From a virus, in the IMG/VR virus record IMGVR_UViG_3300024344_000087, positions 1 through 30,082 of that record: 30,082 nt of DNA; one strand, given 5' to 3'. The notes under the pieces are model-generated. The model was given only the letters and a program-made list of their open reading frames with translations, did not search any database and was not told the origin of the DNA. Numbering within the stretch: position 1 is the first letter of the stretch; every line of letters starts with the position of its first letter. A program made the translations under genes and the position numbers. Below are positions 1-30,082 of the stretch, piece after piece.

Positions 1-2
1 AA

Positions 3-1316
3 GTCTTCTCAACTGAGGGAGACTTTAAGGATTGTGTCTTGTTTGGTATGCATACCTTGAGCAAAGCTGGATCTTCCAAGGGTGATACTATCATAGTTAC
101 AGAAGGAGAGGCAGACGCACTGGCAGCGTTTCAGATGGCAAACAATATTAGCCAGAGTGCTAAGACAATCTCTAAGCGCGGCACTCCTATAGTCCCTGCG
201 ATTAGTATCAAGTCTGGAGCAGCCAGTGCAGAGCGAGACTTTAAAAACCAGCTTGAATTTCTGGAAGGTTTTAGTCGTGTGTTTATTTGCCTAGACTCAG
301 ACAGTCAAGGGCAAAAATCAGTTGAACGCTGCGCTAAATTACTCAAGCCAGGTAAAGCTTTCATCGTTAAGCTAGAACACAAAGACCCTTGTGAGTATAC
401 CAAGCGTGGTTTATCCCAGGAATTTGTAGGTCACTTGAAGGATGCAGTATGCTATACACCAGCTGGTATCTGTAATGCAAGCACCAACTTTGAAGGGCTG
501 TGGTCTGAGCAGAATCAGAGAAGCATAGATTTTCCTTGGACTGGTCTACAATCTAAGACACTAGGGACAAGAGCTAGAGAGATAGTAACATGGGCAGCAG
601 GAACAGGAGTAGGTAAAAGTTCCATGCTTAGAGAATTACAACACCACTACTTAAAGAATACTCAGTCCAACATAGGTGTCATAGCCTTGGAGGAATCCGT
701 AGATAGAACTAGGCGCGGTATACTTTCAGTAGAAGCTAGTGATAGGCTACACTTAAACGAAGTCTTTAAGAAGTACAGTAAGGAGGAGATAAAGAAATAC
801 TTTGACTCCACCCTTGGCACTGGTAGGGTATTTATCTACGATCACTTTGGGTCATTGGAGATGGAAGACTTACTCAATCGTGTGCGCTATATGGTGATGG
901 GTCTGGATTGCCAAGTGATATTTATAGATCATCTCAGTATTCTTATCAGTGGCTTGGACATTACCGACGAGCGCAAGGCAATTGATAGAACTATGACTAT
1001 GCTCAGACAAATTACGGAGGAGACAGGCTGCGCTATACATCTTGTCACTCACTTGCGTAGACTAGGTGGTGATAGGAGCCACGAAGAAGGAGTAGAAGTA
1101 AACCTAGGCCACCTTAGAGGCTCTCATGGTATCGCTCAGATCAGTGATACGGTCATTAGCTTGGAGCGCGATACGCAGAGCGATGATCCAGTGGAGTGTA
1201 ACACCACTACACTTAGAGTATTGAAGTGCCGATACACAGGTGACGTAGGTATGTGTGATAAATTATTCTATGACAAGTCTACAGGTAGGTTGAAAGTTTT
1301 AACACAGGAGTTTTAG
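3..1316 (+). CDS. Primase-helicase (T7 gp4-like), 5' end outside the window
   Basis: Replicative DNA helicase with the end of a primase TOPRIM domain. The reading frame is open to the left edge, and the codons before the TTG at 39 encode protein ending LFGMH, so the gene starts upstream. The TOPRIM core is seen as IIVTEGEADALAAF (about 93-135), with an acidic LDSDSQG stretch near 290-310. The RecA-like helicase domain follows: Walker A GTGVGKSS near 600-623, Walker B-type VIFIDHLS near 915-945, VTHLRR near 1045-1060, and the C-terminal LRGSHGIAQISDTVISLERD segment that in T7 gp4 reads similarly. In T7-like phages this protein primes and unwinds at the fork with the polymerase encoded two genes downstream. 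The N-terminal zinc-binding primase part cannot be judged. ThyX begins 3 bases after its stop. Confidence 0.95.
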   Translation, partial: VFSTEGDFKDCVLFGMHTLSKAGSSKGDTIIVTEGEADALAAFQMANNISQSAKTISKRGTPIVPAISIKSGAASAERDFKNQLEFLEGFSRVFICLDSDSQGQKSVERCAKLLKPGKAFIVKLEHKDPCEYTKRGLSQEFVGHLKDAVCYTPAGICNASTNFEGLWSEQNQRSIDFPWTGLQSKTLGTRAREIVTWAAGTGVGKSSMLRELQHHYLKNTQSNIGVIALEESVDRTRRGILSVEASDRLHLNEVFKKYSKEEIKKYFDSTLGTGRVFIYDHFGSLEMEDLLNRVRYMVMGLDCQVIFIDHLSILISGLDITDERKAIDRTMTMLRQITEETGCAIHLVTHLRRLGGDRSHEEGVEVNLGHLRGSHGIAQISDTVISLERDTQSDDPVECNTTTLRVLKCRYTGDVGMCDKLFYDKSTGRLKVLTQEF

Positions 1317-1319
1317 ATT

Positions 1320-1952
1320 ATGCAAATAGAATTAGTTGACTCTATGGGTACTGACCTGACGGTAGTTAACTCTGCTAGAGTAAGCTTTGCTAAGACTAAA
1401 AAGAAAGTAGACGTATCAGATAAGAAACTAATAAACTACCTAGCTAATCATAACCATTGGAGTCCCTTTGCTCACACTTGTTTACAATTTTATATCAAGG
1501 CTCCCATGTTTGTAGCTAGGCAACTTGCCAAGCATCAGGTAGGGTTGGTATGGAATGAGGTGTCTAGAAGATACATCAATACCGAACCTGAGTATTGGAA
1601 AGCCAACAACAAATGGAGAAAAGTTGCTGACGATAAGAAGCAAGGGAGTAGCATAGATCTTATCGCAAGTCAGAGTATAGCGGAACACGCATACGCAGAT
1701 GCTTGTAGGCATAGCGTTGATGCTTATAAGTTATTAATATCTATGGGTGTCTGTCCCGAACAATCAAGGGCGGTGCTACCTGTCAGTCTCTATACAGAAT
1801 GGTATTGGACTGGATCAGTCTATGCATTTTCCAGGGTATGCAATTTACGCATGGCTGAAGACGCGCAGAAAGAGACACAAGATGTAGTAAGGGAAATTTC
1901 TTTCAGATGTTCCAAGGCTTTCCCGATTAGTTGGACTGCTCTCAATGAGTAG
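1320..1952 (+). CDS. thyX: Flavin-dependent thymidylate synthase ThyX
   Basis: Makes dTMP from dUMP using FAD and methylene-tetrahydrofolate, supplying thymidine for phage DNA synthesis. The protein is 210 aa, close to the family length. Family marks are NSARVSF (residues 17-23), WSPFAHT (47-53), the signature region around residues 67-85 ending NEVSRRY, and SRAVLP near residue 150. The canonical RHR of the signature is replaced by K71-H72-Q73, and five rather than four residues separate it from N79-E80. The ATG is preceded by AGGAG at 1306-1310, nine bases upstream. The stop overlaps the polymerase start by 8 bp, so the two are probably translated together. Identification is strong; activity with the altered signature is inferred. 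Confidence 0.93.
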   Translation: MQIELVDSMGTDLTVVNSARVSFAKTKKKVDVSDKKLINYLANHNHWSPFAHTCLQFYIKAPMFVARQLAKHQVGLVWNEVSRRYINTEPEYWKANNKWRKVADDKKQGSSIDLIASQSIAEHAYADACRHSVDAYKLLISMGVCPEQSRAVLPVSLYTEWYWTGSVYAFSRVCNLRMAEDAQKETQDVVREISFRCSKAFPISWTALNE

Positions 1953-3600
1953 GGCGGTACTAGATATAGAGACTGATTCCTTGGACGCAACGATGATACA
2001 CTGTTTAGGTGTTAAGGAGGTGGGTAGCAATGATAAGGTAAAGTTCTTTACAACAAGCGAGGGTGTTCAAGAATACTTGGACAAGTTTGACACACTCATA
2101 GCCCACAATGGAGTAGGCTTTGACTTCCCTATACTGGCTAGGGTATGGGGTATACAGATTAAGTTTAGTAAGATGGTAGACACATTGATACTATCTATCA
2201 TGCAAGATCCAGCCAGAGAGGAAGGGCATAGCCTCAAGTCTTGGGGTAAACGACTAGGCTTTGAGAAGCTAGACTATCAAGGAGGCTTTGAAGAGTTGAC
2301 TACAGATATGCAAAAGTATTGTGAACAAGATGTTAAAGTATGCGAGAAAATATTTCTTATCTTAGAAGAACCTATGAAAGAATTTTCTAGCAGATCAATA
2401 AGAGATGAGCATCGTATGCGTATTGTAGCTGATGGTATTAGCCGCAATGGTTTTAAATTAAACCAAGGCAAAGCAATATCTTTATTTAACAGACTAATGA
2501 TAGAGCAAGATGAGATCAGCGTTGAATGTAAGAACTTATTTCCTGACCAAGTTATTAAACGTGTGTCTGAGAAGACAGGCAAACAACTAAAGGATAAAGT
2601 AGTAGAGTTCAACCCTGCATCTAGGAAACAAATAGGAGAAAGACTAGTAGAACTAGGGTGGAAGCCCAAGGTTTTTACTGAGACAGGCTTACCAAAGGTA
2701 GATGAAACTACATTGAGCGATTGTAAATTAGACGTAGCTCAGAAGTTAGCTAGGTATTTTCTTCTACAGAAGAGAACAAGTATGATAAAATCCTGGCTCA
2801 AGCATTGCAGCTTTATTGATTCTAGGGTGCATTGCCAGTATCGTACACTTGGAGCTATCACTAACCGTATGAGTTGTGTAAGTCCTAACCTACAGCAGAT
2901 ACCAGCAGTCAGAGTACCCTATGGTAAGGAGTGTAGAGAGGTATGGGAGGCTGATACAGGCAAGGTACTTATAGATACTGACGCGGCAAGCCTAGAACTT
3001 AGAGTCTTGGCGCACTATATGAACGATAAAAGATTTACAAGGGAGGTGTTAGAAGGAGATGTTCACTCAGCTAATCAGAAAATGGCTGGTCTGGAGACTA
3101 GAGATCAAGCTAAGACATTTATCTATGCGCTTTTATATGGAGCAGGGGACGAAAAAATAGGGTCTGTAGTAGGAGGCAATCGTTCTGATGGTGCGGTACT
3201 CAGGAGTAGGTTCTTGGCTAACCTACCCACCTACAAGCGCCTCTCAGATGCTGTTCAAGAGAAGGGTAGGAGAGTAGGTAAACTAAAAGCTATTGATGGG
3301 AGGATTTTAAGGGTAAGACACCCTCATGCTTCCTTAAATACTTTGATCCAAGGATCTTCTGCGGTGTTGATGAAGAAGTGGTTTATGTATACTGAATATT
3401 TTTTAAGACATAGGAGGTTAGATGCTAGTATAGTAGCTATGGTACATGACGAATTAGTTTTAGAAAGTTGTAAAAAAGATGTTGACAATGTGAAAAATTC
3501 TGTCATAATATCTATATCACAAGTCAACAAAGACTACAAACTAAAGTGTGAACTAGACTGTGACATACAAATTGGTAACAACTGGAGCGAGATACATTAA
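1945..3600 (+). CDS. Family A DNA polymerase (T7 gp5-like), compact thumb
   Basis: Replicative DNA polymerase with proofreading, 551 aa against 704 in T7. Exonuclease motifs: DIET (D7, E9), LIAHNGVGFD (D60), YCEQD (D129). Polymerase motifs: NRMSCVSPNLQQIP (307-320); motif A D346 in DTDAASLELR; motif B R386-K390-Y394 in RDQAKTFIY, followed by LLYGAGDEKIG; motif C VHDEL (H501-D502). Line-by-line comparison with T7 gp5 from memory shows most of the missing length lies between F199 and N223, where T7 carries its thioredoxin-binding insertion. The residue equivalent to E. coli Pol I F762 is tyrosine, as in T7. The start ATG overlaps the end of thyX; the alternative upstream frame is closed. A promoter-like sequence lies in the last 120 bp. 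Confidence 0.96.
   Translation: MSRAVLDIETDSLDATMIHCLGVKEVGSNDKVKFFTTSEGVQEYLDKFDTLIAHNGVGFDFPILARVWGIQIKFSKMVDTLILSIMQDPAREEGHSLKSWGKRLGFEKLDYQGGFEELTTDMQKYCEQDVKVCEKIFLILEEPMKEFSSRSIRDEHRMRIVADGISRNGFKLNQGKAISLFNRLMIEQDEISVECKNLFPDQVIKRVSEKTGKQLKDKVVEFNPASRKQIGERLVELGWKPKVFTETGLPKVDETTLSDCKLDVAQKLARYFLLQKRTSMIKSWLKHCSFIDSRVHCQYRTLGAITNRMSCVSPNLQQIPAVRVPYGKECREVWEADTGKVLIDTDAASLELRVLAHYMNDKRFTREVLEGDVHSANQKMAGLETRDQAKTFIYALLYGAGDEKIGSVVGGNRSDGAVLRSRFLANLPTYKRLSDAVQEKGRRVGKLKAIDGRILRVRHPHASLNTLIQGSSAVLMKKWFMYTEYFLRHRRLDASIVAMVHDELVLESCKKDVDNVKNSVIISISQVNKDYKLKCELDCDIQIGNNWSEIH
3482..3509 (+). promoter_or_regulatory. Sigma70-like promoter upstream of SSB
   Basis: TTGACA at 3482-3487, a 16-base spacer, and CATAAT at 3504-3509, with TG one base before the -10 element (extended -10 form TGtCATAAT). 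It lies inside the 3' end of the polymerase gene, about 90 bp upstream of the SSB start. Perfect -35, five of six -10 matches and correct orientation suggest extra transcription of SSB and the genes after it. It could be chance within coding sequence. Confidence 0.5.
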
Positions 3601-3601
3601 A

Positions 3602-4039
3602 ATGGCTAGAAATAAATTTACATATATAGAAGGTACTATGTTTTTCCCTTTCATTTTTGAACATAAGGATAAGTTTGATCGCTATAGCGTAGCTCTTGGT
3701 CTTGAGGGAGATCAGGTTAAGAACGCTAAGAACATAGGTCTGAAGGTTAAGCAAGATGATGAACGCTATGACGGTATGGTATACGTTCAGCTAAAGAGTA
3801 ACTTTCAACCAATGTTATTTAACGCAGATGGTTCAGAATACTCTGGGCCTAAGATGTTAAGCAATGGTTCTAAGGGTGTCGTTAAGGTAAGCCAGAAAGC
3901 ATACGATAATAAGTTTGGTACTGGAGTGACTACCTATATGAACGCTATAAAAATCACAGATCCTATAGAGTATGTGTCTGATAAATCAGGCAAGGCTTCC
4001 TTTGATGGTGATGAACTTAGCGAAGAAGCACCGTTCTAA
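3602..4039 (+). CDS. Single-stranded DNA-binding protein (T7 gp2.5-like)
   Basis: A 145-aa protein starting MARNKFTYIEGT. The N-terminus resembles that of T7 gp2.5, and the protein ends in an acidic tail with terminal phenylalanine (DELSEEAPF). That C-terminal form is used by gp2.5 and bacterial SSBs to contact polymerase and helicase. The middle contains beta-strand-rich sequence compatible with an OB fold. The start at 3602 lies 2 bases after the polymerase stop, with GGAG at 3584-3587. An in-frame ATG 42 bases upstream, inside the polymerase gene, would add 14 residues and is less likely. Role: coats ssDNA at the fork and helps recombination. Assignment rests on position, size and tail more than on strong core similarity. 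Confidence 0.8.
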   Translation: MARNKFTYIEGTMFFPFIFEHKDKFDRYSVALGLEGDQVKNAKNIGLKVKQDDERYDGMVYVQLKSNFQPMLFNADGSEYSGPKMLSNGSKGVVKVSQKAYDNKFGTGVTTYMNAIKITDPIEYVSDKSGKASFDGDELSEEAPF

Positions 4040-4041
4040 CT

Positions 4042-4647
4042 ATGGACTACGGACATTGGGATACTAGTTTGGTAGGCGAGTTCGAGCCTGACGATCACCT
4101 TGGGTTCGTCTACCAGATTACCTATTTAGAAACTGGTAAAAGTTACATAGGCTGTAAACACTTATGGAAGTTTAATAAAAGACGCAAGAAAATTAAAGCT
4201 AGTGAGTGGAGAAATTATTGTAGTAGCTCTAAGTATCTTAAACCAGACATAAAAGAATACGGCAAAAATTCTTTTAGTTTTTTAATACTTATGCTTTGTC
4301 CTACTAAACGTGATCTTTATTATAACGAAGCAAAGCTACAGATGGAACTAGGAGTATTAGAATCAGAAGATTATTACAATGCTAACATAGGTGGTATAAG
4401 ATTTTTTAGACCTGTTAGTAGTTACTTAGACGATAAAGTAATGGAAAAAGTCAGAGGCACAAACAACTTTAGGTATAGGGGTTCCTTTAGAATTACTTAT
4501 AGAAATAAAACTTCTGTTGAAATACACGACATGACAGTTACAGAGTGGTGTTTAAAAAACAAAATTGATAGATCAAACTTGTATAAAGTTGTAATAGGAA
4601 AGAGAAAGTCTCATAAAAATATAATAAAATTGGAGTATATTAAATGA
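4042..4647 (+). CDS. GIY-YIG family nuclease, possibly a homing endonuclease
   Basis: 201 aa. The GIY-YIG core is visible: VY (residues 23-24, in GFVYQITY), YIG (35-37, in KSYIGCK), a basic stretch at 46-52, and a candidate metal-binding glutamate E96 in YYNEAKLQ, followed by YYNANIGG. The C-terminal segment from about residue 158 (TEWCLKNKIDRSNLYKV then GKRK) resembles the NUMOD-type DNA-binding helices of free-standing homing endonucleases. It may be a selfish homing enzyme or a resident nuclease that replaces a junction resolvase, since similar genes sit with replication genes in other marine phages. Base composition is odd: the 60 bases from 4561 hold 14 G/C, against 33 of 60 from 5281 in the next gene. 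It ends in an ATGA overlap with the exonuclease gene. Confidence 0.82.
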   Translation: MDYGHWDTSLVGEFEPDDHLGFVYQITYLETGKSYIGCKHLWKFNKRRKKIKASEWRNYCSSSKYLKPDIKEYGKNSFSFLILMLCPTKRDLYYNEAKLQMELGVLESEDYYNANIGGIRFFRPVSSYLDDKVMEKVRGTNNFRYRGSFRITYRNKTSVEIHDMTVTEWCLKNKIDRSNLYKVVIGKRKSHKNIIKLEYIK

Positions 4648-5492
4648 GTGCTAAAAAGATAGACACTTTAGTAGAGGATATGTATTCTCTCTTGGATAAT
4701 GGAACTAAGAATCCAAACCAAGAAGCTCTCTTTGCCCTGGCTGTTACAGTTATGGATGGTGTGCGTAGACAGTTATGGGTTAGCCAAGCTGGATCTAAGC
4801 CAGCATTGCGTATGTCTAACATAGGTAAGCCATGCACCAGAGCTTTATGGTATGATATAAATGGAGATGAAAAGACAGAACCTTTACGACCAGAAACTAA
4901 ACTAAAATTTATGATGGGTGATATTGTCGAAGCCTTACTACTCTACTTAGCTAAAGAGTCTGGACACGAAGTTACAAAGCAACAAGCAGAGGTAGAGATA
5001 GATGGTATCAAAGGACATATAGATTCATTCATAGATGGGGAACTGGTAGATATAAAATCTTCTAGCTCCTACGGCATGAAGAAGTTTAAGAAGGGTACAC
5101 TACCAGACGATGATCCCTTTGGATACATAGATCAGATTAGCGGTTATGCTAATGCGTTTAATAAAAAGAGTGGTACATTTGTAGCCTTTGATAAAAGCAC
5201 AGGTGAACTAGCCACCTATACCCATAAGAAACTAAGCGATACTAAAGCTAAGATTAAGAAAGTTAAGAAGGATACTTCAGCAGCCACACCACCAGACAGG
5301 GCATTTGATCCTGTGGCTGATAGACAAAGCGGTGGCAAGAAACTAAATGTTAATTGTTCTTACTGTTCCCATAAACAAACTTGTTGGGAGGACGTAGGGC
5401 TAGAGACTAAGTTCAGATCAGGTAGACCAGTATTTATTATCAAGGGTAGTCAACAAAATAAGGAGAAGCGAGATGCCTCTCACTCTTTCTAA
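4644..5492 (+). CDS. Cas4/RecB-like PD-(D/E)XK exonuclease with 4Fe-4S signature
   Basis: 282 aa. The nuclease core reads GHIDSFIDGELVDIKSS (124-140), giving D127 and the D136-x-K138 catalytic pair. The RecB-family QxxxY motif is Q164-Y168 in YIDQISGY. Four cysteines match the iron-sulfur staple of Cas4 and AddB: C64 in GKPCTRALWY and C238-x2-C241-x5-C247 near the C-terminus. From the family, it should resect or degrade DNA ends, in the place T7 gives to gp6 exonuclease; its use in recombination, host DNA breakdown or end processing is inferred. The start has GGAG at 4632-4635 and overlaps the previous gene by ATGA. The Fe-S need may connect it with the IscA-like gene downstream. Confidence 0.87.
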   Translation: MSAKKIDTLVEDMYSLLDNGTKNPNQEALFALAVTVMDGVRRQLWVSQAGSKPALRMSNIGKPCTRALWYDINGDEKTEPLRPETKLKFMMGDIVEALLLYLAKESGHEVTKQQAEVEIDGIKGHIDSFIDGELVDIKSSSSYGMKKFKKGTLPDDDPFGYIDQISGYANAFNKKSGTFVAFDKSTGELATYTHKKLSDTKAKIKKVKKDTSAATPPDRAFDPVADRQSGGKKLNVNCSYCSHKQTCWEDVGLETKFRSGRPVFIIKGSQQNKEKRDASHSF

Positions 5493-5655
5493 CGAACAGC
5501 TATTAGATATAAGTCTGGCCTACAGTAGCGATGAGATACTAGAGATATTAGACATAGAACCTTATGATTTACTATGTATCCTTAAAGATAAAGTAGAAGA
5601 AAACATACTTGAGTTTAACCTCCGACCTGTGGATTGTGATATACATGACTTTTAA
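5473..5655 (+). CDS. Small acidic protein of unknown function
   Basis: 60 aa, rich in Leu, Glu and Asp, predicted all-helical, with no recognised domain. A good ribosome-binding site (AGGAG about 10 bases ahead of the ATG) supports real translation. It overlaps the exonuclease end by 20 bp and reaches just past the ribonucleotide reductase start, so it is wedged between two well-identified genes in the same direction. The sequence (SSDEILEILDIEPYDLL) looks like a small helical adaptor. Function unknown. Confidence 0.7.
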   Translation: MPLTLSNEQLLDISLAYSSDEILEILDIEPYDLLCILKDKVEENILEFNLRPVDCDIHDF

Positions 5656-7327
5656 ATCTAATGAAAACCCAATGTTCCGTTCTAAATTTAGTGAAGATAT
5701 ATTTAAACAGAAGTACGCGCACCAAGGTTGCTATACTTGGGAGGATCTATCGGCAACCTTAGTAGAAGATGTTTGTGGAGACTTGTTAGTTACAGACGAA
5801 AAGGAATATCTAAAAGAAATTATCAGTGACTTAAAGTTTATTCCCGGTGGTAGGTATCTTTACTATGCTGGTCGTACCAGTAAGTTTTTTAATAATTGTT
5901 TCTTGCTCAAAGCAGAGGAAGACACAAGGGAAGATTGGGCTGATCTTAGTTGGAAGTCTGAGTCCTGTTTGATGACAGGCGGTGGTATTGGTATTGATTA
6001 CTCTGTCTATAGGCCAGAAGGTTCTGGTCTTTCTGGAACAGGAGGCATAGCTAGTGGGCCTATCCCTAAGATGCAGATGATTAACGAGATAGGTAGAAGG
6101 GTAATGCAGGGTGGAGCTAGACGTTCTGCTATCTACGCTTCTCTTAACTGGCAGCACAGGGACATAGACAAATTTCTAAAGTGTAAGAACTGGTATGATA
6201 TGCCTGTTGGCAATACTGGATTCAACATTGGACAGGTGAAGGAGCAAGACTTTAACTTCCCTGCCCCTATGGATATGACAAATGTATCTGTCAACTATGA
6301 TACAGATTGGTTACTTAATTACTGGAAGACAGGAGATGCAGGAGATGTCTTTAGGACTAATGTACGTCAGGCTCTTAGAACAGCAGAGCCAGGATTCTCA
6401 TTTAATTTCTTCGATAAGGAAAAGGAAACGCTACGGAACGCCTGTACAGAAGTATCTAGTGCCGATGATTCTGACGTTTGTAATCTTGGGTCTATTAACA
6501 TGGGCCGCATTGAAGATATATCTGAGTTCTCAGACGTAGTAGAACTGGCTACTAAGTTTTTAATATGCGGAACACTAAAAGCAAAACTTCCCTATGAAAA
6601 AGTATATGATATTAGAGAGAAGAACAGGCGATTAGGACTAGGATTAATGGGTATGCATGAGTGGTTAATTAAGAAGGGAAGTAAGTATGAAGTTACTGAC
6701 GAGTTGCATCAATGGTTATCTGTATATAAAGGATGTTCTGATTCAACTAGTATTTCTTACGCTGATTCTCTCAGTCTTTCCCGCCCTGTTGCTAATAGAG
6801 CTATTGCTCCTACTGGTTCTATTGGAATTCTTGCGGGTACTTCGACAGGGGTGGAACCTATTTTTGCAGTTGCTTATAAAAGGAGGTATCTTGGGGCAGG
6901 GCAAAAGTGGAAGTACCAATATGTAGTAGACTCAGCCGCCCAAGAAATAATAGACCTCTATGGTATCAAGCCTGACAAGATAGAGTCAGCCCTTGACTTG
7001 GCAGGAGACTATAAGCGCAGGATAAAGTTCCAAGCAAACGTACAGGACTATGTAGATATGTCAATATCAAGCACGATTAACCTACCATCATGGGGAAGTA
7101 AATTAAATAATGAAGATACTGTTGATGAGTTTGCCGATACTCTTGCCTCTTATGCTCACAGGCTGCGAGGTTTCACAGTGTACCCTGACGGTTGCAGAGG
7201 AGGACAACCCCTTAGCTCTGTGCCTTACAGTGAAGCTGTAGATAAGTTAGGAGAAGTCTTTGAGGAGAATGTAGAGACACATGATATATGTGACATCACT
7301 GGACATGGAGGAAGTTGCGGAGTATGA
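5645..7327 (+). CDS. Ribonucleotide reductase, probably B12-dependent class II type
   Basis: Reduces ribonucleotides to deoxyribonucleotides. From the ATG at 5645 the protein is 560 aa. Active-site pattern: C85 (FFNNCFLL), N265-A-C267-T-E269, C279 (VCNLGSINM), and a PTGSIGILAGTSTG segment with VEPIF after it. The C-terminus carries the redox pair C549 and C558 (ICDITGHGGSCGV), as in enzymes recharged by thioredoxin or glutaredoxin. There is no N-terminal ATP cone and no beta-subunit (NrdB) gene in the window, which favours adenosylcobalamin-dependent class II. Short podovirus RNRs have been hard to classify, so the class is inference. An in-frame TTG at 5609 adds a poor N-terminus and was not used; ATG 5672 is an alternative. 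The stop overlaps the next start (ATGA). Confidence 0.9.
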   Translation: MTFKSNENPMFRSKFSEDIFKQKYAHQGCYTWEDLSATLVEDVCGDLLVTDEKEYLKEIISDLKFIPGGRYLYYAGRTSKFFNNCFLLKAEEDTREDWADLSWKSESCLMTGGGIGIDYSVYRPEGSGLSGTGGIASGPIPKMQMINEIGRRVMQGGARRSAIYASLNWQHRDIDKFLKCKNWYDMPVGNTGFNIGQVKEQDFNFPAPMDMTNVSVNYDTDWLLNYWKTGDAGDVFRTNVRQALRTAEPGFSFNFFDKEKETLRNACTEVSSADDSDVCNLGSINMGRIEDISEFSDVVELATKFLICGTLKAKLPYEKVYDIREKNRRLGLGLMGMHEWLIKKGSKYEVTDELHQWLSVYKGCSDSTSISYADSLSLSRPVANRAIAPTGSIGILAGTSTGVEPIFAVAYKRRYLGAGQKWKYQYVVDSAAQEIIDLYGIKPDKIESALDLAGDYKRRIKFQANVQDYVDMSISSTINLPSWGSKLNNEDTVDEFADTLASYAHRLRGFTVYPDGCRGGQPLSSVPYSEAVDKLGEVFEENVETHDICDITGHGGSCGV

Positions 7328-7650
7328 TTACCATAACTCCAGAAGCAGACAAACATCTTTGTTCTATCATAGAAAGGGAACAAGCTGATGGAGTACTTTT
7401 ATCTGTTAAGGGTGGTGGTTGTGCTGGATTTACATATGACTGGTCTGTTGTTAAAGAACCGTCTGGAGAAGCTATACCTCTCAGCAAAGGAACATTATAT
7501 ATAGATCCTCTGGCAGTCATGTATGTAATAGGAACTGTGCTTCAATATAAAAAAGATTTGTTTGGGACTATACTATCTTTAGACAATCCTAATGTAGCTT
7601 CTGCGTGTGGGTGCGGAGAAAGCTTTTCTTTAAAGCAGGGAGAAAGTTAA
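7324..7650 (+). CDS. A-type iron-sulfur carrier protein (IscA/HesB/ErpA family)
   Basis: 108 aa, the usual family length. The three conserved cysteines are C33 in GGGCAGFTYDW and C95-G-C97 in SACGCGESF, with the standard 61-residue interval. From the family, it holds or passes a 2Fe-2S or 4Fe-4S cluster to target enzymes. GGAGG at 7307-7311 precedes ATG 7324, which forms an ATGA overlap with the reductase stop; a TTG nine bases earlier is less likely. Its obvious local client is the four-Cys exonuclease encoded upstream; class II reductases do not carry Fe-S clusters. Support of host Fe-S enzymes during infection is also possible. Such carriers are known in some marine phages. Confidence 0.92.
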   Translation: MITITPEADKHLCSIIEREQADGVLLSVKGGGCAGFTYDWSVVKEPSGEAIPLSKGTLYIDPLAVMYVIGTVLQYKKDLFGTILSLDNPNVASACGCGESFSLKQGES

Positions 7651-7652
7651 TA

Positions 7653-8213
7653 ATGTATGGTAGTGTATGGTACTCTGGAACAACTGTACCAGATATTAAA
7701 GAAGACTTTTGCCAAGCAACTATTAAACTTAAAGACACTTTGGGTAAACAAGAAGGTACGGTCAATAATGGTAATAGAGATATACAGGTTAGATCAAATA
7801 AAATTTTTACCATAGATAGCCCAGAGTTTAAAACACTTGTCTTTGAATGGACTAAGAAAGCCAATGAGGAACAAGGTTGGAACTACGATGTTACAGGTAT
7901 AGAAAATCTGCAACTCTCTGAGTATAATATAGGTGACAAGTATAGTTGGCACTTAGATATTAGACCAGAAGATCCTTGCAGGAAACTTTCTTTTAATGTA
8001 GTTCTTAATGAAGACTACGAAGGGGGAGACTTTCAATTCTCTTGGGGTTCACCAAGCGCATCCTATAAGCGCAGGGTCATAGCTGAACCTCAATTAAAGC
8101 TAGCTGGTAGGATGATTGTCTTCCCCTCATATTATTATCACAGAGTAAAACCAGTGACTAAAGGTATACGATATAGTTTGACAGGGTGGATTACTGGCCC
8201 ACCATTTAGATAG
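7653..8213 (+). CDS. 2-oxoglutarate/Fe(II)-dependent oxygenase (prolyl hydroxylase-like)
   Basis: 186 aa. The iron triad is H100-x-D102 in YSWHLDI and H163 in YYYHRVKP; R173 in KGIRYSL is placed to bind 2-oxoglutarate. KLSFNVVLNEDYEGGDF and GRMIVFPSYYYH are the usual double-stranded beta-helix strands of PKHD/P4H-type hydroxylases. The substrate is unknown; in marine phages such enzymes are proposed to modify proteins, DNA bases or surface sugars, none of which can be decided here. GGGAG about 12 bases ahead of ATG 7653 sets the start, 2 bases after the carrier gene stop. It needs Fe(II), like its neighbours, so the three metal-linked genes may be co-expressed. Confidence 0.9.
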   Translation: MYGSVWYSGTTVPDIKEDFCQATIKLKDTLGKQEGTVNNGNRDIQVRSNKIFTIDSPEFKTLVFEWTKKANEEQGWNYDVTGIENLQLSEYNIGDKYSWHLDIRPEDPCRKLSFNVVLNEDYEGGDFQFSWGSPSASYKRRVIAEPQLKLAGRMIVFPSYYYHRVKPVTKGIRYSLTGWITGPPFR

Positions 8214-8222
8214 GAAAATAAA

Positions 8223-8504
8223 ATGGATATAGGAAAGATAACAGAACCGTTAATGCAGATAAATATAATACAATGGTGTGACACTAAAGAACAGATACTA
8301 GATCTAATGACGTTGTCTGTAATTACATTTCAAGATATGTTAGAAGCTGGATGTCATTGGACTTCACCCAAGCTACCTATAAAGGCTGACTTACTGGAAG
8401 TAGTTTCTGAGGTACATTTAAGTACAGCTATATTCCATCTTGTTAAATTTAAGTCAGAGTATATAGATACAGGAATAGGATACGCATTGCTAAAAGTTAT
8501 GTAG
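8223..8504 (+). CDS. Hypothetical protein, last gene of the early module
   Basis: 93 aa, no recognised domain. Predicted helical, with two cysteines and no signal peptide or clear membrane segment. AGGA lies 7 bases ahead of the ATG, and the gene follows the oxygenase by 9 bases in the same direction, so it is probably in that operon. Its stop codon lies inside the last codons of the oppositely oriented coiled-coil gene (8-bp tail-to-tail overlap). Function unknown. Confidence 0.65.
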   Translation: MDIGKITEPLMQINIIQWCDTKEQILDLMTLSVITFQDMLEAGCHWTSPKLPIKADLLEVVSEVHLSTAIFHLVKFKSEYIDTGIGYALLKVM

Positions 8505-8835
8505 ATCCAGGGTGTTTACCATTATGCATATTACTAAGCTTATCTACTTCTTTTCTTAGAGACTGTAACTCTGCTAACATACTGGCTGTTTCCCTAGCCC
8601 TAGCTTCTCTTTCTTTGGGAGCTAACATATCAGATATTACACCTAATCTCTGATCGTGGTTCTGTATGGTAACTTCCTGTCCGTCGGTAGATCTATCAAG
8701 GTGTTTAAGACGAGCTTCAATATCCTTGTTATGCTCTATAACATTGGCTAACTTTTGCTTCACAATTACAAAGGCTGATACGACACTGACAAGCATACCC
8801 GCCAGTGTCAATATCATTCTCGTATCTATTTCCAT
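8497..8835 (-). CDS. Membrane-anchored coiled-coil protein, spanin-like candidate
   Basis: 112 aa. One membrane segment near the N-terminus (about residues 8-25), then a long charged heptad-like region through residue 105 and a short PGST tail. This is the plan of an inner-membrane spanin (Rz) or a class III holin: N-terminus inside, coiled coil in the periplasm. It is the last gene of the late strand, in the lysis cluster after the hydrolase and holin candidates, which supports a lysis role. No partner lipoprotein (Rz1-type, with lipobox) was found nested in or next to it. Assignment is by architecture only. Its 3' end overlaps the converging early-module gene. Confidence 0.6.
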   Translation of the reverse strand: MEIDTRMILTLAGMLVSVVSAFVIVKQKLANVIEHNKDIEARLKHLDRSTDGQEVTIQNHDQRLGVISDMLAPKEREARARETASMLAELQSLRKEVDKLSNMHNGKHPGST

Positions 8836-8844
8836 GATAGACCA

Positions 8845-8973
8845 CTATTGACAGTTACACTTAGTACAGTCACACTCGTCACATTTACAGGAGGATTCAC
8901 TAACATGAGGATCACAACAGTGACACTCTTGGTTGTCGCAATTGCAGTCTATACACTTTACTTTACTGTTCAT
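8845..8973 (-). CDS. Cysteine-rich, metallothionein-like small protein (42 aa)
   Basis: A 42-aa protein with 12 cysteines and two histidines and no Phe, Trp or Tyr. Cys positions are 7, 10, 12, 17, 19, 20 and 29, 31, 34, 36, 39, 41. They form two six-Cys clusters joined by an eight-residue linker (DPHVSESS). The second cluster is regular: CxC-xx-CxC-xx-CxC, with K, D, E, T and N between. Density and spacing are those of metallothioneins and other Zn/Cu/Cd thiolate proteins, though it does not match the SmtA layout. The ORF fills the otherwise empty gap between the holin candidate (TAG 6 bases upstream, same frame) and the coiled-coil gene (9 bases downstream). The ribosome-binding site (AGGTAG) is weak. 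Metal binding is inferred; a disulfide-rich exported peptide is unlikely, as no signal peptide is seen. Confidence 0.72.
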   Translation of the reverse strand: MNSKVKCIDCNCDNQECHCCDPHVSESSCKCDECDCTKCNCQ

Positions 8974-8979
8974 ACTTTT

Positions 8980-9417
8980 CTACCTAGCGTTCTTAACCAT
9001 TGAAGCACCAAAGTACAAACCTACGATAGCTGAGAGCAAGTGTGTATCCAATGGTGTAATGACTAAGCCTTTCATAGTGTGCCATATGGTATCATCAGCA
9101 CCGTCAAAGAATAAAAACCCTGGACTCCATTGGGTGTAACCTACGGTCACTCCTACTTCGGGCCAGAATACAGCGATAACTTTAGGCCATATAACTATAG
9201 CTCCTACTGCTGCCAAAGCTATTATTCTTCTTGTAACTTGAAAGCCTTTATTCTCGTATCGTCTGGCTAAGTCTGTTGCCTTACTCTGCGCTGCCAGACC
9301 ATCTATAGATCTTTGGAAAGCATCTTGTTTAGCTTTCTGACTCTGGCCCCAGATGGTCATCAAACCACCTAGCAAACCAGATCCCAACATTGTAATAAGT
9401 TCTAAAGGTATCCCCAT
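8980..9417 (-). CDS. Three-TM membrane protein, holin candidate
   Basis: 145 aa with three hydrophobic stretches: about residues 7-23 (ITMLGSGLLGGLMTIW), 65-85 (IIALAAVGAIVIW and onward), and 125-142 (THLLSAIVGLYFGASM). A charged helical loop (28-63) separates the first two. It lies directly after the SleB-like hydrolase and before the coiled-coil gene, so it is likely the membrane pore former for lysis. The holin assignment is by position and membrane topology, not by a family motif; similar proteins in marine phages are often only called structural or membrane proteins. AAGGA lies upstream in the 34-bp gap. The stop TAG is followed after two codons, in frame, by the ATG of the Cys-rich ORF. 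Confidence 0.65.
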   Translation of the reverse strand: MGIPLELITMLGSGLLGGLMTIWGQSQKAKQDAFQRSIDGLAAQSKATDLARRYENKGFQVTRRIIALAAVGAIVIWPKVIAVFWPEVGVTVGYTQWSPGFLFFDGADDTIWHTMKGLVITPLDTHLLSAIVGLYFGASMVKNAR

Positions 9418-9451
9418 ATTATTTCTTTTTTCCTTTAATCTCTACTGTAAA

Positions 9452-10156
9452 TTATCTTTTAGGTTTAAAAACAGGTAATGGAGTTGGTGGAATTCGTTTA
9501 GATTTATCCGTTATTAAATCATAATAATTATGATCTTTTACCTTACCTTTAAATCTATACATACCAGATTTAACTCTTCTTTTAAATTGTCCATCTTTTT
9601 CCCATTCTTTTGGATTAGCAAAAAAAAGTGTTCCTTCTGCTACATCTTTTAAATCACCTGCTAATAATTCATCTGTAACTTTTTCAGCAACTTTCCATTT
9701 AGGTTGATCTTTGCGAAAAACCTTCATTTTTTCGGGCTTCCATCCTTCAAATTGATTATCTGCTGATATTACTTTTACATAAGGAGTTGGATTTTTTTCT
9801 GTACCTCCTCCAGTTACCTTACCTTTTCCATATTTAGATCTGTTATTTATTATACTAGCTACAAGTCTCATACCATCTTCACCTTGTGAACCAGCCTCAG
9901 CTAAAATAAGCCTAATTATTTTTTCTCTATCATCCACTCCTACAGGTTGTTTTTCATCTGTTCCTAACAAACCACGAAAAAATGGTCTTGTCTTTCCTAT
10001 AAGAACTTCCTCCGTGGATGGCATAGAAGGTCTTAATAGATAATCCCAAATACTAGGCTCACTCACTTTAGAAACTCCTTGTATAGCGTAGGGTAGCAGT
10101 AGGATTAAAGCCAGCATTAGTAAGCATATTTTTAACACTTGCCGTAAGCTCCCCAC
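9452..10156 (-). CDS. SleB-like cell wall hydrolase (endolysin) with N-terminal membrane/signal segment
   Basis: 234 aa. Residues 7-25 are hydrophobic (a signal or signal-anchor-release segment). The Hydrolase_2/SleB domain starts near residue 76: ILAEAGSQGEDGM with E87 as likely catalytic acid, then VASIINNR (99-106), ADNQFEGW in the middle, and FFANP near residue 180 followed by GKVKDHNYY. This family cleaves peptidoglycan glycan strands; here it is the probable endolysin, though a virion-borne role cannot be excluded. The start is a GTG at 10156 with AGGA nearby and an 89-bp overlap with the preceding gene; ATG 10117 is an alternative that shortens the hydrophobic segment. The coding sequence is visibly AT-richer than the overlapping gene upstream. 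Confidence 0.82.
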   Translation of the reverse strand: MGSLRQVLKICLLMLALILLLPYAIQGVSKVSEPSIWDYLLRPSMPSTEEVLIGKTRPFFRGLLGTDEKQPVGVDDREKIIRLILAEAGSQGEDGMRLVASIINNRSKYGKGKVTGGGTEKNPTPYVKVISADNQFEGWKPEKMKVFRKDQPKWKVAEKVTDELLAGDLKDVAEGTLFFANPKEWEKDGQFKRRVKSGMYRFKGKVKDHNYYDLITDKSKRIPPTPLPVFKPKR

Positions 10157-10535
10157 CTAAAAGTCCTGTAGTATATGTAGCAGAATCATCTGTAATACCA
10201 CCTTGTCCCAATGTTGCACCTACTCTTAGGTTATTAGTAAAATCATATGCCGGAGATAAAGTTGAACTTGCAGGATCAAAGTATTTTATATCTGGATTTA
10301 AAGCTACTCCCTCTGGTAGAGAAGGTTTATACTGATCCTCTAAAATATTTTCAAGTCTTGATACTGTATTCTCAACATCTGCTTTACCAATACCTGTTAA
10401 GTTTCCAAGACCGTATGCTCCAGCAGTAAGGGCAAAGTTTTTAGCCTCTGACCCTAAGCGATCTATTTCAGAACCCCCTCCCTGACTTCTAATTGTTTCT
10501 TGTATGTTGTCTAATTCACTTAGAATGTCAGCCAT
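10068..10535 (-). CDS. Hypothetical virion-associated protein
   Basis: 155 aa, no recognised family. The N-terminal half is helical and charged; the C-terminal half is Gly/Thr/Ser-rich with short beta-like stretches (LRVGATLGQGG, ATLRYTRSF). The start ATG follows immediately after the stop of the 1018-aa protein (TAA then ATG), and its 3' end overlaps the hydrolase start by 89 bp. Position after the large internal proteins suggests a small virion component. Function not known. Confidence 0.7.
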   Translation of the reverse strand: MADILSELDNIQETIRSQGGGSEIDRLGSEAKNFALTAGAYGLGNLTGIGKADVENTVSRLENILEDQYKPSLPEGVALNPDIKYFDPASSTLSPAYDFTNNLRVGATLGQGGITDDSATYTTGLLGGELTASVKNMLTNAGFNPTATLRYTRSF

Positions 10536-13500
10536 TTAATTTTCACCACTGTAAGTCATTCCAGAATAAGTTCTTGCGTTTCCAGTATTTCCAGTATATG
10601 TTAACCCAACAGGATTAACTTTATTTTTACCTTTTGTTAATCTTTCATTATATTTTTCTGCACCACCACCAAACCAATAGTACAACATTGGGCCTACTGC
10701 TGGAATAGACCGCATATACTTAGAATAATTTGGGTTATCGTCAAACACTTCAATACCTACTGCTCCAAGACTGTCAAATATAGGAGTAGCTGGTGCAATT
10801 AAATTTATTATTCCATCTTTAAATTTACCATTTGCAAAATATCTTTCTGAGGTATATTGATTTATTCCGTAAACACCTGTTAAAGCCCACATAGATTTAT
10901 TAGGTACATCTTCTAATCGAATATCTTTTCCTAATAAAAAATCTTTTATTGTTTGAGTTCCCACATTAGCTGCTGATAAATACCCTGCTAATCTAAGTGC
11001 ATTTCCAATGGCTGCCTTTTTGTTACCCTTTTGATATTCTTGTACAACATTTCTTCTTGCTACATCCCATTGTTTTAAAGTAAATGTTTTTAAAGAATAA
11101 AGTATTCTACCATTAGGTATGTCTAAATAAAGTTGAGGCATCTCCATCATAGATATAGGCTGCATATCAGACAACTCATTAAAGGCATGAAACTTAGACA
11201 TTTCTGTAACCTTACCTGTCTTTATATCAGCTACTACTTGGTCTATATCTTTTCCATATGCCTTACCCCATTTTTTTCTAAACTCTTGCTCTCCTGTTAA
11301 ATTAGTTTTCTTACCTCTTGATGTTCGATTAATTAATTTAGTATTCTTTAAAAAAGCAGCGTTCATTGCAGTCTCTTTACCTAAACGATCTATAGCTCTA
11401 AAACCAGTTTTATCAAATAAAAATCTTAAAGCATTAGCAGATTTTCTTTGGTCAGCAAATTCTTGTCCAATATCAGTAATGCCTTGATCTATTAAATTAA
11501 AATTTTTAGTTTTAAACATTGCTGCAATAGTGTTTTCAAATCCATGTAAAGCACCTGATACACCTAAATCACCTAACTGAGTTAAAGCAGATATAGGATT
11601 AGCAATAGTTCCTAAGTAAGCAAAATCTCTTAGACCACCTATTAAAAATCCTGGGCTTCTTTCCCCACCTTTAAACCTAGATTTTAATAAACTTCTAAGT
11701 TCATCTTGTAAATTTTCTGGTATTTTATTTTGGTCTATAATATGTCCTACAGAGTCTTCTAAGTCAACAGTTCTTGTTATACCATTTTCAGTAACCTGTC
11801 TTTTTTTAGCTAACCCTCTATAATTCATTATATCTTTTGCATGAGTTCCAAAAAATTTACCTCTTTCAATAGTGTTAACAGCATTTCTTACATACTGTTG
11901 TAAGACATCCTCTGGTTTTTTATAAAGTTTAAACATATCAGCATCAAGTTTTTCTATTTGTCTTTGTTTTTGAAACGAACTTTTAGTATTTCCTTTTTTT
12001 AATCCTAAAAGAGCTTGATTAATTATCTGACTTCTTCTCCATAATGGTATTTCAGTAATTTTGTCATACCCAAGTTTTCTTCTTTCAGCATCTAATATTT
12101 TAGTTATTGCTCCTTTTTCTTTAGATCCTAATATTTTTTGTAATTCTGTATATGCTTTATCTCCTTTAATAAGACGAGGAAAATAATTTTCTCTAGTTTT
12201 AAAAGAAGAATCAACTAGTTTTAATTCTGCTCCTAATTCATTTAAAACTTTACTAGTTTTTTTCCATTCCTCTACCATCTTAGGATTATACTTATTCATT
12301 AGTTCTTCAGCAGCTTTCATATTACCATTAGAAAGATGACGAGCAGTACTTTGTTTCATTAACTGAGGCATACTTTTAATAAGTTTTTGAAACCCATTTA
12401 TTTCTTCAAGATACTTCGCTGTATTTACTCTTGTATAAAATTCAAATTTACGCATACGCATAAATACAGGTTCAGAAATATTTTTTATTCTTGTAGAAAG
12501 TGAACCAAACCAGTTGTCTATTTTGGGATTTAAACGTCTGGAAGTTGCTTGATCTTCTAGGGCATTGTCTAATATTTTTTCTGCTTTTGTTTTACTAGAT
12601 GGTATTTTTACTTTCCTACCTGTTAAAGATATTGCTCTGTCAAGAGGCATACCTGATAAAGAAAATATTTCATCTTGAGCTTCTTTTAAAGCAGTATCTA
12701 AATCTACTCCAGTAGCTACTTTCTCTGCTACAATTCTATCTGCTTGATCTATTTTTCTAGTAGCTGTTTTATTAACAGAGGATTGCTTTAACTTTGATAA
12801 GCCTCTTCCTGCACCTATTAACGCAGCCGTCCCTCCTGATGCAAAAAGAGCCGTTGTTAATGCTTTATCAAGGTCTATATCGTCCCAAGTTTTACCAGAA
12901 GCTAAGTCCTCACTAACACTGTATGCTCCTCCTACTGCACCACCTACTCCTGCATTTACTGCAAGCGATCCAAGCTTTCCAAGTTTACCTGCTGGCCCAA
13001 CAAAAGGAATAGCAGATGTAGGATCTGCTAATACCCTAGAAAATTGACCTGCTACTCTAAAATCACTATCTGGATCTGGTGAAAAATATCTTCCGTATTT
13101 TTTTAATAACTCTCTTTCTTCAAACCTTCTAATCATAGCTCTTTGTTCTGAGCTACTAGCTGTATCCCAATTTTTACCAAAGGCTTGCTCAGGGGTATCG
13201 TAGCCAAAAGGAGTTATTAATAAATCTGCATCATCTAGCCAAGATGTTAAAGTGTTTGTTATGTTAGATACTAAATCACCTGTTTCATTAAACCCATACC
13301 AAAACTGTCTCCAAGCACTATCTTTTCCAGTTTTAATAAGCTTTTGTTGACTTTCTACATACCTATCTCCGACAGAAGCACCCCACTTTTCAACTAACTC
13401 AGGTTGATTATCTAAATGTTTTTGGGTAATTTCCATACCAAAATCAATACTACTGGGTTTAGAAAAGACACGATTGATATTAAAGGAACCATCTTTTCCC

Positions 13501-13592
13501 ACAGTGTAAGTATCACCCGGTTCAAGGTTGGCTTCATTAAGCGCAGGATTAGCTCGTATATCTGCTAAAGTTATAGTTGATACTTCTGCCAT
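10536..13592 (-). CDS. Large internal virion (DNA-ejection) protein
   Basis: 1018 aa, the largest gene in the window. Mostly helical and Lys/Asn-rich, with Gly/Ala-rich hydrophobic patches around residues 195-260 that could insert in membranes. Large size, last of a run of structural genes and the adjacent coiled-coil proteins fit the gp14-gp15-gp16 ejection-protein set of T7-like phages, which form a channel across the host envelope. I see no lytic transglycosylase motif such as T7 gp16 has, so enzymatic activity is not claimed. Base composition is low in GC (17 of 60 at 12001-12060). The start ATG overlaps the previous stop as TAATG. Confidence 0.75.
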   Translation of the reverse strand: MAEVSTITLADIRANPALNEANLEPGDTYTVGKDGSFNINRVFSKPSSIDFGMEITQKHLDNQPELVEKWGASVGDRYVESQQKLIKTGKDSAWRQFWYGFNETGDLVSNITNTLTSWLDDADLLITPFGYDTPEQAFGKNWDTASSSEQRAMIRRFEERELLKKYGRYFSPDPDSDFRVAGQFSRVLADPTSAIPFVGPAGKLGKLGSLAVNAGVGGAVGGAYSVSEDLASGKTWDDIDLDKALTTALFASGGTAALIGAGRGLSKLKQSSVNKTATRKIDQADRIVAEKVATGVDLDTALKEAQDEIFSLSGMPLDRAISLTGRKVKIPSSKTKAEKILDNALEDQATSRRLNPKIDNWFGSLSTRIKNISEPVFMRMRKFEFYTRVNTAKYLEEINGFQKLIKSMPQLMKQSTARHLSNGNMKAAEELMNKYNPKMVEEWKKTSKVLNELGAELKLVDSSFKTRENYFPRLIKGDKAYTELQKILGSKEKGAITKILDAERRKLGYDKITEIPLWRRSQIINQALLGLKKGNTKSSFQKQRQIEKLDADMFKLYKKPEDVLQQYVRNAVNTIERGKFFGTHAKDIMNYRGLAKKRQVTENGITRTVDLEDSVGHIIDQNKIPENLQDELRSLLKSRFKGGERSPGFLIGGLRDFAYLGTIANPISALTQLGDLGVSGALHGFENTIAAMFKTKNFNLIDQGITDIGQEFADQRKSANALRFLFDKTGFRAIDRLGKETAMNAAFLKNTKLINRTSRGKKTNLTGEQEFRKKWGKAYGKDIDQVVADIKTGKVTEMSKFHAFNELSDMQPISMMEMPQLYLDIPNGRILYSLKTFTLKQWDVARRNVVQEYQKGNKKAAIGNALRLAGYLSAANVGTQTIKDFLLGKDIRLEDVPNKSMWALTGVYGINQYTSERYFANGKFKDGIINLIAPATPIFDSLGAVGIEVFDDNPNYSKYMRSIPAVGPMLYYWFGGGAEKYNERLTKGKNKVNPVGLTYTGNTGNARTYSGMTYSGEN

Positions 13593-14761
13593 TAGTCTAT
13601 GCTACTATTAATTATTAAAGTTTTGGGTGGCGCATTTTTTATATCCTTACTAGGTTCTTCAGATTGTGACTGAGCGTTATTTCCTAGAAGTACCTGTAAA
13701 GCTATGCTTTGTATATCTGGATTGTCATTTCCTGTTTCTATTTGTGTATTGTATTCTCTTATAACACTTGGTAATACTCTATTAGTTAACTTTGTAGTAT
13801 CAAATTCTTCTCCACTATCCATTACTAACTCACTAGAATCCCAATCTACTATATCAGCAGGGTTCCATTGAGTAAAATCAAAAAAAGGTTTGTCTACTCT
13901 TTTTACGCCTTTAAATTGTTCTGGTACATTACTACTATTAATAATTCTAAATACATTATCAAACATAATTTGAACTGCATTTTTATCGTTTAGCCTAATT
14001 TTATTTTTGTCTCTTTGAGCTTTACTTTGTCTTTGTTCAGCACTTTGTAATCTACCTTCCTGTGCGTAACTTAACCTGTTTATAAAATCTCTTTGATTTA
14101 ATGTATCTTGATATTTTCTTGCTTCTATTGCAGCTTGTTGTTTATTTAGTTCTTCTTCTCTTTTTCTTTCTTCTGCTGCTATATTTCTTGCTTGTTCCTC
14201 TGCGCCAAACTGTTGCATACCCCTTGTAAACCCTGTAACCATAGAGTCACCAAATTGTGCTTGATTTGTAGGCATACGAGACAAACCTTGTAACGCTTGC
14301 ATAACAAGAGGGCTTTTAGCTAAAGATTTAAAATCAATATCTCCTAGTAAACTTTCTATAAATCCTTCTTTTCTTGTTTCTTGATTCATCTCTGAAGCAT
14401 TATTTTTACCCATTGCTATAGCTGCATCTACAACTGATTGATCTCTATAGTTTGGATAGTTTGGTATAGTTATTTGTGGTACATTGTTGGGAACAAAAGT
14501 AAAATCTTCTGGTGCTACTCCACCTTGTAACTGTTGGAAGGCTTCGTTTATAATAGGTTTCTCTCCTATAGTAGAAAGAGGTTTAGAGCTACTTCTATCT
14601 CTTAAACTATCCATAGCCATTTCTCTAAACCTAGCCCTATTTTCAGGTATCATGTCTGTACCTGTTAGGTTATTTGAGCGAAACATTTGGTATAAATCGT
14701 CACCTATACCACCTCGCGCACCACGTTTAATTCTTTCTATACGCTCTTGTCTAGCATCCAT
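13592..14761 (-). CDS. Coiled-coil internal virion protein candidate
   Basis: 389 aa. N-terminal third charged and disordered-looking; central region (about residues 185-265) is a long Glu/Arg/Gln-rich coiled coil; C-terminus ends in polar sequence. No enzyme motif. Placed directly before the 1018-aa protein with a TAATG junction at 13592, so the two are probably made together. By position and shape it is likely a second ejection/core protein, comparable to T7 gp15 or gp14, but there is no direct similarity that I can see. Confidence 0.65.
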   Translation of the reverse strand: MDARQERIERIKRGARGGIGDDLYQMFRSNNLTGTDMIPENRARFREMAMDSLRDRSSSKPLSTIGEKPIINEAFQQLQGGVAPEDFTFVPNNVPQITIPNYPNYRDQSVVDAAIAMGKNNASEMNQETRKEGFIESLLGDIDFKSLAKSPLVMQALQGLSRMPTNQAQFGDSMVTGFTRGMQQFGAEEQARNIAAEERKREEELNKQQAAIEARKYQDTLNQRDFINRLSYAQEGRLQSAEQRQSKAQRDKNKIRLNDKNAVQIMFDNVFRIINSSNVPEQFKGVKRVDKPFFDFTQWNPADIVDWDSSELVMDSGEEFDTTKLTNRVLPSVIREYNTQIETGNDNPDIQSIALQVLLGNNAQSQSEEPSKDIKNAPPKTLIINSSID

Positions 14762-14775
14762 CTTTCTTTCCTATT

Positions 14776-15249
14776 TCATATAAGTGAAATTACGTTTGGT
14801 CGTCTTATTCTTTCTCGCATAGCTTGGTCATACAAGTTTCTAAGATAAGCTTCCGTTTGCGCTCGTAGTTGTATATTCGTTAATACTTCAAGGGGAACAC
14901 CATATTCTATAGGTTCTGGTGTAGGATTATACCCTACTCCTCTAGCTTTGGGTGCAGCAGGGCCAGACTCAGAATCAGTTTTGCCTATAAGTTTTGGTTC
15001 ACCGCCTTGACTTCCAAAAGAGCCTAAAGCATCCTTGCCAAATTTTTTCCAATCAAAATCAGAGTCACTGGTAATCATGTCTGGATTTGTATCTGCATAT
15101 GCTTTATCAGATAAAAAATCTCTAGCAGCTTGTTCTCTGTCGCCTACTTGTCTATGTTCAAGAAGTAAAGGATTTGTATCTGCATATGCTTTATCAGATA
15201 AAAAATCTATAGCATCTCTTCTATCAAGAAAATCAAAAAAATCATACAT
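14776..15249 (-). CDS. Hypothetical virion protein with a duplicated 13-residue motif
   Basis: 157 aa. The segment DFLSDKAYADTNP occurs twice, at residues 15-27 and 44-56, 29 residues apart, and the DNA of the two copies is identical over 39 bases, so the duplication is recent or held by gene conversion. The middle is Gly/Pro-rich and the C-terminus helical with a basic end. It is joined to the S74-domain gene by TAATG at 15249. A role in the virion interior or tail tip is inferred from context only. Confidence 0.65.
   Translation of the reverse strand: MYDFFDFLDRRDAIDFLSDKAYADTNPLLLEHRQVGDREQAARDFLSDKAYADTNPDMITSDSDFDWKKFGKDALGSFGSQGGEPKLIGKTDSESGPAAPKARGVGYNPTPEPIEYGVPLEVLTNIQLRAQTEAYLRNLYDQAMRERIRRPNVISLI
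15083..15208. repeat. 39-bp perfect direct repeat within a coding gene
   Basis: Copies at 15083-15121 and 15170-15208 are identical over 39 bases, and the offset of 87 bases is exactly 29 codons, so frame is kept. The bases between differ. The repeat encodes the duplicated DFLSDKAYADTNP motif. It looks like an in-frame tandem duplication of an 87-bp unit with divergence outside the core. Confidence 0.95.
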
Positions 15250-16334
15250 TACAGACCTACCTTAGAGTAATCAACTCTGAAGTAACCATCGCTACCTTTG
15301 ATAACAGCTTCGGGAATTATTTTTTTAACTTGCTGCGCTATGACTCCAATGGTGGGTTCTCCCTTGGCAATCTTCCAACCCTTCTTATTCCAATTCCAAG
15401 AGTATACCTTAACCCCATTGTTAAGCTTGCGTAAGAATTTAATATTCTTTTTAAGTCTTACATCAGATAAAGCCCCTATCGCAGCTGTTGCTCCTGCGCC
15501 TAGTAATTGTGATCCAATGCCGGGGCCACCCTGATATGCTTGACTACCATATCCAGAAGTTGTTTGCTGCATTTGCGTCTGACTACCAAGACCAGCAAGA
15601 CCACCATAGAGGTTACTCATTGTAACTAGCTGCGCTCTCCTAGCCTCTTGCTCTTGTTGAGCTAGTCTAGCTGCATCTGACAGTGCTGCTTGATCTTTGA
15701 GTTCTACCCTCTGTCCAATAGCTTCCTGTAGTGTAGCAGGGGTTAGCTGTGCTTGTAGTGCAGCTTGAGCAAATCCAGGGGCGCGTTGAGCAGCAGCTAT
15801 CCTACGTTGCTCTGCTTGAGCCAATGAGTCTGCTAATTGTTTTTGCACAAGTTCCTCACGTTTACTTTGCTGTAATGCTTGTAGCTCTCCCAAGGCTGTA
15901 CTACCAAGTCCAAATTGTCCTGCTTGTATCGCTTGCTCTTGAGCTAACTGCTTATCTCTTTCAGTTAGTTCTCTAGCTCTATCAGCTATAACTCCTGTCT
16001 GTGCTTGGTAAATAGAATCTTGTAAAGGATCTGCTGTACCTCTAGCAAAGTCATCTTGAAACAGTTGGTTATACTGAGGAACTAACCCCAATGCTGATTC
16101 TCCAACTTGTCCGTATAAATCTCTAGCTGCTAATGTTTGAGCAGAATCTTGAGGGACTAAACTTCCTGTAAACAATGTTGGATCATCTGTAAACTGTCTG
16201 CCAATCTCAGGAAGGAGAAATTGTATATAAGGCTCAACAGGAGCGTAAGGCTCTATTTTATTAGTACCAGACGTTTGCTGCTGAAAAGGTGTCTGAACAA
16301 TCGTTGGTGAAGGTGATGAAAATAATCCACTCAT
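15249..16334 (-). CDS. Virion protein with C-terminal peptidase S74 (intramolecular chaperone) domain
   Basis: 361 aa. Residues 290-361 are a peptidase S74 domain: SDVRLKKNI at the start (S290 is the expected self-cleavage residue), then YSWNW, GVIAQQV, IPEAV and DGYFRVDYSKVGL. In tail spikes this domain trimerises the protein and then cuts itself off. Residues 80-250 are Ala/Gln-rich helices, with a Gly/Gln/Ser-rich hinge at about 255-285. This body is unlike a beta-helical fibre and looks like an internal or tail-tip helical protein. It is encoded between the GNAT-like protein and the ejection-type proteins. The S74 call is strong; the role of the body is not known. Composition is GC-richer than the genes after it (32 of 60 at 15721-15780). 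Confidence 0.85.
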   Translation of the reverse strand: MSGLFSSPSPTIVQTPFQQQTSGTNKIEPYAPVEPYIQFLLPEIGRQFTDDPTLFTGSLVPQDSAQTLAARDLYGQVGESALGLVPQYNQLFQDDFARGTADPLQDSIYQAQTGVIADRARELTERDKQLAQEQAIQAGQFGLGSTALGELQALQQSKREELVQKQLADSLAQAEQRRIAAAQRAPGFAQAALQAQLTPATLQEAIGQRVELKDQAALSDAARLAQQEQEARRAQLVTMSNLYGGLAGLGSQTQMQQTTSGYGSQAYQGGPGIGSQLLGAGATAAIGALSDVRLKKNIKFLRKLNNGVKVYSWNWNKKGWKIAKGEPTIGVIAQQVKKIIPEAVIKGSDGYFRVDYSKVGL

Positions 16335-16335
16335 T

Positions 16336-16827
16336 TTATAATCTCTTTCTAATCGTTACGGTTTTTAAGGTGTATCCTAAAGGCTCCATTTTTCTGATCC
16401 AACCTTTTCGCCCTGTCATCTCAAAAAACTCGTACCCTATATTTTTATAATACTTTTCTAACATTGGAACTAACTTGTAAAAATCAAACTTGCCACCTAC
16501 AGCTTCAGCAGAGATACCTATTGACTGTGGATAGGCAGCAACTCCTATAATTAAACATCCTTTAATCTTATCGTTCTTATCTACCGAAATCCAAAGATCA
16601 CTCTTACCAGAAACAACTTGCTTAACTAAATCATCTGCGTTGTAAATGTCTTCACAGTCTACTCGTTCAATTACTTTATCTAGATACTTATAACACTGAA
16701 CTACTTTTTCTTTTAATAGATTGCTATTCTTTTTAAGTAGCTTATAACTTAGTCCATGCACCAGCGGCGTTGTAAAAATATATTCCTTCTCCTCCGCTAC
16801 TAGGGTTCCAGTTAGTGCCATCAGCAT
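16336..16827 (-). CDS. GNAT-fold protein, T7 gp13-like position
   Basis: Up to 163 aa. The C-terminal half has an acetyltransferase-like pattern: DLWISVDKNDKIKGCLIIGV (a beta hairpin), then a helix in FYKLVPMLEKYYKNIGYEFFEMTGR and GWIRKMEPLGY near the end, as in GNAT proteins found among tail and core genes of podoviruses (T7 gp13 is of this type). No clear acetyl-CoA loop is seen, so it may be structural rather than catalytic. The ATG at 16827 has GGGAG nine bases upstream but gives an 86-bp overlap with the preceding gene; GTG at 16761 would give a 141-aa protein closer to the family start. The stop is 2 bases before the S74 gene start. Confidence 0.7.
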   Translation of the reverse strand: MLMALTGTLVAEEKEYIFTTPLVHGLSYKLLKKNSNLLKEKVVQCYKYLDKVIERVDCEDIYNADDLVKQVVSGKSDLWISVDKNDKIKGCLIIGVAAYPQSIGISAEAVGGKFDFYKLVPMLEKYYKNIGYEFFEMTGRKGWIRKMEPLGYTLKTVTIRKRL

Positions 16828-17005
16828 ATCTTATATCTCCCTGATAGGGATTAGTAGGTTCAACATTTGTAACATCCAAGTGACCATCCCTTACCAAATC
16901 TAATACAGTTCTAATTTCTAAAAACATATTGTCTAAAAAACGAGGTATATCTTCTATCTCTGTAGGACAAAGAGTAGGGTCAAACCTTAAAAATTCTCTG
17001 CTCAT
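16742..17005 (-). CDS. Small virion protein with beta-rich C-terminus
   Basis: 87 aa. N-terminal helical half (residues 10-40), then GDIRYADGTNWNPSSGGEG and IYFYNAAGAWTKL, a beta pattern common at the ends of small phage fibre or tail-tip proteins. It joins the preceding tail gene by an ATGA overlap and overlaps the next gene in another frame. Probably a minor tail component that trimerises; function inferred from sequence pattern and place. Confidence 0.68.
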   Translation of the reverse strand: MSREFLRFDPTLCPTEIEDIPRFLDNMFLEIRTVLDLVRDGHLDVTNVEPTNPYQGDIRYADGTNWNPSSGGEGIYFYNAAGAWTKL

Positions 17006-18591
17006 CTATCTGACACCGCTTCTGTTTCTATAGAATATCCTGATAATCTAAACTGTGTAGCTGTATCAGTTTCAATCTTAATAGCTGCATATCTTCCTTT
17101 AATTCTACAGTCTACCTTATTATCCGTTCCTATTGTAAAGGTTACAGGATCATTATATGTTACACCCATGTTAGGAGCAAGCTCTGCACCTACACTTATA
17201 CTAACTGTTCCTGTACCTTCTAGCCTAGGAAAAACTTTAGTTATCTGAGATACTAAGTCTGTCCGACCAGCATTTAATCCTCTACGTTCCAATGTTGTTG
17301 TAAAGTTTGTACCGTCAAATGTACTTCCTGAGTCTGCTAGGAAAAACTTATTATCATTTGTACCACACATAAGAAGAGAATCAATAGTTGGGTTATAAGC
17401 TAACTGACCCCAATTAAGAGTACTACCCTGCCATTCTCCTGTTTGCGCCGCCCATGTATTTGTCAAGTCTGGATCTACTAAACCTTTAGCTATATAGTTT
17501 GTACTTGGTAAATCTCTAGTGGCCCAAGTGTTTTCAATATAGTTCCATATGAGTGCCGTATCTGGATACCCTCCAGTAGCACCTACCGATGGGAAACATA
17601 TCCATACTTCATTTTTAATTTTATTATGTACCATAAATGTTTTATGGAAGTTAGTAGAGTCAATACTAGAAAACAAAAATGTTTTCATTTGATCGTCAAT
17701 AACACTTTTAATAGAGTTACCATTGTGTACCACAACATCATTAGTTGTTACCATAACGTGTTGACCATTGCCTAAGTCAACTATAGCATCTCTACTAAAC
17801 AATCCTGTGTCTTTAAATACTTCTCGTATATTAAAAGTAAACGCACCGCCTACATAGTTAAGGGAATATACACTATCCTCTTTGTAAACCATAAGCAAGT
17901 TGCCTAACTGCATGGCATTAAGAATATGTCCCTTAGTACCTGTAAGAGATGCATCAGCCGCTTCAGAAGCAGTAGCAGAAGTAACCCAAGTATTACTACC
18001 ATTGTTATCTGCACCAGCTGGTATAGCATCACTCCATCTAAGAGTAAATGGTTGCTTTACCGCTGAACCACTAGCACTATCTGTAAGGTTCAAAGCAATC
18101 AAATGGTTTCTAAAAGGTACAATAGTTTTACATTTTAATGTTGCGGGCCACTGTGCTAAATCTGTAAACAGAGAACCACCTTGAGTAAAACTTTGAGGAG
18201 CATCTATGCCATTACAACATACAAGAACACCACCAAGTATACCACCTTGCCAATTGTTTGTGGTACTGGCTATTGTTGTATAGGCTCCAGAAGACCGTGT
18301 AACGTCTGCGTGAGTCGTTCCTGTAATCTTCCGTAGTCCTGTAGCTGTACCATAGATCCAAAGGTCTGTAGTACCCTGTAACCAGCTTACAGCCCAATAA
18401 GGATTATTACTACTACCCGGTGCGCCAAGAACCTGTATATGCCCTAGTATTTTACCAGCTTTACCATCTAAAAATCTTACATTATTGCCAGCACTAAAAT
18501 ATGCAGGAGCCATGTCATACGGAGATAGATCTGTATTTATAGAAAATCTAGGTTGTTGCCTACCATTAATATCAAATAATTCTTTAACCAC
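17002..18591 (-). CDS. Tail hub/nozzle-like beta protein (P22 gp10-type candidate)
   Basis: 529 aa, almost wholly beta-strand sequence with repeated W-containing blades (WAVSWLQG, WIYGTATG, WICFPSVG, LIWNYIENTWATR). This is what beta-propeller tail accessory proteins of short-tailed phages look like, such as P22 gp10, the packaged-DNA stabilisation protein, and related tail tube proteins. The N-terminal FSAGNNVRFLDGKAGKI is typical of a large podovirus tail protein group. It lies after the head-tail adaptor and before GNAT and core proteins, as expected for the tail tube. Start is a GTG at 18591, overlapping the end of a 47-aa gene by 8 bp. The exact P22 or T7 equivalent is uncertain. Confidence 0.72.
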   Translation of the reverse strand: MVKELFDINGRQQPRFSINTDLSPYDMAPAYFSAGNNVRFLDGKAGKILGHIQVLGAPGSSNNPYWAVSWLQGTTDLWIYGTATGLRKITGTTHADVTRSSGAYTTIASTTNNWQGGILGGVLVCCNGIDAPQSFTQGGSLFTDLAQWPATLKCKTIVPFRNHLIALNLTDSASGSAVKQPFTLRWSDAIPAGADNNGSNTWVTSATASEAADASLTGTKGHILNAMQLGNLLMVYKEDSVYSLNYVGGAFTFNIREVFKDTGLFSRDAIVDLGNGQHVMVTTNDVVVHNGNSIKSVIDDQMKTFLFSSIDSTNFHKTFMVHNKIKNEVWICFPSVGATGGYPDTALIWNYIENTWATRDLPSTNYIAKGLVDPDLTNTWAAQTGEWQGSTLNWGQLAYNPTIDSLLMCGTNDNKFFLADSGSTFDGTNFTTTLERRGLNAGRTDLVSQITKVFPRLEGTGTVSISVGAELAPNMGVTYNDPVTFTIGTDNKVDCRIKGRYAAIKIETDTATQFRLSGYSIETEAVSDR

Positions 18592-18727
18592 TTCCTACCT
18601 CTGTTGTAACAGTCCATGTAGTATTATCAAATTCTTCCAGTGAAATATAATCACCTTCTTCTGTCATTATGTTTCCACCTGATTCCTGTATGATACAAAA
18701 TTGTGTTAAGACCCAATTAGTAGCCAT
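18584..18727 (-). CDS. Short protein (47 aa) between adaptor and tail gene
   Basis: 47 aa, starting MATNWVLTQF and ending in TWTVTTEVGSG. It is read from ATG 18727, whose first bases overlap the adaptor stop as TGATG, to a TAA inside the first codons of the next gene. It fills a 135-bp gap exactly, in the same direction, with overlaps on both sides, which is strong support for a real gene. Acidic and beta-rich, with two Trp. Function unknown; likely a small structural or tail connector peptide. Confidence 0.75.
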   Translation of the reverse strand: MATNWVLTQFCIIQESGGNIMTEEGDYISLEEFDNTTWTVTTEVGSG

Positions 18728-19380
18728 CAAGCACCTCTACGAACTAAAGCACCTGGATCACCCTGCGTAGTCATGTGCATTACTGTTCCGCTATAGCGAG
18801 ATCTATCCTCTGACTCTTGAACATTAGTTAAAGCATCTTGATATATAGTTCCAAATCTATTAGTCTGCTCTGTATCATTTAAGTAAAGCGCACCTTCAAG
18901 ACAAGAACCATATAGATACAGGTTAGGAAAATTAGTTAGAATATTATTAGTTGTAACACTATCAGAAAGAGGAGTAATCTTTCTAAAGTAATTTATACCT
19001 ATACTGTAGGCTGCATCTGGAGTAGGATATAATTCAATGTTTAATCCTAAGTTTGTATAAGCTCTGGGATAACCTTGATTGTATGCTCCATACTCTCTAC
19101 TCCCAGATTCGGGAGAAAGATAATTTAAGGCATAAGTATTACCACCGCTTTGTCCGTATGTAATATTCCTAAGTTCTATTAAGTCAGTAGGAAGATTATA
19201 AAAAGATGTTCCAGCGGTAGTAGTCGTAGAGGCTCTAATCATATTGGCCCTTACTCGCAGTTCCCTGTCTAGCCTATTTTCAGTTAAGGTTATAAAATCA
19301 GGAATAACAGATGTTAGATCATCCCTGTTTAAATAATTAGCTATACTAGTCTTTAACTCTGAGTAAGTACCTAAAGCCAT
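18727..19380 (-). CDS. Head-to-tail adaptor protein (SU10 adaptor / gp11-like)
   Basis: 217 aa. N-terminus LGTYSELKTSIANYLNRDDL with VIPDFITLTENRLDRELR is the standard opening of phage adaptor proteins that dock under the portal. The middle contains FYNLPTDLIELRNI and a beta-rich core, then helices (SCLEGALYLND) and a disordered tail. It would form the dodecameric ring linking portal and tail tube. Order (capsid, small proteins, adaptor, tail protein) agrees. Start ATG overlaps the preceding stop as TAATG at 19380. Confidence 0.82.
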   Translation of the reverse strand: MALGTYSELKTSIANYLNRDDLTSVIPDFITLTENRLDRELRVRANMIRASTTTTAGTSFYNLPTDLIELRNITYGQSGGNTYALNYLSPESGSREYGAYNQGYPRAYTNLGLNIELYPTPDAAYSIGINYFRKITPLSDSVTTNNILTNFPNLYLYGSCLEGALYLNDTEQTNRFGTIYQDALTNVQESEDRSRYSGTVMHMTTQGDPGALVRRGA

Positions 19381-19697
19381 TAGAGATTACTTTCATGCGT
19401 TCTTAAAAATTTATATTCATTTGAGTTAAGCAACTGTTTAATCTTAGGCCAGTGGTCTTTATTCATCATATCTATACCATGATCTCTTTTCCATTTTTCA
19501 ACAATGATAAGAGGAATACTGGCAACTTTACGCATACCTGTTTCTTTAGTTTCTACACCACCATGTATATAATCTTTATTATATTCTTTTTTATTAAGCT
19601 CTAATAAAGGTTGGACATCTTGTACAGAGTGTTGTACAATTTTGTCTTCAGCATGGTCGTAAGTTGTTTTGCGTTTGATGGCAGAAGAATCACTCAT
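19380..19697 (-). CDS. Conserved-looking hypothetical phage protein between capsid and adaptor
   Basis: 105 aa, charged and helical, with a core VASIPLIIVEKWKRDHGID (about residues 58-76) and FLRTHESNL at the end. Proteins with this kind of core occur between capsid and adaptor genes in other marine podoviruses, as far as I recall; no function is known. The ribosome-binding site GGAAAGAAG lies inside the 11-codon mini-ORF just upstream. Junction to the adaptor is TAATG. Confidence 0.72.
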   Translation of the reverse strand: MSDSSAIKRKTTYDHAEDKIVQHSVQDVQPLLELNKKEYNKDYIHGGVETKETGMRKVASIPLIIVEKWKRDHGIDMMNKDHWPKIKQLLNSNEYKFLRTHESNL

Positions 19698-19698
19698 T

Positions 19699-19734
19699 TT
19701 AATACTTCTTTCCTTTTTTCTTTTTCTTTAACAT
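19699..19734 (-). other. 11-codon poly-lysine mini-ORF
   Basis: ATG at 19734 to TAA at 19699 encodes MLKKKKKGKKY. It lies in the short gap between the 43-aa basic protein and the 105-aa gene. Purine-rich sequence here also provides the ribosome-binding site for the next gene, which is enough to explain the lysine codons. It may be a leader peptide, a real tiny basic protein, or nothing. Reported because eight of its eleven residues are lysine and it follows two other basic small genes. Confidence 0.3.
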
Positions 19735-19739
19735 TTTGT

Positions 19740-19871
19740 TTACGCCTTTCTTTTAGGAAAACCTTTTTTCATATTGGCATATGCTTTTTTACTTATTGTA
19801 GTATTTTTTTTACTACGAGAAGTTCCAGCTTTTTTTCTATTATTTATGTTTGCGTATAAACCTTTTGGCAT
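19740..19871 (-). CDS. Very basic small protein (43 aa)
   Basis: 43 aa, starting MPKGLYANINNRKKAGTS and ending KKGFPKRKA, with Lys and Arg making up about a third of the residues. Its ATG overlaps the preceding stop as TAATG at 19871. It fills a gap that would otherwise be empty. No domain is recognised; similar tiny basic ORFs next to capsid genes occur in other marine phages in my memory. DNA binding or a capsid-internal role is plausible but unproven. Confidence 0.72.
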   Translation of the reverse strand: MPKGLYANINNRKKAGTSRSKKNTTISKKAYANMKKGFPKRKA

Positions 19872-20122
19872 TATTTACTTCTATTTTTAATTGTTGGATA
19901 TTTAAAATTAGCACGAGTAAATGCAAGCATTGGATCAGTTCCAACACCAAATAAAGAATCTTTTTGAGCCTTAGATAATTGTTGTATTTCTTTAGTTAAT
20001 GCGGGAAATTTATTTTTTGCAACAGACCTTCTCATGCGGATACTAGATCCTTTTTTTTGAGGAACTTGAGCTTTAGCATTTTGTATTCTTCTTTTTAAAT
20101 TTGCTAAATTTACCTTTGACAT
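19871..20122 (-). CDS. Small basic protein downstream of capsid
   Basis: 83 aa, basic N-terminal half (LKRRIQNAKAQVPQKKGSS, then RMRRSVAKNKF) and a helical centre (LTKEIQQLSKAQKDSLFGV). No recognised family. It is the first gene after the capsid hairpin, followed by two further tiny basic ORFs. Possible roles are a minor capsid protein or a DNA-compacting protein packaged with the genome; both are inference. Confidence 0.7.
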   Translation of the reverse strand: MSKVNLANLKRRIQNAKAQVPQKKGSSIRMRRSVAKNKFPALTKEIQQLSKAQKDSLFGVGTDPMLAFTRANFKYPTIKNRSK

Positions 20123-20148
20123 AATTAAGTATCCCTTTAAAATTTTAT

Positions 20149-20193
20149 TTCTTAATTGGGGAGAGCCATTACAGCCCTCCCCTTAGTTAAGAA
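20149..20193 (-). terminator. Hairpin after the capsid gene (terminator or attenuator)
   Basis: In the 72-bp gap after the capsid stop. The inner stem pairs GGGGAG (20158-20163) with CTCCCC (20177-20182); the outer arms TTCTTAA (20149-20155) and TTAAGAA (20187-20193) are also complementary. No clean U-tract follows directly, only an AT-rich run. It may end some transcripts or protect the 3' end of capsid mRNA, so that capsid message exceeds that of later genes. Confidence 0.6.
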
Positions 20194-20194
20194 T

Positions 20195-21151
20195 TTAGCT
20201 TAGATCGTAAACAGCACCCAGAGCAGCTTCGTTTTTAACTACGAGAGTATACTCTGCAATGATTGCGCGTTGCTCACCATCTGATGTACTTGCAACTTCT
20301 CTTTGATTAAACGGACGTAAAAAGGCCGTACCGTAGTAATCAGGATCTAATAGCCATGCATCCCTAGCACGTTGGAAACGGTTAGGAACTACAGCCATTT
20401 CTCCAAAGTCACTTACATATACATCCATACCACCAATGATACGTTGGTCATTTGTATCTGTAAAGTTAGATACACCTGACGCACCACCAACACCTACAAA
20501 GCTAGAAAATGTTTGCTTCTGGGAAGGTTTCATCATTAAGTATTTGATGTCACTACCACTGTCATAAGCGGCAACGATAGCAGCTTTAAGAAGAGTTTCC
20601 GTAAACGCACGAGCCGTACCATCTGTACGAGCCGCTGCCCCTGCTCCTGCACCGTTAGCACCATTACCTGCTTTAGAGATATTGGTATTAACCCAAGTAG
20701 TAAGAGAACCTAGTTTACGAACTGTGCCTGTACCAGCCATAGGAATCTTGGCGATATTAACGCCTACCATAGCTCTTTCCATATCACGCTTTAACTCTTT
20801 AGCGCTTTTGGACATCTGATACGCAAGTTCTTCTTTACGACCAGCCTTGCTAACAGCGTCAAGAGTGCCAGTAACAAGAGTAGTTTTCCAACTGATCTGA
20901 CAGATATTACCAACTCTGGTAGTAGCTGACGGAGTAGCTGCCGTAAGTGTTGCACCTTCTTCTTTGTGGTTATCAGCCGCAGCAGAAAGTGAATCAGTTT
21001 GCCACTCATGGTTTACGGCAATCGCGTCAGTGCGACTACCCATAGACATGAAAGGCGTATCCGTTGGAGAGATGTCATATATAACATTCTCCAAGTCTTC
21101 GCGCAAACCCTTCGCTGTATACGAAGTGTATGTGCCTGTTGGTTGTGCCAT
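20195..21151 (-). CDS. Major capsid protein (SU10-type HK97 fold)
   Basis: 318 aa. The N-terminus (YTAKGLREDLENVIYDISP followed by TDTPFMSMG) is typical of the SU10-like capsid family. Further marks are the HEWQTDSL segment, an E-loop-like polar stretch near residues 60-80, RVGNICQISWKT, and a C-terminal domain with GGMDVYVSDFG, DAWLLDPDYYGTAFLRPF and a final beta strand. It forms the icosahedral shell. No N-terminal protease or scaffold fusion is present; a separate scaffold gene precedes it. A hairpin follows the stop, in line with high-level expression. Composition is GC-richer than the late-module average (27 of 60 at 20641-20700). Confidence 0.93.
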   Translation of the reverse strand: MAQPTGTYTSYTAKGLREDLENVIYDISPTDTPFMSMGSRTDAIAVNHEWQTDSLSAAADNHKEEGATLTAATPSATTRVGNICQISWKTTLVTGTLDAVSKAGRKEELAYQMSKSAKELKRDMERAMVGVNIAKIPMAGTGTVRKLGSLTTWVNTNISKAGNGANGAGAGAAARTDGTARAFTETLLKAAIVAAYDSGSDIKYLMMKPSQKQTFSSFVGVGGASGVSNFTDTNDQRIIGGMDVYVSDFGEMAVVPNRFQRARDAWLLDPDYYGTAFLRPFNQREVASTSDGEQRAIIAEYTLVVKNEAALGAVYDLS

Positions 21152-21183
21152 TGTTTTATTTCCTTATGTTGAAAGTTAAGAGT

Positions 21184-22209
21184 TTATTTTATTAAGTCCA
21201 GAAAAACATCTGCGGCATCTCGCTGATGACCTGTCTTAGCCAATCTCTCTCGTTTCGCCTGTACACCCTTTTTAATCTTTTGAGCTTTTGTTTGAGGTGT
21301 ACCTGACTTTACAACTTTAGGAACAGATTTAGTTTTCTTTGCAGTTGGAGCCTTCTTACTTTTATCGCCCATCATAGCCTTATGTAAGACTAGGACAACT
21401 CTGTGATCTGTTATTCCATCTACATCCTCTGGTGAAAAACCAAGTCCCAAGGTATATTCCCTGAGTTCATTTTTCAAATTAGACGAAGGATCTGCATACT
21501 CTGGTAGTGCCTTTACAAGAGCTTCCGCTTCGGTACGGACTTTTTCTTGGAGAACACTTTGCATCTCTGTTTCATTCTGCTGCTGAACACGCACTCGCTC
21601 GTTCTGCACCTGATTAGCTTTATCCTTTGCATCTTGAAATTCTATTCGTTTTTCCATATAGTCCATTGGATCACTTTCTTTAAGTGCTGCCCAATCAACT
21701 TGATTATAACGATTTAACTCAGCATTTTGGTTCTGAGCCAGGATTTCTAATGCTTGACTATATTGTTGCCTTTCCGCTTGTACAGCTTGTACATTAGCTT
21801 CATAGGTTTTTCTCTGTTCCGCTAGAGATTGCGACTTGCGTGTATAATCTGCTTGCCGCTGGTATCCGTTTCTAAGTTCATCCAGATCTACTTCCATTTC
21901 TTCTCCGTCTACTTTAACGGAGTAAGTTGCAGGAGCTTCTGTTTGAACTTCTTCTTCTTCTACCTCTTCTTCAATTTCCTCACCTTGATCTTCAGTAGCT
22001 TCTAAGACTTCTTCCTCTGCTTCTGATTCTTCAGCCTCTTCAGATTCTTGTTGCAATTGTGTAACTAAGTTTTCTTCTGAGATCGGGGCTTCGGTTTTTT
22101 TCTCTGCTTGTTCTGGATTAGTGTCATTCTCACTTCCAAACATTACATCGAACATATTAAGTTGTGGCTGTTTGACTTCCCCTTCGGGATTGGTCTGTGC
22201 CTCACTCAT
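21184..22209 (-). CDS. Capsid scaffolding protein
   Basis: 341 aa. The N-terminal third is very acidic (Glu runs through about residue 90), the centre is Gln/Glu-rich coiled coil (about 120-230), and the C-terminus is basic and helical (KAQKIKKGVQAKRERLAKTG). That layout is usual for podovirus scaffolds: a flexible acidic part, a coiled-coil body and a basic C-terminal helix that holds the capsid protein. It lies directly before the capsid gene, 32 bp away. The protein should be absent from the mature particle. Confidence 0.87.
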   Translation of the reverse strand: MSEAQTNPEGEVKQPQLNMFDVMFGSENDTNPEQAEKKTEAPISEENLVTQLQQESEEAEESEAEEEVLEATEDQGEEIEEEVEEEEVQTEAPATYSVKVDGEEMEVDLDELRNGYQRQADYTRKSQSLAEQRKTYEANVQAVQAERQQYSQALEILAQNQNAELNRYNQVDWAALKESDPMDYMEKRIEFQDAKDKANQVQNERVRVQQQNETEMQSVLQEKVRTEAEALVKALPEYADPSSNLKNELREYTLGLGFSPEDVDGITDHRVVLVLHKAMMGDKSKKAPTAKKTKSVPKVVKSGTPQTKAQKIKKGVQAKRERLAKTGHQRDAADVFLDLIK

Positions 22210-22215
22210 ATTTAA

Positions 22216-22440
22216 TTACCTTCCATTGTTTTCAATTTTAAAGTTTTGTATAGTAGCTTTTAAGTCTTCTTCTACGGAGCGTAGTGCATCCAACTTTAAC
22301 CAACATTCTTCTCTTTCTTCTGAATCAGTAGAGTTAGTCCATTGAGTTATTAAACTTTGTTTAGTATGTTCAACACATTCTTGAAATACTGGATTGTTTA
22401 ATATAGCACTAGCTTGGTTAGCTCTTTCTCTAATATCCAT
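22216..22440 (-). CDS. Small helical phage protein before the scaffold
   Basis: 74 aa, charged and helical. The pattern (ASAILNNPVFQECVEH, then WTNSTDSEEREECWLKLDAL) resembles small phage proteins with two helices found next to portal or scaffold genes. Start ATG overlaps the stop of the 59-aa gene (TAATG at 22440); the scaffold follows after 6 bases. Function unknown. Confidence 0.72.
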   Translation of the reverse strand: MDIRERANQASAILNNPVFQECVEHTKQSLITQWTNSTDSEEREECWLKLDALRSVEEDLKATIQNFKIENNGR

Positions 22441-22619
22441 TATTTATGTTTTTGTATAACTCCGTCTGTTCCACCATATGTAGAATTGCCAACAATTTCT
22501 CCTTTGGCAAATCTGTTTCCACTACCGGGAGAAGGAACAGTTGGAGAATTACCACCTTGAGGAGGTACAGCTTTGTTACCTACGTTACCAACTACATGAC
22601 CAGCATATGCTTTAGGCAT
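22440..22619 (-). CDS. Small Gly-rich protein (59 aa)
   Basis: 59 aa, starting MPKAYAGHVVGNVGNKAV, rich in Gly, Pro, Asn and Ser, ending GVIQKHK. It runs from ATG 22619 to a TAA overlapping the next ATG. It fills an otherwise empty 194-bp gap, in the same direction as its neighbours. AAGGAAA lies just upstream of the ATG. Low complexity suggests a flexible structural protein; no family is recognised. Confidence 0.72.
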   Translation of the reverse strand: MPKAYAGHVVGNVGNKAVPPQGGNSPTVPSPGSGNRFAKGEIVGNSTYGGTDGVIQKHK

Positions 22620-22634
22620 CTTAATTTCCTTTCG

Positions 22635-22886
22635 TTACCATTTTTTACAAGACCAATATCTTGCTGTTAATTTACTAGGTGGGCTAGTGTCACACTTATG
22701 TCTAGCCCTAAAACTTTTTCTACGTTTAGGCTGATCCTTTTTAATACTCATATTAGGATCACCAAACCTAATTAACTTTGTTGTACTACCTTGTTTAGCT
22801 AATACAGCAAACTTTTTGTTTTTATTGTTAGGGGTTCTTTTAGGTTTGTTATACCCCGAAAACCTTTCTCCTCTGTATTCAATCAT
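22635..22886 (-). CDS. Small basic phage protein (GYNKPKRTP type)
   Basis: 83 aa and strongly basic. Opening GERFSGYNKPKRTP, middle AVLAKQGSTTKLIRFGDP, then KSFRARHKCD and a final ARYWSCKKW. This arrangement recurs in a family of small phage proteins of unknown function that I recall from marine podoviruses and siphoviruses. Cysteines occur near the C-terminus (C65 and C80 approximately). ATGA overlap with the collar gene. Role unknown. Confidence 0.75.
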   Translation of the reverse strand: MIEYRGERFSGYNKPKRTPNNKNKKFAVLAKQGSTTKLIRFGDPNMSIKKDQPKRRKSFRARHKCDTSPPSKLTARYWSCKKW

Positions 22887-23371
22887 GTTTTTATAATAAA
22901 GTTTATAGGTTGAGCTTTTAATACAGCTGAACCAGCAGCGCCACTTGCCGTTATTGCAGTTCCTAAAGTAAATCCTGTACCTACACCTACAGGGAAATAT
23001 GTACGAAAGTCTGGAACTTTAAAGTTAGAACCTACTGTTCCAAATACTGTTCCTATAACTGCATATAATTCTGAATAAGTAGAGGTAGAATAATCAGCCC
23101 CATTACAAAGGAGCCAATCATTAACACCACTAATAGTTTGCGTGGAAGGAGTACTACCAGAACCAAACATAACAATAGATCCTACTTGAAATCCAAGTTT
23201 GTTCATTTGAGCAGAAGTTTGAGTAACAGCTGTTGTGGCTAAATTTGGAAACTGTGTTTTAAGAACAGTTTTTATAAGCCTTAGATGATCGTCACCTTCA
23301 GATATATTATCACTAGCAGCCGGGTTAGCTGGAGCAAGTTGGCTAATATAGCTAGCAGTTTCTACAGTCAT
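22883..23371 (-). CDS. Tail collar-domain fibre protein
   Basis: 162 aa. The phage tail collar domain covers about residues 63-135: VGSIVMFGSGS, then DWLLCNGADYS, TYSELYAVIGTVFG and FKVPDFRTYFPVGVG. The short N-terminal part (NPAASDNISEGDDHLRLIKTVLK) is the usual linker that precedes such domains. Collar proteins are short fibres or fibre tips used in host contact. A consensus sigma70-type promoter lies 19-47 bases upstream of the start, so this gene and those after it may be expressed separately from the fibre. Confidence 0.87.
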   Translation of the reverse strand: MTVETASYISQLAPANPAASDNISEGDDHLRLIKTVLKTQFPNLATTAVTQTSAQMNKLGFQVGSIVMFGSGSTPSTQTISGVNDWLLCNGADYSTSTYSELYAVIGTVFGTVGSNFKVPDFRTYFPVGVGTGFTLGTAITASGAAGSAVLKAQPINFIIKT

Positions 23372-23389
23372 TAATCTAGTCCTTTTCTT

Positions 23390-23418
23390 ATTGTACCATA
23401 ATTATAATGGTTTGTCAA
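23390..23418 (-). promoter_or_regulatory. Strong sigma70-type promoter before the collar gene
   Basis: On the minus strand: TTGACA (23418-23413), exactly 17 bases, then TACAAT (23395-23390), in a 52-bp AT-rich gap that has no other content. All six -35 bases and five of six -10 bases match. Transcription would start near 23383, about a dozen bases before the collar-gene ATG, leaving a short leader containing AAGGAC-like ribosome-binding sequence. It would boost collar, scaffold and capsid transcription. Confidence 0.72.
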
Positions 23419-23423
23419 TTACT

Positions 23424-23636
23424 TTATTTCTTCTTACGTTTATCATACCAATATTTACTAGCTTCTCTTAATTGTGTATTAATAATTCTAATCAACTCTA
23501 GTTCTTCTTTGATTACATTATTGTACCCTATACACATATCTGAATTAAATTCTTCTGATAATCTATCTGCTAACTCTATAACTCTATCTATATGAGCGCA
23601 ACTGTCAGGAGGTATATTAGGTCTTACAACTGTCAT
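23424..23636 (-). CDS. Hypothetical 70-aa protein in the fibre cassette
   Basis: 70 aa, helical, ending in a basic KYWYDKRKKK tail. Charged heptads in the middle (VIKEELELIRIINTQLREA) could form a short coiled coil. Start overlaps the assembly-chaperone stop by four bases. No family recognised. Confidence 0.68.
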   Translation of the reverse strand: MTVVRPNIPPDSCAHIDRVIELADRLSEEFNSDMCIGYNNVIKEELELIRIINTQLREASKYWYDKRKKK

Positions 23637-23914
23637 TCATTTGGCCTTGTTGGAAAAGTAAATGGATCATCTGCTGCTGGTAAATCTCTCAAAGCTTGTC
23701 TATAATTTTTCATTGCATCTGACATTGTTACATCTGACAACGAATAAAAATCTGTAGCTTTAAGACGATCATTCCTGTCGAGCCGCATTTGTTCTAACTT
23801 ACGGTCATTCTCACCAGCATCCCATTCAGCGGCTTGCCTGACATAAATTTCAGTTGCCTCTGGACTCATTTCTACCGTTACGCCATTTAAATTTTCATAG
23901 TATTTTTTTGCCAT
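23633..23914 (-). CDS. Phage tail fibre assembly chaperone-like protein
   Basis: 93 aa. The C-terminal segment DRNDRLKATDFYSLSDV with YRQALRDLPAADDPF is the Phage_tail_APC pattern: a pair of helices with a conserved LxATD and YRQALRDLP. Such proteins help fold or attach tail fibres and are encoded directly after the fibre gene, as here (9 bases downstream). The N-terminus (YYENLNGVTVEMSPEATEIY) may recall the fibre's own end. Confidence 0.82.
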   Translation of the reverse strand: MAKKYYENLNGVTVEMSPEATEIYVRQAAEWDAGENDRKLEQMRLDRNDRLKATDFYSLSDVTMSDAMKNYRQALRDLPAADDPFTFPTRPNE

Positions 23915-23923
23915 TTTATTATC

Positions 23924-25549
23924 CTATGCGTGTTTAATGCCAAGTAATGTAACACGACCATTCGCACCTTCACCTGACTGCCAACCAATTTTTACTTGTG
24001 TGATGTCGTAATCTTCGTCTAAGCCTCCAGCAAAGTATGATTGATAATACTTGTCGTCAGAAGACATATAACTAAACTGTCCAGAATACATATTGTTACC
24101 AACCGGGTCTGTTGGAAAATGCAGCCAAATCACCCCGCCGCCGCCATAATCGGCGTCATTGCCCATTCCAGATAAATTAATTCGTTGATTTATTGTGTTA
24201 GAGTAAGAAGCACTAGCAAAGGTAGTACCGTTCATACCTTCATAAAGGTTTGAGTTAAGGTTTGAATACTCGTCAGTCGTGAGTAATCCTCCAGAGGTTC
24301 CAAGCCACATTCGTAAATCCTTGCCATCTTGAACTGGTTTAATATCTGAAAGAGTAATTAAATATGTATCATAGTCAGTAGAAAAACCTGTAAGAGTAAT
24401 ACCAGTTTCTGATCCGCTAAATGTTCCTGTCCCAAGAACAGCCATTGCGCCTGATCCAACATAACTTTTAACTTGTGATGCATTAACGTATTTTGTTGCA
24501 CCTCCATCATCAACAAGCAATTTATCTGTATCAGCTATAGTAATTGATGTACCATCAGTTCCAGAATCAATCTGTATTGCTCCACCAGCAACCTTGTCAG
24601 CCGTAGAAATTGTGCTAAGTTTTGAGTCAGCTATTGATCCAGCTAACATTGCACTTGTAACGGTAGACCAAGCTGGATCTGTACCGTCCGTAGTTAATAC
24701 AGTATTAGCACTACCTATGGCTAAACGCTCCGCAGCACTTGCACCCCTTTTAATAACATCACCTCTGGTAGTCATAGGATCTGTAAAACCACCAATATAT
24801 GTTTTAAGCCGAGAAGCTGCTGTCTTTCTATTTGTACCGCCAGCACCATTATCTACTATAAACAGGTCAGCATCTACTATATCTTCTCCAATGTCAGTAC
24901 CACCATCTATATCTAAAGCAGTCAAAGGAAATCCACCAGCAGTTTGTACTAAAGTATTGACCCTAGATAAAGCAGCTTTTCTATTTGTACCTCCAGCAGC
25001 ATCATCTACAATAATTAAATCAGAAGTAGTTAAATCTGCTCCAATATCTGTACCGCCATCTATGTCCAATGTTGTTATAGGTGTTGTACCAGCTGTTAGT
25101 CCTGCACCCGATCCTGCTAAAGACGCTGCTGTAACAGAACCAACTACCGTAACATTTGTAGTTCCTGTTGGTATTTCTAAGACATCAGCATCAGCATCAT
25201 TCTTAATGGTTACATCATTGGTAGAACCTTGACCAGTAAGGATAAGTCCTTCAGCAGCAGTATATCCTATTGCAGCATTATCTCCTGTACTAGTATCAGC
25301 TGTTAGATCCACTGTACCAAATGTAGGTGTAGATGATATACTTACTGTTACTTCACCTGTAGTTTGGTTTACGGCAATGGGAGTAGTAGCTTCAACTTGT
25401 GACACACCTGATAAAGCTGCTGCCAATGTAGACTTACGAACCTTATGCGTAGTATCTTCGCTTATATCTACAATAGCAAGAACATCATTATCAGATAAAT
25501 CTGCTTCTGTAAGTTCTGTTAATTCAGTTATCTTTTTATTAGTCGCCAT
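23924..25549 (-). CDS. Tail fibre protein with tandem beta modules
   Basis: 541 aa. The N-terminus (ITELTELTEADLSDNDVLAI) looks like the attachment repeat of podovirus fibres. A module with the pattern LDIDGGTDIG..D...IVD..AGGTNRK...SR occurs at residues 161-201 and 212-252, with a diverged form at 325-364 and a distant one at 8-45. The C-terminal 170 residues (from about 367) form a different, Tyr/Gly-rich beta domain (YDTYLITLSDIKP, WLGTSGG, VKIGWQSGEGANGR), likely the receptor-binding tip. No S74 or collar domain is fused. The following gene is its likely assembly chaperone. It is the main host-range candidate in the window. Confidence 0.87.
   Translation of the reverse strand: MATNKKITELTELTEADLSDNDVLAIVDISEDTTHKVRKSTLAAALSGVSQVEATTPIAVNQTTGEVTVSISSTPTFGTVDLTADTSTGDNAAIGYTAAEGLILTGQGSTNDVTIKNDADADVLEIPTGTTNVTVVGSVTAASLAGSGAGLTAGTTPITTLDIDGGTDIGADLTTSDLIIVDDAAGGTNRKAALSRVNTLVQTAGGFPLTALDIDGGTDIGEDIVDADLFIVDNGAGGTNRKTAASRLKTYIGGFTDPMTTRGDVIKRGASAAERLAIGSANTVLTTDGTDPAWSTVTSAMLAGSIADSKLSTISTADKVAGGAIQIDSGTDGTSITIADTDKLLVDDGGATKYVNASQVKSYVGSGAMAVLGTGTFSGSETGITLTGFSTDYDTYLITLSDIKPVQDGKDLRMWLGTSGGLLTTDEYSNLNSNLYEGMNGTTFASASYSNTINQRINLSGMGNDADYGGGGVIWLHFPTDPVGNNMYSGQFSYMSSDDKYYQSYFAGGLDEDYDITQVKIGWQSGEGANGRVTLLGIKHA
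24458..25069. repeat. Repeated beta module in tail fibre gene
   Basis: Three protein-level copies of about 40 residues: 24947-25069, 24794-24916 (close copies, sharing LDIDGGTDIG and AGGTNRK), and a diverged 24458-24577 (IQIDSGTDG with LLVDDGGATKYVNASQ). The first two are also similar at DNA level, with synonymous changes, so they are not a recent slip. Repeat number may vary among relatives and set fibre length. Confidence 0.8.
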
Positions 25550-25573
25550 TCTGTTGCTCCCTACCGCCTCTTA

Positions 25574-25879
25574 TTAACCTTCTAACCAAGTAACATTTAC
25601 AGTAGCAGTTCCACTTGCAGTTATAGCAGCTATCGTATCACCGGGTCTTATTACAAAAATTTCTGAATCACTAACATCTACCTGTACACCAGATGCTACG
25701 GCAGCTGTTGGAGTTGCACCTTGACCAGCTATACAAGCTACATATGCCAAAGCTGTTGAAGATATACGGACAAGTGTAACATTGGCTGGACAAGCTGAAG
25801 ATCGTGTTGCCCCAGAAGTAGTAGTAGCAGCTAAGTTTACACTTGAGTTTATTTTATAAAAGTTATTCTGTAGTGCCAT
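25574..25879 (-). CDS. Small beta-rich structural protein
   Basis: 101 aa, Ala/Thr/Val-rich. Pattern: VTLVRISSTALAYVACIAGQG, VQVDVSDSEIFVIRPGDTIAAI, TATVNVTWLEG. This is a small jelly-roll-like phage protein type found near capsid and fibre genes, possibly a decoration or fibre-associated protein. Placed between portal and fibre, 11 bp after the portal stop. Function inferred from fold pattern only. Confidence 0.7.
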   Translation of the reverse strand: MALQNNFYKINSSVNLAATTTSGATRSSACPANVTLVRISSTALAYVACIAGQGATPTAAVASGVQVDVSDSEIFVIRPGDTIAAITASGTATVNVTWLEG

Positions 25880-25890
25880 TGTATTTTTCC

Positions 25891-27909
25891 TTATGCTTTA
25901 ATGTTTTTGTCAGAGTTCATTTCAAAACCTAGCTCTATACCTTTAAGCCTCAGTTCTTCTTCTTTATAAGCCATCTCATGCTCAGTCTCTATTCTCTCCA
26001 GTTCTAGTTTTGCAGCGTCTATTTCTAATCGTTTAGCTTTTACCTCTGCCTCCAACTGTGTAGCCTTGGCCTGTGTCATCATCGCTTGAGCTTGAGCCTG
26101 TGCTAGTTGCTCTTGTGCGTTAGGTGGAGGAGGTTGGTTACTAGGTTGAGAAACAAACTTGTCTACATTTTTAATCCCCATCTCTGAAGCCATCTCTCTC
26201 ATAAGATTATAAACATTATCGTCGCTTATTATCCCTTGAGTCTGTTGACCTACTTTTTCCATAAGCATAGCAAAGTTGTTAAGGTTTTGTACTCTAATAT
26301 CTTGATCGCCATATCCAATACCTACCTCTATATCTACGTCAAGATCTTCTCTCCATGAAGAAGGATCTATAGGAAAATAAGTATTGTTTACTCTGACAAG
26401 TCTTTCTCTATCTTCAAAACGCTGTATTAAATTATAGATAGACTTAAACATATGCCTTACACCTGTGTCGGCAAATATTCTAGCTATAAGTTCCAATCTC
26501 CCTTGAGAGTTAGTTAATGCTGCATTAGCTGCACCAGCTGTAACATGGGTCTTTAAAGCATCTGCTGACACGCCTTGAGTCTGTGCTGAAACTCCTGTCC
26601 TTCCTGCTTTAATACCTTCCCAATATTCTAACATTTGGAACGCTGCTGGTTGCAATGCTGGTGTTTGTATAGGTGTAAGCGCACTAGGAGATCGTGTTCT
26701 TACAATACCACCCGGACGGTTTGTAAGTAAATCGTCTACATTTACCTGACCTTCTACAATCTGAAACCTTCCGTTATTTGCCAAATACATATTGTCCAGT
26801 AAATTCCTGGTCAATGTTGATCTAATAAGTTGTATGTCTTCTACCGTTTCCGCTACACTTAATCCGTAGAACTTATGAGATATAGGTATAGGACATATTG
26901 TACTAAAAGGTATATAGTCTATTGGCTCTAAGTCCAGTATCTCATCTCCAGAATGTATAACTTTATGTAAGACACTAACCCCTGTACCGTCTATATCCAG
27001 TTGCATATAGGACTCATTAACCATGACCATTGTTTCGGATGGTACAGAAGAACTGTCTGGGAAAGTTCCTGTAGAGTCATAGGAATGTCTAGCTATATAT
27101 TCTTGGCTAGTTGTAATCTCATCTGCTTCACTAGTATATCCCGGTAATTCTTCTATAATGTCTGGATCGTATCCCATTTTGATAAGATCACTCTTAGACT
27201 TGTGTGACCTATGACAAATAAACCTAGCATCTTCTATAGATTTTGCACCTCTATTGATTAAGAACTCTTCGGGAGGTACGTTTTCCAGAGTTACCTTACC
27301 GTCCATTGTTGTTCTGGCAAAGGTAGCATTATGTGTAAGTTCGTTAATTTGCTCCATCATACCTGTTAATGGGTTCATTATTTCGGAAACTTGGGATATT
27401 TCTTCATGCTCTACCACTTCAAGATCGTCGTCCTGTTCCAGCAGAGAATACTCTTGATCCGTTAAGTTTTCATATTTCTCCGTTGTTACCTTTTCAATCT
27501 CTTCCCAATAATGTTTAACAATACCTACTTTAGATATTAAAGCATCTAGGAACATATTGTATAGCACCATGAATCCATTGTTCTGCTTGTAAAATACATG
27601 GTTGACATATCTGGTGGCTTGTTCTGCTGTGACTTCGTCCTCTGGCCCTTCTGGTACAAAGCGTACTACACTGTCTCCTGCTGTAAAAATCCTCATTAAA
27701 GAGGGCATCATCCACATGATTGTGTCTTGTACGTCTGTTATAACTACTTGAGATCGTCCGTCCTCCTCGTTACCAAAAGGTTCGCCATAGAAATACTCCA
27801 TAGCTCTTGCTTGTTGAGATCCTACTTCTGAATCTAGATATTCGGCACTTCCGTTAATCTCACCTTCTACCAGTGATATAATCTCTTCGTCGTCTAATTC
27901 TCTAGCCAT
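25891..27909 (-). CDS. Portal protein (P22-like)
   Basis: 672 aa. Family marks: a helical N-terminus with DGRSQVVITDVQDTIMWMMP followed by SLMRIF (about residues 51-75), a clip/stem region with NVPPEEFLINRGAKSIEDA, SHKFYGLSVAETVEDIQLIR near residue 345, GRTGVSAQTQGVSADAL, and a long Gln/Ala/Glu coiled-coil tail (about 575-665) that would form the barrel. Twelve copies make the DNA entry vertex that docks terminase and adaptor. The size agrees with P22-like portals with a barrel. The start ATG follows directly after the TAG of the preceding gene. Confidence 0.92.
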   Translation of the reverse strand: MARELDDEEIISLVEGEINGSAEYLDSEVGSQQARAMEYFYGEPFGNEEDGRSQVVITDVQDTIMWMMPSLMRIFTAGDSVVRFVPEGPEDEVTAEQATRYVNHVFYKQNNGFMVLYNMFLDALISKVGIVKHYWEEIEKVTTEKYENLTDQEYSLLEQDDDLEVVEHEEISQVSEIMNPLTGMMEQINELTHNATFARTTMDGKVTLENVPPEEFLINRGAKSIEDARFICHRSHKSKSDLIKMGYDPDIIEELPGYTSEADEITTSQEYIARHSYDSTGTFPDSSSVPSETMVMVNESYMQLDIDGTGVSVLHKVIHSGDEILDLEPIDYIPFSTICPIPISHKFYGLSVAETVEDIQLIRSTLTRNLLDNMYLANNGRFQIVEGQVNVDDLLTNRPGGIVRTRSPSALTPIQTPALQPAAFQMLEYWEGIKAGRTGVSAQTQGVSADALKTHVTAGAANAALTNSQGRLELIARIFADTGVRHMFKSIYNLIQRFEDRERLVRVNNTYFPIDPSSWREDLDVDIEVGIGYGDQDIRVQNLNNFAMLMEKVGQQTQGIISDDNVYNLMREMASEMGIKNVDKFVSQPSNQPPPPNAQEQLAQAQAQAMMTQAKATQLEAEVKAKRLEIDAAKLELERIETEHEMAYKEEELRLKGIELGFEMNSDKNIKA

Positions 27910-28164
27910 CTAGATAGTTTCCTTTGATTCTGAACTTGGTGTATATTTTAGTTTTAGACCGTTCTCTTCTGAGATAGGAACGCAATAAGCATTTTCAACT
28001 ACCCACCCTAGAGGTACATAATTATTAACTACAAAGGGTATCCCCTTGTTTAATACATCTGCTTCACACTCTTCCATAGTGGACATAGGATCGCTACTTA
28101 CTACCGTAGGTAATCTACCCGGATGCGAAAGCATTATCAATCCTAAAAAAAATGATGCTATCAT
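27910..28164 (-). CDS. Small exported protein with two cysteines
   Basis: 84 aa. Residues 1-13 are hydrophobic (IASFFLGLIML), likely a signal peptide or anchor, followed by CEADVLNKG and CVPISEENG; the two cysteines (near 34 and 61) may pair in the periplasm. No positive charge precedes the hydrophobic stretch, which weakens the export call. It stands between the terminase-side gene and portal, an odd place for an exported protein. A role in superinfection exclusion or lysis is possible but unsupported. TAATG junction at 28164. Confidence 0.6.
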   Translation of the reverse strand: MIASFFLGLIMLSHPGRLPTVVSSDPMSTMEECEADVLNKGIPFVVNNYVPLGWVVENAYCVPISEENGLKLKYTPSSESKETI

Positions 28165-29084
28165 TAACCTATTAGTCCACTTTGTAACAAGCTTATACCA
28201 GCATTGGGAAGAGGATTAGCCTGTTGTTCTGCTAGTAATCCTGCTCTAAAAGCATCTACAGCTGCGTTACCTTCTGCTCCTGATAGGATAAGATCCTGTG
28301 GATTACCGCTTTGGTTAAATCTGTTTAAACCTACTTGAGAAGCAGAAGTGTCCAAGGTGCTTCCAGAGCCTCCTTCTCCTTCTGGTCTACCAGTTCTAGT
28401 ATCTATATATCTTCCTGTCTCTGGATCTATACGTCCTGCTTCATAGTCTATATTAAGTCTACGCGCTAGTTCTGCATCTGCTTCTGCTTGAGTATTAAAA
28501 GTTCCATAGTCTCTAGCCTCAAAAGCTCCTTGGAAATTTCCTACAGGATCATACCCGGTTACTGTGTATCTATTTATTTCTCCAGTTGGCCCTCTACCTT
28601 GTATTGTTTGTATTCTAGGCATATTTATGGGAATACCAGAGTTGACACCTGTAAAAGCACCGCCTTGTATAGTTTGTCCTGTGGGTGTTTTAAACCTTAT
28701 ATTACCGTCTTTATACCTATCTAGTATTATATTCCCTGCTGGATTATCCGCATAGTTAGCTTGACGGTTAAATGCTGTAGTCTGGTCGCGTAGAGCTTGC
28801 TTTATCGCTTCTTCCTTGGCTCTTCTTTGTGCAGCCTCTACTGCTCCTGCTCCACTGCCTCCTCCTGATGAAAAAGAACCAGCTGGGCCTCCTGTCATAT
28901 AACCCGGCATTCGATAAGCAGGAACTCCATCAGACATCATTTGACCGCCAGAAGGTGTAATTCCACCGCCCATACTTCTAAGAACCTGAGACTCCATAGG
29001 AGTAATATAAGCTAGGTTATGCACCTCACCGCCTAGTAAAGTCTGCATGGGTATCTTATTATTTTTCTTTTGCATATTGGGCAT
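28164..29084 (-). CDS. Hypothetical Gly-rich protein between terminase and portal
   Basis: 306 aa. N-terminal Gly/Met-rich, disordered-looking region (GGGITPSGGQMM, GYMTGGPAGS), a helical stretch near 80-105, then a beta-rich middle with repeated short turns (IRFKTPTGQTIQGG, TIQGRGPTGEI) and a polar C-terminus. No family recognised. Its place between terminase and portal, with TAATG overlaps on both sides, suggests a head or packaging-linked protein. Function unknown. Confidence 0.68.
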   Translation of the reverse strand: MPNMQKKNNKIPMQTLLGGEVHNLAYITPMESQVLRSMGGGITPSGGQMMSDGVPAYRMPGYMTGGPAGSFSSGGGSGAGAVEAAQRRAKEEAIKQALRDQTTAFNRQANYADNPAGNIILDRYKDGNIRFKTPTGQTIQGGAFTGVNSGIPINMPRIQTIQGRGPTGEINRYTVTGYDPVGNFQGAFEARDYGTFNTQAEADAELARRLNIDYEAGRIDPETGRYIDTRTGRPEGEGGSGSTLDTSASQVGLNRFNQSGNPQDLILSGAEGNAAVDAFRAGLLAEQQANPLPNAGISLLQSGLIG

Positions 29085-30082
29085 TAGACTATTCCTGCAT
29101 AGTTATATTCTATTTCTTTATCAAAACCGTATTTACGATATTTTGTTTTAGCTGCCATCTTCTCGCCAAACCTTTGTACACTCAGGGCAGAGTATCTCAT
29201 TGCGCTTAGTAGGTCATCCTTTATAGGAACTACCTTACCATTTTTACGATGGTAGAGCCTAAGCTCTTCGCAAGTTTCCACACAAGACTTAAAAATTTGC
29301 AAACGACCACTTTCAAACCTTTGTAACAAAATGCTAATACCCGCTTCCACTGAATTGTTACCACTTAATGCTCCTTCTACTGGTGGGTTCTTGAAGTGTT
29401 CTGCTAACATATATACTCCAAGATCCCTATATTGTTGGGCTAATTGTACCCCAGATCCTTTATCATGTTGTAATCCGTCATGCGGAAAAGCTACAGGTAT
29501 TCCTGGTGTTCTTGCGTTTATAACTGCCGCGTGAGTTATCGGTGTTTCCTTGCTTCTCCTATATTCGTCATAGACATAAATAATATCGTTCTCCGAATCG
29601 TATGCTGTCCAGCAAACTGCTGTAGGATGGTCAAATCCAAAGTCTATAGCTGCTAGTCTCATAAAGTGTTCGGGTAGTTCAAAGTCCTCTACAAGTATTT
29701 CATCCTCGTTAATCGGATAGACCAAACCACTTCCAAAAACTGGTATACCCTTGGAACGCATATCGCGCTCGGCGGGGCTGTATACGGCTAGTAACTGCTC
29801 TTTTGTAGATGCGTCTAAATGTTCTACATCGTCCCAAGTGGCTGTTGTAAGGCTTTGCCCAGGTTTTAAATCGTTGAGAAAACCGCTGACCACGTTGGTC
29901 ATTCCACGCTCTGGGGTGAAAGTCATGTAGACGATTCCGTTTGTGTCTACTGTTCTGGTTATACACTGAGAAAAGATTTCCTGTTTTGGTTCCTCATCCA
30001 GCCATACAACGTCTATTGCCTCCCCCATGAATTTCTCAAAGCCCTGTTCGTAAGCTTTGAATGTAATCTGAGAATTTCCCCC
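29084..30082 (-). CDS. Terminase large subunit, 5' end outside the window
   Basis: DNA-packaging motor and nuclease. The frame is open to the right edge: residues before the ATG at 30028 (SQITFKAYEQGFEKF) continue the protein, so the gene starts beyond the window. Walker B with catalytic glutamate is VVWLDEEP, near 30000. FTPERGM follows as the coupling motif. The nuclease domain has AAIDFGFDHPTA (first metal Asp), VYDEYRRS, and KDDLLSAMRYS near the C-terminus (third acidic residue). Walker A is outside. The sequence is of the T7/P22-like headful or direct-repeat group, but the packaging mode cannot be told. TAATG joins it to the next gene. Confidence 0.93.
   Translation of the reverse strand, partial: GGNSQITFKAYEQGFEKFMGEAIDVVWLDEEPKQEIFSQCITRTVDTNGIVYMTFTPERGMTNVVSGFLNDLKPGQSLTTATWDDVEHLDASTKEQLLAVYSPAERDMRSKGIPVFGSGLVYPINEDEILVEDFELPEHFMRLAAIDFGFDHPTAVCWTAYDSENDIIYVYDEYRRSKETPITHAAVINARTPGIPVAFPHDGLQHDKGSGVQLAQQYRDLGVYMLAEHFKNPPVEGALSGNNSVEAGISILLQRFESGRLQIFKSCVETCEELRLYHRKNGKVVPIKDDLLSAMRYSALSVQRFGEKMAAKTKYRKYGFDKEIEYNYAGIV

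Follow-up and report, generated by a model that had tools for sequence, protein, structure and literature searches.

A family of small, cysteine-rich, metallothionein-like proteins encoded by uncultured marine phages

Repeats of the CxC type are typical of metallothionein clusters and not of zinc fingers, and in the beta domain of mammalian metallothionein-2 (MT-2) nine cysteines accommodate three divalent ions. MT-2 joins this beta domain (PDB 2MHU) to an alpha domain. The bacterial metallothioneins BmtA and SmtA (PF02069; PDB 1JJD, 6GV7) are small cytoplasmic proteins combining Cys and His, with a CxCxxCxC motif and a GATA-like zinc-finger segment (YCSxxCAxxH), and a six-Cys zinc cluster also defines the Zn2Cys6 proteins such as Leu3 (PDB 2ER8). 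We found no earlier description of a phage metallothionein in the openly searchable literature (subscription journals lie outside it).

The window analysed here is a whole IMG/VR record of 30,082 bases, with the gene content of a podovirus-like marine phage: a DnaB-type helicase/primase, ThyX, PolA, an SSB-like protein, a GIY-YIG nuclease, an exonuclease-like protein and a class II ribonucleotide reductase (RNR), after which the late genes run convergently. The ThyX, PolA and exonuclease identities are those we take from the sequence, without a profile scan. On the minus strand, an ORF starting with ATG (8845-8973) encodes in 42 codons the product MNSKVKCIDCNCDNQECHCCDPHVSESSCKCDECDCTKCNCQ. 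Its Cys content is 29%, in two groups of six (positions 7, 10, 12, 17, 19, 20 and 29, 31, 34, 36, 39, 41), with five CxC and one CC; two His (18 and 23) complete the set of potential ligands, and Phe, Trp and Tyr are absent. The totals of 12 Cys and two His without aromatic residues are those of the preliminary description, and re-reading the sequence returned the same. The first cluster, C-x2-C-x-C-x4-C-x-C-C (C7-C20), lies at 8914-8955 and the second, CxCxxCxCxxCxC (C29-C41), at 8851-8889, both on the minus strand; the pattern of the second has no other match in the record.

The features by which a sequence points to the metallothionein class are found here, namely a length below 100 aa, a Cys content of about 15-35% arranged as CxC, CC or CxxC, few or no aromatic residues, and Cys conserved by selection; the class is further defined by the binding of several d10 metal ions in thiolate clusters and by an effect on the cell's metal tolerance or metal pools. 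By its predicted architecture the protein is metallothionein-like, and it falls outside every known metallothionein family tested. It is alike to BmtA and SmtA in size, cytoplasmic character, joint use of Cys and His and a CxCxxCxC motif, which over a short stretch matches the Pseudomonas metallothionein (CxCxDCHCK), but it is phage-borne, orders its Cys differently and, as the family alignment shows, has no GATA-like zinc-finger segment (YCSxxCAxxH) between its Cys clusters. PF02069 matched neither the window (E ≤ 1) nor 14 records of the phage family (E ≤ 10), in a search whose control passed the cut-off in one of 14 known genomes. Homology to the Pseudomonas protein was rejected: only two of 15 members (L043 and L096) beat shuffles with fixed Cys, at 1-2 per 1000, which is unconvincing after many comparisons.

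The MT-2 beta domain has the CxCxxCxCxxC spacing of the C-terminal cluster in the window (SCKCKECKCTSC versus SCKCDECDCTKC) and likewise no aromatic residues, although MT-2 has two domains and the window protein is a single 42-aa chain. The alignment surpassed 500 of 500 full shuffles and became marginal once the Cys positions were fixed (43 of 1000 shuffles as good), so that the resemblance reflects convergent Cys spacing and not homology. A profile search of solved structures returned only Zn2Cys6 proteins, at non-significant E-values of 0.07-0.1 (best, Leu3, 0.069). A cluster of six Cys, which binds zinc in the Zn2Cys6 proteins, is common to both, but Zn2Cys6 proteins have no CxC repeats and the phage protein has no DNA-binding linker. 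Five relatives show weak similarity over the C-terminal cluster to phrog_27696, a 44-aa phage family of unknown function (best E 0.019), which the window protein itself does not match. No family of Pfam, NCBIfam or PHROGs matched the window protein at E ≤ 10, in searches whose HMMER filters may conceal faint matches of biased sequences. The Cys-rich phage family is previously unnamed and absent from the protein-family libraries searched, probably owing to the shortness and biased composition of its members, and annotation overlooks it for that reason. AlphaFold gave no confident apo fold for the window protein (pLDDT 59), as may be expected of a peptide folded by metal, without being proof of one.

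As the preliminary description had stated, the ORF fits between two genes of its own strand. The upstream one (8980-9417) is 6 nt away and the downstream one (8497-8835) 9 nt. The upstream gene encodes a putative, holin-like membrane protein of 145 aa with 118 IMG/VR relatives, a single strong transmembrane (TM) segment by hydropathy and a PHROG match to a family of unknown function only (phrog_38283); its identity as a holin is plausible. The downstream product (112 aa), with an N-terminal TM segment by hydropathy and a likely coiled coil, is spanin- or holin-like according to weak PHROG matches to an Rz-like spanin (0.0012) and a holin (0.004). Further upstream, 9452-10156 (minus strand) encodes an endolysin, a SleB-type cell wall hydrolase (PF07486, 2.1e-7; phrog_938 endolysin, 3.3e-9) with an N-terminal TM or signal segment. 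The placement of the ORF in a lysis cluster beside a holin stands as regards the hydrolase nearby, and the holin itself stays putative. Hydropathy revealed no TM or signal segment in the 42-aa protein. In Skadi phages, the homologue of the 145-aa protein (e.g. L088:3001-3432) is labelled 'peptidase M15' in GenBank, probably a misannotation, for which the window copy offers no Pfam support.

Other genes of the neighbourhood deserve mention in their own right. Directly behind the class II RNR, the window carries an A-type Fe-S carrier of the IscA/ErpA type (7315-7650, plus strand; PF01521, 1.3e-13), unusual for a small phage, of which no relative was found in 80 related contigs. A 2OG-Fe(II) oxygenase lies near the metallothionein-like gene in both phage lineages discussed below (window 7605-8213, plus strand; L110:3024-3653, minus strand); a specific link between the two genes was dropped, the oxygenase being common in relatives devoid of the Cys-rich gene too. 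In one contig, an Hsp20 small heat-shock protein (L083:6848-7279, minus strand; PF00011) is encoded between the metallothionein-like gene and the oxygenase, and in Pelagibacter phages HTVC103P and HTVC104P, too, the holin-like gene has Hsp20 as a direct neighbour.

Among the confirmed relatives of the holin-like gene, 80 loci (823 kb) were examined. Directly behind this gene, 11 of the 80 contigs carry an ORF of 31-68 aa with ten Cys, found nowhere else in the 823 kb, so that in the window and in all 11 ORF-bearing contigs of its lineage the holin-like gene is the upstream neighbour; in several contigs the ATG overlaps the end of that gene by 11 nt. Where length allows, these contigs have in common with the window the convergent block of RNR, exonuclease, GIY-YIG, SSB and PolA genes. 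In L033, L037 and L038 the Cys-rich ORF is absent and the holin-like gene is followed immediately by the next one (LLWNNDG...), and in L041, L043 and L049 the ORF lies between the same two genes. Being cleanly present or absent between them, it is an accessory unit of one gene. No additional cases came from a scan that started from the L083 holin-like protein.

Chance offers no equivalent. Markov windows as long as the real one gave at most nine Cys per 42 stop-free residues, whether of first order (100 windows) or of second order (400), and in the second-order set the ten-Cys pattern occurred 0 times; the window deprived of 8845-8973 reaches at most eight. The twelve observed agree with the earlier statement that such a density is very unlikely in random sequence.

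A profile built from members with terminal tails matched 38 contigs and extended the family to a second lineage, which is HMO-2011-type by its TerL (52-57% identity to HMO-2011-type isolates, tested on L110) and encodes, in seven of ten records tested, a coat protein about 50% identical to that of HMO-2011. This lineage accounts for 34 contigs with the family, five of them reached through the leader RNA described below. In a third context (L242), a single member of 33 aa with nine Cys lies two genes downstream of an endolysin of the M15 peptidase type; a second Cys-rich ORF of 53 aa without Pfam match (L242:1138-1299, plus strand; CLSCGC...CVDCKCVTDGDCCQGECG) stands between the two. All members come from uncultured contigs, many of them redundant, and the family, as defined by sequence, spans no fewer than two groups of marine viruses, both uncultured and unrelated to each other. 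Its core reads C-x2-C-x-C-x3/4-C-x-C, a linker of 3-13 residues, then C-x2-C-x-C-x2-C-x-C. Relatives have 10-11 Cys in 31-81 aa, and many bear conserved tails with aromatic residues (YQGPYAAF..., MYKR...GWxKPTVEME); the window copy, with two extra Cys in the linker, and L073 consist of the Cys core only.

In HMO-2011-type phages the gene stands at the head of the packaging operon, with no lysis gene recognised beside it. A lysis protein would be an invariable part of its module and targeted to the membrane or periplasm; here the product has no such targeting segment, the gene is patchy and its neighbours differ in the second lineage. Owing to this patchiness (11 of 80) and its place heading the packaging operon, the gene is best regarded as a late accessory gene and not as part of the lysis machine.

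Outside IMG/VR, the search was less productive. A tblastn search of the peptide against isolate phages gave no match, with a low-complexity filter that may mask the peptide, and the family HMM found nothing in 20 isolate phage records, in a run without positive control. Isolate matches to CxCxxCxC alone look like chance, as reversed-pattern controls match too and the profile finds none. The sole match from two scans of bacterial genomes (L139) was discarded, lying out of frame inside a dnaX-like gene, and 46 further bacterial genomes contained no family member, a weak test. Within IMG/VR, broad Cys-pattern scans returned mostly low-complexity or antisense artefacts and one true new member, that of L242.

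In 25 distinct genes the ten core Cys columns are kept, with one exception, the unaligned first Cys of L073, and TGC and TGT interchange at all ten. Most informative pairs of relatives have a dN/dS of 0.05-0.2, the window copy being too divergent for an estimate of its own. The 42-aa ORF is a genuine conserved phage gene. Of the checks proposed in the preliminary description, conservation at the locus was borne out in 11 contigs with all ten core Cys, and a dN/dS below 1 was obtained among the relatives; the occurrence in HMO-2011-type phages goes beyond what it had proposed. It had named as grounds against its claim the lack of such an ORF or frame-disrupting changes in relatives; no computable ground of this kind emerged.

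In the phylogenetic tree, the window, L069 and L073 form long branches and most forks are weak. One sub-family with 100/100 support contains members from both phage lineages, a minimum of two switches of phage lineage has to be assumed, and grouping the window lineage into a single clade is rejected (p-AU 0.026). These results support an exchange of the Cys-rich gene between phage lineages.

The HMO-2011-type gene, which begins (M[S/T/P]xYQGPYAAF...) 12 codons before the start initially assigned to it, is preceded by a sigma70-like promoter (TTGACA-N17-TATAAT) and then a leader of about 90 nt, located between promoter and gene at L110:3840-3930, L120:3840-3930, L105:3846-3936 and in 28 more contigs. 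Its predicted fold is more stable than those of shuffled sequences (z -2.4 to -4.6). In an alignment fitted to the structure, 93% of pair cells are kept and 14 cells are changed on both sides, against 1-5 in slid controls; 0 of 500 shuffles reach the observed cells or covariation score, and the pairs with double changes (4 versus 3.4 in shuffles) do not exceed them. Scanning the whole of IMG/VR for its 5' half retrieved 32 contigs, 31 with the gene 103-119 nt downstream and one chance match; all 31 true copies, one per record, precede the metallothionein-like gene. The leader matched nothing in Rfam, including known riboswitches, and was not convincingly present in ten HMO-2011-type isolates. 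It is possibly a cis-regulatory RNA; because the gene also opens its operon, the leader may instead be a feature of that operon. A further reading, in which abundant marine phages would encode metallothioneins of their own and the HMO-2011-type gene would be controlled by a structured 5' leader of a new kind that responds to metal, such as a riboswitch, with the virus thereby sensing and buffering host metal during infection, is improbable.

We favour, with a probability of roughly 0.6, a late, cytoplasmic thiolate metal buffer or protector. Metal binding is likely in view of the Cys arrangement: the 10-12 thiolates would fold around several metal ions, either divalent (Zn(II), Cd(II)) or Cu(I), in metallothionein fashion. 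With the MT-2 beta domain as a guide, one chain should take up some three to four Zn/Cd, or a larger number of Cu(I). As the protein has no signal or TM segment, it would reside in the reducing cytoplasm, where thiols bind metal rather than form disulfides. Late infection, the time at which metalloproteins of the host are broken down, is the likely time of action because the gene lies among late genes in the two main lineages; this position suggests late transcription, with the gene closing the lysis-gene operon in the window lineage and opening the packaging operon in HMO-2011-type phages. There, the protein could plausibly buffer free metal released or mis-sited during host proteome dismantling, and so keep phage enzymes and assembly working until lysis.

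The main rival is a structural zinc miniprotein, holding two or three Zn in a fixed fold and binding a host or phage partner (e.g. RNA polymerase, a nuclease or a lysis protein) instead of buffering. It owes this rank to the many relatives with conserved N- and C-terminal aromatic tails, which would be superfluous in a pure metal buffer and hint at a binding partner, and the weak profile matches to Zn2Cys6 transcription factors point the same way. We nonetheless hold it to be unlikely: the window copy and L073 lack the tails, the linker varies and in the window has two additional Cys, unlike a rigid site, and the CxC repeats are characteristic of metallothionein clusters. A thiol redox agent, serving as cytoplasmic dithiol buffer or electron donor for the phage class II RNR or as late protection against oxidation, would suit the RNR encoded next door in the window lineage, and cobaviruses have a glutaredoxin beside their RNR (PMC6775973). 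Such a role seems improbable, given that the RNR is equally present in many relatives without the Cys-rich gene, that the protein has the fold of neither a thioredoxin nor a glutaredoxin, and that ten invariant Cys with fixed CxC spacing fit metal clusters better than redox pairs.

Adjacent lysis genes in two of three contexts might suggest a disulfide-rich peptide with an extracytoplasmic role at lysis, but without a targeting segment, and with no lysis gene recognised alongside in HMO-2011-type phages, the chances of this are very slim. Most CxC-pattern matches in IMG/VR being antisense or low-complexity, a spurious ORF or an antisense artefact of another gene had also to be considered. Conservation of Cys through synonymous codon changes, low dN/dS, the fixed locus, single-gene presence or absence and occurrence in separate phage lineages together refute this reading, judged on sequence, with the one reservation that the window copy, and only it, might be a relic; hardly any weight is left to it.

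Should the proteins prove to bind metal, they would be the first phage metallothioneins as far as can be searched, in two groups of marine phages. What becomes of the host's zinc, copper and iron when a virus lyses the cell could then be tested directly, and metal homeostasis would join the list of what marine phages manipulate.
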